Notes under the pieces: model-generated | The model's database searches: none | Told to the model about the DNA's origin: nothing | The model's input: only the letters and a program-made list of their open reading frames with translations | In this document: positions 1 through 64,000 of the stretch, one piece after another | How positions within the stretch are numbered: the stretch's first letter is position 1 | Layout of the letters: the number at the start of each line of letters is the position of its first letter | Translations under genes and position numbers: made by a program | Assembly (NCBI GenBank): GCA_029946105.1 | Contig: JAQSDW010000002.1 | Coordinates: forward strand, 1 to 64,000 | DNA: 64,000 nucleotides | Source of the DNA: Reyranella sp. | GTDB lineage: Bacteria > Pseudomonadota > Alphaproteobacteria > Reyranellales > Reyranellaceae | Reading direction: 5' to 3'

Positions 1-87
1 CGTTCCTTTGTCGTAGCAGTCGAATAAATTCACAGTCTCTGGAGTGGCGCGCTCCCATGATTAGAAACCAAACTGCGGTCTCCAATC

Positions 88-708
88 CTAGCCGGATTTG
101 GCCGCGAGGTGCTTGGCTTTCTCGTCCGCTCTGATCGCGGCGGGGCGCTTCATGTGCGGGGCCACATAGGCCTCGAACGCCGGTTTCTTCTCGATCGTGT
201 CGAACATCATGCCCCAGTACAGGAACGAGGCCATATAGAGATCTGCCGCGGTGAAGTGGTCGGCGGCGATGGTGCGCTTGCCGTCGACCACCTTGGCCAC
301 GGTGTCCATGGTGCGTTCGTAGGAGCCGTAGCCGAAACGCCGCTCCAGTTCCGGCGGAGGATTCCAGCCGGTCGCCTTGTTGCTCATCGCGGGATCGCAG
401 CAGCCGGCGACGAAGAACAGCCAGCGATAGTAGCCGCCGCGCTGGCCGACCGGAGGCGCCAGCTTCGCCTCGGGAAAAGCATCGGCGAGATAGCAGAGGA
501 TCGCACCGGTTTCCGTGACGACGGTGTCGCCATGCTTGATCGTCGGCACCTTGCCCATCGGATTGAGGGCGAGATAGTCGGGCGACTTCATGTCGGGCCC
601 GAATTCCTTCACCACGGTTTTATAAGGACAGCCGATTTCCTCGAGCATCCAGTGGGTCGTAGCGCCACGCGACTAGGGATTGGTGAAGAAGACCAGTTCG
701 TCGGCCAT
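88..708 (-). pseudogene. glutathione S-transferase interrupted by in-frame TAG at codon 12
   Basis: Minus strand reads MADELVFFTNP*SRGATTHWMLEEIGCPYKTVV...; GST N-terminal motif continuous across the stop; the ORF track recovers only the part from the internal Met (88..648). Confidence 0.8.
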
Positions 709-721
709 GGCCAAAACTCCT

Positions 722-1879
722 CTAGAGCAATCTCATCTGCCGTGCGTCGCGCTTGGCATCGACCAAAGCGGTGCGGGCGGACTCCGGGACATGAAACGCC
801 GACGTGTCGAGCCGGTTGCGCAGGGCGTTGAGCCCCAGCCGCTTGGTCGCGGCCTTGAAGCGGGCGCTCAGCAACTGCGCGATCGGACCCTCGCCCTTCA
901 TGCGCGTGCCGAATTCGGCCTGGTAGAGCTCGCCGCCGCGGATCTGGCGGATCAGCGACAGCACGCGCTCGGCGCGATCGGGCCGGTTCGCGCGCAGCCA
1001 TTCCTCGAACAGTTCCTTGATCTCGAGCGGCAGGCGCAGAACGATGTAGCCGGCGCGCGTGGCGCCCGCATCCATCGCCGCCTCCAGGATCGATTCCATC
1101 TCGTGGTCGTTCAGGCCCGGGATCATCGGCGAGCTGAGGACGCCGACCGGAATGCCGGCCGTCGCCAGCGCGCGGATCGCATCGAGCCGGCGCTGCGGTG
1201 TCGAGGCGCGCGGCTCCATCACGCGGGCAAGATCGCGGTCGAGCGTGGTCACCGACAGGAAGACCTCGACCAGGTTGCGCCGCGCCATGTCGCCCAGGAT
1301 GTCGATATCGCGCGTCACCAGATGACCCTTGGTGACGATGCCCACCGGATGGTTGAAGTCGCTCAGCACGCGGAGGATCTGGCGCGTCACCTTCAGCTCG
1401 CGCTCGACCGGCTGGTAGGGATCTGTGTTGGTGCCCATGGCGATCATCTCGCAGCGGTACTTGGGCGCCGCCAGTTCGGCCGCGAGCAGCTTGGCCGCCT
1501 CGGGCTTGAAAAGAATCTTGGTTTCGAAATCGAGGCCGGGCGAGAGGCCGAGATAGGCGTGCGTCGGCCTGGCGAAGCAGTAGATGCAGCCATGCTCACA
1601 GCCGCGATAGGGATTGATCGAGCGGTCGAAGCCGATGTCCGGCGAGTTGTTGCGCGCGATGATGGTGCGCGTGGCATCGCGCGTCAGCGTCGTGCGCAAG
1701 GGCGGCAGCGCGTCGTCGTCCTCGGCCGCGGCCGCCACCTCGGTTTCCCAGCCGTCGGTGGTGCGGATGCGCTTCTCGGTGTCGTAGCGGCTGGTCTCGT
1801 TCGACAGCGCGCCGCGTCCCTTGTGCACGGGCTCGGCGATCGGATCGTCGGGATAGTCGGGCGGAGCGGTCGGCCTCAT
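722..1879 (-). CDS. PA0069-family radical SAM protein (SplB-like)
   Basis: INPYRGCEHGCIYCFARPTHAYLGLSPGLDFETKI motif with CxxxCxxC; ATG at 1879. Confidence 0.88.
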   Translation of the reverse strand: MRPTAPPDYPDDPIAEPVHKGRGALSNETSRYDTEKRIRTTDGWETEVAAAAEDDDALPPLRTTLTRDATRTIIARNNSPDIGFDRSINPYRGCEHGCIYCFARPTHAYLGLSPGLDFETKILFKPEAAKLLAAELAAPKYRCEMIAMGTNTDPYQPVERELKVTRQILRVLSDFNHPVGIVTKGHLVTRDIDILGDMARRNLVEVFLSVTTLDRDLARVMEPRASTPQRRLDAIRALATAGIPVGVLSSPMIPGLNDHEMESILEAAMDAGATRAGYIVLRLPLEIKELFEEWLRANRPDRAERVLSLIRQIRGGELYQAEFGTRMKGEGPIAQLLSARFKAATKRLGLNALRNRLDTSAFHVPESARTALVDAKRDARQMRLL

Positions 1880-1970
1880 GGCCCGACTCTTAGAACAAAA
1901 AGGGAACGAGTCAAGCCACCGCCGCTTGTGGGCGTTGTTTGTGTCAGCCGCCATCCCTAGAGAGAGGACC

Positions 1971-2438
1971 ATGAACACTATCGAGTTACGCACCGCCCGC
2001 CCCGAGGATGGGGATTTTCTGAGGGCGCTGTCGCCCCGCCTGTCCGGCGTTCCGGGACCGGCGTGGCACGACCTCGCGGCCATGGAAGTCTTCCAGACGC
2101 GCTACATGGCGGCGACGTTTGCCGCCGCCGACGACAGTTCGCAGACGCTGATCGCCTGGTCGGGCGACGGACGCCGGCTCGGCTATGTCCATATGCGGCC
2201 GGGCAAGGACGGCGTCACCGACGAGCCGTGCGGCTACGTCTCGCTGCTCGCCGTGACCACTGATGCGGAGGGATCGGGCGTGGCGACACGGCTCATGGCC
2301 GCGGCCGAAGAGTGGGCGCGGACGCGCGGCTACCGGTTCCTCAGCCTCGACGTGTTCGCGAACAACCGCCGCGCCATCGACTTCTACAAGCGCGGCGGCT
2401 TCGAAGCGGAGACGCTCCGGATGGTGAAGCCGCTATAG
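1971..2438 (+). CDS. GNAT family N-acetyltransferase
   Basis: VSLLAVTTDAEGSGVATRLMAAAEEWARTRGYRFLSLDVFANNRRAIDFYKRGGF acetyl-CoA binding pattern. Confidence 0.88.
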   Translation: MNTIELRTARPEDGDFLRALSPRLSGVPGPAWHDLAAMEVFQTRYMAATFAAADDSSQTLIAWSGDGRRLGYVHMRPGKDGVTDEPCGYVSLLAVTTDAEGSGVATRLMAAAEEWARTRGYRFLSLDVFANNRRAIDFYKRGGFEAETLRMVKPL

Positions 2439-2465
2439 CCACTCGGCGCGAATGGCCCGGATCGC

Positions 2466-3461
2466 CTAGCGCTCGAAGCACTGGTCGATGCGCGCCTGCA
2501 GATGAACCTTCATCGCGGGTTCGAGGCCGGCGTCGCTCCATTGACCTGGATCATCCGGGTCACGCGGCTGGCGCGTCTGCACCCGCCAGCGCGCCATGAA
2601 CATCGTCGTGCGCAACCAGGTGAGCCGGCGCATCGGCATCAGCCAGGGCTCCAGCTCCGCTGCCCGCACCTCGCCGATGCGCGCGAGATAATGGGCGTAG
2701 AAGCCCGCCACTTGTCCCGGCTTCAGGATCTGGCCGACGTCGGGATGCCACAGCGTCGACGTCGGCAGCGTTGCGTGGGCGAGATCTGTCGCGGGCGAGC
2801 CCACGTGCACCTTCTCCAGGTCGACGAACCAGGCGATGCCCTCTTTATCTACGATGAAGTTGCCGGGATGGGTGTCGGCGAGCGCGATCGTGAGCGGCTG
2901 CGGGCGATTGCCGAGCGCTGGTGCCATGTCGCGCATCAGGCCGAGTTCGTCGGCGATCTCGGCGCGCGCGCCAGAGTCCGGCACGGCCTTGTCGAGAAAA
3001 CGCATCGCGTTCTGCTCGACAACTTCGAGCGTCTCGAGGAATGGGTTCTGCTGACGCGCGATCGGTGACGATACAGGCGGCTGCTTCACCGAATGCATCG
3101 TCGCCAGAGAGGTCGCGATCGCGCCGAGATCGCGCGGCAACACGGGCGCATGGCCCACGATGCGGTCCACGATCAGCGCACCGCCGGGCAGGCCGGCGCG
3201 CGGCGGCAGGACGTCGTGCAGAACGGGTGTGCAGTTGCTCGACGCCATCAGCCGGAACGCCGCCGCCTGCGTGTCGAGCCGGGCCGCCGCGCCCGCATCG
3301 CCTTCATAGGCGTAGGCGACGCGCGCGATCAGCCCGTCGGGCAGGCGAACATGGCCATGCGCCGTGCCGGTCGCCGGCAATGGTTCGAGATCTTCCGACG
3401 TAAAAGTGGCGAAGCGCGGACGTTCTTTCAGTGCCGCCAACAGAGCATCGGCCAAGAGCAT
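2466..3461 (-). CDS. phosphotransferase (APH-like kinase fold)
   Basis: LADTHPGNFIVDKEGIAWFVDLEKVHVGSPATDLAH resembles the APH catalytic loop. Confidence 0.7.
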   Translation of the reverse strand: MLLADALLAALKERPRFATFTSEDLEPLPATGTAHGHVRLPDGLIARVAYAYEGDAGAAARLDTQAAAFRLMASSNCTPVLHDVLPPRAGLPGGALIVDRIVGHAPVLPRDLGAIATSLATMHSVKQPPVSSPIARQQNPFLETLEVVEQNAMRFLDKAVPDSGARAEIADELGLMRDMAPALGNRPQPLTIALADTHPGNFIVDKEGIAWFVDLEKVHVGSPATDLAHATLPTSTLWHPDVGQILKPGQVAGFYAHYLARIGEVRAAELEPWLMPMRRLTWLRTTMFMARWRVQTRQPRDPDDPGQWSDAGLEPAMKVHLQARIDQCFER

Positions 3462-3474
3462 CAGCTACTGACCC

Positions 3475-4023
3475 TCACCCGCTTCGGGGCATCTTGCCTT
3501 CGTTCAGGCGCGGCATCAGTTCGGCGAAGTTGCAGGGCCTGAAACGGATGTCGAGCTGCTGGCGCAGGATGTCGTCCCAACCGTCCCTGCAGGCGCCGGT
3601 CGAGCCCGGCAGGGCGAAGATGTAGGTGGCGTTGGCCACGCCCGCTGTCGCGCGGCTCTGCATCGTCGAGGTGCCTATCTTCTGGAAGCTGATCCAGCGG
3701 AAGGTCTCGCCGAAGCCCTCGATCTTCTTCTCGAAAAGCGCCTCCAGCGCCTCGGGCGTGACGTCGCGGCCGGTGACGCCGGTACCGCCGGTCGTAATCA
3801 CGACCTCGATGGCGGGATCGTCGATCCATTTCTTCACGTGGCCGCGGATCAGGGCGATGTCGTCGATGACGATGGCGCGGTCGGCCAGCGTGTGGCCGTC
3901 GCGCTGCAGGCGCTCGACCAGCGTGTCGCCCGACTTGTCGGTCTCGGGCGTGCGGGTGTCGGAAACCGTGAGAACGGCGATGTTCACCGGCTTGAACGGC
4001 TTGCTCTCATCAATTCTATTCAT
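3475..4023 (-). CDS. moaB: molybdenum cofactor biosynthesis protein B
   Basis: VITTGGTGVTGRDVTPEALE and FALPGSTGACRDGWDDIL motifs. Confidence 0.9.
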   Translation of the reverse strand: MNRIDESKPFKPVNIAVLTVSDTRTPETDKSGDTLVERLQRDGHTLADRAIVIDDIALIRGHVKKWIDDPAIEVVITTGGTGVTGRDVTPEALEALFEKKIEGFGETFRWISFQKIGTSTMQSRATAGVANATYIFALPGSTGACRDGWDDILRQQLDIRFRPCNFAELMPRLNEGKMPRSG

Positions 4024-4072
4024 GCGGGCATTCTACCTTTCCTCGCTTGTCGAAGCGAGCCGCCGGGCCTAG

Positions 4073-4546
4073 ATGGAAATCATGACCGACTGGAAACATG
4101 ACGGCGTGCGGGTGATCCCCGCAGGCTCTCTGGACACCAATACCGCCCAGACCCCGGGCATGAACCGCGCCGCGGCGATCAATTTCGCCCGGGTCGGCGC
4201 GCAGAAGCTGTGGGCGGGGACAGTCACCATCCATGCCCACGCCAAGACGGGCGCCCATCACCACGGCCACCTCGAAAGCGTGATCTATGTCGTGAAGGGC
4301 CGCGCCCGCATGCGCTGGGGCGACCAGCTCCAGTTCATCGCCGAAGCGGGCCCGGGCGACTTCATTTATGTACCGCCCTACGTGCCGCACCAGGAAATCA
4401 ACGCCTCGGAGACCGAGCCGCTGGAATGCGTGCTGGTCCGCTCCGACAACGAGGCGGTCGCCGTCAACATCGACATCACGCCGGCCGAGAAAGTCGAAGA
4501 AGTCTATTGGGTCGACCCGACACATCCACATCCTCACAAACACTAG
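4073..4546 (+). CDS. cupin domain protein
   Basis: GAHHHGHLESVIYVVKGRARMRWG...PGDFIYVPPYVPHQE cupin motifs. Confidence 0.85.
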   Translation: MEIMTDWKHDGVRVIPAGSLDTNTAQTPGMNRAAAINFARVGAQKLWAGTVTIHAHAKTGAHHHGHLESVIYVVKGRARMRWGDQLQFIAEAGPGDFIYVPPYVPHQEINASETEPLECVLVRSDNEAVAVNIDITPAEKVEEVYWVDPTHPHPHKH

Positions 4547-4573
4547 CGCGACGCGCTAGTGTTTGTGAGGATG
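4529..4573. repeat. perfect 22-bp inverted repeat with 1-nt centre, at the convergent gene end
   Basis: CATCCTCACAAACACTAGCGCG-A-CGCGCTAGTGTTTGTGAGGATG. Confidence 0.95.
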
Positions 4574-4637
4574 GGCGGGCGGCAGCGCCTTCAGAGGCGC
4601 GAGAGCCCGCACCGCGCAGAATAGACAAGAACGCGTC

Positions 4638-5261
4638 CTACGACGTAGCGCGAACCTCAGCCGACCGATCCCAGATATTCGGCTGCTCGCGGTTGGTGTA
4701 GCCCGACACGAAGAGGTTGGGCGCCCCCGTCTTGGCATCAAACGTATGCCGGCGCACGGCGCCAATGTTGCCGCCATAGACGTGGATGCTGATCGAGGGC
4801 TTGTCGGCCAGCGCATTGGTGACCTGATGGATGTCGCCCACGGGATTGCGCGGCGCCGGCACCAGTACCTCGACATCACCCGGCGCGAGGGTGGTGAGCT
4901 TGCCCGGCACCAGTGCGCCGGTTTCCGGATGGCGCGTGAAGGAAAGCGAGGTCTCCGAGCCGCGCAGCATGCCGACCAGTCCCCACATCTGATGGTCGTG
5001 CACCGGCGTGTTGGCGCTGGGCGCCCACACGAAGCTGACGACGCAGAAGCGCTCGAACGGATCACACCACAGCAGGTTCTGGGCGTAGCCGTGCGGCGGC
5101 GCCTTGGCCGCCTGCTCCGGCAGCCAGTCGTCGTGCTTCACCAGTTCGCCCAGAAGCTTGGCGCCGACCTCGACGATCGCCGTCTCGTCCTTGTCCTGCC
5201 ACGCGCCGCCCGTGAGCGACGTCATGTCTCCGATGAAGCGACGCAGGCGGTCGATGCTCAT
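4638..5261 (-). CDS. cysteine dioxygenase family protein
   Basis: NTPVHDHQMWGLVGMLRGSE and HQVTNALADKPSISIHVYGGNIG; ATG overlaps the upstream gene stop. Confidence 0.82.
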   Translation of the reverse strand: MSIDRLRRFIGDMTSLTGGAWQDKDETAIVEVGAKLLGELVKHDDWLPEQAAKAPPHGYAQNLLWCDPFERFCVVSFVWAPSANTPVHDHQMWGLVGMLRGSETSLSFTRHPETGALVPGKLTTLAPGDVEVLVPAPRNPVGDIHQVTNALADKPSISIHVYGGNIGAVRRHTFDAKTGAPNLFVSGYTNREQPNIWDRSAEVRATS

Positions 5262-6421
5262 TCCGCGGCCTTTCGTGACAATGCCAACCCGAACACCGCC
5301 TCGCCGTCGGCCCCGAGCGCCGGTGGATCGCGCCGCTTGGCGAGGTTGGTTCCCGAAATCTTCACCGGATTGCCGAAGGTCCTGGTTTTCACCCCGGACG
5401 GCAGTTCCATCTCCTCGATCCAGCCCATGTGGGCGACCTGAGGATCGGCCAGGATCTGGCTGTAGCTGTTGATGCGGCCGTGCGGCACGCCCGCTTTCTC
5501 GAAGACGGCGAGCCAGTGATCGACGCCCGCCTTGGCGAACTCGACCTCGAGCAGGTCCTTCAGCGCCACCTGGTTGGCGGCGCGCAGCTGCGTGGTCTTG
5601 AAGCGCGCGTCGGCCAGCAGGTCGGGCCTGCCGACCACCTCGGTGACGCTCTGCCACAGTCTGTCGTTGCCGGCGGCGATGACGAAATGGCCGTCGTTCG
5701 CCTTGAAAGCCTGATAGGGCGCGTTGCGCGGATGGGCCGAGCCAAGTTTCTTGGGGTCGCGACCAGTGCCGAAATATTCGCTGGTCTGGAGCGCTGCCAT
5801 GCCGAGGCTGCAGCCCAGCATCGAGGCGTCGATGTGCGCGCCCGGGCCGCCGCCCGCGACGCGGCGCAGCAGCGAGACGATGGTGAAAGCGGCGTAGAGG
5901 CCGGTGCCGGTATCGGAAACCGGCACGCCGCATTTCACCGGTGCGCCGTCGGGTTCGCCGGTCACGCTCATGATGCCGCTCATCGCCTGCACCGTGACGT
6001 CGAAGCCGCCCTCGGTCGAACGCGGCCCGCTCTGGCCGAAAGCCGAAATCGAGCAATAGACCAGGCCGGGCTTTTCGGTGCGAAACGATTCGTAGCCGAG
6101 GCCAAGGCGATCCATCACGCCCGGCCGGTTGTTCTCCAGCACGACGTCGGCCGACAGGACCAGCTGGCGCGCCGCCGCCTTGTGCGCGGGGTTCTTTAGA
6201 TCGAGCACGACCGAACGCTTGTTGCGATTGATCGAGGCGAAGTTCTCGCTGAAGCCCCCATCGGAGCCCATCGTGATCGGCGGCCACTGGCGCATCATGT
6301 CGCCTTCGGGCGGCTCGACCTTGATCACCTCCGCGCCCATGTCGGCCAGAAGCATGCCGCAGTATGGCCCCGCCAGGACCTGGCAGAACTCGACGACCCT
6401 TACGCCCGACAACGGCAACAT
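5258..6421 (-). CDS. CaiB/BaiF family CoA transferase
   Basis: LPLSGVRVVEFCQVLAGPYCGMLLADMGAEVIKVEPPEGD; ENNRPGVMDRLGLGY. Confidence 0.92.
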   Translation of the reverse strand: MLPLSGVRVVEFCQVLAGPYCGMLLADMGAEVIKVEPPEGDMMRQWPPITMGSDGGFSENFASINRNKRSVVLDLKNPAHKAAARQLVLSADVVLENNRPGVMDRLGLGYESFRTEKPGLVYCSISAFGQSGPRSTEGGFDVTVQAMSGIMSVTGEPDGAPVKCGVPVSDTGTGLYAAFTIVSLLRRVAGGGPGAHIDASMLGCSLGMAALQTSEYFGTGRDPKKLGSAHPRNAPYQAFKANDGHFVIAAGNDRLWQSVTEVVGRPDLLADARFKTTQLRAANQVALKDLLEVEFAKAGVDHWLAVFEKAGVPHGRINSYSQILADPQVAHMGWIEEMELPSGVKTRTFGNPVKISGTNLAKRRDPPALGADGEAVFGLALSRKAAE

Positions 6422-6424
6422 GTT

Positions 6425-8305
6425 CTAGCGCCTCGTGCCTTGGGCCGTATCCAGAGCCGTGTAGCGCGGCCATTCGTGGGCGGCGATCTGGTCGAGCGAC
6501 GGTGTCGGCTGGCCGAGACGGACCTGGTAGAGCCAGTAGTTCGCCAGCACGCGCTGCACGAAGTCGCGCGTCTCGTGGAGCGGGATCGAGGCGATGTAGA
6601 GCAGCGGATCCTGGCCGGCGTTCAGCGAGCCGTCCCACTTCATCACGTTGCCGGGTCCGCCGTTGTAGCCCGCCGCGGTGCGCACGAGGTTGTCGTCGAC
6701 GCCGTTCAGCAGCCACGAGATATAGGCCTGGCCCAGCGCCATGCTGGTGGAGGGATCGTAGGGATTGGCGCCTGCCTGCTCGGGGACGTAGCGCGTCGAC
6801 ACGACCCGTGCGGTGCCGGGCATCAACTGCATCAGGCCCATGGCGCCCACCACCGAGCGCGCCTTGGGATTGAATGCCGATTCCTGGCGCATGAAGCCGT
6901 AGACCAGCGCGCGATCGACGGTAAAACCACCCGAGGGCTGCCACGGCGGGATCGGATACATGGCGCCGTCATAGCCCGCGATCTTGTGGCGCTGGTCCCA
7001 GTTGGCGTTGCCGACACGGACCGACAGAGCCGGCAGGGAAGCCTTGCTGGCGAGACCCAGCACCGCCTCGACCAACTGCGGATCGGCGTCGATGGAGGCG
7101 CCATAGAGCTCGCGCTCGGCTGCCGTGGTGGCGCCGAGCTGAAGCAACGCGAGTGCCCGCTTGCCGGCGCTGTTGCTGCGCAACAGATCCGTCCGGCGGC
7201 GGTCGAGTTCCGGCACCTTCCAGTCCGGCGCGATCGTCATGCCGAGCGCCTTCTGGGCCACCAGGCCGTAGAAAGTCGTGCCGTGCAGCGCTGCGCGCTT
7301 GAGGTAGGGTGCGAATTTCTGCGGGTTGCCGGCGAGCAGATTGGCGCGCGCCGCCCAGAACGAGCCGGCGGAAAGCGTCCACGACGAGGCTCGATCGGGC
7401 GGCGCGTCGGCCACCAGTTCGAAGCGACGCGCGGCCTCGGCCATGTTGCCGCGGGTGAAGGCGCCCATTGCCGCGTTCCAGTTGGCGTCGGGCGGCAGGC
7501 CGACCTCGACCGAAACCTCCACGCCGCGCTGCGCATCGGCTTCGAGCGACCGCGTCCGGATGCGCCCACGCCAGAGTTCGACTTCCTGCGGGCCCAGCGT
7601 ATCGACGGTCGACTTGCGGTCGAGCAGCACGAAGGCCGCATTATATCCGCCGTCGTCGGCCATCTGCTGCAGGCGCAAGCGCAGTTCAGCCGCCTGCGAG
7701 GCGTCGGCGCCGGTGACGGTGCGGGCGGCGGCGAAGCTCGGCGAGCCCGGGGTGAAGCCGACAAAACTCGCGGGTGTCAGCTCGGGTCCGCCCGGCGTGC
7801 GCCGCGCCAGCGCCAGCCGGTAGATCGCCGGGGCGTCGGGATGGTCGTTGTACTCCTGCAGCCAGGTGGCGAGTTCCTCGTAGCGCGCGGGATGGCCCTG
7901 GCTCAGCAGGCGCTGGGCGCCGACATAGCCCATCAGGCTCTTGTCCTGCAGCTTGGCGATCTCGGCGCTGGCCTCGGCCCATTGGCCGGCGCCCTGGGCT
8001 TGGAAGATACGCCGGTAGCGGTCGCGGTTTTCGGCGTCGAGCACGGTCGGCAGGTCGACCACGACAGCGGCTTCGTCGAGTTCGATGACCGGTGCCGCAG
8101 GCACAAAGACCGGGCGGCGGGCCTGGGCCGTGGGATACGGCAGCTGGCGGCCGGCGGGCCGGGCCGTCGTCCCCGAGGCGGGTTTTGCTGCCGCCGACGG
8201 CTTAGCGGGCGGCTTGGTCACCGCCTGGGCCATAGTCTGGGCCAGGGCGGAGGCTGCCACCAGAGTCGTCGCGCCCAGCAGGGCAGCGTACAGGATGTTC
8301 TTCAT
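6425..8305 (-). CDS. lytic transglycosylase (SLT family)
   Basis: signal peptide; GFMRQESAFNPKARSVVGAMGLMQLMPGTA and AAGYNGGPGNV catalytic motifs. Confidence 0.9.
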   Translation of the reverse strand: MKNILYAALLGATTLVAASALAQTMAQAVTKPPAKPSAAAKPASGTTARPAGRQLPYPTAQARRPVFVPAAPVIELDEAAVVVDLPTVLDAENRDRYRRIFQAQGAGQWAEASAEIAKLQDKSLMGYVGAQRLLSQGHPARYEELATWLQEYNDHPDAPAIYRLALARRTPGGPELTPASFVGFTPGSPSFAAARTVTGADASQAAELRLRLQQMADDGGYNAAFVLLDRKSTVDTLGPQEVELWRGRIRTRSLEADAQRGVEVSVEVGLPPDANWNAAMGAFTRGNMAEAARRFELVADAPPDRASSWTLSAGSFWAARANLLAGNPQKFAPYLKRAALHGTTFYGLVAQKALGMTIAPDWKVPELDRRRTDLLRSNSAGKRALALLQLGATTAAERELYGASIDADPQLVEAVLGLASKASLPALSVRVGNANWDQRHKIAGYDGAMYPIPPWQPSGGFTVDRALVYGFMRQESAFNPKARSVVGAMGLMQLMPGTARVVSTRYVPEQAGANPYDPSTSMALGQAYISWLLNGVDDNLVRTAAGYNGGPGNVMKWDGSLNAGQDPLLYIASIPLHETRDFVQRVLANYWLYQVRLGQPTPSLDQIAAHEWPRYTALDTAQGTRR

Positions 8306-8379
8306 GGCGACACCGTAGTGGGACTTGCCGTGTGGCGACAAGCGCCCGATGGCTATACTGGGGGCCAACGGAGGATCAA

Positions 8380-10596
8380 ATGAACCTGCATCAAGAGCGA
8401 GCCGCCGCCGTGCGGCATCTGATCGACGAGGCCCGCAGCATCGAAAAGAGCGGCGTCACCAGGGGCAGCCTGGAGAAGATCGGCGGCCTCCTGTCGGCGC
8501 TCGCGGCGCGCGCCGAGCTCTTTCCCCAGGACGAGTTTCCGCTCGGACCCGACGGCGGCATCTATCGCCTGAGCGAGGATCCCGACCATCGCTTCGCGCT
8601 CTATGCCTCGGCGGGCGGGCGCGGCAAGAAGGTGCCGCCGCACAATCACACGACCTGGGCGATCATCGCCGGCGTCCATGGCGCCGAGCGCAACGTGGTC
8701 TACGATCGGCTCGACAATGGCGCGCGCGAGGACCTCGTCCAGCTGCGCGAAGCACCGGCCAAGGAGAAGACGCTGAAGCGCGGCGACGTCATCGCCTACC
8801 TGCCCGAGGACTTCCACCATATCGAGACGCCGGTCGGATCGGGCAATGCGATGCACCTTCATTTCTATGGCCTCAGCCTCGAGCACCTGCCGGACCGCGT
8901 CAGCGTCGACATGGCGACCGGCGCCGCCAAGCGCTTCATGGCCAAGGCCAAGATCCTGACGCCGCTGCTCACCGTGCAGCAGCTCAAGGCGATGCTGAAG
9001 TCGGGCGAGGTGTTCGCGTTCTTCGACGTGCGCGAGGAAGGTGAGTTCTCGACCCAGGGCCATCCGCTGTTCGCCACGCCCCTGCCCCTCTCTCGCCTCG
9101 AGCCGCGCGCGCTGGCACTCCTGCCCGACCCGCAGACGCGCATCGTGCTGATGGACAGCGGTGAGGAAGGCCAATCGGCCGGCCGCGCCAACCGCGCCGC
9201 CGCACGGCTTTCCGTGCTGGGCTACAACAATGTCGCCGTCGTGAAGGACGGGCTGAAAGCCTGGCGCGACGCGGGCTACGAGGTCTTCACCGGCGTCAAC
9301 GTCCCCAGCAAGGCGTTCGGCGAGGTGGTGGAGCACGGCAACGACACGCCGCGCATCGATGCCGCCGACGTGCAGAAATTGCTCGATTCCAAGGCCGACA
9401 TGGTGATCCTGGATTCCCGGCCGCTGCCGGAATTCACCAACATGTCGATCCCCGGCGGCATCGACTGCCCCGGCGCCGAACTGGTCTATCGCGTAAAAGA
9501 CTTCGTGCCGAGCCCCGACACGCTGGTCGTCGTCAATTGCGCCGGCCGCACACGCTCGATCATCGGCGCGCAGTCGCTGATCAACGCCGGCCTGCCCAAC
9601 AAGGTGATGGCGCTGAAAAACGGCACCATGGGCTGGCACCTCGCCGGCCTGAAGGTGGCGCGCGGCGAAACCAGGAGTTTCGGCCCACAGGGACCGGAGG
9701 CCGCGAAGTTCGCCCAAGCGGCCGCGGCGAACATCGCCCGGAAGATGAGTATCAATAAGATCGACAAGGCAGGGCTCGCCAAACTCGAGGCCAAGGGTGG
9801 CCCGCTCTATCGCCTCGACGTGCGCGATCCCGCCGAATATGCCCAGGGCCACCTGAAAGGCTTCCGGCACGCGGCCGGCGGCCAGCTCGTGCAGGCGACC
9901 GACCAATATGTCGGCGCGCGCAACGCCACCATCGTGCTGCACGATAATGACGGCGTGCGCGCCACCATGACGGCGCACTGGCTGATGCAGATGGGCTGGG
10001 CCGAGACCTACCTGCTCGACCACAAGCCGGCGCAGGCCGAACTCACGACGGCCGCGGAGCTGCGCTTCCCGGCGGATTTCCACCTGCCCGCGCCCCCGTC
10101 GGTGACGGCGGGCGAACTGCACACGTCGCTGGCGGCCACCCTGGTGATCGACCTCGACACCAGCCTCCGCTATCGCGACGGCCATGTCCCGGGCGCCTGG
10201 TTCGCCGTGCGCGCGAATCTCGCCAAGACCATTCCCGAGATGCTGGCCAAGCAGAAGGGGGTCACGCGCATCGTGCTGGCCTCGCCCGACGGCGAGATCG
10301 CAGCCCTTGCCGAGTCGGAGGCGGAAGCCGCCGGCGGCGGTCTGCCAGTGGCGATCCTGACGGGCGGCACGGCGGCATGGCGCAAGGCCGGGCTGGCGCT
10401 GGAGGCCGGCCATGTGCGGATGGCCGACCCGCCGACCGACGTCTGGTACCGTCCCTATGACTTCAAGGAAGACGTCGAAGCCGCCATGCGGCAGTACCTC
10501 GACTGGGAGGTAGATCTGGTGCCACAGGTAGAGCGCGACGGCGACGCGACCTTCACGGTTCTGAAGGCTTCCGGCAGTGCTGGAGGGGGTCACTAA
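8380..10596 (+). CDS. cysteine dioxygenase-like cupin fused to four rhodanese-like domains
   Basis: PPHNHTTWAIIAGVHGAERNVVYDRL cupin; VVVNCAGRTRSIIGAQSL rhodanese active site plus three further rhodanese-like segments. Confidence 0.82.
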   Translation: MNLHQERAAAVRHLIDEARSIEKSGVTRGSLEKIGGLLSALAARAELFPQDEFPLGPDGGIYRLSEDPDHRFALYASAGGRGKKVPPHNHTTWAIIAGVHGAERNVVYDRLDNGAREDLVQLREAPAKEKTLKRGDVIAYLPEDFHHIETPVGSGNAMHLHFYGLSLEHLPDRVSVDMATGAAKRFMAKAKILTPLLTVQQLKAMLKSGEVFAFFDVREEGEFSTQGHPLFATPLPLSRLEPRALALLPDPQTRIVLMDSGEEGQSAGRANRAAARLSVLGYNNVAVVKDGLKAWRDAGYEVFTGVNVPSKAFGEVVEHGNDTPRIDAADVQKLLDSKADMVILDSRPLPEFTNMSIPGGIDCPGAELVYRVKDFVPSPDTLVVVNCAGRTRSIIGAQSLINAGLPNKVMALKNGTMGWHLAGLKVARGETRSFGPQGPEAAKFAQAAAANIARKMSINKIDKAGLAKLEAKGGPLYRLDVRDPAEYAQGHLKGFRHAAGGQLVQATDQYVGARNATIVLHDNDGVRATMTAHWLMQMGWAETYLLDHKPAQAELTTAAELRFPADFHLPAPPSVTAGELHTSLAATLVIDLDTSLRYRDGHVPGAWFAVRANLAKTIPEMLAKQKGVTRIVLASPDGEIAALAESEAEAAGGGLPVAILTGGTAAWRKAGLALEAGHVRMADPPTDVWYRPYDFKEDVEAAMRQYLDWEVDLVPQVERDGDATFTVLKASGSAGGGH

Positions 10597-10625
10597 CCGA
10601 TTGGCAAACAACGGGAATCGGTTCC

Positions 10626-10654
10626 TTGACAGGGCCCGACCCACCCCCTAGACA
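10626..10654 (+). promoter_or_regulatory. possible sigma70 promoter for ATP synthase F0 operon
   Basis: TTGACA - 17 nt - TAGACA upstream of atpI. Confidence 0.35.
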
Positions 10655-10713
10655 TCCGCCCGCAAGCGGATGGCGAGGGTAGTCTCTATCGACGTCGTCC
10701 GAGGGCAGAAGCG

Positions 10714-11064
10714 ATGGAAACACCCGATCCTGCAGGCGACCGCCGGCGTGTCGACGACCTGGATGCAAGGCTCAAGGCAGCCCGCGGAAAGATCGAAAAA
10801 CCGCAGCAGAACAGCGACCCGAGCGGAATGTCGCAGCGGCAAACGGGCGTTGCCTATCGCGTCTTGGCGGATATGATCGCGGGCCTTTTGGTCGGAGGAT
10901 TTCTCGGCTATTGGCTCGACCGCTGGCTGGGCTGGGCGCCGTACTCTTTGGTGACCGGCTTGATTTTGGGGTTCGGCGCAGGCGCCAACAATGCGTGGCG
11001 CGCCATCCGGGTCTATTCGGATGAGGCGGCGAAAGGCGAAGACGAGAGTCGGCGCCTGCCTTGA
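10714..11064 (+). CDS. atpI: ATP synthase subunit I / AtpZ-AtpI
   Basis: two TM segments, GGFLGYWLDRWLGWAPYSLVTGLILGFGAGANNAWR, immediately upstream of atpB. Confidence 0.85.
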   Translation: METPDPAGDRRRVDDLDARLKAARGKIEKPQQNSDPSGMSQRQTGVAYRVLADMIAGLLVGGFLGYWLDRWLGWAPYSLVTGLILGFGAGANNAWRAIRVYSDEAAKGEDESRRLP

Positions 11065-11117
11065 GGTGGGCTGCCTCGAGTTGGTTGTGGGCGTTGGAAC
11101 GAGTGGGGAAGTCCTAA

Positions 11118-11846
11118 ATGCATAGCCCGATGGAGCAGTTCGAGATCAAGCGACTGCTGCACTTCCAGCTTGGCGGCCTCGACGTCTCCTTCACCAATTC
11201 GTCGCTCTGGATGATCATCGCCGTGATCCTGGCGACCGGCGTGTTCGTTGTCGGCATGCGCCAGAGGGCGCTGGTGCCGGGCCGCCTGCAGTCGGTCGCC
11301 GAGCTGGGCTACGAGTTCATCGCCGGCATGGTGCGCGAGAACGTCGGCAGCCAGGGCAAGAAGTACTTCCCGTTCATCCTGACCCTCTTCATCTTCATCC
11401 TGTTCTGCAACGTGCTGGGCATGGTGCCCTACTCGTTCACACCCACCAGCCACATCGTCGTCACCTTCGCGATGGCGCTGTTCGTGTTCGTGGGCGTCAC
11501 CCTGATCGGACTCGCCCGGCACGGCCTGCACTTCTTCTCGCTCTTCGTGCCGAAGGGCGTTCCCTGGGTGCTGCTGCTGCTGCTGGTGCCGATCGAAATC
11601 ATCTCCTACTTCATCCGCCCGTTCAGCCTGTCGATCCGACTGTTCGCCAACATGCTGGCCGGTCACACCATGCTGAAGGTGTTCGGCGGCTTCGTCGTGA
11701 TGATGGGCATCCTCGGCGGCTGGGCGCCGCTCGCCTTCATCGTCGTGTTCACCGGCCTCGAGCTGTTGATCGCTTTCCTGCAGGCCTATGTCTTCGCCAT
11801 CCTGACCTGCCTCTATCTGAACGACGCCATCCACCTCCATCACTAA
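11118..11846 (+). CDS. atpB: F0F1 ATP synthase subunit a
   Basis: [51 protein letters not shown]. Confidence 0.97.
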
Positions 11847-11877
11847 CACCTGCATTATCAACGAAGGGACAATCATC

Positions 11878-12105
11878 ATGGACGCTTCAGCAGCCAAGCT
11901 CATCGGTGCCGGCCTCGCCACCATCGCTCTCGCCGGCGTCGGCGTCGGCATCGGCAACATCTTCGGCAGCTTCGTCTCGGGCGCCCTGCGCAACCCGGAA
12001 GCTGCTCCCCGCGTGTTCGGCAACGTGCTCCTGGGCTTCGCGCTCACCGAGGCCGTCGCGCTGTTCGCGCTGGTCATCGCCTTCATGATCCTGTTCGTGT
12101 TCTAA
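11878..12105 (+). CDS. atpE: F0F1 ATP synthase subunit c
   Basis: 75 aa; [56 protein letters not shown]. Confidence 0.97.
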
Positions 12106-12115
12106 GCCAGCCGGC

Positions 12116-12709
12116 TTGGAACTGACGATCATGCGTACATCAGGTTACAGCGCCCTGGCGGCGGGCCTTTTCGGCTCGCTGCTCGTGAGTGGCACCGCCT
12201 TCGCCGCCGGAGGCATGCCGCAGCTCGACTTCCACAGCTTCGCGCCGCAGCTCTTCTGGCTCGTGATCGCGTTCGTGGTGCTGTACCTGGTGATGTCGAA
12301 GCTCGCCGTACCCGCGATCTCCGACACGCTGGACAAGCGGCAGGCCAAGATCCAGGGCGACCTGGACGCGGCCGAAAAGGCCAACGAGGACACGCGGGCA
12401 CTGGTCGCCGCCTACGAGAAGCGCCTGGCCGACGCGCGCGAGGAATCGCGCGGTCTGCAGCGCACTCAGGCCGAGGCCGACAGCGCGCTCGCCTCGGCGC
12501 GCTTCACCGAACTCGGCGAGAAGCTGAATGGTCGCATCGCCGAGGCCGAGAAGCGCATCGCCGGCCAGCGTGACACAGTCATGGCCGGCCTCGAACAGAT
12601 GGCGGGCGAGATTGCCCAGAGCGCCTATGCCAAGCTCGCCGGTCAGCCGGCGGACGCCGCGGCACTCGGGGCCAAGGTCGCCACCGCCGTGAAGGGGACT
12701 GGTCGATGA
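12116..12709 (+). CDS. F0F1 ATP synthase subunit b'
   Basis: N-terminal TM plus long coiled-coil; position between atpE and atpF (ATG at 12131 is an alternative start). Confidence 0.9.
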   Translation: MELTIMRTSGYSALAAGLFGSLLVSGTAFAAGGMPQLDFHSFAPQLFWLVIAFVVLYLVMSKLAVPAISDTLDKRQAKIQGDLDAAEKANEDTRALVAAYEKRLADAREESRGLQRTQAEADSALASARFTELGEKLNGRIAEAEKRIAGQRDTVMAGLEQMAGEIAQSAYAKLAGQPADAAALGAKVATAVKGTGR

Positions 12710-13236
12710 TCGGCACTGCCTGGGCAGCCGGCGCCGATGCCGGACACGGCGGCATGTTTTCCGACCCGGCATTCTGGGTCGCCGTCGCTTTCGTCATCTT
12801 CTTCGCCCTCGCCGGCAAGATCCTGTGGAAGAAGATCACTGAGATGCTCGACAAGCGCTCGGCGGCCATTGCCAAGGCGCTGAGCGATGCCGAGCAGCTG
12901 CGGGCCGATGCGCTCAAGGCCAAGACCGAAGCCGACCGCACGCTCGCCCAGGCGGCGGGCGAAGCCGGCGCCATCGTCCAGCAGGCCCGCGAGGAAGCGG
13001 CGCGCATGCAGGCACGGGCCGCTTCGAACCTGGAGACGGCCGTGGCGTTGCGCGAGCAGCAGGCCCTCGACCGCATTGCCCAGTCCGAGGCCCTGGCCAC
13101 CAAGCAGGTGCGCGACACCGCCGTCGACGTAGCGCTCTCCGCCACCCGCGCGCTGCTGCGCGAGCAGGTCAGCTCGGGCCGCACGCAGGCCTTGGTCGAC
13201 GAGGCCATCGCCGAGCTGCCGAAGCGCCTGCACTGA
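12706..13236 (+). CDS. atpF: F0F1 ATP synthase subunit b
   Basis: FSDPAFWVAVAFVIFFALAGKILWKKITEMLDKRSAAI; operon context. Confidence 0.93.
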   Translation: MIGTAWAAGADAGHGGMFSDPAFWVAVAFVIFFALAGKILWKKITEMLDKRSAAIAKALSDAEQLRADALKAKTEADRTLAQAAGEAGAIVQQAREEAARMQARAASNLETAVALREQQALDRIAQSEALATKQVRDTAVDVALSATRALLREQVSSGRTQALVDEAIAELPKRLH

Positions 13237-13287
13237 TCGTTCTGAATTTCGGATCGCCCGCATAAAATCAATCGCGGGCCACCTGGT

Positions 13288-13316
13288 GCCCCCGCCGCAA
13301 GGCGGGGGCTTTTCTT
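13288..13316 (+). terminator. Rho-independent terminator of the F0 operon
   Basis: GCCCCCGCC-GCAA-GGCGGGGGC followed by TTTTCTT. Confidence 0.9.
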
Positions 13317-14346
13317 ATGGCTTGTAGATCGTCGGGATCCTGGCCAGATCCTGCAGCAGGTCGGGCGGCAGGTCGGCCGGCTTGGACGAGTTGGCGCTGG
13401 CGCTGATCGAATCGACCAGCCCGCCGAAGCGCGCCTCGATCGCCCTGGCGATCTGGTCGTGGCGGCCGACCGCGGCGAACAGGTGCACGACGTCGTCCGG
13501 CACTTCGGCCGCGATCTCGTTCCACTGGCCGGCCTTGGTCATGACGTTGAGCTTGCGGCCGAGATCGCCCAGCCCGTGTTCCTCGAACACCGGCCAGTAG
13601 GCCGGCGTCGAGCCATAGAAGGCCACGCGATAGCGCACCCAGTCGAACAGCTTCTGGACCGCCGCGTCGTCCTTGCCGGTGACGACGAAGCCGCCGCCCG
13701 AGATCTCGAATTTTTCCCGCGCGCGACCCGACTTGGCGAAGCCTTCGGTCAGGATCGGCAACACCTTGTTCTCGAGGTACTTGCGCGTGCAGAAGACGTG
13801 CAGCTTGGCGCCGTCGCTTTCCTCGCCCGCCACCTTCAGCATGAAGGGTCCGACGGCGGCGAGGCCAATACGCGGCGTGGGGCCATCGTAGGCTTCGGGC
13901 ACGAAGTTGGGCGTCATCAGGGTGAAGCGGTAGTGCTTGCCCTCGTAGTGAAGCTTGCCGTCGCTCTTCCACGCCGCCCAGATCGCTCGCACAGCCTGGA
14001 TGTATTCGCGCATGCGTGGCGCGGGCGCGGTCCACGGCACGGAGAAGCGCTTCTCGTTGTGCGCGCGGATCTGCGAGCCGAGACCAAGCGTGAAGCGCCC
14101 GCCCGTGCTGGCCGCGAGATCCCAGCCGATATTGGCCGCCACCATCGGCGAACGCGGAAAGGAAATGGCGACGCCCGTGTGCAGCTCGATCTTCTTGGTC
14201 GCCACGCCCGCCACGGCCAGCGCCAGGAACGGGTCGTGCCGGTTCTCCTGGGTGCTGACGCCGGTGTAGCCCGTGGCCTCGATCGCCTGGGCGGCAGGGC
14301 CGACCTTGCGCAGGTCTTCCTGCGGCAGCGTGGTGAAGACCCGCAT
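13315..14346 (-). CDS. LLM class F420-dependent oxidoreductase (TIGR03617-like)
   Basis: luciferase-like monooxygenase pattern TGVAISFPRSPMVAANIGWDLAASTGGRFTLGLGSQ. Confidence 0.85.
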   Translation of the reverse strand: MRVFTTLPQEDLRKVGPAAQAIEATGYTGVSTQENRHDPFLALAVAGVATKKIELHTGVAISFPRSPMVAANIGWDLAASTGGRFTLGLGSQIRAHNEKRFSVPWTAPAPRMREYIQAVRAIWAAWKSDGKLHYEGKHYRFTLMTPNFVPEAYDGPTPRIGLAAVGPFMLKVAGEESDGAKLHVFCTRKYLENKVLPILTEGFAKSGRAREKFEISGGGFVVTGKDDAAVQKLFDWVRYRVAFYGSTPAYWPVFEEHGLGDLGRKLNVMTKAGQWNEIAAEVPDDVVHLFAAVGRHDQIARAIEARFGGLVDSISASANSSKPADLPPDLLQDLARIPTIYKP

Positions 14347-14350
14347 GCCG

Positions 14351-15964
14351 CTACTCCGCCGCCTGCTTCACCGGATCGGTCTCTGGCGGATTGTTCGACG
14401 GCCTCCAGCGCAGGATCGGCTTGCGTGCCGCCAGCGTCTCGTCGAGGCGGCGGCGCGGCGCGTAGAGAGGCGCCGCCTTGAAGGCTTCGGCGGCGGTGCC
14501 CGTCTTCGCCTTGGCGGTGAGAGAACGTAGCGCGCCCAGGAAGAGGTCGAGATCCTCCTTGGCCTGGCTCTCAGTCGGCTCGATCAGCATGGCGCCATGC
14601 ACCACCAGCGGGAAGTACATGGTCATCGGGTGATAGCCCTCGTCGATCATCGCCTTGGCGAAATCGAGCGTGCTGACGCCGGTGTCCTTCAGGAAGCTGT
14701 CGTCGAACAGCGCCTCGTGCATGCACGGCCCTTCGAAGGCTTGGCTCATGACGTCCTGCAGTGCCGCCATCACGTAGTTGGCGCTCAGCACCGCATCCTC
14801 CGACGCCTGCTTCAGCCCATCGGCGCCGTGGCTCATGATATAGGCGAGCGCGCGGGTGAACATGCCCATCTGGCCGTGGAATGCTTTTAGCCGCCCGAGC
14901 GGCTTGCCCTCGACCTTGGCCTCGTCCTCCGCGACATGCCACTTGTCGCCGTCCTTCACGATCCACGGATAGGGCGCGTAAGGCGCAAGGGCTGCCGACA
15001 GCACCACTGGCCCCGCCCCCGGACCGCCGCCGCCGTGCGGCGTCGAGAAGGTCTTGTGCAGGTTGATGTGCATGCAATCGACGCCGAGATCGCCCGGCCG
15101 CACGCGGCCGACGATGGCGTTGAAGTTGGCGCCGTCGCAGTAGAAGTAGGCGCCCGCCGCATGGACGGCCGCGGAGATCTCGACGACCTCCGACTCGAAC
15201 AGGCCGCAGGTGTTGGGATTGGTCAGCATGATCGCCGCCACATCGGGGCCGAGTGCCGCCTTGAGAGCGGTGAGATCGACGCGGCCGCGCTCGTTGGCCG
15301 GGATCGGCTTCACGATGAAGCCGAGTGCTGCCGCCGTTGCGGGATTGGTGCCGTGCGCCGATTCGGGCGCCAGCACGGTCTTGCGCTGCGCGCGTTCGCC
15401 GCGCGCCTCCAGCGCTGCGGAGATCGCCATCATGCCGCACATCTCGCCATGCGCGCCGGCGGCCGGCGACATCGCCACGGCCGGCATGCCGGTCAGCGTC
15501 TTCAGCCAATGGGCGAGCCGATCGATCAGTTCGAGCGCGCCCTGCACGGTGGAGACCGGCTGCAGCGGATGGAGGTCGCCGATGCCGGGCAGGCGCGCCA
15601 CCTTCTCGTTGATGCGCGGGTTGTGCTTCATGGTGCACGAGCCCAGCGGGTAGACGCCCATGTCGATGGCGTAGTTCTTCTGGCTGAGCCGCGTGTAGTG
15701 CTGCACCACCTGCGGCTCGCTCAAACCCGGAAGGCCGATGTCACCGGCACGGCGGAGACCATTGAGACGGTCTTTCACTCCAGGGGACCTCGGCGCAGGC
15801 TCCGGCAGGTCGACGCCGCAGCGTCCCGGCTGGCCCATCTCGAAGATCAGCGGTTCCTCGATCTGCAAGGCGCGATTGCCGGTGAAGGTAGCCGGCGCGG
15901 CGGAGGCATTGCCGATTTCACCGCCCGTGGCGCGGCCTTGTGAACGGTCGATCGACTGCACCAT
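14351..15964 (-). CDS. gcvPB: glycine dehydrogenase (decarboxylating) subunit 2
   Basis: GVYPLGSCTMKHNPRINEKVA; HINLHKTFSTPHGGGGPGAGP PLP motif. Confidence 0.95.
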   Translation of the reverse strand: MVQSIDRSQGRATGGEIGNASAAPATFTGNRALQIEEPLIFEMGQPGRCGVDLPEPAPRSPGVKDRLNGLRRAGDIGLPGLSEPQVVQHYTRLSQKNYAIDMGVYPLGSCTMKHNPRINEKVARLPGIGDLHPLQPVSTVQGALELIDRLAHWLKTLTGMPAVAMSPAAGAHGEMCGMMAISAALEARGERAQRKTVLAPESAHGTNPATAAALGFIVKPIPANERGRVDLTALKAALGPDVAAIMLTNPNTCGLFESEVVEISAAVHAAGAYFYCDGANFNAIVGRVRPGDLGVDCMHINLHKTFSTPHGGGGPGAGPVVLSAALAPYAPYPWIVKDGDKWHVAEDEAKVEGKPLGRLKAFHGQMGMFTRALAYIMSHGADGLKQASEDAVLSANYVMAALQDVMSQAFEGPCMHEALFDDSFLKDTGVSTLDFAKAMIDEGYHPMTMYFPLVVHGAMLIEPTESQAKEDLDLFLGALRSLTAKAKTGTAAEAFKAAPLYAPRRRLDETLAARKPILRWRPSNNPPETDPVKQAAE

Positions 15965-17313
15965 CACAACACCTCTTTCAGCGCAGCGACCAACGGGCCC
16001 ATGCCCTCCTCCGTCGCCGTCTCGGTCGCGGCCAGCAGCAGCAGGTTCTCGACCGAGGGATCGTTCGGGATCAGGCGCGACACCGGCAGGCCGCCCAGGA
16101 TGCGCTTGGCCGCCAGCGCCTCGACGACCGGCGCGGCGGGCTTGGGCAGCCGCACCGTGAACTCGTTGAAGAAGCTGTCGTTCAACACTTTTACGCCGGG
16201 CACCGCGCCGATCCGGTCGGCCAGTTCCGATGCCTTGGCGTGGTTGATCTCGGCCAGCCGTTTGAACCCTGCCTCGCCGAGCAAGGTGAGATGCACGGTG
16301 AAGGCGAGCGCGCAGAGGCCCGCGTTGGTGCAGATGTTCGATGTCGCCTTCTCGCGCCTGATGTGCTGCTCGCGCGTCGAAAGCGTGAGCACAAAGCCGC
16401 GCTTGCCGTCGGCATCGACGGTCTCGCCCACGAGGCGGCCCGGCATCTGGCGCATGTACTTGTCGCGCGTGGCGAACAGGCCCACGTAAGGTCCGCCGAA
16501 GCCCAGGCCGTTGCCGATCGACTGGCCCTCGCAGACCACGATGTCGGCGCCCATCTCGCCCGGCGGCGTGATCAGGCCCAGCGAGACGACCTCGGTAACT
16601 ACGACGATCAGCAGCGCGCCTGCGGCATGGCAGGCCGCCGCCAGCTTGGCGAAGTCGCGGACATGGCCGAAGAAGCTCGGGTTTTGCACGACGACGCAGG
16701 AGGTCTCCTTGTCGACGGCGGCGATCAGGTCTTCCAGCCCCTCGACATCGGGCTTGCCTATCACGGCGCTGAAGCCTTCCCACTTGGCGGCCGTCTCGAT
16801 GATCCGGCGGTACTGCGGATGCAGCCCGCCCGAGACCAGCGCCTTGTGCCGGCGCGTGACGCGGTTGGCCATCAGCACTGCTTCGGAGGTGCCGGTCGAG
16901 CCGTCGTACATCGAGGCGTTGGCCACTTCCATGCCCGTCAGCATCGTGATCTGGGTCTGGAACTCGAAGAGGTATTGCAGCGTGCCCTGCGTGATCTCGG
17001 GCTGGTACGGCGTGTAGGACGTCAGGAACTCGCCGCGCTGGATCATGTAGTCGACGGTCGAGGGCACGTGATGTCGGTAGGCGCCGGCGCCGATGAAGAA
17101 CGGCACAGAGGACGGCGACAGGTTCTTCGCCGCATAGGCCTGGAAGGCACGCTCGACCTCGAGCTCGCCCTGGTGATCCGGCAGGCCCGCGATCTTGGCG
17201 CCGAGCCGCGCCGATTCCGGCACGTCCTTGAACAATTCGTCGACCGAACGGGCGCCGATCACGCTCAGCATCTCGCGGCGGTCGGCGTCGGTGAGAGGCA
17301 GATAACGCATCAA
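15964..17313 (-). CDS. gcvPA: glycine dehydrogenase (decarboxylating) subunit 1
   Basis: [15 protein letters not shown]...; [23 protein letters not shown]; overlaps gcvPB start. Confidence 0.95.
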
Positions 17314-17341
17314 ACGCTCCTGGTAGGTACTTTGTTCACGA

Positions 17342-17415
17342 TCTTCCGGACCGCGCGCTTAAGGCGCATGTGAATGCGCCGGATGAGGCGCGCGGGACGC
17401 GCGAGGTCCGGAAGA
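17342..17415. repeat. nested inverted-repeat structure between gcvPA and gcvH
   Basis: outer arms TCTTCCGGACC/GGTCCGGAAGA, inner stem GGCGCAT-GTGA-ATGCGCC, intermediate GCGCGC/GCGCGC. Confidence 0.85.
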
Positions 17416-17420
17416 CATTT

Positions 17421-17798
17421 TCACGACAGGCTCTTCACGAAGGCTTCGTAGGCCGCCTCGTCCATCAAGCCGGTGAGTTCGCCCTTGTCGGACATCTTGA
17501 TCTTGAAGAACCAGCCCTTGCCCATCGGCTCGGTATTGACGTCGCCCGGCGAGTCGGCGAGGGCCGCGTTGCTCTCGATCACCTCGCCGGAAACCGGGGC
17601 GTAGATGTCGGACGCCGCCTTCACCGATTCGACCACCGCGACAGACTCGCCCTTGGCGACCTTGCGGCCTGATGCGGGCACGTCGACGAAGACCACGTCA
17701 CCCAGCTGCTCCTGGGCATACTGGGTGATGCCGATCGTGCCGGTGTCGCCCTCGACGCGGATCCACTCGTGCTCTTCGCTGTATCTGACGTCGGCCAT
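17421..17798 (-). CDS. gcvH: glycine cleavage system protein H
   Basis: [51 protein letters not shown] lipoylation site. Confidence 0.97.
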
Positions 17799-17807
17799 CT
17801 GAGACTC

Positions 17808-18929
17808 CTATCCGCGGTAGTAGGCATGTTTGACGAAGGGCATCGGCACGATCTCGGCCGGCACCGGCTTGCCGCGCACGACGAGTTCGACCTTGGTGCC
17901 GTTTGAAGACTGGCTGCGTTCGACGTAGCCCATGGCGATGGCGCGGCCGAGGGTAGGCGCAAAGCCGCCCGACGTGACGATGCCCACGACCTTGCCGCCA
18001 ATCGCGATCTCCGCGCCTTCGCGCGCGATCGCCTTTCCCTCAGGCAGCAGGCCGACGCGCTTGCGCGGTGAACCCTCGGCGATCTGCTTCTGGACGACCG
18101 CGGCGCCGGGGAAGCCACCCTGGAGGCGGCGTTCCTTGCCGATGCTCCACAGCAGGACTGCCTCGACCGGCGTCGTGGTGGTGTCGATGTCGTGGCCGTA
18201 GAGGCAGAGGCCCGCTTCCAGCCGAAGCGAATCGCGGGCGCCGAGCCCGATCGGCTTCACCTCGGGGTGCGCCAGCAGCTTGCGCGCGATCGGGTCGGCG
18301 GCATCGGCCGGCGTCGAAATCTCGTAGCCGTCGCAGCCGGTGTAGCCCGAGCGCGTGACGTAGCAGCGGGCGCCCTCGATCATGACGAAGGCGCCGGTCA
18401 TGAACTTCATCTCCGCGACCTGCGGCGCGAAGCGCGACAACACGGTCACCGCCTGCGGGCCCTGCAACGCCAAGAGCCCGCGGGAAAACATCGGCTCGAT
18501 CTCGCAGGAAGACGAAAGCCCAGCCTGGATATGCGCCAGGTCGGCATCCTTGCAGGCCGCGTTCACGACCAGCTGCAGGTGATCGCCAGTGCTGGTCACC
18601 ATCAGATCGTCTGTTATACCGCCAGCGTCGTTGGTGAACTGCGTATAACGCTGCTGGCCCGGCGCCAGGCCCGCGATATCGCCCGGCACCAGCGTCTCGA
18701 GCGCCTTGGCCGCGTTGTGACCAGCCTTGGCGGTGAGGCGCACCTGGCCCATGTGCGAGACATCGAACAGGCCACAGGCGTTCCGCGTCTGCGCATGCTC
18801 GACCAGAATGCCGGTCGGGTACTGCACCGGCATTTCATAACCGGCGAACGGCACGAGGCGCGCGCCAAGCTCTTTATGCAGCGCATGCAACGGCGTGCGC
18901 TTCAGGGGGCCGGCTGGGACTTCGGTCAA
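17808..18929 (-). CDS. gcvT: glycine cleavage system aminomethyltransferase T
   Basis: TPLHALHKELGARLVPFAGYEMPVQYP; GYTGCDGYEIS; TTG start at 18929 preceded by GGAG (ORF extends to 18965). Confidence 0.93.
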   Translation of the reverse strand: MTEVPAGPLKRTPLHALHKELGARLVPFAGYEMPVQYPTGILVEHAQTRNACGLFDVSHMGQVRLTAKAGHNAAKALETLVPGDIAGLAPGQQRYTQFTNDAGGITDDLMVTSTGDHLQLVVNAACKDADLAHIQAGLSSSCEIEPMFSRGLLALQGPQAVTVLSRFAPQVAEMKFMTGAFVMIEGARCYVTRSGYTGCDGYEISTPADAADPIARKLLAHPEVKPIGLGARDSLRLEAGLCLYGHDIDTTTTPVEAVLLWSIGKERRLQGGFPGAAVVQKQIAEGSPRKRVGLLPEGKAIAREGAEIAIGGKVVGIVTSGGFAPTLGRAIAMGYVERSQSSNGTKVELVVRGKPVPAEIVPMPFVKHAYYRG

Positions 18930-18983
18930 AAAGATCTCCGTCAGAGTCGCGTTAACACGACGCAAGGACTGCGCCGTTCGCGA

Positions 18984-19182
18984 CCCCCTCTGTCCGGAGA
19001 CCTGAAAGATTCGCCGGGGAACTCTCTATGTAGAAGAGTGCCGGCTTACTTCGTCGGTGGGCGTGCGCCAGATGAGGCGCCCGCCACTTTCCAGAGACCC
19101 ATCCTCCTGCGGTCCGTTTGCCTGAGAGTTTCCGGGGCCGGTTGCTCCTTCGGCGCCGCCAAAAGAAAGGCGGTCTCTCCCA
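18984..19182 (-). ncRNA. tandem glycine riboswitch upstream of gcvT
   Basis: minus strand: GGGAGAGACCGCC..GGCGGCGCCGAAGGAGCAACCGGCCCCGGAAACTCTCAGGCAAACGGACCG, then second aptamer TCTCTGGAAAG...GGCGAATCTTTCAGGTCTCCGGACAGAGGGGG. Confidence 0.92.
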
Positions 19183-19269
19183 CAGGGATCGTCTGGGTGA
19201 TCAGACCATAGGCGGTGACCTTCTGGCCGTCACGCGCAAAGGCCGCGACATGGGACATTTTTCCGGACG

Positions 19270-19512
19270 CTAAGGCGCGAGCCCAATGTCGCGGTGCATC
19301 CACTCCAAACCGTTGATCCGCCGCGCGATTGGCGGCTCTCCCCGCGGCGGCCGATGTCCCGCCGAACGGGACATTTTCAAATTGCCATTCTCTGCCGCGA
19401 CAGGCCTCAAAGAGATCGCGACGGAAGGCACAGGCTTGTTCATAAGTGTTATCCTACCTAATAAGACGATTGGCGTCAATGAGATTCTTCTTGAAATTGA
19501 GTGATTGTTCAC
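19270..19512 (-). CDS. possible small DUF1127-like protein
   Basis: C-terminal RRINGLEWMHRDIGLAP resembles the DUF1127 (YjiS-like) ending; weak. Confidence 0.3.
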   Translation of the reverse strand: MNNHSISRRISLTPIVLLGRITLMNKPVPSVAISLRPVAAENGNLKMSRSAGHRPPRGEPPIARRINGLEWMHRDIGLAP

Positions 19513-19518
19513 TTAATA

Positions 19519-19536
19519 AATGAGCGCTCGCTCATT
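19519..19536. promoter_or_regulatory. TetR-type operator candidate 1
   Basis: perfect palindrome AATGAGCG-CT-CGCTCATT. Confidence 0.65.
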
Positions 19537-19679
19537 CCATGGAGGTTCACATGCTGATCCATCGTGCCTTTACCGAGTTCCTGACCCTGCAAAGCGAGGC
19601 CGCGCCCTCCGCCGTCGCGTTCGACTGGGTGATCGATTGGCGCTGGTTCTGCGAGGGATCGGACGAAGGCGCTTTAACA

Positions 19680-19697
19680 AGTGAGCGCTCCCTCATA
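19680..19697. promoter_or_regulatory. TetR-type operator candidate 2
   Basis: AGTGAGCGCTCCCTCATA, 15/18 match to candidate 1, just upstream of the TetR start. Confidence 0.6.
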
Positions 19698-19708
19698 GAG
19701 TGCCCGAC

Positions 19709-20284
19709 ATGGGCAAAGCCGAGGATACCAAGGCACGGATAGAGCGCGCGGCGCTGGTGCTGTTCGTCGCGCGCAGCGTGGCGGAGACGACGACACGGGA
19801 GATCGCGCTCGCGGCCTCGATCGCCGAGGGCACGATCTACCGCCACTTCCCTAGCAAGGAGCAGTTGGCGCTCGACCTTTTCCTGCGCCATCACCGGGCC
19901 CTGGCCGAGGCGCTGGATGCGGCACAGCACCCGCACAAGGACCTGGCGGGAAAGATCGAGGCCATCGTGCGCTGCTACTGCGACTGGGCCGACCGCGACT
20001 GGACCCTGTTCGCCTACCACCTGCTCAACCAGCATTCGTTCCTGATCCAGGTTCCCGACGGCACGCCCAATCCGGTGGACGTGGTGCGCGAGGTGATCGA
20101 TCAGGCAATGAAGGCGGGCGAGATCCCCCGGCGCGACATCGACCTCGCGGCGGCCTCGACGATCGGCGTCGTCTTGCAGGCCGCGACTTACAAGGTCTAT
20201 GGCCGCTTCGAGGGGCCGCTCTCGGACCATGTCCGCTTCTTCGCCGATGCCGCCTCGGCAGTGCTGGCGGTCAGGGAAAAATAA
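19709..20284 (+). CDS. TetR/AcrR family transcriptional regulator
   Basis: ARIERAALVLFVARSVAETTTREIALAASIAEGTIYRHFPSKEQL HTH (upstream ATG at 19700 possible). Confidence 0.92.
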   Translation: MGKAEDTKARIERAALVLFVARSVAETTTREIALAASIAEGTIYRHFPSKEQLALDLFLRHHRALAEALDAAQHPHKDLAGKIEAIVRCYCDWADRDWTLFAYHLLNQHSFLIQVPDGTPNPVDVVREVIDQAMKAGEIPRRDIDLAAASTIGVVLQAATYKVYGRFEGPLSDHVRFFADAASAVLAVREK

Positions 20285-20388
20285 ATCGCCAGCGCCAGTC
20301 GATCCGCCCAGGGCCGGTTCGACGACTTAAATGAGCGGGACAGTCCGCGGCGACGGCGCCGGCGGCTCGCCTCACGAGGAGTTTGGAA

Positions 20389-20745
20389 ATGCGCTTCATG
20401 TATATCGTCACGTCACCCCATCGGACCCCCCCGACGCCCGCCTTCATGGAGGCGGTCGGCAAGCTCGCCGACCGCGAAATCAAGGCCGGCCGGATGATCG
20501 ACAACGGCGGCCTGATGCCGCTCTCCACCGGCGCCCGGGTCCAGATCAAGGACGGCCAGCTCAGCGTCGTCGACGGCCCCTTCATCGAGGCCAAGGAGGT
20601 CATCGGCGGCTACGCCATCTTCGAGCTGTCGGACAAGGATGAGGCCATGGCGATGGCGAAGGAGTTCATGCAGCTCCACAAGGACTACATGCCAGGCTGG
20701 GAAGGCACATGCGAACTTCGCGCCTTCGCCTCTCCCGCCCACTGA
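20389..20745 (+). CDS. YciI-like DGPF-motif protein
   Basis: MRFMYIVTSP...VDGPFIEAKEVIGGYAIFEL. Confidence 0.88.
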   Translation: MRFMYIVTSPHRTPPTPAFMEAVGKLADREIKAGRMIDNGGLMPLSTGARVQIKDGQLSVVDGPFIEAKEVIGGYAIFELSDKDEAMAMAKEFMQLHKDYMPGWEGTCELRAFASPAH

Positions 20746-20761
20746 GGCTGGGCCTCGGCGG

Positions 20762-22039
20762 GTGCCGTCGGCGGCCCGGACGGCCGCCGACGCCCATCGC
20801 GCGATCCTGGCCATCTGGCGGATCGAGCAGCCCAGGCTGATCACCAGCCTGGCGAGAATGCTGCGCGATGTGCCGCTGGCCGAGGAATTGACCCAGGAAG
20901 CCCTGTTGGCCGCCCTCGAACAGTGGCCTCAGGGCGTTCCGGAAAAACCCGGCGCCTGGCTGATGACGACCGCGCGGCGCAGGGCCGTCGATCATCTGCG
21001 CCGGGGCAGGATGCTCGAGCGCAAGCACGAGCTCGTGGCCCTCGACCTGGAACAGCAGCAGCAGGCCATGCCGGATTTCGACTCCGCCCTGGACGACGAC
21101 ATCGGCGACGAGATGCTCCGGCTGATCTTCACCGCTTGCCATCCGCGCCTGCCGCGCGAAGCCCGCACGGCGCTGGCGCTCAGGATGATCTGCGGCCTCA
21201 CGACCGATGAGATCGCCCGGGCCTTCCTGCTGCCCGACGCCACGATCGCCCAGCGCATCGTGCGCGCCAAGCGGACCCTGTCGGACTCGGGGCTGGCCTA
21301 CGAAACGCCGCGCGGCGAGGAACTTTCGCAGCGGCTGTCCTCGGTGCTGGAGGTCGTCTACCTCATCTTCAACGAAGGCTACACGGCGGCGCGCGGCGAG
21401 GACTGGCTGCGCCCGCAACTCTGCAACGAGGCGCTGCGCATGGGCCGCGTGCTCACCGCCATCGCGCCGCACGAGCCCGAAGCGCATGGCCTGCTGGCCC
21501 TAATGGAGCTGAACGCCTCGCGTACGGTGGCACGCACCGACGCCACGGGCGAGCCGATCCTCCTGCTCGACCAGAACCGCGCGCTGTGGGACCGGTTCCA
21601 GATCCGGCGCGGCCTGCAGGCGCTCGACCTCGCGCGCAAGCTCGGCGGCGCCGGCGGCTTCTACGTGCTTCAGGCGGCCATCATCGCCTGCCACGCGCTC
21701 GCGCCAGCGGCGGTCGACACCGATTGGGCACGCATCGCCGCACTCTACGCAGAGCTTGCTGCGGTCATGCCCTCGCCCATCGTCGAACTCAATCGCGCGG
21801 TGGCAGTCGGCATGGCCGAGGGCCCGGAAGCGGGGCTATCGATCGTCGACCGGCTCGTGGGCGAGCCCGCGCTGAAAACCTATCACCTGCTGCCGGGTGT
21901 TCGTGGCGACCTGCTCCAAAAGCTCGGCCGCCACGAAGAAGCGCGTGCCGCCTTCGAAGCGGCCGCCGCGCTGGCCGGCAACAAGCGCGACCAGGAGCTG
22001 ATGAAGCGGCGCGCCGCAGCGGCAGTGAAAGAGCAGTAG
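20762..22039 (+). CDS. ECF sigma factor with C-terminal TPR-like extension (ECF42-type)
   Basis: sigma2/sigma4 motifs plus LIFNEGYTAARGEDWLRPQLCNEALRMGR; GTG start; follows DGPF gene. Confidence 0.88.
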   Translation: MPSAARTAADAHRAILAIWRIEQPRLITSLARMLRDVPLAEELTQEALLAALEQWPQGVPEKPGAWLMTTARRRAVDHLRRGRMLERKHELVALDLEQQQQAMPDFDSALDDDIGDEMLRLIFTACHPRLPREARTALALRMICGLTTDEIARAFLLPDATIAQRIVRAKRTLSDSGLAYETPRGEELSQRLSSVLEVVYLIFNEGYTAARGEDWLRPQLCNEALRMGRVLTAIAPHEPEAHGLLALMELNASRTVARTDATGEPILLLDQNRALWDRFQIRRGLQALDLARKLGGAGGFYVLQAAIIACHALAPAAVDTDWARIAALYAELAAVMPSPIVELNRAVAVGMAEGPEAGLSIVDRLVGEPALKTYHLLPGVRGDLLQKLGRHEEARAAFEAAAALAGNKRDQELMKRRAAAAVKEQ

Positions 22040-22124
22040 CGCTGGGTGCACACCGCCAGCGAATGCTGCGCTGGAAAGAAACGCGCAGACATAACGATGA
22101 GACGGCGATCTCGGGCCTGATCCT

Positions 22125-22496
22125 TCACGCGCCGACGTAGACGAAGGCTTCCTGCCCCGACTTCAGCGTGACGGCGATGCGCTTGTAGTCCGAGACCTCG
22201 TAGGTGTCGGCGGCGGCGAGTTCGGCCGGCGTGATCCGGAAGACGACGCCCGATACTTCGTCGGCCGCGTTACCGGAAGGCCGCGCCATGAAATGGTGGG
22301 TCTTGCCGCTGGTCTTCACGACCTCGGCGTCCTTGATCTCGAACAGCGACGTGGCGTAGCCCGGCAGCGCATCGGCGCGGCCTTCGAGCAGACGGCCGAA
22401 TGTCGCGAGCTGGACTTCGTCCTGCTGCAGCGTGCCGTAGGAGAAGAGCCAGACGCTGGCGTACTCGACCGAGTTGGTGGCCATGTTGGTGGCCAC
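22125..22496 (-). CDS. gamma-glutamylcyclotransferase family protein (AIG2-like)
   Basis: WLFSYGTLQQDEVQLATFGR...LPGYATSLFEI. Confidence 0.88.
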   Translation of the reverse strand: MATNMATNSVEYASVWLFSYGTLQQDEVQLATFGRLLEGRADALPGYATSLFEIKDAEVVKTSGKTHHFMARPSGNAADEVSGVVFRITPAELAAADTYEVSDYKRIAVTLKSGQEAFVYVGA

Positions 22497-22501
22497 GCCC
22501 G

Positions 22502-23842
22502 TCAGCCCTCTCTCGCCAGCGCCGTGAAGGCCTGGGCGAAGGCTTCGCGCGAGCCGGCGAGGCCGGTCTCGTCGAAAATGTCGGCGGTGAGCGACTGCAC
22601 CGAGGCTTCGTCGACACGCACGCCGTTGCCGGTGAGGAACGTGCGCGCCGCCGTCACGGCCTCGTCCATCGCGCCGCCCGCCTTGTAGAGACGGTAGTAG
22701 TCGGGATGGCCGCCGCGGCCCAGTGCCTCGGCAATCACGTCGGTGAAGTTCACCACCTTAAGCGGGTAGACGGCTTCGGCACCGGCCAGCGCGCGATGGC
22801 AGGAATGGTACATGGTGACGATGGTGTCGGCGCCCGCCGCGATGGCGCCTTCGGCCAGTGCGCGATGGATCGCCTGCTCGCGGCCCTTGAACTTGGCCGC
22901 CTGGCCACCGCAGGCATAGGAGAAGCCCGAATCCTGCACCAGCTCGACCAGTTCGAGGTTGGGCACGGCGCTCAGGAGCTTGCGGATGCTGTCGACCGTG
23001 GCGCCGATGCCGAGATGCTCGTGGATCACCACGCGCCGCTTCGGCTGATCGACGAAGCGCGTCTTCAGCGTCTCGAGGTTGGCGGCGAGGAATTCGCTGA
23101 TGTGACCGAGATCGAAGAACGGCTCCTCGACGTCCTTCTCCAGCTCGTCGAAATTCTTGGTGCAGGTCGGGCACCAGGTCAGCACTTTCGAGGCGCCGGA
23201 CTGGCCGAAGCGCTGGAAGGTGCGATGGCCCATGCGCTCGTAGGTCGGCAGGTCGGCTTCCTGGAATTGGTAGACGCCGCAGCAGTGGGCGGTGCCGCCG
23301 ACGACGTCGAAATCGAGTTCGAGCGCGTCGAGGATGTCCATGACGTTGAGCACGATGTGCGGCGTGCGCAGCACGTTGCAGCCGGTATAGAACAGGATCT
23401 CGGCGGTCCGTCGCTCGGCCGGCTCGAGGATCTTCTTCAGCGTCTCCGACGGAAGCTGCATGGAGGCCAGCAGCCGCACCGCCTGCGCCATGTGGCGGAA
23501 CCGGCCGGCGGCATTGGCCGCCCCCACCTCGCGCGGCCGCGCCGCGTTCAGCGCCTTCATCTTGGCGATGGTCACCCACTGGCGGACGTTGATCTTCTCG
23601 GGACAGGCGTCGGTACAGCGGGCGCTGCCGTCGCAGGCGTTCAGCCATTTCTGCAGGCCGTCCGCCGCGGGGCCGCCGTCGAGCGTGAGAGCCAGCAGTT
23701 CGCCCACGCGGGCTTTCGCCTCGCCGGGGTCGAGCCCGATCTCGCGCGCCGTCGGGCAGACCTCGAAGCATTTGCCGCAGCCCGTGCAGCGATCGGCGGC
23801 CTCGGCCGCCAACGCTTCCAGCCTGTCGGCATAGGCGCTCAT
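22502..23842 (-). CDS. (Fe-S)-binding protein, heterodisulfide reductase/glycolate oxidase FeS-like
   Basis: RCTGCGKCFEVCP; CDGSARCTDACPEKI; CCG-type repeats TAHCCGVYQFQ. Confidence 0.87.
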   Translation of the reverse strand: MSAYADRLEALAAEAADRCTGCGKCFEVCPTAREIGLDPGEAKARVGELLALTLDGGPAADGLQKWLNACDGSARCTDACPEKINVRQWVTIAKMKALNAARPREVGAANAAGRFRHMAQAVRLLASMQLPSETLKKILEPAERRTAEILFYTGCNVLRTPHIVLNVMDILDALELDFDVVGGTAHCCGVYQFQEADLPTYERMGHRTFQRFGQSGASKVLTWCPTCTKNFDELEKDVEEPFFDLGHISEFLAANLETLKTRFVDQPKRRVVIHEHLGIGATVDSIRKLLSAVPNLELVELVQDSGFSYACGGQAAKFKGREQAIHRALAEGAIAAGADTIVTMYHSCHRALAGAEAVYPLKVVNFTDVIAEALGRGGHPDYYRLYKAGGAMDEAVTAARTFLTGNGVRVDEASVQSLTADIFDETGLAGSREAFAQAFTALAREG

Positions 23843-24375
23843 CGACCGCCTGCCCGCCGGTTGTAGTTGAGCTCCTCCAGGCTGGGCTTCAGGCCCACGG
23901 CAATGCGGTAGCCGGTCAGATCGCTGATCTGGCCGAACGGCAGGCTCAACGACAGCTCCTCCTGCGACTCACCGCGGGGGTTGGCGGCCGACAGCTTGAA
24001 ACCGGCGGTGAAGTCCTGGCCCTGCACTACCCTGCCGGTGCCGTCGATCACGCGCACGAAGTACGGCACCTGCGTCGTGCCGGCCGTCACCGCGGGGCCG
24101 GCCGAGGCGGAGACGATCATCGCCAGGGTGACGTCGATCGCCTTGGAGCCGAGCTTGCACGATGAGCCCGCCTTGACGAGCACCGCCTCGTAGGCGATGT
24201 CGCGCGGATCGCGGCCTGGGCCATCCTTGAAGTGGGTGATGCGGCCGGCATCCTGCACCGTGAGCGGCGGCGGGCAGACGAACGACGGGGGCGCCGGGCC
24301 GCCACCGCAGCTTCCGAGAGCAAGGGCAAGGGCCAGCGCCGCCGACCCGCGAACAGCGAATTTTCCGAGGGTCAT
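23839..24375 (-). CDS. putative lipoprotein, hypothetical
   Basis: lipobox-like ALALGSCGGG; ATGA overlap with downstream FeS gene. Confidence 0.7.
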   Translation of the reverse strand: MTLGKFAVRGSAALALALALGSCGGGPAPPSFVCPPPLTVQDAGRITHFKDGPGRDPRDIAYEAVLVKAGSSCKLGSKAIDVTLAMIVSASAGPAVTAGTTQVPYFVRVIDGTGRVVQGQDFTAGFKLSAANPRGESQEELSLSLPFGQISDLTGYRIAVGLKPSLEELNYNRRAGGR

Positions 24376-24614
24376 GGCAGGTTCTTGTGGGTTCCGTCGC
24401 ACAGGGGCTTCTTGGTCGAATGCTTGCAGGCACACATCCAATAATCGCCCGACTTTTCGGCCGTGTATTTCATCGGCGAGAAGCTGCCGCCCTTGTGGCT
24501 GCCGTCGCAGAATGGCTGGCTCTTGCTCATTCCGCAGGCGCACCACCAATAGTCCTTGCCTGCTTCGAGCGCCACCTTGGCCGGCACTCTGGCCGCGACA
24601 ACCGGCTCGGTCAT
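24372..24614 (-). CDS. CDGSH iron-sulfur domain protein
   Basis: two motifs: CACGMSKSQPFCDGSHKG and CACKHSTKKPLCDGTHKN. Confidence 0.92.
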   Translation of the reverse strand: MTEPVVAARVPAKVALEAGKDYWWCACGMSKSQPFCDGSHKGGSFSPMKYTAEKSGDYWMCACKHSTKKPLCDGTHKNLP

Positions 24615-24748
24615 GTTGCTTTCCCCGCTGCGGCGGCTTTGTTACGGTGCCGCGCCAATCCGTTGTCATCGATTCTTGAGGGCGGACTCTAGGCAATGGT
24701 CCGCAGACCTGCAAGCGAGCGGGTCGGCATCCCGAAGAACGAATTCTC

Positions 24749-25714
24749 ATGGCCGCGTTGAAAAAGCCGCTCACGATCCTGCTCGCCAGCCCGCGCGGCT
24801 TCTGCGCCGGCGTCGACCGCGCCATCCAGATCGTGGAACGCGCGATCGAGCGCTATGGCCGGCCGGTCTATGTCCGCCACGAAATCGTCCACAATCGCTA
24901 CGTGGTCGAAAATCTCGAGGCCAAGGGTGCAATTTTCGTCGACGAACTCGCCGAAGTGCCCGACGACCGCCCGGTGGTGTTCTCGGCGCACGGCGTGCCA
25001 AAGGCCGTGCCGGCCGAGGCCGGCCGACGCAACCTGCTCTATGTCGACGCCACCTGCCCGCTGGTCTCCAAGGTCCACCGCGAGGCCGAGCGCCACCACG
25101 AGTCGAGGCGCCGCGTCGTGCTGATCGGTCATGCCGGCCATCCGGAAGTGATCGGCACCATGGGCCAGCTTCCGCCCGGCGCGGTCCTGCTGGTCGAGAA
25201 CGTGGCCCAGGTCGAGGCGCTCGAAGTGGCCGATCCGCTCAACCTCGCCTATGCCACGCAGACCACGCTGTCGGTCGACGACACGACCGAGATCGTGGCA
25301 GCACTCCGCCGCCGGTTTCCCGCCATCCAGGGGCCGAAGATGGAGGACATCTGCTACGCCACCACCAATCGCCAGGCCGCCGTGAAGGCGATCGCCGGAC
25401 GCTGCGACGCGCTGGTGGTGATCGGGGCGCCCAACTCGTCGAACTCGATGCGACTGGTCGAGGTCGCGGCGAATTACGGCTGCGCGAAATCCCGCCTGGT
25501 GCAGCGCGCCGTCGATATGGACTGGGCGTGGCTGGATGCAGGGTGGTCGGACGGGCCGCGGCGGCTCGGCATCACCGCCGGCGCCTCGGCGCCCGAACTG
25601 CTGGTCGACGAACTGATCGAGGCCTGCCGCGCGCGCTACGACGTCACCGTCGAGGAAGTGCGCACGACCGAGGAAAACGTCGTCTTCAAGCTGCCGCGGC
25701 TGCTTGTGGCATGA
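24749..25714 (+). CDS. ispH: 4-hydroxy-3-methylbut-2-enyl diphosphate reductase
   Basis: [58 protein letters not shown]. Confidence 0.97.
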
Positions 25715-25731
25715 TGTGCCGGTGAGCTGAG

Positions 25732-26691
25732 ATGGCAGTCTATACCGAAGTCGGCGAAGCCGAGCTCGACGCGTTCCTGGCCGACTACGACATCGGCGAG
25801 GCCGAGGCGCTGAAGGGCGTGGCCGAGGGCGTCGAGAATTCCAACTACCTGCTGACCACGACCAAGGGTCAATACTTCCTCACGCTCTACGAAAAGCGCG
25901 TCGACCCGAGGGACCTGCCGTTCTTCCTCGGCCTGCTCGACCATCTGGCGGCGCGCGGCATCAATTGTCCCAAGCCGATCCACGGCCGCGACGGCCAGGC
26001 GATCCGCGGACTGGCAGGCAAGCCGGCAGCGGTCACGACCTTCCTGCATGGCCTGTGGCCACGCCGGATCGGTGTCCAGCACTGCGGTCCGATCGGCCGC
26101 GCCCTGGCCGAGCTGCATCTCGCCGGCCGCGACTTCGCGATCACGCGGCCGAATGCGCTCTCGGTCGCGGGCTGGCGGCCGCTGTTCGACGGCAGCCGTG
26201 CCCATGCCGATGACGTGGCGCCGGGCCTCGCCCGCGAGCTCGGCTCCGAAATCGATTTCCTCGAAGCCAACTGGCCGCGCGACCTGCCGGCGGGCGTCAT
26301 CCATGCCGATCTCTTCCCCGACAACGTGTTCTTCCTGCACGAGAAGCTGTCGGGCCTGATCGACTTCTATTTCGCCTGCAACGATGCGCTGGTCTACGAC
26401 GTCGCCATCTGCCTCAACGCCTGGTGCTTCGAGCCCGACCGGTCATTCAACACCACCAAGGCACGGGCGATGATCCAGGCCTACGACAGCGTCCGGCCGC
26501 TGAACGACGCCGAGCGCGCGGCCCTGCCGCTGCTGGCACGGGGGGCGGCGCTGCGCTTCCTGCTGACGCGGCTCTACGACTGGCTGCATACGCCAGCCAC
26601 CGCGCTGGTGAAGCGCAAGGACCCGCTCGAATATATCGCCTATCTGCGCTTTCACCGGCGTGCGGCGTCGCTGGCGGACTATGGACTATGA
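25732..26691 (+). CDS. thrB: homoserine kinase
   Basis: [23 protein letters not shown]...[27 protein letters not shown]. Confidence 0.94.
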
Positions 26692-26715
26692 GGGGCGGCC
26701 TATGAGGGGCGAGCG

Positions 26716-27177
26716 GTGACCCCCTCGCCTGCAAAACATAGTCCCGAGGTCGAAATCTTCACCGACGGCGCGTGCAGCGGAAACCCCGGACCGGGTGGCT
26801 GGGGCACCATCCTGCGGATGGGAGAGAAGGAACGCGAGCTCTCGGGCGGCGAGGCTGCCACCACCAACAACCGCATGGAACTGATGGCGGCGATCGCCGG
26901 CCTCGAAGCGCTGCAGCGGCCTTGCAAGGTGCGGCTGACGACCGACAGCAAATACGTCCTCGATGGCGCCACCAAGTGGATCAAGGGCTGGAAGAAGAAC
27001 GGCTGGAAGACCGCCGACAAGAAGCCGGTGAAGAACGTCGACCTGTGGCAACGCCTCGATGCCGCGCATGCTCTGCACAAGGTCGACTGGCGCTGGGTCA
27101 AGGGCCACAGCGGTCACGCCGAGAACGAGCGCGTCGACGAACTCGCGCGCCAGGCCATCGAGAGGCTGAAGGCCTAG
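26716..27177 (+). CDS. rnhA: ribonuclease HI
   Basis: [52 protein letters not shown]. Confidence 0.97.
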
Positions 27178-27851
27178 GCGACTTTGCGACGCCGGCCGAT
27201 CCGATAGGCGCAGCGGCGGGCACCGGCCAGGATATGATCGACGCGTTCGACGGTGACGTCGCGGCCCAGCACCGCGCGGAAGATCGCCAACTCCGAACGG
27301 CACAGGCCCTGGCAAGCCGCCGCGGCGGCACAGATCGGACAGTGGTTCTCGACGAGCAGGAAGGCGCCGGGCTTTTCTTGCGTGACGCTCGCCATGTAGC
27401 CCTCGCGGGTTCGCAGGTCGGCGAGGGCCGCGAGCTTTCCCCGCAGGGAACGTCGTCGAGCGACGCCTTCGCCGTAGTCGGCGAGGCTCGTGCGCTCGCG
27501 GTGGCGCACCAGCCTCTCCACGCCGCGCGATCCAAAGACGGCCCGGGTGGCTTTCAGCAGATCGACCGTGAGGTCGGCATGGCGGTCGGGGAAGCGAGCG
27601 TGACCCTGATGGCTCAATCGCCAGTACTTCTTCGGCCGCCCCCGTCCTTCGCGCCGATCCTCGCTCTCGACCAGGCCGGCGCTCTCGAGACCGGCAAGGT
27701 GCTGGCGCGCACCCGCCGACGTCATGCCGAGGCGCGCACCGACATCGTTCGCGGTCTGCAAGCCGCGCATCTTGAGGTGGAACAGGACGCGATCCCGGTT
27801 GCGATCCTGATGACGATCCTGGTTGCTAGCCGGGGCCTTGGCTTGACGCAT
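27174..27851 (-). CDS. SufR-like HTH transcriptional regulator with C-terminal Cys cluster
   Basis: [51 protein letters not shown]...CAYRI; start at 27851 because the 27887 ATG lies in the operator. Confidence 0.82.
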
Positions 27852-27870
27852 GTCGGGGGAAATGCTCTTT

Positions 27871-27896
27871 TTTAAGAAAGTAAACACTTTCTAAAA
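27871..27896. promoter_or_regulatory. palindromic operator between SufR-like regulator and MFS gene
   Basis: TTTAAGAAAGT-AAAC-ACTTTCTAAAA, 10/11 arm match. Confidence 0.7.
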
Positions 27897-27957
27897 TAAA
27901 CCCGAAGCCGGCGACGCGCAACCGCGGGCGGTCGGTCTCCCGGAGGAAGCGACAGGC

Positions 27958-29373
27958 ATGCCGCAGAGTTCGGCCCAGGATGGATGGCGGTCGCTTCTCC
28001 GGCCGGAATGGATTCCGGCGCTGGCCGTTCTTCTGGGCGGCGTGCTGCTGCATTCGATGAACGTGCTGATGCTGGCGACGATTCTGCCGACCGTCGTCGG
28101 CGAGCTTGGCGGTGCGGCGATGATGAGCTGGCCGACGACCGCGTTCCTCGCCTCCTCGATCGTGGCGGCTACCTGCACCGGACTGCTGACGGCCGTGGCC
28201 GGCGCCCGGGCGACCTTTTGCGCCGGCGCGATCATATTCGGGATCGGCGCGTTGCTCTGCGCGCTGGCGCCGGCGATGGGCTTAGTCATCGCCGGCCGGT
28301 TCGTCCAGGGCTTCGGCGGCGGATTGTTGTCGGCCGTGGCCTATGTGCTTGTGCGCGGCACCTTTCCCGAAGCGACCTGGGCGCGGGCGATTGCGCTGCT
28401 GTCGGGCATTTGGAGCGTGTCGATCCTCGTGGGGCCGCTCGTCGGTGGCTTGTTCGTGCGTTATGGCGACTGGCGCAGCGGCTTCCTGGCAATCGCGGCC
28501 ATCTCCGGCGTGCTGGCGATTAGCGCCTTCCGCACCCTGCCGGCGGTGGCGCATCAACGCTCGGCGATACGGCGCGTGCCGGCAGGCCGCGTCGCCCTCA
28601 TCTGTGCCGCGATTGCCGGCACCTCCTCGGCAGCGATCGTCGCCTCGCCGGTCGCGAAGGTGGCGTTGCTTGTCGTGGCGGTCGCCTCGCTGGCGGCGAT
28701 GCTGCGGCTCGATCGTCGTGCGACGTCGCCGCTACTGCCGAGCGACGCCTTCTCGCTTCGAACGCCGACCGGCGTCGGACTGTGGCTCGTCCTGCTGGTC
28801 TGCGTGACCTATAGCCCACTGCAGATCTACGTGCCGGTCTTCCTGCAGAGCCTGCACGGGCTGGATCCTCTTTCCGCGGGCTATGCCGTGGCCGGCGCTT
28901 CCCTCGGATGGACCGCCGCGGCCCTCCTCGTCGCCGGCGCGGCGGGCGCCTGGCCCGACCGGTTGATGCTGATCGGCCCGGCGACCATGGGGATCGGCCT
29001 GCTGGCCGTCGCCGTACTGACGCCGTGGCATCCCCTGCCGCTGTTTCCCGCGATCGTGCTGGTGGGCGTGGGCATCGGCCTGTGTTGGGCTTTCATCGCG
29101 CAACGCGTCATGAGCAGCGCCCGACCGGGCGACGAAGCGGTTGCCGCGTCGTCGGTGGCGACCGTGCAGCAGATGGGATTCGCGTTGGGGGCGGCGCTCG
29201 CCGGACTGGCGGCCAACGTCAGCGGCTTTTCGGCCGACGTCGGAAGTGCCGGCCTTACGGCCGCTGCTTTCTGGGTGCCGACCAGCTTTGTGGCCTTCGC
29301 CGCCGTTGCCTGCCTGGCAAGCCTGCGCTTGCGCCACTTGGGGCCGACGAAGGGGCAGCCGGCGAAGAGCTAA
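27958..29373 (+). CDS. MFS transporter
   Basis: multi-TM; LMLATILPTVVGELGG; GRFVQGFGGGLLSAVAYVLVRG. Confidence 0.9.
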   Translation: MPQSSAQDGWRSLLRPEWIPALAVLLGGVLLHSMNVLMLATILPTVVGELGGAAMMSWPTTAFLASSIVAATCTGLLTAVAGARATFCAGAIIFGIGALLCALAPAMGLVIAGRFVQGFGGGLLSAVAYVLVRGTFPEATWARAIALLSGIWSVSILVGPLVGGLFVRYGDWRSGFLAIAAISGVLAISAFRTLPAVAHQRSAIRRVPAGRVALICAAIAGTSSAAIVASPVAKVALLVVAVASLAAMLRLDRRATSPLLPSDAFSLRTPTGVGLWLVLLVCVTYSPLQIYVPVFLQSLHGLDPLSAGYAVAGASLGWTAAALLVAGAAGAWPDRLMLIGPATMGIGLLAVAVLTPWHPLPLFPAIVLVGVGIGLCWAFIAQRVMSSARPGDEAVAASSVATVQQMGFALGAALAGLAANVSGFSADVGSAGLTAAAFWVPTSFVAFAAVACLASLRLRHLGPTKGQPAKS

Positions 29374-30011
29374 CCCCGCTTAGGCTGCGTCGGAACGGGC
29401 TTCTTTTCGACCGGCTTTTCGTAGACGAGATCGAAGGCCTCGCGCGTGCCGTCGCAGGGATTGTCGCCCTCGGCGAGACGCCATACCTGCGACTTGCCGG
29501 AACGGCGGAAGGTGAGCGTGCCCGCGACCTTGCAGGGCGTGCCCTTCTCGACCTTGGCGACCCGGAAGGCCACTTCGCCCCGGATCTGGACGACTCCGGC
29601 CGAGATGCGCTCGACCACGCCGTCGATCGACGTCCAGTCGCCCTCGGTGCCGGGCGCCACGCTGTCGAGCCGACCCTTGATCGTCCAGAGACCGCCCTGC
29701 TTGGTCACCGCGACGTCGCCCGACTTGGCGCCCTTGATCTTGGCGTAGCGGCCCCAGACGATCTTGCGTGCATCGATGAAGAGCTGCGCCTCGACGTCGG
29801 ACTGGATATCGGTCCGGTCGATCTTGGCCTGGCCGGTCGCCGCCAGCGGCGAAGCAAGCCCGGAGGTCGGCGCGCCCTGCTGCACGGTCGGCGCCTGCTG
29901 CGGCGGCGGGGCGGGATACATCGGCGTGGCCGGCGGTTGTTGCTGTTGCTGGGCAGCGGCGACGCCGGGGATCAGGAAGAGGAGCGCGATCGTCGAGATG
30001 AGTCGGTTCAT
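29370..30011 (-). CDS. hypothetical secreted protein with Gln/Pro-rich N-terminus
   Basis: signal peptide MNRLISTIALLFLIPGVAAAQQQQQPP; ORF integrity. Confidence 0.6.
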   Translation of the reverse strand: MNRLISTIALLFLIPGVAAAQQQQQPPATPMYPAPPPQQAPTVQQGAPTSGLASPLAATGQAKIDRTDIQSDVEAQLFIDARKIVWGRYAKIKGAKSGDVAVTKQGGLWTIKGRLDSVAPGTEGDWTSIDGVVERISAGVVQIRGEVAFRVAKVEKGTPCKVAGTLTFRRSGKSQVWRLAEGDNPCDGTREAFDLVYEKPVEKKPVPTQPKRG

Positions 30012-30045
30012 TGCCTTGGCTCTTACCTCAGTCATTGCCGCCATA

Positions 30046-30891
30046 CTACCGCTTCCCACCGCTTTTGGGCGGGGCGTTTGGCGCAGGCGGCGTGCCGGTC
30101 GCGGCAGGAGGCGTCACGGCCGCCGGCTGTTGGCCATCCAGCCCCGCCTGGGCCCGCCGCGCCGCGTCGGAGCCGGGCGGGACGATGCGCAGCACCCGGT
30201 TGAAGTCGTCGTTGGCCTGGCCCCGGTTGCCCTGCGCCAGATTGATGAAGCCGCGTTCCAGCAGGGCCTCGGTATGGTCGGGCGCGATCCGCAGCGCGCG
30301 GACGACATCGGCCATGGCCTGGGACGGCTTGCGGGCGTTGCGCCAGGCGGCGGCCCGCAGCACGAGGAGCTCGACGTCGTCGGGCCGCAGGCGCAGCGCC
30401 TGGTCGAGATCGGAAATCGCGCGCGGCCATTGCGACATGGCGGCATAGCTGAGCGCGCGATCGATCCACAGGTCGGCATCGTTGGACTTGAGGTCGAGCG
30501 CGCGGCTCTGCGCTTCCGCCGCCTTCTCGGCCTGGCCCCCCTCGAGCCACGCCTGGCCGGCCTGGGCCCACAGTTCGGCCCGCAGGCCGGGGCGATCCTG
30601 GCCCATGTCGCGGGCGATCGCCTCGAACTGCGCACCCGCCTGGGAATATTTGCCGGCCTGGAACATGGCGACGGCCACGCAATGGCGCGCACCCAGGCCG
30701 CCACCCTCGGCATTCCACTTCTCCGCCATCGGCAGCGCCCGGAGCGGCTCGCGACGCGCCAGCTTCATGCACTCGGTGTAGCGCAACAGATGATCGGGCG
30801 TGCTTTCGAACGGGCTGAGGCCCTGGCCCGCTCCCGGCGAGGCCAAGCCAAGAGCCAGAAGGGCGACGAGAACGAGGCGTCGAAACATCAT
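30046..30891 (-). CDS. tetratricopeptide repeat protein
   Basis: signal peptide; TPR-like pattern LWIDRALSYAAMSQWPRAISDLDQALRLRPDD. Confidence 0.8.
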   Translation of the reverse strand: MMFRRLVLVALLALGLASPGAGQGLSPFESTPDHLLRYTECMKLARREPLRALPMAEKWNAEGGGLGARHCVAVAMFQAGKYSQAGAQFEAIARDMGQDRPGLRAELWAQAGQAWLEGGQAEKAAEAQSRALDLKSNDADLWIDRALSYAAMSQWPRAISDLDQALRLRPDDVELLVLRAAAWRNARKPSQAMADVVRALRIAPDHTEALLERGFINLAQGNRGQANDDFNRVLRIVPPGSDAARRAQAGLDGQQPAAVTPPAATGTPPAPNAPPKSGGKR

Positions 30892-30927
30892 CCTTGAAAA
30901 GAACCCCGCCAGAGCGATTCTGACAAG

Positions 30928-31794
30928 ATGACCAAACGCCTTTTCATTTTCGGCCTGGGCTACAGCGGCCTTGAAATCGCCCAGCTCGCCAAGGCCGAAG
31001 GCTGGACCGTGGCCGGCACCTGCCGAAGTGCTGAAAAAGCCGCCAGCCTGCGGGCGGGCGGCATCGAGACGCATGTGTTCGACGGCACCGCTCCGCTGTC
31101 CGCCGCGGCGTTTGGCGACAGCTCGCACGTTGTCTGCACAATCGCGCCGGGCCACGCGGGCGATCCCGCGCTCCGCCTCGCGACGCCGCTGCTGAGGCAG
31201 GCGCCATGGCTGGGCTACCTCTCGACCGTCGGTGTCTACGGCGATCACGGCGGCGGCTGGGTCGACGAGGAAACGCCGCCCAGTCCCGGCAAGCCGCGCA
31301 GTCTCGAACGCCTGGCGGCCGAGCGCGGCTGGCAGGCGATGGCGCTCGAGGCCGGCGCCAAGCTCGACATCTTCCGGCTGCCCGGCATCTACGGCCCGGG
31401 GCGCAGCGCGCTCGACCAGGTGAAGGCGGGCACGGCGCGGCGCATCGACAAGCCCGGCCAGATCTTTTCACGCGCCCATGTCGCCGACATCGCCGCCACC
31501 GTCGTGAAGGCGATGACCTCGCCGCATCCCGGCAGCCTCTACAACGTGGCCGACGACCTGCCGGTCTCGACCGGCGAGGTGGTGGCCTTCGCCTGCGAGC
31601 TGTTGGGCGTGCCGGTGCCGTCGTCGATTCCGTGGGAGGAGGCGGCGCCGGCGATGAGCGACATGGCCCGCTCCTTCTATTCCGAGAGCCGGCGTATCCG
31701 GAACGACAAGATAAAACGCAAGCTCGGCGTCGTGCTCAAGTACCCGACCTATCGCGAAGGCCTGACCGCTATCCTGAAAGCTCCTCAACCGTAG
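30928..31794 (+). CDS. NAD-dependent epimerase/dehydratase-like SDR protein
   Basis: FIFGLGYSGLEIAQLAKAEGWTVAGTCRS; LSTVGVYGDHGGGWVDE; RLPGIYGPGRSALDQ. Confidence 0.87.
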   Translation: MTKRLFIFGLGYSGLEIAQLAKAEGWTVAGTCRSAEKAASLRAGGIETHVFDGTAPLSAAAFGDSSHVVCTIAPGHAGDPALRLATPLLRQAPWLGYLSTVGVYGDHGGGWVDEETPPSPGKPRSLERLAAERGWQAMALEAGAKLDIFRLPGIYGPGRSALDQVKAGTARRIDKPGQIFSRAHVADIAATVVKAMTSPHPGSLYNVADDLPVSTGEVVAFACELLGVPVPSSIPWEEAAPAMSDMARSFYSESRRIRNDKIKRKLGVVLKYPTYREGLTAILKAPQP

Positions 31795-32515
31795 CGATCA
31801 GGCGGGCTATGTCGGCCGACGTGCTGAGGCGATGGTCGCCGCCCTTGATCAGGGTGGTGATCACCTCGGGCGCCTCGAGATGCTGCGCGATCTGCAGCGA
31901 GTACTCCCACGGCACGTCGGGATCGCTCTGGCCGTGCAGCAGGCGCACCGGACAGGGCAGCGTCAGTTTCTTGTCGAGCAGCAGATGATTGCGCCCCTCC
32001 TCGATCAGCTTCCAGGTGAAGACCGAGGGCTCGGGCGAATATTGCGAGGGCCGTTCCAGCCGTCCGTCGCGCTCCAGCGCGATGCGATCCTGGGCCGAGA
32101 GCCCCTTCAGCAGCATGCGTTCGGTGAAGTCGGGTGCGGCCGCGATCAGCACCATTCCGGCCAGGCGTTGCGGCCGGGCGCGTGCCACGAGAAGCGACAG
32201 CCAGCCACCCATGCTCGATCCCACCAGCACCAGCGGACCGGTGGTGAGCTGGTCGATGGCCGCGAGCGAGTCATCGAGCCAGCGGCCGATCGTGCCATCC
32301 TCGAAACGGCCCGACGACTGGCCGTGGCCGAGATAGTCGAAGCGCAGAAAGGCGCGGCCCGTGCGTTGCGCCCAGTCCTCGAGTGCCACAGCCTTGGTGC
32401 CGGTCATGTCGGAGCGGAAGCCGCCGAGGAAGATCACGGTGGGCGCACGGCCCCTGGTTTTCGCATAGGCGACGCGATTGCCGTCGGGGCGCTGAAGCCG
32501 CTCGACTCTACCCAC
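31769..32515 (-). CDS. alpha/beta hydrolase
   Basis: LRFDYLGHGQSSG; LVGSSMGGWLSLLVA nucleophile elbow. Confidence 0.88.
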   Translation of the reverse strand: MGRVERLQRPDGNRVAYAKTRGRAPTVIFLGGFRSDMTGTKAVALEDWAQRTGRAFLRFDYLGHGQSSGRFEDGTIGRWLDDSLAAIDQLTTGPLVLVGSSMGGWLSLLVARARPQRLAGMVLIAAAPDFTERMLLKGLSAQDRIALERDGRLERPSQYSPEPSVFTWKLIEEGRNHLLLDKKLTLPCPVRLLHGQSDPDVPWEYSLQIAQHLEAPEVITTLIKGGDHRLSTSADIARLIATVEELSG

Positions 32516-32576
32516 GTTGCCCCTCCCGTGTTACCTGCTCGGTCTCCATCTCCACTCTTACGAAAAATAGAACGCC

Positions 32577-33704
32577 GTGTCCGCGCCCAAGCTTCTTCAG
32601 ATCGTGCCCACCCTCGCCGGCGGCGGCCTCGCCCGCGCCACGCTCGATACGGCGCAGGCCGTGATCGCGGCGGGCGGTTCGGCGCTGGTTGCCTCGCCGG
32701 GCGGCGCCATGGTGCCCGACCTCCTGCGGCTGCGCGCCACGCACATCGAGCTGCCGGTCGACGGCAACCGGCTGTGGGGCCGACTCGCGCTGCCGCGCAA
32801 GCTGGCAAGTTCGCTGCGCGACGCCCGCGTCGATGTCGTGCAGGCCCGCTCGCCCGCCACCGCCTGGATCGCCCGCGCGCTTGCCCGGCGGCTCGGCAAG
32901 AAGTGGATCGCCACGCTGCATCGCCCGTTCGTCGCCGACGACCTGATGGGCCGCTTCCTCGAGCGCCGCCAGATGCGCGCCGATGCCGTGATCGCGGTGT
33001 CCGAGCATGTCGCGCGCGATGCCGGGCAACGCTTTCCGGCCCTCGCCGACCGCCTCGAAACCATTTCGCCCGGCATCAACTTCGATCGCTTCGATCCGGC
33101 GATCGTGCGCGCCGACCGGGTGATCCGCCTCGCGGCCGACCTGCGCGTGCCCGACGGCAAGCATCTCGTGCTCTGCCCGGCGCGCCTGGGCGAGGACAAC
33201 GGCCAGAAGATCCTGATCGAGGCGCTGCGGCTGCTCGGCCGCGACGACGTGTTCTGCCTGCTGCTGGGCTCGGCCGGCGCGCCGACGCCGTTCGAACGCG
33301 AACTCGAGCGCGCCATCGAGGCGGCCGAGCTGCACGGCCGGATGCAGATCGGCCCCTACGTCGACGACATGCCGGCGGCCTACATGCTGGCCGACGTGGT
33401 GGTGGCGACCGGCGGCAGCCGGCAGGGCTTCAGCCGCACGCTGGTCGAGGCCCAGGCGATGGGCCGGCCGGTGGTGGCCGAGGATGGCGGAGGTGCTGCC
33501 GAAACGCTGCGGCCCGAGGTGACGGGCTGGCTGGCGCCGCCGGGCGACGCCGCGGCGCTGGCGGAGGCGCTGCGGAGCGCGCTGTCGCTCTCGACCGAGC
33601 GCCGCGCCGAGGTCGCGCGTGCCGCCCAAGAGCATGTCCGTGGCCGCTACGCGCTGGCCGAGGCCAACCAGCGCTTGCTGGCGCTCTACGAACGCCTGGC
33701 CTGA
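32577..33704 (+). CDS. glycosyltransferase family 4 protein
   Basis: LQIVPTLAGGGLARATLDTAQA...GFSRTLVEAQAMGRPVVAEDGGGAAE; GTG start. Confidence 0.88.
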   Translation: MSAPKLLQIVPTLAGGGLARATLDTAQAVIAAGGSALVASPGGAMVPDLLRLRATHIELPVDGNRLWGRLALPRKLASSLRDARVDVVQARSPATAWIARALARRLGKKWIATLHRPFVADDLMGRFLERRQMRADAVIAVSEHVARDAGQRFPALADRLETISPGINFDRFDPAIVRADRVIRLAADLRVPDGKHLVLCPARLGEDNGQKILIEALRLLGRDDVFCLLLGSAGAPTPFERELERAIEAAELHGRMQIGPYVDDMPAAYMLADVVVATGGSRQGFSRTLVEAQAMGRPVVAEDGGGAAETLRPEVTGWLAPPGDAAALAEALRSALSLSTERRAEVARAAQEHVRGRYALAEANQRLLALYERLA

Positions 33705-33706
33705 CC

Positions 33707-34168
33707 ATGCCCAGCCTGACCACTCTCGCCCTGCTTCTTGCCGTCGCTGCCGCTCCAGCCGTCGCGCAGATCCCGATGCCGCCGTCGGGTGGGCCGACCG
33801 GCCAGTTCCTCGGCCCGCCGACCGGCACGGTCGAGGATTTCATCGGCAGCTGGGATCTCACCTGGGAGGGCCCGACCGGCTCGGGTTGTCCGTGCAGTGG
33901 TGTGCTAACGATCGAATTGAAGCGCACGGCCAGCGGCGAGGGCCTGGTCGGCATTTGGTCGATGAAGGGTGCCGCCGCCACCCTGCGCGGGCCGGTGTCG
34001 TATCACCAGACTGTCTGGGCCGGCGACTTCGCCCAGCCCTTCGACAGCTCGGATTATCCGATGAAGGGCTCGTTCCGCCTGCTCGCCCGCGACAGCCGCA
34101 CGCTCACCGGCTCCTACCGCCGCGACGGTACCGCCGTTCCCTTCAGTTGGACGGCCACCCGCGACTGA
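33707..34168 (+). CDS. hypothetical secreted protein
   Basis: signal peptide MPSLTTLALLLAVAAAPAVAQ; SWDLTWEGPTGSGCPCSGVLTIEL. Confidence 0.6.
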   Translation: MPSLTTLALLLAVAAAPAVAQIPMPPSGGPTGQFLGPPTGTVEDFIGSWDLTWEGPTGSGCPCSGVLTIELKRTASGEGLVGIWSMKGAAATLRGPVSYHQTVWAGDFAQPFDSSDYPMKGSFRLLARDSRTLTGSYRRDGTAVPFSWTATRD

Positions 34169-34381
34169 CCGCACGGCGGCCGCCCAACTTGACTCTGGCG
34201 GGCCACGCAACTATCTCCGGCCCCATGGACCGACTGTTCTTCAGCGCTCCGACGACACCCACCACCGACCGAACTTGATTCGGCCGGGCGCGCGCACTTG
34301 TGCCGCTTCCCGGCCGGCATCCGCCGACGCCCCGCGTCGGCCGATGGGCTGTGTTCGGATTCTTTCCAATCGGTGGTTGTC

Positions 34382-36325
34382 ATGATCAATATTTCCCTGC
34401 CGGACGGTTCGGTCCGGTCGTTCGATAAACCGGTGAACGGCGCCGAAATCGCCGCCTCGATCGGACCCGGCCTTGCCAAGGCAGCGCTCGCGCTGCGAGT
34501 CGACGGCAAGATGGTCGACCTCGGCCATGTCGTCGACCACGACGCCAAGATCGGCATCGTGACGTCGAAGGACCCGGCGGCGCTGGAACTGCTGCGTCAC
34601 GACGCGGCGCACGTGCTGGCCCAGGCCGTCCAGGAACTCTTCCCCGGCACGCAGATCACGTTCGGCCCATCAACCGAGGACGGCTTCTATTACGACTTCG
34701 TGCGCGCCGAGCCTTTCTCGCCGGACGACTTCGCCAAGATCGAGCAGCGGATGGGCGAGATCGTCGACCGCGACCTGCCGATCGTGCGCGAGGTCTGGGA
34801 TCGCGCCCGGATCAAGGACTACTTCGTACAGCACGGCGAGAAGTTCAAAGCCGAATGGGCCGACGAACTGCCGAAGGACGAGATCATTACCGTCTACAAG
34901 CAGGGCGACTGGCTCGACATGTGCCTGGGGCCGCACCTGCCCTCGACGGGCAAGCTCGGCAAGGCGTTCAAGCTCACGAAGGTGTCAGGCGCCTACTGGC
35001 GCGGCGACAAGAACAACGCCCAGCTCCAGCGCGTCTACGGCACTGTCTTCTTCTCCGACAAGGACCTGAAGGCCTACCTCATGCGCATCGAGGAGGCCGA
35101 GAAACGCGACCATCGCCGCCTCGGCCGCGAGATGGGCCTCTTCCATCAGCAGGAAGAAGCGGCCGGCATGGTGTTCTGGCACCCCAAGGGCTGGACGTTC
35201 TGGCGCACGCTCGAGAGCTATCTCAGACGCAAGCTCGAGGCCGGCGGCTATGTCGAGGTGAAGACGCCGCAGCTCGTCGACCGCAAGCTGTGGGAAGAAT
35301 CGGGCCACTGGGAGAAGTTCCGCGAGAACATGTATCTCAGCGAGAACGAGGATGGGCTGCGCGACTACATGGCCGATCCGGCGCATCGCATCTTCGCGTT
35401 GAAGCCGATGAACTGCCCGTGCCACGTGGAGATATTCAACGTCGGCCTCAGGAGCTATCGCGAGCTGCCGCTGCGCATGGCCGAGATGGGCTCATGCCAT
35501 CGCTTCGAGCCGTCGGGCGCCCTGCACGGCATCCTGCGCGTGCGCAACTTCACGCAGGACGACGCCCACATCTTCTGCACCGAAGACCAGATCGAAAGCG
35601 AGACGATCCGCTTCTGCAAGCTGCTCGACGAGGTCTATCGCGATCTGGGCTTCACGGACTATTTCGTGAAGTTCTCAGACCGGCCGCCGGTGCGCGCCGG
35701 CACGGACGCCGTGTGGGACCAGGCCGAGGGCGCGCTTCTGTCGGCCTCCAAGGCCGCCGGTCTCGACGTCATCCTCAATCCCGGCGAGGGCGCGTTCTAC
35801 GGCCCGAAGCTGGAGTTCGTGCTGCGCGACGCCATCGGCCGCGACTGGCAGTGCGGCACGCTGCAGGTCGACTTCGTGCTGCCCGAGCGGCTCGATGCGA
35901 CCTACGTGGCCGAGGACGGATCGCGCAAGCGGCCCGTCATGCTGCACCGCGCCATCTTCGGCAGCTTCGAGCGCATGATCGGTATTCTCATCGAGAATTA
36001 CGCCGGCCGCTTCCCGCTGTGGCTGGCGCCGACGCAAGCGGTGGTGGTCACGGTCGTGAACGACGCCGACGCCTATGCCAACGAAGTCGCCGACGCGCTC
36101 CGCGCCGTCGGCATGCGGGTCGACACCGATCTCAGCAACGAGAAGATCAACTACAAGGTCCGCGAGCACTCGCTGGCCCACGTGCCGCTGATCATCGCCG
36201 TCGGTCGGCGCGACATGGAGGCCCGTACGGTGGCCATCCGGCGCCTCGGTTCGGACAAGCAGGAGGTCCTTGAACTCGGGGCCGCCGTCACTACACTTTC
36301 AATTGGAGCCCGGCCGCCCTTCTAG
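34382..36325 (+). CDS. thrS: threonyl-tRNA synthetase
   Basis: TGS domain [19 protein letters not shown]; class II motifs [45 protein letters not shown]. Confidence 0.98.
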
Positions 36326-36396
36326 GGCGGCCGCGGTTTCGTATCCCGCCCCGTCCGTATCGAAAGAAGGGGGGCTTCAACGAAGGAGAGAAAGCC

Positions 36397-36933
36397 ATAG
36401 CCAGACCTGCTCAACAGAGCGCGCCCACCCGCGAGGGTCCGCGCGTCAACGCCGAAATCAAATCGCCACAAGTCCGACTGATCGACGAGAACGGCGAGAT
36501 GGTCGGCGTCGTCAGCACCCGCGAGGCCATCGAGATGGCCGAGGAAGCCAGTCTCGATCTGATCGAGATCTCGCCCAACGCGGTTCCGCCGGTCGCCAAG
36601 ATTTCCGACTACGGCAAGTACAAGTACGAAGCGCAGAAGAAGGCTCACGAGGCGCGCAAGCACCAGAAGGTCATCGAGGTCAAAGAGATCAAGATGCGCC
36701 CCAACATCGATGAGCATGACTACGAAGTGAAGATGCGCGCCATGAAGCGGTTCATCGAGGAAGGCGACAAGGTGAAGGTCACCCTGCGTTTCCGCGGCCG
36801 CGAGATGGTCCACTCCGAACTCGGCCTCCAGGTCCTCAACCGCGTACGTGGCGAGATGGACCCGCTGACCAAGATCGAATCGATGCCGCGCATGGAAGGC
36901 CGGCAGATGATCATGGTGCTGGCGCCGAAGTAG
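36397..36933 (+). CDS. infC: translation initiation factor IF-3, AUA start codon
   Basis: SD AAGGAGAG then ATA GCC AGA CCT GCT CAA CAG...[25 protein letters not shown]; 178 codons in frame to the stop. Confidence 0.93.
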
Positions 36934-36964
36934 GCGCCAGGCCGGCCTTCTGTTTTTTGGCTCT

Positions 36965-37786
36965 CTACTTTTTCAGGAGCCGCTCGCGCAACGTCACGCT
37001 CCCGACGTCGCGCAATTCGTCGGGGTCGAACTGGCCGGCCGCCACCGTGCCGTCCGGCCAGCGCACGCTGTAGACCATCGGACCCGCGAACGACATCGGG
37101 CCCTCTGCCTTGGCGTTCATCCAGTAGTCGCAGCGCACCGGATCGTCGGGCGCCAGTTGTTGCGCGCTGCAGATCCGGTGCAGCACGTAGGGAATGAAGC
37201 GCGCTCGGCCGCCCTCGGGCGCCGTTTTGTAATTGAGCGCCATCGAGCGGATCTCCCGGCCGCAGCGGTTGACCTTGAAGATCTTGGCCGCCCCGGGTGC
37301 GCCGCGGCGAATTTCCTCCAGCGTGCCGACCAGGATACCGAGGGCACGGTCGCGTGCCGCCCCGGTGAAGCCGGCGGCAATCAGCGCCGCCTCATATTGG
37401 CCGATCGCCTCGGCGACCGCGGGCGCCGGATAGCCGGCGCGGCCGAGGTCGCGCGCCCAGGAATAGGTTTCGAGGGCACGTGCCACCATTTCACCGGTGA
37501 GACCCGCGTGCTCCGACCAGTCGCCAAGAACATTGGCGGAGGTCCAGCAGTACTTCAGCAGATTGTAGCCCTCGGGTTCGACCGGCCGCGCCCGCGCGTC
37601 GACAGTACCGATCACATGCGCCGCCACGGATTTGATCAGCATGTATTGGGACGTGGGGTTGTCGCGCACACGCTCGGAACTGGACAAGGTGACGGCAGGT
37701 TCGGTCGCAGCCGGTACGGGCGTTTGCGCCCGGCAGGGAGCGGCCGCGAACAGCGCGAGAAGAGCAAAGGTTGCGGTTTTCGTCAT
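36965..37786 (-). CDS. hypothetical secreted protein
   Basis: signal peptide MTKTATFALLALFAAAPCRAQ; intact ORF. Confidence 0.6.
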   Translation of the reverse strand: MTKTATFALLALFAAAPCRAQTPVPAATEPAVTLSSSERVRDNPTSQYMLIKSVAAHVIGTVDARARPVEPEGYNLLKYCWTSANVLGDWSEHAGLTGEMVARALETYSWARDLGRAGYPAPAVAEAIGQYEAALIAAGFTGAARDRALGILVGTLEEIRRGAPGAAKIFKVNRCGREIRSMALNYKTAPEGGRARFIPYVLHRICSAQQLAPDDPVRCDYWMNAKAEGPMSFAGPMVYSVRWPDGTVAAGQFDPDELRDVGSVTLRERLLKK

Positions 37787-37820
37787 GGTTGAATGTTAGC
37801 CTTCCCGAGGAGGATAACGC

Positions 37821-38804
37821 ATGAATCTCATGGTGGTTGCAATTGTGGCTTCTGTTGCGGGGTTCACCGCCTCGGTGGCCGCCCAACCACTCGGCCCGGA
37901 AGCCGCCCGCACCTATGCCGACTTCCAGAAGCTGGGACCGCACCGTGTCTTTGCGATCGCTGCCGACGGCAAGGGATATCTTTGGACCGGCAGCGGCGGC
38001 GCCGATCCTGCTGGTCCCGTTGCGGGTGCATTGAAGTCCTGCGCCGATCGCAGCAAGTCGGCGTGCACGCTTTACGCCGTCAACAATGTCGTCCTGAACG
38101 GCCGGGACTGGAAGGCCGCCGCGCCGCCGCAACTGGCGCCGATCGGGCGCCTGCGGCCCGAGCCATAATGGGAGAACAAGGGACCGCAAGCAGCAACCGG
38201 CCTGAGCGTGTGGAGCCACGGCTACAAGGGCGGCAAGGACGCGACCTCGTCCGCGCCGCAAGGCTATGTCGGCATCTTCGCCACCCAGGGTTACGACCTC
38301 TATCGCTTCGACCGCGAATGGATCCGCGACTGGCCGGGCGACGCCACGCAGCTCGCCGAGGCGGTGCGGCAGGCCAAGGCGATGGGCTATCGCCGCGTGA
38401 TCCTGGCAGGACAATCGGCCGGCGGCTGGGTATCGCTGGCAGCGACCATGCGCGGTGCCCCGGTCGACGGCGTGATCTCGATCTCTGCCGCCCACCACGG
38501 CGAGGTCAAGGACATGCGCGACGTTTCCATCGCGCGTTCGGAATGGCAACAGATCGTAAAAGGCATCAAGCCCGGACCGCGTATTGCCATGGTGAACTTC
38601 ACCGGCGACAGCTACGATGTGGGCGGACGCATGGACGATGCGAGCGCCGCCTTCGCCGCCTCGGGCGTACAGGCCGTCATCATCTCCGATCCCGCGGGTT
38701 TCAAGGGCCACGGCGCGGGATACGACAACGCTTTTGCCCGCAAGTTCGGCCCCTGCATCGCGCAGTTCATCGAAACCGGCGCCAAGCAGCCGCCCTGCAA
38801 TTGA
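37821..38804 (+). pseudogene. secreted alpha/beta hydrolase interrupted by in-frame TAA
   Basis: same frame across TAA at 38166-38168: ...LRPEP*WENKGPQAATGLSVWSHGYKGGKDAT...LAGQSAGGWVSLAATM. Confidence 0.82.
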
Positions 38805-38823
38805 TGGCGTCGCCGAGGGAGAT

Positions 38824-39393
38824 CTAGCCGCGGAAGCCCGCGGCGGCGATGAACCTGTCGATTTCGACTTGGGGCACAGGCTTTCCCGTCGAAGAGCATC
38901 GCATGGCGTTCAGGATCCACTGATAGCCGGCGCGGACAGAGGGCCCGTACTTGCGGATGCCGACGCACGACTCGCCGTCAGCACCGACGAAGGTGATGTA
39001 TTCGACGCCGCCGCGGTCGCCCAGCTGGGAGAAGTTGCTGGCGCCCCTGGCCTCGCGGGTCATTTCCTGGAGCCCGTCCTGCAGGGACTTGGCTTCCATG
39101 ATGCTCGAACCCAGGCTCGTCACCTCGTTGGCATGGTAGAAGAATTTGTGGCCGTTCAGCGTGCCCTCGGTCGACCAGCGTCGGAACGTGCCGCCGGCAC
39201 CCCCGCTCCAGTATCCCGTACCGCCGGCATATTCCTGCGTTGCACGGCATTTCAAACCGGGCGGCGCGATGATCTTCGACTGGATACATTCGATATCCGA
39301 CCAGACCGGGGCCTGTTGAGCGCTTGCCCCACCGACGAGGGCGATCACACAAAGCGTCGAGAGCGCCGAACCGAAAGCAATCCTGGCCATCAT
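38824..39393 (-). CDS. hypothetical secreted protein
   Basis: signal peptide ...LVGGASAQ; intact ORF. Confidence 0.55.
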   Translation of the reverse strand: MMARIAFGSALSTLCVIALVGGASAQQAPVWSDIECIQSKIIAPPGLKCRATQEYAGGTGYWSGGAGGTFRRWSTEGTLNGHKFFYHANEVTSLGSSIMEAKSLQDGLQEMTREARGASNFSQLGDRGGVEYITFVGADGESCVGIRKYGPSVRAGYQWILNAMRCSSTGKPVPQVEIDRFIAAAGFRG

Positions 39394-39457
39394 GTGACTT
39401 CACCATTCATATACCCGGACGGCGACGGTATCGCGATCGAGACGGTCTGCTCAAGCC

Positions 39458-40213
39458 TCAGGGCATGTAAGACCCGCCATTGACATGCAGGACCTGGCCA
39501 GTCGTGGCGTTCGAGTCGTCGGATGCCAAGAAGATCGCGGTGCGGGCGATCTGCTCTGGCGTCAACAGCTTGCCGCCGAGCGGAATGTTGACGCGGGCCA
39601 TCTCGATCAACTCGGCGTCGGTGTTGCCGTAGCGCGGTTGCGCCGTATCGGTGGTGCCGGGGGCGATGGCGTTGACCCGGATATCGTGCGGCGCGAGTTC
39701 GAGTGCCATGGCGCGCGTCATGGAGACGATGCCTCCCTTGCTGGCGCTGTAGTGCACGCCGCGCACGGCGCCGCGAACCGACTGCGAGGAAAGATTGATG
39801 ATCGAGCCTGGCTTGCCGGCGGCGATCAATGCCTTGGCCACTGCAATCGTGGCGAAGCAGCCGGCCTTCAGGTTGATGTCGAGCACATGGTCCCAGTCGC
39901 TTTCGCGCATTTCGAGCAATGGCACTCGGGGATAGACGCCGGCGTTGTTCACCAGGATAGCGGGCGGCCCGAGTTCGCGGACCGCCTCGGCCACCATCGC
40001 CTCGACTTCGGTGAGGCGGGAGACGTCGGCCCTGATGAGAAGGGCGCGGCGGCCGGCGGCCCGGACGCTCGCGGCCACGGCCTCGGCGGCAGCCTGGTCG
40101 TCGAGCCAGGTGAGCGCCACGTCAGCCCCCTCCCCGGCCAATGCGACCGCAATGGCGGCCCCGATGCCCTGCTGCGCCCCTGTCACGAGCGCCACCCTGC
40201 CTGCCAGTTTCAT
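39458..40213 (-). CDS. SDR family oxidoreductase
   Basis: MKLAGRVALVTGAQQGIGAAIA; INLSSQSVRGAVRGVHYSASKGGI (YxxxK). Confidence 0.93.
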   Translation of the reverse strand: MKLAGRVALVTGAQQGIGAAIAVALAGEGADVALTWLDDQAAAEAVAASVRAAGRRALLIRADVSRLTEVEAMVAEAVRELGPPAILVNNAGVYPRVPLLEMRESDWDHVLDINLKAGCFATIAVAKALIAAGKPGSIINLSSQSVRGAVRGVHYSASKGGIVSMTRAMALELAPHDIRVNAIAPGTTDTAQPRYGNTDAELIEMARVNIPLGGKLLTPEQIARTAIFLASDDSNATTGQVLHVNGGSYMP

Positions 40214-40417
40214 GCGAAAATTCCCTCTCCCGCGCCGCTCTGCCGGATCCTGGCACGCTTGCACGGACTGGGCCGCATCGCTATAAGCCCCGTTCCTTCG
40301 AGTGGCCTGGCCAATAAGGGCATTGCCTCGGCTGCTTTGTAAGGACTTTTCGGCTCCCTGTTTCGATAGGGGGTCGGGACCTGTGCTCCGGCGCTAACCC
40401 TTTGAAAAGGAACAAAA

Positions 40418-40621
40418 ATGCCCAAGATGAAGACCAAGAGCGGGGCCAAGAAGCGTTTTCGCTTCACGGCCTCCGGTAAAGTGAAGCATGGCGTCGTCGG
40501 CAAGCGCCACGGCATGACGAAGCGGGGCAACCGCTTCCTGCGCCAGCAGACCGGCATGACCCTGGTGTCCGATCCGGACACGCGGATCATCAAGCGCAAC
40601 TTCTTTCCGTACGAGAGGTAG
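40418..40621 (+). CDS. rpmI: 50S ribosomal protein L35
   Basis: [36 protein letters not shown]. Confidence 0.98.
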
Positions 40622-40624
40622 ACC

Positions 40625-40981
40625 ATGTCACGCGTCAAGCGGGGCGTGGCTGCACACGCTCGTCACAAGAAGGTCCTCAAGCTCGCCAAGGGCTATCGCG
40701 GCCGTTCCAATGCGGCGTTCCGCGTCGCCATCGAGAAGGTCGAGAAGGGCCTGCAGTATGCCTATCGCGATCGCCGCAACAAGAAGCGTGCGTTCCGCGG
40801 TCTGTGGATCCAGCGCATCAATGCCGCGACCCGCGAGCATGGTCTCACCTACTCGCAGTTCATGAACGGCATCCTCAAGGCGGGGATCGAGGTCGACCGC
40901 AAGGTCATGGCCGATCTCGCCGTGCGGGAGCCGGCGGCGTTCAAGGCTTTGGTCGAACAGGCGCAAGCGGCTCTGAAGTAG
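40625..40981 (+). CDS. rplT: 50S ribosomal protein L20
   Basis: [55 protein letters not shown]. Confidence 0.98.
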
Positions 40982-41036
40982 GGCCCGCCCTCAAGTAGTA
41001 CGTCGCGCCAGGGGGCGCTTCGGAAACGAGATCAAG

Positions 41037-41067
41037 GAGGGAGCCTGGACCACAGGCTCCCTCTTTT
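41037..41067 (+). terminator. intrinsic terminator/attenuator between rplT and pheS
   Basis: GAGGGAGCCTG-GACCA-CAGGCTCCCTC then TTTT. Confidence 0.85.
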
Positions 41068-41095
41068 CGTGTCGGGTTCAGAGAGAACGGCAGAG

Positions 41096-42208
41096 ATGGA
41101 CGATCTTTCGACGATCAAGAGTGCGGCGCTCGACGCCGTCATCGCCGCCACCGATCTCGGGGCGCTCGAGGCAGTGCGCGTGGCCGTGCTCGGCAAGAAG
41201 GGCAGCGTCACCGGGCTGATGAAGACCCTGGGCGCGATGGCGCCCGAGCAGCGCCGCGAATTCGGCGCCAAGGTCAACGAGCTGAAGGGCGAGGTCGAAG
41301 CGGCGCTCGAGGCCCGCAAGGGAACGCTCAGTACATCGGCACTGGCGACCCGGCTCGCGTCGGAGAAAGTCGACATCAGCCTGCCGATCCGGCCCGAGGG
41401 CCAGGGTGTCGAGAGGGGCAGCCTGCATCCGATCGGCCAGGTGATGGACGAGGTCGGCGCGATCTTCGGCGAGATGGGATTCACCTGGGCCGACGGTCCC
41501 GACATCGAGGACGACTGGCACAACTTCACCGCGCTCAACATTCCGCCGAACCATCCGGCACGTCAGATGCAGGACACCTTCTATCTGCCGCCGCGCGCCG
41601 ACGGCACGCCGATGGTGCTGCGCACCCATACCTCGCCGGTGCAGGCGCGCACCATGCTGAGCAAGGACGTGCAGATGCGGTTGGCCGACGGCGGATCGCT
41701 GCGCATCATCGTGCCCGGCCGCACCTACCGCATCGACAGCGACGCCACCCATGCGCCGATGTTCCACCAGGTCGAGGGCCTGGTGATCGATCGCACGACG
41801 CACATGGGCCACCTGAAGGGCTGCCTGGTCGATTTCTGCCGCGCCTTCTTCGAGATCGACGACCTGCCGCTGCGCTTCCGCCCGTCCTACTTCCCCTTCA
41901 CCGAGCCGTCGGCCGAGGTCGACATCGGCTGTTCGTGGAAGGACGGCGAGCTCAAGATCGGCGCGGGCGACTCGTGGCTCGAGATCCTGGGCTCCGGCAT
42001 GGTCCATCCCAACGTCATCCGGAATTGCGGACTCGATCCCGCGATCTACCAGGGCTTCGCCTTCGGCATGGGCATCGACCGCATCGCCATGCTGAAATAC
42101 GGCATTCCCGACCTGCGCAGCTTCTTCGATTCGGATCTGCGCTGGCTGCGCCACTACGGCTTCTCCGCGCTGGAATCGCCCTCCCTCACTGGAGGGCTCG
42201 GGCGATGA
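41096..42208 (+). CDS. pheS: phenylalanyl-tRNA synthetase alpha subunit
   Basis: [43 protein letters not shown]. Confidence 0.97.
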
Positions 42209-44604
42209 AGTTCACGCTCAGCTGGCTCAAGGAGCATCTCGATACCGAAGCGACGCTGGCCGAGGTGCGCGATCACCTGACCATGCTCGGCCTCGAGGTC
42301 GAGGGCATCACCAATCCGGCCGAGGCCCTGAAAGGCTTCGTGGTCGGCTACGTCATCGAGGCGATCCAGCATCCTAACGCAGACCGGCTGCGCGTCTGCA
42401 AGGTCGACACCGGCACGGGCACGATCCAGGTCGTGTGCGGCGCGCCCAATGCGCGGACCGGCATGAAGGGGATCTTCGCGCCGTCGGGCAGCTACATTCC
42501 CGGCACCGGCATCACGCTGAAGGCCAGCAAGATCCGCGGCGAGGAGAGCAATGGCATGCTCTGCTCCTCGCGCGAGCTGCGGCTCGGCGACGATCACAGC
42601 GGCATCATCGATCTGCCGGAAAGCGCCACGACTGGCTCGCCGGCGGCCGAAGCACTCGGCCTCGACGATGCGGTGATCGAGATCAAGGCCACACCCAATC
42701 GTGGCGATTGTCTGGGCGTGCACGGCATCGCGCGCGATCTCGCGGCGGCGGGCCTCGGCACGCTGAAGCCACCGAAGGTCGACAAGATCAAGGGCGGCTA
42801 TGCGAGCCCGATCAAGTGGACGCACGGCTACGAGGCCACGCCCGACAGCCCCTGCCCGCTCGTGGTCGGCCGGCATTTTCGCGGCATCAAGAACGGCCCC
42901 TCGCCCGACTGGCTGCAACGCCGCCTGAAGGCGGTCGGTCTGAGGCCAATCTCGACCCTGGTCGACATCACCAACCTGGTGACCTTCGATCTCAACCGGC
43001 CGCTGCACGTGTTCGACGCCGGAAAGCTGTCGGGCGATCTCGTCATGCGCCAGGCGCTCGACGGCGAGCAGATCCTGGCGCTCGACGGCAAGACCTATGC
43101 GCTCGATCCCTCGATTTCGGTCATCGCCGATTCGAAGGGCGTGCACGGCATCGGCGGCATCATGGGCGGCGAGGATACCGGCGTGCAGGAAGACACCACC
43201 GAGGTGTTCCTCGAAGCTGCCTACTTCCAGCCGATCGGCATCGCGGCGTCTGGCCGCAAGCTCGGCATCCTATCCGACGCGCGCTATCGCAACGAGCGCG
43301 GCATCGACCCTGAATCGTGCTGGTGGGGCGCCGAGGCGGCGACCCGGCTGATCCTCGAGCTTTGCGGCGGCGAGGCGAGCGAGATCGTCTCTAGCGGCGT
43401 CATGACGGCCTGGCAGCGCAGCTTCGAGCTGCGCGCCGATCGCGTAAAGACACTGACCGGCATCGACGTGCCAGCCGCGGACACCGCCGCGATCCTGGGC
43501 AAGCTGGGCTTCGCGGTGACCGGCAACGGCCCATGGACGGCCGCCGTGCCGTCCTGGCGTCCCGATATCGTGGGCGAGGCCGACCTGGTCGAGGAAGTGA
43601 CCCGGGTGTTCGGCTTCGACAAGATCCCGACCACGTCGCTGCCACAGCTGTCGCCGACCTCGAAGCCGGTGCGCGACTGGCTGCAGCGCCGCGTGCCGCA
43701 GGCGCGGCGGGCGCTGGGTGCGCGCGGCCTGAACGAGGCGGTCACCTGGTCGTTCATGCCGCTCAAACAGGCCGAGCGTTTCGGCGGCGGCGGCGCCGAC
43801 CTGCGCCTGCTGAACTCGATCGCCTCCGAACTCGACACGATGCGGCCTTCGATTCTGCCCAACCTGATTGACGCAGCCACGCGCAACGAGTCGCGCGGCC
43901 TGTCCGATCCGGCGCTGTTCGAGGTCGGCCCGCAGTACAAGGACGCAACGCCCACAGGCCAGCGCACCGTGGCCGCGGGGCTGCGCCACAACATGGCCGT
44001 GCCGCGCAACTGGGCCGGCCCCGCCCGCACGGTCGACGCCTTCGACGCCAAGGCCGACGCCATGGCCGTGCTGGCCGGCATCGGTGCGCCGGTCGAAAAC
44101 ATGAGTGCGCAACCCGGTGCGCCGGACTGGTATCACCCGGGCCGATCGGGCGCGATCAAGCTCGGTGACCGCGTGATGGCGCATTTCGGCGAGCTCCATC
44201 CCGAGATTGCCGCCGCCGCCGACCTAAAAGGTCCGGTCGCCGCCTTCGAGGTGTTCCTCGATGCGCCGCCGCCACCCAAGGCCAAAGCCTCCAAGGCGCG
44301 GCCCAAGCTCGTGCTGTCGGCCTTCCAGCCGGTCGAGCGCGACTTCGCCTTCCTGGTCGACACGAGCGTCGAGGCGGAGAAGATCGTCCGCGCCGCGCGC
44401 AATGCCGACAAGGCGCTGATCGTGAGCGCACGGGCCTTCGACCTCTACGCCGGCAAGGGCGTGCCCGAGGGCAGGAAATCCATCGCCATCGCCGTCACCC
44501 TGCAGCCGGTCGAGCGCACGCTCACCGATGCGGAGATCGAGGCGGCCTCGGCCAAGATCGTGGCGGCTGTCGCCAAGGCGACCGGCGCCGTGTTGCGTGG
44601 CTAG
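42205..44604 (+). CDS. pheT: phenylalanyl-tRNA synthetase beta subunit
   Basis: [36 protein letters not shown]3/B4, B5 and FDX-ACB patterns; ATGA overlap with pheS. Confidence 0.97.
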
Positions 44605-44616
44605 AGTTAGAGTGAA

Positions 44617-46419
44617 ATGACCGACCTGTCGTTGATCCGCAATTTCTCGATCATCGCCCACATCGACCACGGCAAGAGCACGCTGGCCGACCGGCTGCTG
44701 ATGCGCTGCGGCGCGGTGACCGAACGCGAGTTCCACGACCAGATGCTCGATTCGATGGATATCGAACGCGAGCGCGGCATCACCATCAAGGCGCAGACGG
44801 TGCGGCTCAATTACCCCGCCCTGGACGGCAAGACCTACGTGCTCAATCTCATGGACACGCCGGGCCACGTCGACTTCGCCTATGAAGTCAGCCGCTCGCT
44901 GGCGGCCTGCGAGGGCTCGCTGCTGGTGGTCGATGCGAGCCAGGGCGTCGAGGCGCAGACGCTGGCCAACGCCTATCACGCGATCGATGCCAACCACGAG
45001 ATCATCCCGGTCCTGAACAAGGTCGACCTGCCATCCGCCGATCCCGAGCGGGTGTGCAAGGAGATCGAGGACGTGATCGGCATCGACACATCCGAGGCCG
45101 CGCACGTGTCGGCTAAAACCGGCGTCGGCATCGACGAGCTGCTGGAACTGATGGTGCGGCGACTGCCGGCGCCGACCGGCGAACGCAACGCGCCCTTGAA
45201 GGCGCTGCTGGTCGACAGCTGGTACGACCCGTACCTCGGCGTCGTCACCCTGGTGCGCGTCAAGGACGGCGTGCTGAAGAAGGGCATGCGCATCCGCATG
45301 ATGGCGGCGGCCGCCTCCTACGATCTCGACAAGGTCGGCATCTTCGCACCCAAGGCTACGGATGCGGCCGAGCTGGGACCGGGCGAGATCGGCTTCATCA
45401 TCGCCGGCATCAAGACCATCGCCGACTGCAAGGTCGGCGACACGATCACCGACGACCGCAAGCCCGCGGCCGAGATGCTGGCGGGCTTCAAGCCATCGGT
45501 GCCGGTGGTGTTCTGCGGCCTTTTCCCGGCCGATGCCGCCGAGTTCGAGACGCTGCGCGAATCGCTCTCCAAGCTCAGGCTGAACGACAGCTCGTTCCAT
45601 TTCGAGCCCGAATCGAGCGCAGCGCTGGGCTTCGGCTTCCGCTGCGGATTCCTCGGTCTCCTGCATCTCGAGATCGTGCAGGAGCGGCTGGAGCGCGAGT
45701 TCAACCTCGACCTCGTCACGACAGCACCTTCGGTCGTCTACAAGGTCAAGATGACGGACGGCACGGAGATGGAGCTGCACAATCCGGCCGACTATCCCGA
45801 CCCGGTCTATATCGAGAGCATGCAGGAGCCGTGGATCAAGGCCACGATCATCACGCCCGACGAACATCTGGGCTCCGTGCTGACGCTCTGCCAGGACCGG
45901 CGCGGCCAGCAGATCGAGCTCACCTACGCCGGCACCCGCGCCATGGCGGTCTATCGCCTGCCGCTGAACGAGGTGGTGTTCGACTTCTACGATCGCCTGA
46001 AGTCGGTGACGCGCGGCTATGCCAGCTTCGACTACGAGATCGACGGCTACGAGGAAAGCGAGCTGGTGAAGCTCTCGATCCTGGTCAATGCCGAGCCGGT
46101 CGATGCGCTCTCCATGATCGTGCACAAGAACGCCGCCGAAAGCCGCGGCCGGGCGCTCTGCGAGCGGCTGAAGGACCTGATCCCGCGCCAGCTCTTCAAG
46201 ATCGCCATCCAGGCGGCGATCGGCGGCCGGGTGATCGCGCGCGAGACCATCAGCGCGATGCGCAAGGACGTGCTGGCCAAGTGCTATGGCGGCGACATCA
46301 GCCGCAAGAAGAAGCTTCTGGAGAAGCAGAAGAAGGGCAAGAAGCGCATGCGCCAGATCGGCGACGTGGAAATCCCGCAGTCGGCCTTCATCGCCGCGCT
46401 GAAGATGGACAATCGCTGA
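44617..46419 (+). CDS. lepA: elongation factor 4
   Basis: [61 protein letters not shown]. Confidence 0.98.
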
Positions 46420-46436
46420 TCAGCTGAGGGCGCTGA

Positions 46437-46796
46437 TCAGCTGAGGCCGCGGCTGCGCCGCCGCCGCGGCGGGCGCGAGCCGATGAAGAAGACGGACTCG
46501 CGTTGCTGGCCGCTGCGCCCGCCCAGCCACAGGCAGACCAGGCCCAGACCCAGGAAGGCCGGCAGGACCGGAACCATCAGGACGGGCCGCACCATCCAGC
46601 TCCACAGCACGGTCGAGAGATGCCTCTGGACGGCGCTCTGGCTGTAGGCCAGCGAGCGGGCATCGAGGTGCGACCACAGGTCGCCGAACCCCAGCAGGTG
46701 GAAGGACCCTTCCGCCCACCAGGCAAGCCCGTCATGCACCACCGCCGCAACCGCCAGCGCCAGCAACAACCACCCCAAAACGCGAAACACCACCAT
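46437..46796 (-). CDS. small hypothetical membrane protein
   Basis: two hydrophobic segments; basic tail RPPRRRRSRGLS. Confidence 0.55.
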   Translation of the reverse strand: MVVFRVLGWLLLALAVAAVVHDGLAWWAEGSFHLLGFGDLWSHLDARSLAYSQSAVQRHLSTVLWSWMVRPVLMVPVLPAFLGLGLVCLWLGGRSGQQRESVFFIGSRPPRRRRSRGLS

Positions 46797-46903
46797 CGAT
46801 CCCCCAAATGGCGGCCGGCACCCTAGCCAAGTCGGCAGGTCGGGGGAAGATGCCGTTGCCCATGGCGGCGGTCGCGCTATAAGAGCGGCCAACCGCACTC
46901 CCC

Positions 46904-46993
46904 GGACAGGTGGCCGAGCGGTTTAAGGCACACGCTTGGAAAGCGTGCGTGGTGTAACAGCCACCGCGGGTTCGAATCCCGCCCTGTCCGCCA
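46904..46993 (+). tRNA. tRNA-Ser (GGA)
   Basis: GGACAGG...CCTGTCC-G-CCA acceptor; anticodon loop TTGGAAA; long variable arm; GGTTCGAATCC T-arm. Confidence 0.97.
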
Positions 46994-47415
46994 GCGAGGC
47001 TACGAACTCGCTCTCCAAGCGGCTACGCGTCGCAAATAAAGCCCGATTTCCGGGCGCATTCGCGGATAAAACCACCACCATGCGCCGCACAAATCGACTC
47101 GAATTTCGATCGATTCGGGCACTTTCAGCGGGTTTTCTCCGGGCCATGATTGTCGAGTGGTTGTTCCCGATGCACGTCGACGAAACGCCGGCCGGCTTGT
47201 GACCGACGGTTTCGAGCTGGTGGAAAACAGAAAGTCTCACGCCGCGTGAACTGGAGAATCTTGTTGCTGCGCAACATTGCGGTGCAACGTCGATCGCCAT
47301 CGGCAATTAGAAATCCCGAGAATATGCGGCGGCCAGATGCCGTCATGTCTGCCGATCAGACATCGAAGGATGCACTCGCGGGCAGGAAGAGCGGCAGCAA
47401 CGTATAGGGTGGCGC

Positions 47416-47886
47416 TTATGTCTTGGCGTAGGCGATGCTCATGGTCTCGGCAACACATGCCGGACGTTCCTTGCCCTCGATCTCGACGGTCCATTGGTAT
47501 GTCATGCGAATGCCGCCGTTTGACATGTCGTCGGCGGCTAGCAGCTTCTGGCGGCCGCGGATGCGCGCACCAACCTGCACGGGGCTCGTGTAGCGCACTT
47601 TGTTCGAGCCATAATTTATACCGTTCCGCACATTGTCGATCTTGAGTACATCGCGGGCGAAGGTGGAGATCACGGCCAGGGTAAGATTACCGTGCGCGAT
47701 GGTCTTCCCATCCGGCATGTCCGTCTTGCAGCGCTCGACATCGACATGGATCCACTGATGGTCGCCACTTGCTTCGGCGAATACGTTGATGCGTTCCTGT
47801 GTCATGACCAGCCAGTCGCTGACCCCCAGTTCCTGACCGACCAGCGCTTTCATCGCCTGCGGACTCTCAACGATTCGCTTTGCCAC
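47416..47886 (-). CDS. MaoC family dehydratase
   Basis: FAEASGDHQWIHVDVERC...IAHGNLTLAVISTF; NYGSNKVRYTSPV; GTG start at 47886. Confidence 0.9.
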   Translation of the reverse strand: MAKRIVESPQAMKALVGQELGVSDWLVMTQERINVFAEASGDHQWIHVDVERCKTDMPDGKTIAHGNLTLAVISTFARDVLKIDNVRNGINYGSNKVRYTSPVQVGARIRGRQKLLAADDMSNGGIRMTYQWTVEIEGKERPACVAETMSIAYAKT

Positions 47887-48011
47887 GATGTCCTCCCTCA
47901 AACCAAACCAACACGGATCCTGTACTGTCACAGGGAGAGTTCACAAGCGCCTGCCGCGAACGCGTAGACATCGAGCCCGTATTGCGAGCGCCTTCCGAGC
48001 GATGCCCGGCG

Positions 48012-48674
48012 TCAACCCGTGATGGCAGCCCTGATGCGGTCGACCGCGGCATCGGGCGCGGTGAGCACGGTTGTCCCGACCGCGGCAGTGACTGCCGCCA
48101 GCGCACGCGACGTCGAGAAGTGCGCGAGCATGATGGCGTCGCAGTGCGCGAGCTCGGGCGCCCGCGCGGCGATCAGCGCGTTGTGCCGGACGGCGTCGCC
48201 CTTGCGCAACGCATCCATGGCCCCTTCGACGACGATCGTCTCGAGCGTCGCCGTGGCGCCCGCCTCACCGACGAACTGCTCGAACTCCTCCGTCATGGTC
48301 AGCACCGACGGCGCGAAGGTCGCGAGCATCCCGATCCGCCGTCCCCGGCCGATCGCCTTCCGGAACATCGCTTCGTTGGGCTTTAGCACGGGCACCGGCA
48401 GTTCCTGCGCCATGCGCTCGATCGCCGGCCCGAACGCCGAGCAGGTGACGAGGATCGCCTCGGCGCCGATGCGATGCGCGTAGCCGCCGAGCTCGACGAA
48501 GCGCTCGAACATGCGCGGCGTCAGGTCATGATCCTTGGCGCGATCGACCGACAGCGAGTCGTCGAGCAGGTTGACGATCTCGGCCTCGGGCCAGCGCATG
48601 GCGAACGCGTGCTGGATGGGTTCCACGGCGACGGGCGTCCCATGCAGGAGGACGACGCGGGGCTTCTTTGACAT
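48012..48674 (-). CDS. aspartate/glutamate racemase family protein
   Basis: ILVTCSAFGPAIERMAQELPVPVLKPNEAM; CDAIMLAHFS. Confidence 0.8.
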   Translation of the reverse strand: MSKKPRVVLLHGTPVAVEPIQHAFAMRWPEAEIVNLLDDSLSVDRAKDHDLTPRMFERFVELGGYAHRIGAEAILVTCSAFGPAIERMAQELPVPVLKPNEAMFRKAIGRGRRIGMLATFAPSVLTMTEEFEQFVGEAGATATLETIVVEGAMDALRKGDAVRHNALIAARAPELAHCDAIMLAHFSTSRALAAVTAAVGTTVLTAPDAAVDRIRAAITG

Positions 48675-48703
48675 GCGACCGGTCCTTCGAAAGGAGAGCG
48701 TTT

Positions 48704-49411
48704 TCAGGAATGAAGCAGGCGGGATACCAAACCACCATCGCCATAGGCCTTCGCCGCGGCGGGCGAGGCGAGCAGCGCCATCAGCGCGGCGGCACCGTCG
48801 GCGTTCGTGGCATCGGCAAAGATGGCGGCATCGAAGGTAGAGACGGTCTGGACCTCCGAGGGAAACGGACCGGCGACGGCGACGCCGGGGACCGACATCA
48901 GTTCGCTCACCTGCTGGATCGCAATGTCGGCCTCTCCGCTCGCGACCTTCTCGCCGGTGAAGCCCATCGGGATAGCGACGGCGCGCGCGTTGACCTCCGC
49001 GGCAATACCCAGCCGCTCGACCAGCCCGGTGAAGTAGATGCCGCTCGCACCCGCCCGGGAGTAGGCCACCCTCGCGCCGACCAGCGCCCGCTTAAACGCC
49101 TCGACCGTCGAGACGTCGGGCTTCGGCGTGCCCTCGCGGACGCCGACGCCCAGGATCGAGTCGGCGAGACAGACGCGAGTCTCGGGACGCACGATGCGGT
49201 CGGCGCAGAGCTTGTCCATGGAGCCGTCGATGGCGATGACGACGTCGGCGCGCTGCCCTTCGGCGATCGACTTCATGATGGCCGTGGTCGGACGCCAATC
49301 GACCTCCAGGCGATAGGGCGATGCGGCCTCGAAGGCCGGTTTCAGCCAGCGATTGACGGCCACCTCGAGGGCGAGCCCGCTCATGACGGCGACAGACGAC
49401 GGCGATGCCAC
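48704..49411 (-). CDS. ModA-like substrate-binding domain protein without obvious signal peptide
   Basis: VAVMSGLALEVAVNRWLKPAFEAAS...RADVVIAIDGSMDKL; GVREGTPKPDVSTVEAFKRAL. Confidence 0.78.
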   Translation of the reverse strand: MASPSSVAVMSGLALEVAVNRWLKPAFEAASPYRLEVDWRPTTAIMKSIAEGQRADVVIAIDGSMDKLCADRIVRPETRVCLADSILGVGVREGTPKPDVSTVEAFKRALVGARVAYSRAGASGIYFTGLVERLGIAAEVNARAVAIPMGFTGEKVASGEADIAIQQVSELMSVPGVAVAGPFPSEVQTVSTFDAAIFADATNADGAAALMALLASPAAAKAYGDGGLVSRLLHS

Positions 49412-49799
49412 TGGACCTCACTCCTCGCACAACAGACAATGGACAACGCCAATATAGCGCGATGCAGCCGTGGACGGCGGTAAAAGTTGATCTAGAGCTG
49501 ATCTCCGTGGACGGGCACGAGAACGCGCGGGCCCAGTATTTTGCCCGCGTCCCGCCATGACAGCCGAGAGACCACGAGAGGTCTATCTCGAGCATCTCCA
49601 ACGTCTCGGGTAGCCCGCGCTCCTGTTCACCGCCAAACATCAGGGGAGTGAGAGGGCGTGCGCGGAGCACTGCGACTTTCCTGGTGTCATATGACTGAAG
49701 ACCTTGATTGGAGCTTGGTAACGAAGCGACTGAAGTCACTCATTTAACGCAGCAGTCGACGCAGTGATGGAGCGCGGCAGAAGGCTGCCAGCGCTGAAA

Positions 49800-50399
49800 T
49801 CAAATGAGAGCGATATTGAAGTCCGTGAGTATAGCACCCAGTTCGGGGCGGGCTGCGAGCCTTGGTGCGGCTCGCGCTACGAGCTTGCCAACCGCCCGAT
49901 CATAGAGAGCGATATTGCGCTCTTCGTTTAGCCTTGAACTATAAAGTACACCGTCTGGCTTGGTGGAGTGTTCGTAGAACGCCTTTGACCATATCTGCGC
50001 CAACGTTTGGTCCGAAGCTCCTGTCACATCGGTGGGAACGCGTAGAAGCAGATGCCCGTCACCTGTTAAGTCGACCAGGTTCAGGATCTGTCCGAGCTCG
50101 ATGTCAGCACAAAGGTATGAGTCTAATTCTGACTGCGAGAGGGGAAACGGATTGATTGTAGCTACGGCGCGATCACGCAAGACAACCTCCGCGAAGGCTA
50201 CTTTGGCGGACGAGCCCAGATAGACGAGGCCAAATTGCGTTCCCGTAGGATCGCTAAATCGACTTTTCGACCGTCCAAAACCTAACGGATCCGGATGTAC
50301 TGACTTGTAGATTCGTTGCCATAGAGAGCTGGCGGGCTCGGCTGCTAAGGGAAGAGGTTGTCGCGCGAAATCTGCTGGAGGAAGCGCACCGCCACTCAT
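49800..50399 (-). CDS. RES domain protein, probable TA toxin
   Basis: IYKSVHPDPLGFGRSKSRFSDPTGTQFGLVYLGSSAKVAFAEVVLRD. Confidence 0.87.
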   Translation of the reverse strand: MSGGALPPADFARQPLPLAAEPASSLWQRIYKSVHPDPLGFGRSKSRFSDPTGTQFGLVYLGSSAKVAFAEVVLRDRAVATINPFPLSQSELDSYLCADIELGQILNLVDLTGDGHLLLRVPTDVTGASDQTLAQIWSKAFYEHSTKPDGVLYSSRLNEERNIALYDRAVGKLVARAAPRLAARPELGAILTDFNIALI

Positions 50400-50401
50400 G
50401 G

Positions 50402-51139
50402 TTAGGCGAACACGCCGTTCTTCAGATTGCGGGCAGCGTTCTCTACCTCCTCTATGTGTCCTGCCTTCATCTCTTCTAAAGCTGTCTTTCCTGCCAACTC
50501 GTTATGGGGCTGACGAAGGAAGCGAAAAACTGTCCACGGGTCGTTATCAAGGATTGAAAAGATGGCCTTTAACCCAGGCAGCGGCTGACCATTGTCGGTG
50601 ATCTGCCACTTGGGAAAGCGAACGCCGCGAGTAGCGCCTTCAAGTCCTAGAAGGTCGCCAGTCTTTCGTCGCTGGTTTACAGTCTCTGGGGACATACCAA
50701 TCAGGGACGCAAATTCTCTGCCGGGGAGCATCTCTGGGTCCCGCATGAGGCTAGCAACGTATTGCTCACCCCGTTCCTTCGCAGCAGCTAGGGCATCGTT
50801 GGGCACAACGCGGCTTGACGGTAGTGAAGTGATTTTCGGCTCAGCCTTGTTGGGCGCAATCTCAATCTTAAGGTCGATCGACTCACCCAGACGTTCCGCG
50901 CGCAGAGCCGCTTCGGCGATGCGGTCAAGAACTTTGCGCACCAATTTAGGGCGCCCCTCTAACGTCTTCATCGAAGACTTCTTCACTATCAGGCCGGAAA
51001 TCACCACCCGATTCTTTATCTTACCGGAAGTGAAATTCGCCTTGGCCTTGGTGGGCGCGAAGTCTTTCACGACAAGATACCCAAGCGCAGTGGGCTTCTT
51101 CGACGGGGTACTTCCTTTGCCGTGTTTTGCAGTGGACAT
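50402..51139 (-). CDS. probable cognate antitoxin with HTH and MbcA/ParS/Xre-like C-terminus
   Basis: GREFASLIGMSPETVNQRRKTGDLLGL HTH; ILDNDPWTVFRFLRQPHNELAGKTALEEMKAGHIEEV; 2 nt from the RES gene. Confidence 0.72.
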   Translation of the reverse strand: MSTAKHGKGSTPSKKPTALGYLVVKDFAPTKAKANFTSGKIKNRVVISGLIVKKSSMKTLEGRPKLVRKVLDRIAEAALRAERLGESIDLKIEIAPNKAEPKITSLPSSRVVPNDALAAAKERGEQYVASLMRDPEMLPGREFASLIGMSPETVNQRRKTGDLLGLEGATRGVRFPKWQITDNGQPLPGLKAIFSILDNDPWTVFRFLRQPHNELAGKTALEEMKAGHIEEVENAARNLKNGVFA

Positions 51140-51184
51140 CTGTCAATTCCCTCTTTCCTCCACAAAGTGGGGTCTGGATGACAT

Positions 51185-51220
51185 CTTGTCAAGTTCGTCC
51201 GATTTGTCCATTTCGTCCAA
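51185..51220. promoter_or_regulatory. 9-bp iteron array upstream of antitoxin
   Basis: TTCGTCCGA/TTTGTCCAT/TTCGTCCAA at exact 9-bp period (minus: GGACGAAAT GGACAAATC GGACGAACT). Confidence 0.7.
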
Positions 51221-51432
51221 ATTAGGGCATGTATGCGTTTTCAAAGCATCTGCACTCCTATTCACCAACGAACCCTTCTCTCAAATTCCTGCTCGTGCCA
51301 ACCAGTCGTAACGCGCTCGGCTGAGGTACGCACGCTTCACGCGCTCGTTTTCCGGATTGAAGTTCACAGCCATTTGGTCGGTCCTCTAGAGTCACAATCT
51401 ACGGAGAGGCAGCCCCCCTCTCCTATGCGCCG

Positions 51433-51666
51433 CTAGCTCTGCGCCACCGTCACCGCGATTCCCGGAAAAACGACAGGGAGAGCAGCGATACGGACGCGCC
51501 GATACATGAGCTTTTCGCAGGTCGGACATATCGCCCGCAGATTGCCGGTCACGGTCGTAAGGTCGACCAGTTCGGCCATGTCACCCGCCGGCCGCTTGGG
51601 CTCACGACACTTCAGACAATAGATGGTTGCGGGCGGGCATTGACGCTTAGCCGACGACGCTCGCAA
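51433..51666 (-). CDS. small zinc-ribbon-like protein
   Basis: YCLKCREPKRPAGDMAELVDLTTVTGNLRAICPTCEKLMYRRV, two CxxC. Confidence 0.65.
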   Translation of the reverse strand: MRASSAKRQCPPATIYCLKCREPKRPAGDMAELVDLTTVTGNLRAICPTCEKLMYRRVRIAALPVVFPGIAVTVAQS

Positions 51667-52154
51667 CTTTATCGGTTCGCGGCGTCGAAGCAGACCTTCT
51701 GGGTGGCTACTTCGATGGAGGCCCAGTCAAACCGAAGCCACTCTCAACTTCAGGGTTAGGCCGAAAACACTCGGTTTCGACATGATTGACTGGATGGGCC
51801 GGTAGCGAGCGCGGTGACGCGGTAGTGAGGACTCATCAATGTCTCAGGCGTATCCGGCCTTCAGTGCATACCCCTGCTGGGGACTCAGGCGAGATTGCGT
51901 TCAATCCTTCATACCAAGCTTGGAGGTCGATACTCTGACCATCGCCGAGAAGCTTTCGGGGCGGCGTTTCGATCAGGTCTGCCCGACCCATGCGCGTCAG
52001 GGCCAGAGCCGCGGCCCGCCCATCCCAGGAGTCATGCTGGCGCTCAGCGCGCTGCAGGACCGCGAGACCGGCCGAAAGAGGGCCGGCTTCCGTCGAGAAG
52101 GCGACGCCGATCTCCCCCATGCGTTCGGCGCCGCGAACGGCTACAAGGTCGCCG

Positions 52155-53762
52155 ATGTTGCGCCTGTCCGAAATCAAACTGCCCCTCGACCATCCGCCCG
52201 AGGGCCTGCCCGCCGCGATCGCCGCGCGCCTCGGCGTGCCGCCGAGCGATCTCATCACCTGGTCGGTGTGGAAGCGGGCGCATGACGCGCGCAAGAAGTC
52301 GGCGATCCTGAAGGTCTATATCCTCGACGTCGAGGTGACGGGTGAGGCCGCCGTGCTGACCAGGTTCGCGAACGACCCGCATGTGAAGCCTACGCCAGAC
52401 GTCGCCTATCGTCCCGTCGCCGTCGCGCCCAAGACCCAGCGCCTGAGGCCGGTGGTGATCGGGGCCGGGCCGTGCGGCCTGTTTGCCGGGCTGATCCTGG
52501 CCGAGATGGGCTTCAAGCCGATCATCCTCGACCGCGGCAAGGTGGTGCGGGAGCGGACCAAGGACACCTGGGAGCTCTGGCGCAAGGGCCAGCTGAACCC
52601 GGAATCCAACGTGCAATTCGGCGAGGGTGGCGCGGGGACCTTCTCGGACGGCAAGCTCTACAGCCAGATCAAGGATCCGCGCTTCCTGGCGCGCAAGGTG
52701 CTGACCGAGTTCGTCACAGCCGGGGCGCCGCAGGAAATCCTGACCGAGGCCCACCCGCACATTGGCACCTTCCGTCTGGTGACGATGGTCGAGGCCATGC
52801 GCGAAAAGATCGAGGCGCTGGGCGGTGAGTACCGCTTCGAGCACCGGGTCACCGACATTGAGCTCGACAAGGGCGCCATCCGGGGCGTGCGCCTGCACAC
52901 CGGCGAGACGCTGGAGGCCGACCATGTGGTCTTCGCCATCGGCCATTCGTCGCGCGACACCTTCCAGACCCTCTACGACCGGGGCGTCCATATCGAGGCC
53001 AAGCCGTTCTCGATCGGCTTCCGTATCGAGCACCCACAGACGTGGATAGACCGGGCGCTGTTTGGCCCCTGTGCCGGGCACCCCGACCTGGGGGCTGCGG
53101 CCTATTCACTCTCGCACCACTGCAGCAACGGCCGCACGGTCTACAGTTTCTGTATGTGCCCCGGCGGCACGGTGGTGGCGGCGACCAGCGAGCCCGGCCT
53201 CGTGGTGACCAACGGCATGAGCCAGTATTCGCGCAACGAGCGTAACGCCAACTCCGGCTTTGTGGTCGGCATCTCGCCCCAGGACTATGGCAGCGACCAC
53301 CCGCTGGCGGGCCTCGCGCTGCAACGCGAGTTGGAGAGCCGAGCCTATGTGGCCGGCGGCGGTGACTATTTCGCGCCCGGCCAACTGGTCGGTGACTTCC
53401 TGGCGGGCCGCCCCTCGACCGAACTGGGAGAGGTCGTTCCCAGCTACAAGCCAGGTGTGCGCCCGACCGATCTGGCGTCGCTGATGCCGGACTATGTGAT
53501 CGCCGCCATGCGTGAGGCCTTGCCCGTCTTCGGCCGCAAGATCGCCCGCTACGACGACGCCCAGGCTGTCCTGACAGGTGTCGAGACCCGCAGTTCGTCC
53601 CCGATCCGCATGACCCGCGGCCCCGACTTCCAGAGCCTGAACGTGCGCGGCCTGTTCCCGGCCGGCGAAGGCGCCGGCTATGCGGGCGGCATCCTCTCGG
53701 CCGCCGTCGACGGCATCAAGGTGGCCGAGGCGGTGGCGAGGTCGATGGTGGGCGAGGCGTAA
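52155..53762 (+). CDS. NAD(P)/FAD-dependent oxidoreductase (uncharacterised FAD-dependent dehydrogenase family)
   Basis: VVIGAGPCGLFAGLILAEMGFKPIILDRG; NVQFGEGGAGTFSDGKLYSQIKD; LFPAGEGAGYAGGILSAAVDG. Confidence 0.9.
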   Translation: MLRLSEIKLPLDHPPEGLPAAIAARLGVPPSDLITWSVWKRAHDARKKSAILKVYILDVEVTGEAAVLTRFANDPHVKPTPDVAYRPVAVAPKTQRLRPVVIGAGPCGLFAGLILAEMGFKPIILDRGKVVRERTKDTWELWRKGQLNPESNVQFGEGGAGTFSDGKLYSQIKDPRFLARKVLTEFVTAGAPQEILTEAHPHIGTFRLVTMVEAMREKIEALGGEYRFEHRVTDIELDKGAIRGVRLHTGETLEADHVVFAIGHSSRDTFQTLYDRGVHIEAKPFSIGFRIEHPQTWIDRALFGPCAGHPDLGAAAYSLSHHCSNGRTVYSFCMCPGGTVVAATSEPGLVVTNGMSQYSRNERNANSGFVVGISPQDYGSDHPLAGLALQRELESRAYVAGGGDYFAPGQLVGDFLAGRPSTELGEVVPSYKPGVRPTDLASLMPDYVIAAMREALPVFGRKIARYDDAQAVLTGVETRSSSPIRMTRGPDFQSLNVRGLFPAGEGAGYAGGILSAAVDGIKVAEAVARSMVGEA

Positions 53763-53841
53763 GAGAATTTAACCCCGCGCTAAAGCCGACATTCGGCGTG
53801 GAATGGCGTTGCATGGCTGCTGCGTCGCGGTCTGTCGAAGG

Positions 53842-53890
53842 CGCGCCCGGAAGGAGTCGAACCTCCAGCCTTCTGATTCGTAGTCAGAAG
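53842..53890 (-). pseudogene. tRNA-Arg(ACG) 3' half, probable attachment-site remnant
   Basis: CTTCTGACTACGAATCAGAAGGCTGGAGGTTCGACTCCTTCCGGGCGCG: anticodon arm, T-arm and 3' acceptor strand; no D-arm or 5' acceptor strand upstream. Confidence 0.85.
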
Positions 53891-53955
53891 ACTGTCGGGG
53901 ACTTTGTCAGGGACTCTGCCGCAAACATGGGGCCAACCCAGGCTGCGGCGCGGAC

Positions 53956-54231
53956 CTAGAGGCGAACGAGCACGGACAGCTGCTCGCGAGTCCCGACGCT
54001 CAAGGCTTCAAAGGGCTCCTCTCGACCGTCTCGGGCAACGCCGGTGATTTCCAGTGTCTCTTCATCAAGCGTTATGCGCGCTTCCGGCATCAAAAGGCGA
54101 AGGAACGGATTCACGCGTTCGATGACCGGTCCAAGGAACGCCTCCTTGGCATCGCGTTCGGCACTGGCGAGCGATTGACGTATCCATAGCGCTCTGCGAG
54201 CGCACCGGAGAAGTCGTCCGCCCGACATCAA
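53956..54231 (-). pseudogene. C-terminal fragment of SMC/AAA-type ATPase, truncated
   Basis: PEARITLDEETLEITGVARDGREEPFEALSVGTREQLSVLVRL* ends where an ATPase signature would normally continue. Confidence 0.65.
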
Positions 54232-54453
54232 GATTGGCTAGGGGGAACGTTAGAGTGTGGGGCGTCATCACCCGTTCGATCCGCATGCTGTGAGCGCCCC
54301 ATACCAAGGTATAGGCGGGCTACACGTAGTGCCGGACCGCACCATATCCCTGCAGCATGGCCACGAAATGGGGAAGGGGCGAAACTCCATCGCATCGAAG
54401 CCGCGCCAGTGCGATCTGCATCCCCTGGGGCTCCAGCAGTTAGAGGCATCATC

Positions 54454-54804
54454 ATGACGACCTATCTCATTAACCACCTGCGCATTCCCGCCGACATGCC
54501 CAACGCAGCGGGCCTGGACTACCTGGAGCAGGTCGAGGCGACTGTGGAATCCTATGGCGGCAAGTGGCTCGCCCAAGGGCCGGGCGATGTCATCGAGGGC
54601 GCGTGGCCCGGTTCGGTGGTGCACATGGAGTTCCCTGATCGTGCCGCGGCGACGGCGTGGTACGACTCTGCCGCCTATCGGGCTATCCGGCCGCTCCGGA
54701 CCCGCAACGCCATCTCCGACATCATCCTGATCGACCACCTCCCCGATGGCTTCACCATCAAGGCGTTCGCCGCCAGCATCCGCGACGCGATCGGCAAGGG
54801 CTGA
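54454..54804 (+). CDS. DUF1330 domain protein
   Basis: YLEQVEATVESYGGKWLAQG...VHMEFPDRAAATAWYDSAAYRAIRPLR. Confidence 0.9.
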   Translation: MTTYLINHLRIPADMPNAAGLDYLEQVEATVESYGGKWLAQGPGDVIEGAWPGSVVHMEFPDRAAATAWYDSAAYRAIRPLRTRNAISDIILIDHLPDGFTIKAFAASIRDAIGKG

Positions 54805-54814
54805 GGTGGGGGTG

Positions 54815-55049
54815 GCGGGGCTCTACGCGCTGGTCGATGCAACAACTTCTATGCCTCGTGCGAGCGCGTGTTCCAGCCGGCGCTGCGCGGGCGGCCCGTC
54901 GTCGTGCTCTCCAACAGCGACGCTGCGTTATCGCCCGGTCCAATGAGCCCAAGGCAGTAGGCATTGAGATGGGCGCGCCCTGGCACCTCCACAGGAAGCG
55001 CTTTGACGAACAGGGCGTCGTCGTTCGCTCAAGCAATTACACGCTCTCG
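54815..55049 (+). pseudogene. umuC (DNA polymerase V catalytic subunit) N-terminal relic
   Basis: LYALVDa-NNFYASCERVFQPALRGRPVVVLSNSD-CVIARSNEPKAVGIEMGAPWHLHRKRFDEQGVVVRSSNYTL across frames; two 1-nt deletions inferred. Confidence 0.85.
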
Positions 55050-55107
55050 CGTCGAATGGGGCGATGCGCCGCCGACGATGTCTGGGGCGGACGATCTACC
55101 TCTCTCG

Positions 55108-55283
55108 GAAAATTCCCTGCTCCGACAAGTAATTTCCCTGTTCAGGCACGAAATGTTCCCTGTTCTGATCGCCGCTGTTGCAGAGCAACAATGCAGGGAT
55201 GCCGGTAGCACCGATCTTTTCACGCAGTCGCCGCCAAAAAGCTCGTCAGAATTCCCAGTAAATTTCCCTGTTAGCAGGGAATT
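55108..55283. repeat. TTCCCTG repeat cluster with terminal inverted pair
   Basis: TTCCCTG at 55113, 55134, 55156, 55264; TTCCCAG at 55252; inverted CAGGGAA at 55275. Confidence 0.8.
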
Positions 55284-55309
55284 ACCGTGGAGAAAGGTTC
55301 GTGGTGGAC

Positions 55310-55420
55310 TGCGCCCACCGCCAGGGAGGCTGGCAACTTTTTCTCCGAGGGCCTCCGCGTCGCGAAGAACGCCCACTTCGCGGGGTTTCTCGCGCGCAAA
55401 ACAGCCATCATGCAGCGCAC
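55310..55420 (+). repeat. degenerate copy of the tRNA-Ser 3' flank
   Basis: gap-free alignment to 46988-47095 starting at CCGCCAG, about two-thirds identical. Confidence 0.7.
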
Positions 55421-55430
55421 AGTTCGGCGC

Positions 55431-56054
55431 TCAACACACCGCCGCAACGCCCAGGACAGGAATGCCGGAAGCGCCCGCCCTCCTCTCGCTGAGCAACCGC
55501 CGCGCTTCGCTCAGCCGATTGGCACCGAGATAGGCCCTCAACAGGGTGAACTCGATCAGGTCGTGTTGCGCGCGGCTGCCGCCAACGCGTTCGTTTTCCC
55601 CCGCGAGCGGTGCGAGCGTCTTGATCGTACCGGAATAGTCCCCTTGTTCGAACGGCGCGAATCCGTCCTTCAGTGCGGGAAGGTAAGAGCCGAGCGTCGT
55701 CAGGGTGTCGATCATGCCTTTCTGGACCCACCGATTGACCACAATGGTTTGGGCCGAGGTGCAGGACAGCCTATAGCCGTCCGGTTTGGCGTTGGCGACG
55801 GCGCGCAGGCCGAGGCTGCCGTTGGCGCCGCCCTTATTGTCCACGATGATTTGTGGGCCAAGGATCGGCGACATCAGGTGCGCCAGTTCGCGAGCGCTGA
55901 TGTCGTTACTGTCGCCCGGAGCATAGCCGACGACAAAGGTGACGGGGCTGGTCGGCCAAGCGGCTTGTGCGCGCAGCGATGACGGCAGTGCAACGGCTGC
56001 CGTGCCAAGTGCGACCACGCGTCGGCGTGTGAAGGCGGTCCCAATTGGCTCCAT
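55431..56054 (-). pseudogene. chimeric ORF: Bug/TctC solute-binding protein N-terminus fused to TPR-protein C-terminus
   Basis: WPTSPVTFVVGYAPGDSNDISARELAHLMSPILGPQIIVDNKGGANGSLG then LKDGFAPFEQGDYSGTIKTLAPLAGENERVGGSRAQHDLIEFTLLRAYLGANRLSEARRLL. Confidence 0.65.
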
Positions 56055-56134
56055 GCTCTAAACGCTAGCACTTCGATCCGCAGCGGTCCGTTCTTATGTC
56101 CGCTCCCTGGCTTATGTCCGCTCCCGGCCCGGCC

Positions 56135-56770
56135 TCACCAGCGCAGCAGCCGACGTCCCGCAAGGGCACCGAGAGCGATCATGGGCAACGTCGCCAGCAC
56201 GTACCAAGTCATGACGAACAGTGGCGAGTCGTCGAAGCAGTGAAAGGCGTACAGCGCCGCGCCCAACGCCGCCGCCAGAAACCCCGCCGCGGCGCCGGCC
56301 AGGAGGGGCGAGGCGGGAGCGGTCGACCGCAATGCTGCCAACACGGCCACAAGCGGCGCCAATGCCAGCATGGGGATGGCCGACAGGCAGATCAGTGAAT
56401 TGCTGCCGACGAGCCGGCTGCGCCAGGCTTCCACCGGAACCGCCGCCAGTTCGATCGCGACGGCCGCAGTAGCGAGCCCCAGCAGCGGCAACAGCCACCA
56501 GCCGGCATGCCGCGGCGGCACCGGCCGGCTGAGCGCCCGGCAGAGGCCGAAGGCCGAGACGAGGGCCAGCAGTACCAGGACGAGCTTGAGGTCGAAGCGC
56601 CAGGTCGCGAGCGCCGCGGCGAAATCCTTGCGAATACTCAGTTCGACGAAAAATACGACGAGCGACACGGCGCCGCCCGCCGCCAAGGCGAGCGGCAGTC
56701 CCCGCGCAAAGCCCCTGCCCGGGACGGCACGATCGGCGACCAGCGCCGCCACCAGTTCGTCGGTCTTCAT
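56135..56770 (-). CDS. NrsF-like anti-sigma factor (DUF1109)
   Basis: six-TM protein beginning MKTDELVAALVADRA; FHCFDDSPLFVMTWY; adjacent to ECF sigma factor. Confidence 0.87.
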   Translation of the reverse strand: MKTDELVAALVADRAVPGRGFARGLPLALAAGGAVSLVVFFVELSIRKDFAAALATWRFDLKLVLVLLALVSAFGLCRALSRPVPPRHAGWWLLPLLGLATAAVAIELAAVPVEAWRSRLVGSNSLICLSAIPMLALAPLVAVLAALRSTAPASPLLAGAAAGFLAAALGAALYAFHCFDDSPLFVMTWYVLATLPMIALGALAGRRLLRW

Positions 56771-57315
56771 GGGCGCTCCTTGCGGTAGGCGACGGCCAAC
56801 GCCCTGAGCGCGCGATGCAGCGTGACACGCACGGCGCCCTCGGTCATGCTCAGCGTCGAGCCGACATCGCGTGCGCTATGGCCCTCGATCGAGATCGCCT
56901 CGACGATGCGGCGTTGACGCTCGGACAGGCCCGACAGTATCTGCCTTGTGTCCGCCGCCGTACCCGCTTCGCCGGCCTCCGGCGCCGCCAAGGTGCCGGC
57001 ATGGTCGTCGATATCGAGGTGGTCGTGGAACCCACGCCGGCGCAAATGGTCGACCAGCTTGTGACGCGCGATGGCGTGCAGCCACGGCTCGAGGGGCTGC
57101 GCCTCGTCCCAGGTGTCACGCTTCAGATGCATGGCCAGCAACGTTTCCTGCACGATGTCCTCACTGTCCCCGATGCCGCGTCCCGCCCGCGCCAGGCCCC
57201 GCCGCGCGACGCCTCGCAACCAGATCGCGACACGCCCGAGCAACTGGCGATACGCCTCGTCGTCGCCGTTCCTGGCCGCGCGCATCAGCACGGAGAGATC
57301 GTCGGAATTGGACAA
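56767..57315 (-). CDS. ECF sigma factor, SigF-like
   Basis: IGDSEDIVQETLLAMHLKRDTWDEAQPLEPWLHAIARHKLVDHLRR; sigma4 region GHSARDVGSTLSMTEGAVRVTLHRALRAL. Confidence 0.92.
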   Translation of the reverse strand: MSNSDDLSVLMRAARNGDDEAYRQLLGRVAIWLRGVARRGLARAGRGIGDSEDIVQETLLAMHLKRDTWDEAQPLEPWLHAIARHKLVDHLRRRGFHDHLDIDDHAGTLAAPEAGEAGTAADTRQILSGLSERQRRIVEAISIEGHSARDVGSTLSMTEGAVRVTLHRALRALAVAYRKERP

Positions 57316-57336
57316 GGCGTATGGTCTCTTTGTTCA

Positions 57337-57362
57337 TTCGCTGTGACGAGGCGAAACATTAC
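57337..57362 (-). promoter_or_regulatory. sigma-F-like promoter for sigF-nrsF
   Basis: GTAATG-N16-CGAA on minus strand. Confidence 0.65.
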
Positions 57363-57427
57363 AGGCCGATTGCCGATGCACCTAGGGAGTGTCGGCGGGA
57401 GCCCTGCGAAAAATAATTCTTTTCCGC

Positions 57428-57453
57428 GTAACGTCCCGGGCGGGCCTCGCGAA
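57428..57453 (+). promoter_or_regulatory. sigma-F-like promoter for bufferin-like gene
   Basis: GTAACG-N16-CGAA on plus strand. Confidence 0.7.
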
Positions 57454-57498
57454 AGACCTGATACGGGCCTGATGCCCGCACCGTCCAGGAGGATCACC

Positions 57499-57735
57499 AT
57501 GAACAAGCAAGCCATCATCGCTACCGCCGCCTCGCTCTTCGCCGCGGCCACGTTCGCCACTGCCGCGCATGCACAGTCGGTGCATTGCGGCGGTACCAAC
57601 GCCTGCAAGGGCCAGAGCGCTTGCAAGGGCGCCAACAACGCGTGCAAGGGCCAGAATGCCTGCAAGGGCCAAGGCTTCACGCCGGCCAAGGACGCGGCCG
57701 ATTGCACCACCAAGGGCGGCAAGATCGTACCCTGA
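57499..57735 (+). CDS. bufferin-type (BufA2-like) Cys-rich periplasmic peptide precursor
   Basis: 78 aa: signal peptide then HCGGTNACKGQSACKGANNACKGQNACKGQGFTPAKDAADCTTKGGKIVP; AGGAGG SD. Confidence 0.82.
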   Translation: MNKQAIIATAASLFAAATFATAAHAQSVHCGGTNACKGQSACKGANNACKGQNACKGQGFTPAKDAADCTTKGGKIVP

Positions 57736-57855
57736 TCGAGGTCTGAAGGCGGCCGAGGCCAGCGATAGGCCTCGTCCTCGCGCCGTCGAGCCCCTCAAAC
57801 CGCCCCCAATGCGGCCGGGTCTTCGACGGCGCTCTTTCAGTTGCCGGGAGCCGTC

Positions 57856-58332
57856 ATGAACGCCGTCATCACAATCTTCTACGACTGGTCACGCATCGTT
57901 GCGGGCTACTTCGCCTGGGCGGCGCCGCTCGCCGGACGGATCACCGTCGGTTGGGTGTTCCTGTGGAGCGGTTGGCAGAAACTACACATCCTGCCGCGCA
58001 TGATCGAGAATTTCAGGGACTGGGGCATTCCCGCGCCTGAGATCATGGCGCCCTTCGCTTCCGGCGTGGAACTGGTGACCGGCGTCTTGCTGCTGGTGGG
58101 CCTGCTCACGCGCTTCGCGGCGGTACCGATGATGATCGTGATGGCGGTGGCCATCGCATCGGCAAAGGCCAGCCAGATCGATTCACTCGAGACCTTCCTC
58201 GGCTTCGAAGAGGTCGCCTACTTCGTCATGTTCGCCTGGCTCGCCATCGCAGGCCCCGGACCGGTCTCGCTCGATCATGTCGTGTTGAAGACATTCCGAC
58301 CCGGACGCCTGCCGGAAGACTACGGGGCGTAG
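57856..58332 (+). CDS. DoxX family membrane protein
   Basis: GRITVGWVFLWSGWQKL...FASGVELVTGVLLLVGLLTRFAAVPMMIVM. Confidence 0.88.
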   Translation: MNAVITIFYDWSRIVAGYFAWAAPLAGRITVGWVFLWSGWQKLHILPRMIENFRDWGIPAPEIMAPFASGVELVTGVLLLVGLLTRFAAVPMMIVMAVAIASAKASQIDSLETFLGFEEVAYFVMFAWLAIAGPGPVSLDHVVLKTFRPGRLPEDYGA

Positions 58333-58355
58333 ACGCTCTACTCTCGCCGCGGCCG

Positions 58356-59762
58356 CTAGATGTGCAAGGCTTCGCCGAGCGCCCGCAGGCTGGCCTCGTG
58401 GAAGGCCTCTCCCAGTGTCGGATGGGCATGAATGGTGCCGGCGATATCTTCCAGGCGAGCCCCCATTTCGAGCGCCAGGCCAAAGGCGCTGGACAGTTCC
58501 GACACACCGGCACCGACCGCCGAGATGCCGAGCACCAGGTGATTGTCGGTTCGCGCCACCACGCGCACGAAACCGTCCTCCGCCCCCAGCGTCATCGCGC
58601 GGCCGTTGGCGGTCAGAGGAAACATGCCGACATGCACATCATGACCGGCCGAGCGAGCGGCGTCGGGCGAGAGGCCGACGGTGACGATCTCGGGATCGGT
58701 GAAGCAGACGGCCGGGATTACCGCACCGTCGAATATGCGGCGATGGCCGGCGATTATTTCGGCAACCACCACACCCTGCGCCATCGCGCGGTGCGCCAGC
58801 ATCGGCTCCCCGGTCAGGTCGCCCACCGCCCAGACATTGTGCATGGAGGTCGCACAGCGTTCGTCGATGCGCACGAAGGCGCCGTTCATCGTGAGGTCGA
58901 GCCGGTTGAGGCCAAGACCCGTCGTCCTAGCCCGCCTGCCCGTCGCGACAAGGATTAGGTCGGCCGGGATGTCGCGCGCCGCGGCGCCGTCCTGCACCAC
59001 CTGCAGCGCGTCGCCGGCATCGGAGAGGCCGGAGGCCCTGACGCGCGTCAGGACCTCGACCCCCAAGGCACGAAGACGCCGGACCACCGGCCGGGTGAGT
59101 TCGGAGTCGTAGGCGGGCAGGATCCGGTCCTCTGCCTCGACAACCGTGACCTTGGCGCCGAGCTTGGCGAAGGCGATCCCGAGTTCCAGTCCGATGTAAC
59201 CTGCGCCCACGACCGCCAGGCGCTCGGGCACCGCCGACAGCGACAGCGCTTCGGTCGAAGAGATGATGCGTCCGCCGAAGGGCAGCACCGCCACGCTCGC
59301 GGCCTCCGAGCCCGTGGCCAGCACAACATGCTCGGCCCGTACGACCTGGGGCCCGGTATCCGTTTCGACCCGGCAGGTCTTGCCGTCCACCATCTCGGCG
59401 TGGCCATGGACGATCTTTACCTTGTAGCGCTTCAGCAGTGCGCCAACGCCACCGGTGAGACGGCCGACAATGCCGTCCTTCCATTCCATCGTGCGGGCGA
59501 ATTCCAGCGTCGGCCGCTCGACACGCAAGCCGAACGGCGCGGACGTCGCCTGCTCATGCGCGTGCCGGTAGGCGTCGGCCACGTGGATGAGCGCCTTCGA
59601 CGGAATGCAGCCGACATTGAGGCAGGTTCCGCCCAACCCGCCCTCGCGACCGCCCTGTTCGACGAGCACCACGTCGAGCCCGAGCTGCCCGGCGCGAATC
59701 GCTGTGACATAGCCGCCGGGGCCACCGCCGACGACCAGGACCTTGGCAGAAATCTCAGCCAT
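58356..59762 (-). CDS. lpdA: dihydrolipoyl dehydrogenase (E3)
   Basis: [58 protein letters not shown]. Confidence 0.96.
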
Positions 59763-59763
59763 C

Positions 59764-61029
59764 TCACGCCTCAATGAAAAGTGTCGCCGGCGCTTCGAGC
59801 AGGCCCTTGATGCGCTGGACGAAGCGCGCGGCGATATAACCGTCGATAACGCGATGATCGAAGGACGACGACAGGTTCATCATGGTACGCGGCACGAACT
59901 GCGAACCTTGCCACACCGGCCGCACGACCTGCCGGTTGATCCCGACGATCGCCACTTCCGGCCGGTTGATCACCGGCGTGGTGACGATCCCGCCGAGCGC
60001 GCCCAGGCTGGTGATCGTGATCGTCGACCCGGACAGCTCGGCGCGCGTCGCCGTTCCCTGGCGGGCGGCCTCGGCAAGACGCCGGACTTCCGCCGCAAAA
60101 TCCCACAGGCCCCGCGCCTCGCAGTGACGCACGACGGGAACCATGAGGCCGGACGGTGTATGCGTCGCGATGCCGATATGGACGCCGCCGTGCCGTTCGA
60201 TGATCTCGGCTTCGTCGTCATAGAGCGCGTTGATCTCGGGAAAATCGGCAATGGCCTTGACCAGCGCCTGCATCAGGAACGGCATGAGCGTAAGCCGGGG
60301 GCGATCCGGACGATCCTGTGCATTGAGCGTGGCCCGCAGCTCCTCGACCGCGGTCACGTCGACTTCCTCGACATAGGAGAAGTGCGCGACCCGTCGCTTC
60401 GACTCCGCCATCTTCTGGGCAATGCGCCGGCGCAAGCCGACCATCTTGATCGACTCAACACTGGTGTTGGCGACCCGGGCAGCGCTCCCTGGGGCGTTGC
60501 CGCCGCCGCGCAGGAAGGCGTCGAGATCGTCATGACCGATCCGACCGGCGGGTCCACTGCCCCGGACCTGGCGCAGATCGACACCGGCATCCCGCGCGCG
60601 ACGGCGCACAGCGGGCGAAGCCATCGGCCGGGCAATCGCGGGACGCGACGCCAGAGGTCCGTTGCTCGTTGCGGTGCGCTCGGGCCTCGGCACGGGTGCC
60701 ATCGCTTGCGCTTCCGACTTTACCGCAGCAGGGGGTTCGGGGGCCGCCACTTGCCTCGGAGCGGCAGCCACTTCTTCATTGCCATCGGCCGCGACCTCGA
60801 GACGGACAAGCTCGGCGCCCACCGCCAGGACACCACCGACCTCCGCGCCCAGCGCGATGACGGTTCCTGCGACCGGCGAGGGGATCTCAACCGTCGCCTT
60901 ATCGGTCATCACCGCGGCAAGGATCTGGTCCTCGAGCACCGACTGGCCGACGGTGACGTGCCACTCCACCACCTCTGCCTCGGCCACGCCCTCGCCGACA
61001 TCCGGCAGCTTGACGATGCGCGTGCCCAT
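59764..61029 (-). CDS. branched-chain 2-oxoacid dehydrogenase E2 (lipoyl acyltransferase)
   Basis: lipoyl domain [17 protein letters not shown]; peripheral subunit-binding domain; [11 protein letters not shown] catalytic motif. Confidence 0.94.
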
Positions 61030-61030
61030 C

Positions 61031-62044
61031 TCAGGCCTCCATCACGGCCTTGAGGGCACGGCCGACCCGCGCCGGCCCCGGGAAATAGTCCCACTCCTGC
61101 GCATGCGGATAGGGCGTGTCCCAGCCGGTCACGCGCACGACAGGCGCCTCGAGACTGTAGAAGCAATGCTCCTGGACGAGGGCGCTGAGCTCGGCGCCGA
61201 ACCCCGACGTCAACGTCGCTTCGTGGACGACCACGCACCGACCGGTCTTCTCCACCGATGCCGCGATGGTTTCGAGGTCGTATGGCAACAGGGTACGGAG
61301 ATCGATGATCTCGGCGTCGATGCCGATGTCGGCAACGGCGGCCTCGGCCACGAAGACCATGGTGCCATAGGCCAGCACCGTGACGGCGGTCCCCGCGCGG
61401 CGAACCGCGGCCTTGCCCAGCGGCACGGTGTAGTGGCCGTCCGGGACTTCGCCCTGGGCATGCTTCGCCCACGGCGTCACGGGCCGGTCGTGATGGCCGT
61501 CGAAGGGGCCGTTGTAGAGCCGCTTGGGCTCGAGGAAAATCACCGGGTCGTTGTCCTCGATCGCCGCGATCAGCAGGCCCTTGGCGTCATAAGGGTTGGA
61601 CGGCACGACGGTCTTGAGGCCCGCGACATGGGTGAACAGGGCCTCCGGGCTCTGGCTATGGGTCTGGCCACCGAAGATGCCGCCGCCCGTCGGCATGCGC
61701 ACCACGAGTGGCGCCGTGAACTGGCCGTTGGATCGATAGCGCAGCCGTGCGGCTTCCGACACGATCTGGTCGTAGGCCGGATACATGTAATCGGCGAACT
61801 GTATCTCGACGCACGGCCGCAGGCCGTAGGCTGCCATGCCGACCGCGACGCCCACGATGCCGAGCTCGTTGATCGGCGTATCGAAGCAGCGGCTGGTGCC
61901 GAACTTCTGCTGCAGGCCCTGGGTGCAGCGGAAGACACCGCCGAAATAGCCGACGTCCTCGCCGAACACGACGACGTTGTCGTCGCGCTGCATGGAAACA
62001 TCCATGGCATCGCGGATCGCCTCGACCATGGTCTTACGCGGCAT
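61031..62044 (-). CDS. branched-chain 2-oxoacid dehydrogenase E1 beta
   Basis: VFGEDVGYFGGVFRCTQGLQQKFG; DTPINELGIVGVAVGMAAYGLRPCVEIQFADY. Confidence 0.95.
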   Translation of the reverse strand: MPRKTMVEAIRDAMDVSMQRDDNVVVFGEDVGYFGGVFRCTQGLQQKFGTSRCFDTPINELGIVGVAVGMAAYGLRPCVEIQFADYMYPAYDQIVSEAARLRYRSNGQFTAPLVVRMPTGGGIFGGQTHSQSPEALFTHVAGLKTVVPSNPYDAKGLLIAAIEDNDPVIFLEPKRLYNGPFDGHHDRPVTPWAKHAQGEVPDGHYTVPLGKAAVRRAGTAVTVLAYGTMVFVAEAAVADIGIDAEIIDLRTLLPYDLETIAASVEKTGRCVVVHEATLTSGFGAELSALVQEHCFYSLEAPVVRVTGWDTPYPHAQEWDYFPGPARVGRALKAVMEA

Positions 62045-62047
62045 CGT

Positions 62048-63313
<1,266 letters not shown>

Positions 63314-63435
63314 CTATCGCCTCTGGCGCCCTATCAACCAAGCCGGCAATAGCAGCGAATTTGCGGCGGAGAATGGTTCGTGCTGGGCTACGTTCATCAT
63401 CAGCGAGACTTCAAACGACACCCCGGGAGGAACGA

Positions 63436-63936
63436 GTGACGAGTGTACTCGACGACTATCTGGTGGACCCCGAGGTATCGCTCCTGGACAAGATCCGGAT
63501 GCAGGCCCAGGTCCTGGTCCCGGTGTTGCGCGCGCTGCGGACGGAACTGGGGAAGGACAAGGCCGACGCCATCGTGAAGCAGGCATTGCGCGACTGGTCG
63601 AAGCAGCTGTTCGCGGCCATCGGCGACGGCATCGACGGCAGCCCGCGGCGCAAGTGGGCAACCATCCAAAGCGTCTGGGGCGACGTCTCCGGGCGGGAGG
63701 TCGAGGTCGAGGTTCTTCGCCAGGACAAGGAGGCCATGGACATCGACGTGACGCGCTGCCGCTTCGCAGAATTCTTCCGCGCGCTCGGCGAACCCGAGCT
63801 CGGCGCGTTGCTGATATGCGAGGCAGACTTCGACATCGCCGCAGCCGGTACGGGGGAAGTGAGTCTCGACCGCGCCCAGACGATCATGCAGGGCGCGCCA
63901 AGCTGCACTTTCCGCTACCGGTTTGCGCCGCGCTAA
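63436..63936 (+). CDS. possible L-2-amino-thiazoline-4-carboxylic acid hydrolase family protein
   Basis: GTG start; helical N-terminus then DVTRCRFAEFFRALGEPELGALLICEADFDIA; family call from recall. Confidence 0.55.
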   Translation: MTSVLDDYLVDPEVSLLDKIRMQAQVLVPVLRALRTELGKDKADAIVKQALRDWSKQLFAAIGDGIDGSPRRKWATIQSVWGDVSGREVEVEVLRQDKEAMDIDVTRCRFAEFFRALGEPELGALLICEADFDIAAAGTGEVSLDRAQTIMQGAPSCTFRYRFAPR

Positions 63937-64000
63937 CTGTCTCTATCTTAGCCTGGGCCTTACCTTGGCGGCTTGCTGGTCCACCGGGGCGGCAGCAGGT

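Follow-up and report, generated by a model that had tools for sequence, protein, structure and literature searches.

Organization of the bufA2-doxX locus

We studied a locus of four genes in a 64-kb stretch of Reyranella sp. DNA (the whole stretch analysed, hereafter the window). The genes form two divergent pairs, sigF-nrsF on the minus strand and bufA2-doxX on the plus strand, with a gap of 120 bp between the bufA2 stop codon and doxX. The features located were:

56135..56770, minus strand: nrsF, membrane anti-sigma factor (NrsF/DUF1109) with C128 and C178; PF06532 160.7 bits, cut-off 26.8
56767..57315, minus strand: sigF, ECF sigma factor (ECF16/SigF-like) with a TTG start, overlapping nrsF by 4 bp
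57337..57362, minus strand: putative sigma-F promoter of sigF, GTAATG-N16-CGAA
57428..57453, plus strand: putative sigma-F promoter of bufA2, GTAACG-N16-CGAA, its 5' end 71 bp before the ATG
57499..57735, plus strand: bufA2, 78-aa bufferin precursor with a Sec-type signal peptide and six Cys; NF050166
57736..57840, plus strand: bufA2/doxX intercistronic stem-loop region (RNA fold), without a long T-run
57856..58332, plus strand: doxX, BufA2-type DoxX membrane protein without Cys; PF07681 76.8 bits

These coordinates and profile matches agree with the preliminary description, which had placed a 78-aa precursor divergent from sigF/nrsF and about 120 bp before doxX. No DUF692 or DUF2063 gene was found between bufA2 and doxX or close by, and no DUF692 gene within the window; both MNIO genes of the assembly are on other contigs, C79 and C218 (see below). 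The reported lack of bufB and bufC at the locus therefore stands, and a chance layout is unlikely, since the same four genes occur at 20 further related loci. These were found by joining the coordinates of BufA2, NrsF and MNIO matches in 75 genomes of the same family, of which 53 had BufA2, 42 NrsF and 74 MNIO. The comparison of bufB-less BufA2 neighbourhoods that had been proposed thus yielded a recurring nrsF-sigF/bufA2-doxX cassette without adjacent MNIO gene, at 21 loci in 19 Reyranella genomes with the window's included, and doxX was read in all of them. The carriers include Reyranella soli NBRC 108950 (L143), and some of the records are labelled Enhydrobacter.

Elsewhere in the window (49800-51139, minus strand) the gene of a RES-domain toxin (PF08808, 59.8 bits) adjoins that of a protein with a weak, sub-cut-off match to the Xre/MbcA/ParS antitoxin C-terminal domain; by sequence the two are probably a RES-Xre toxin-antitoxin pair.

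The BufA2 precursor and DoxX

The precursor matched the NCBIfam BufA2 model NF050166 with 80 bits (cut-off 60), which confirms the bufferin identity first proposed for it. Its N-terminus, judged by sequence and alignment, has the positive start, hydrophobic stretch and A-x-A end of a Sec signal peptide. Six Cys had been ascribed to a repetitive core; this number holds for the whole peptide, but the core string quoted contains just four. Four of the six Cys sit in ACKG-type repeats, and all six are aligned with identical spacing in the BufA2 of 21/21 cassettes. The MNIO (BufB) and DUF2063 (BufC) genes of a BufA2 cluster are missing at the window locus and two such pairs lie elsewhere in the genome; these neighbours are not required of a bufferin precursor, and many published precursors do without them (PMC12452194).

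The gene doxX follows bufA2 in 20/20 other cassettes, with 68-87% identity, so that DoxX, suggested earlier as the remaining functional partner, proved to be the constant one, kept at all cassettes. The window DoxX scored 73.3 bits with the HvfX model NF050144, just under the cut-off of 80, and is thus not classed as an HvfX equivalog; in a doxX tree it clusters with DoxX from BufA2 operons. Plasmids gave no DoxX match and only partial matches to the peptide, and viral contigs held no relative of the window DoxX. The AlphaFold models of DoxX (pLDDT 60) and BufA2 (pLDDT 47) had too little confidence to be used in fold searches.

Strong stem-loops are predicted for the RNA of the 120-bp bufA2-doxX gap (-51 kcal/mol, z -3.35), and a strong hairpin is present in this gap in 21/21 cassettes despite varying sequence (z -2.3 to -4.0 in the seven scored). 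Because a long T-run is missing, a full terminator is less likely than a structure that protects the mRNA end or terminates transcription in part.

SigF, NrsF and their putative promoters

The window SigF scored 228 bits with NF009165/PRK12512 (cut-off 198) and presented Pfam sigma-70 regions 2 and 4. NrsF is a member of its family by Pfam and not an equivalog by NCBIfam, where it reached 86 bits against a cut-off of 300. Its residues C128 and C178 were invariant in 14 aligned homologues and correspond to C131/C181 of Caulobacter crescentus NrsF and to C129/C179 of Brucella AbcS; the two NrsF Cys matter in both Caulobacter and Brucella (PMC3511200, PMC8315932).

The sigma-F promoter consensus of Caulobacter is GTAACC-N16-CGAA (PMC3511200). 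A motif of this type was found 69-104 bp before bufA2 in 21/21 cassettes, 20 of them exact in GTAAC and CGAA and one with GTAATG, and GTAAYG-N16-CGAA was located before sigF in 20/21. At one locus, a match to the motif over this interval, tolerating one mismatch, is expected by chance at about 0.7%, a value that is not simply multipliable over loci that are related. As a sequence motif, then, both divergent genes present the GTAAC-N16-CGAA type of SigF/NrsF (ECF16) promoters, and its conservation over the cassettes supports the sigma-F/NrsF control suggested in the preliminary description. The motif preceded 0/9 precursor genes of five bufA2-bufBC operons that lack a sigF neighbour. In a second class of loci, where bufA2-bufB-bufC lies near another sigF/nrsF pair (L109, L120, L121), GTAACC-N16-CGAA was present. 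Note that the BufA2 of these three bufBC-linked loci has lost the fourth Cys, with QSPAKGQ for NACKGQ, and retains five. The sigma-F pattern was also searched genome-wide, and no regulon was deduced because its 19 matches were no more frequent than the 32 of a reversed control.

Distribution and origin of the cassette

In some relatives the sigF-nrsF pair is divergent to bufA1-bufB-bufC(-doxX) in place of bufA2-doxX. Among 17 genomes with such a bufA1 locus (nine of the loci read base by base and the remainder placed by coordinates), 15 lacked any BufA2 and none had the cassette (hypergeometric P 0.003, kinship ignored). In a tree of sigF and nrsF the genes of cassettes and bufA1 loci were intermixed, a single cassette clade not being rejected; in the doxX tree, cassette and bufA1-locus genes were deeply split and the former grouped with doxX of BufA2 operons, including those of Gammaproteobacteria. 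Since the regulatory genes intermix with those of bufA1 loci while doxX groups with BufA2 operons, the cassette looks like a mosaic that combines the regulator of a bufA1 locus with BufA2-type effectors. Related states were seen as well: bufA2-doxX pairs that resemble the window's but lack both regulatory genes and the promoter motif (L132, L134), and bufA2 alone (L130, L131, L137 and others).

Outside the family, a class sample of 241 genomes included 12 genomes of other families with BufA2 (14 matches at 13 loci); bufBC was adjacent at 12 of these loci and sigF/nrsF stood beside bufA2 at 0/13. The cassette was also absent from the further non-Reyranella loci compared.

BufA2 is strongly expanded in the genus Reyranella (G034, G057 and other genomes): a single genome can have up to nine matches, and tandem arrays of them often precede one bufBC pair. 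At one locus (L131, 4000-5234) a lone bufA2 lies directly 3' of the gene for an exported cytochrome c-like protein (CMACH motif); doxX, sigF and bufBC are all missing within 5 kb.

Maturation enzymes elsewhere in the genome

The assembly searched (5.62 Mb in 242 contigs, 98% complete) holds two MNIO genes. One is in contig C79, in the order bufA2, a short second precursor, bufB and bufC, and the BufA2 encoded there has six Cys; the other is in contig C218, in the order bufA1 (DUF2282), bufB and bufC. Both BufB proteins exceeded the NCBIfam bufferin maturase cut-off of 310 bits (380 and 347 bits), and both BufC proteins are DUF2063 by Pfam. The second precursor of C79, between bufA2 and bufB (L003, 6574-6897, minus strand), is shorter, has fewer Cys and scores 22 bits to BufA2. 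The orphan reading of the preliminary description is thus true at the locus and does not extend to the genome, given the bufA2-bufB-bufC and bufA1-bufB-bufC operons on other contigs. That description had regarded a bufBC pair elsewhere, serving this peptide in trans, as the finding that would speak against an orphan; such a pair exists, and we infer its service to the window peptide from what follows. With these operons in the genome, modification in trans leads among the three options considered at the outset (no modification, modification in trans, or a different enzyme).

The co-occurrence of enzyme and precursor points the same way. BufA2-type bufB, recognised by score, was present in 45/53 genomes with BufA2 and in 0/22 without it (Fisher 1e-12, kinship ignored), and in 15/19 cassette genomes. 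Against maturation by such an enzyme, the four cassette-carrying assemblies in which it was absent (G025, G030, G042 and G048) had as best bufB matches sequences of 43-44% identity in the first three and a partial one of 33% in the last; about 1.25 such absences are predicted from assembly gaps, against the 4 observed (P = 0.04 for at least 4). When bufferins are made, the signal peptide reportedly serves as leader (Junger 2026, as cited in PMC13419390), and that of the window precursor is like those of bufBC-linked BufA2 (z 6-14) and unlike those of BufA1 (z 1.5-3.9). Excess conservation of the signal peptide was tried as proof of a leader role and discarded: its value was 0.65 and that of the TolB control 0.66 in the same genomes, and because the control is equally conserved, this conservation permits recognition without proving it. 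The BufB residue after the catalytic Asp was likewise not diagnostic as a marker of the substrate site, being Ala here and Asp in L124, with Asp in the published Cys-Lys consensus.

A model for the cassette and its alternatives

From the sequence comparisons, we propose with a probability of roughly 60% that the locus is a stress-inducible bufferin cassette whose peptide matures in trans through the BufB and BufC encoded on contig C79. NrsF would keep SigF held at the membrane until a signal, presumably a metal or an oxidant, acts on its two conserved Cys; the SigF so freed would act at both divergent GTAAYG-N16-CGAA promoters and so transcribe bufA2-doxX as well as the sigF-nrsF operon. The C79 enzymes would recognise the BufA2 precursor by its signal-peptide leader, and the matured peptide, once exported, would bind copper or similar soft metals. 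DoxX may act as a dedicated membrane accessory, and the hairpin 3' of bufA2 probably holds the output of peptide above that of DoxX. In the five linked bufBC operons with no sigF alongside, the sigma-F motif is missing, so that enzyme and substrate would be regulated separately, a point against the model. With the maturation enzymes encoded elsewhere in the genome, several peptides, each under its own control, may share a single enzyme pair.

Bufferin Cys are modified to 5-thiooxazole, with a mass loss of about 4 Da per Cys and, as reported for bufferins, absorbance at 305 nm. That same separate regulation would also suit a peptide that is never modified in this way; its six thiols would scavenge metal or oxidant in the periplasm, and DoxX would manage its redox state. 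The adjacency of bufBC at 0/21 cassettes and the four cassette genomes without BufA2-type bufB are consistent with it, and Antoine et al. 2025 (PMC12452194) allow for orphan precursors without modification. We nevertheless hold it to be rather unlikely, for the ACKG-type core and leader are the same as in enzyme-linked BufA2, BufA2 and BufA2-type bufB co-occur tightly, and an MNIO gene was present in all 864 complete Buf2 genomes of that survey. Equally doubtful is its corollary that a cell would hold one family in two chemical forms, modified from the bufBC operon and, from the sigma-F cassette, as an unmodified thiol scavenger with DoxX.

Modification in trans could also be the work of the BufA1-type BufB/BufC, or of any pair present. 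At least one MNIO gene exists in 19/19 cassette genomes (in G048 a partial match only), and the full-length MNIOs of G025, G030 and G042 are not BufA2-type; against this, MNIO subgroups follow the precursor families and BufA1 signal peptides do not resemble the window's, which makes such service quite improbable. The gammaproteobacterial order bufA2-bufB-bufC-doxX (L204, also L203) means that a deletion of bufBC is possible, and the cassette might then descend from a bufA-bufB-bufC-doxX operon that has shed its enzymes, lost its function and is decaying; this is strongly disfavoured, as open frames, Cys, promoters and doxX are kept over 19 diverged genomes.

Comparison with known systems

The cassette is a natural and recurrent case of a RiPP precursor parted from its maturation enzymes, in which stress control would extend to the precursor and not to the enzymes. 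Two points can be tested on it directly: whether a single MNIO pair modifies several precursors in trans, and what DoxX contributes to bufferins, since precursor and DoxX stay together where the enzymes do not.

Among the closest known systems is the sigma-F regulon of Caulobacter (CC3254-CC3257, i.e., DUF2282-DUF692-DUF2063-DoxX, and CC2907-CC2905; Kohler et al. 2012, PMC3511200), which shares the SigF-NrsF pair, promoters of the GTAACC-N16-CGAA type, control of a bufferin precursor and DoxX, and the two NrsF Cys. In Caulobacter, however, bufB and bufC lie inside the sigma-F operons and the precursors are annotated DUF2282, whereas the Reyranella cassette has BufA2 and leaves the enzymes outside. 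The Brucella BcrS-AbcS system (ECF16, PMC8315932) has the same regulator class, Cys pair and promoter type but directs a response to HOCl through a Met-rich protein and MsrPQ-like genes, with no bufferin mentioned in the available text. Haemophilus HvfA-HvfB-HvfC-HvfX (oxazolin/captophorin class) likewise combines an exported Cys peptide with a DoxX-like partner; it differs in its EGKCG-type precursor and in having the enzymes within the operon, and the window DoxX falls just below the HvfX cut-off.

With the Buf2 clusters surveyed by Antoine et al. 2025 (PMC12452194) the cassette has in common the six-Cys precursor, DoxX as core partner and the occurrence of MNIO-less precursors, which make up sizeable shares of both Buf1 and Buf2 precursors. 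Bufferins, their enzymes, DoxX, sigma-F control and MNIO-less precursors are therefore all already described, and the system is less under-described than the preliminary description had supposed. That survey found sigma/NrsF genes in Buf1 and not in Buf2 clusters, whereas in the 21 cassettes they adjoin a Buf2 precursor; what is new is thus an arrangement of known parts, namely a Buf2 precursor beside sigF-nrsF and the recurrent split of precursor and DoxX from the enzymes.
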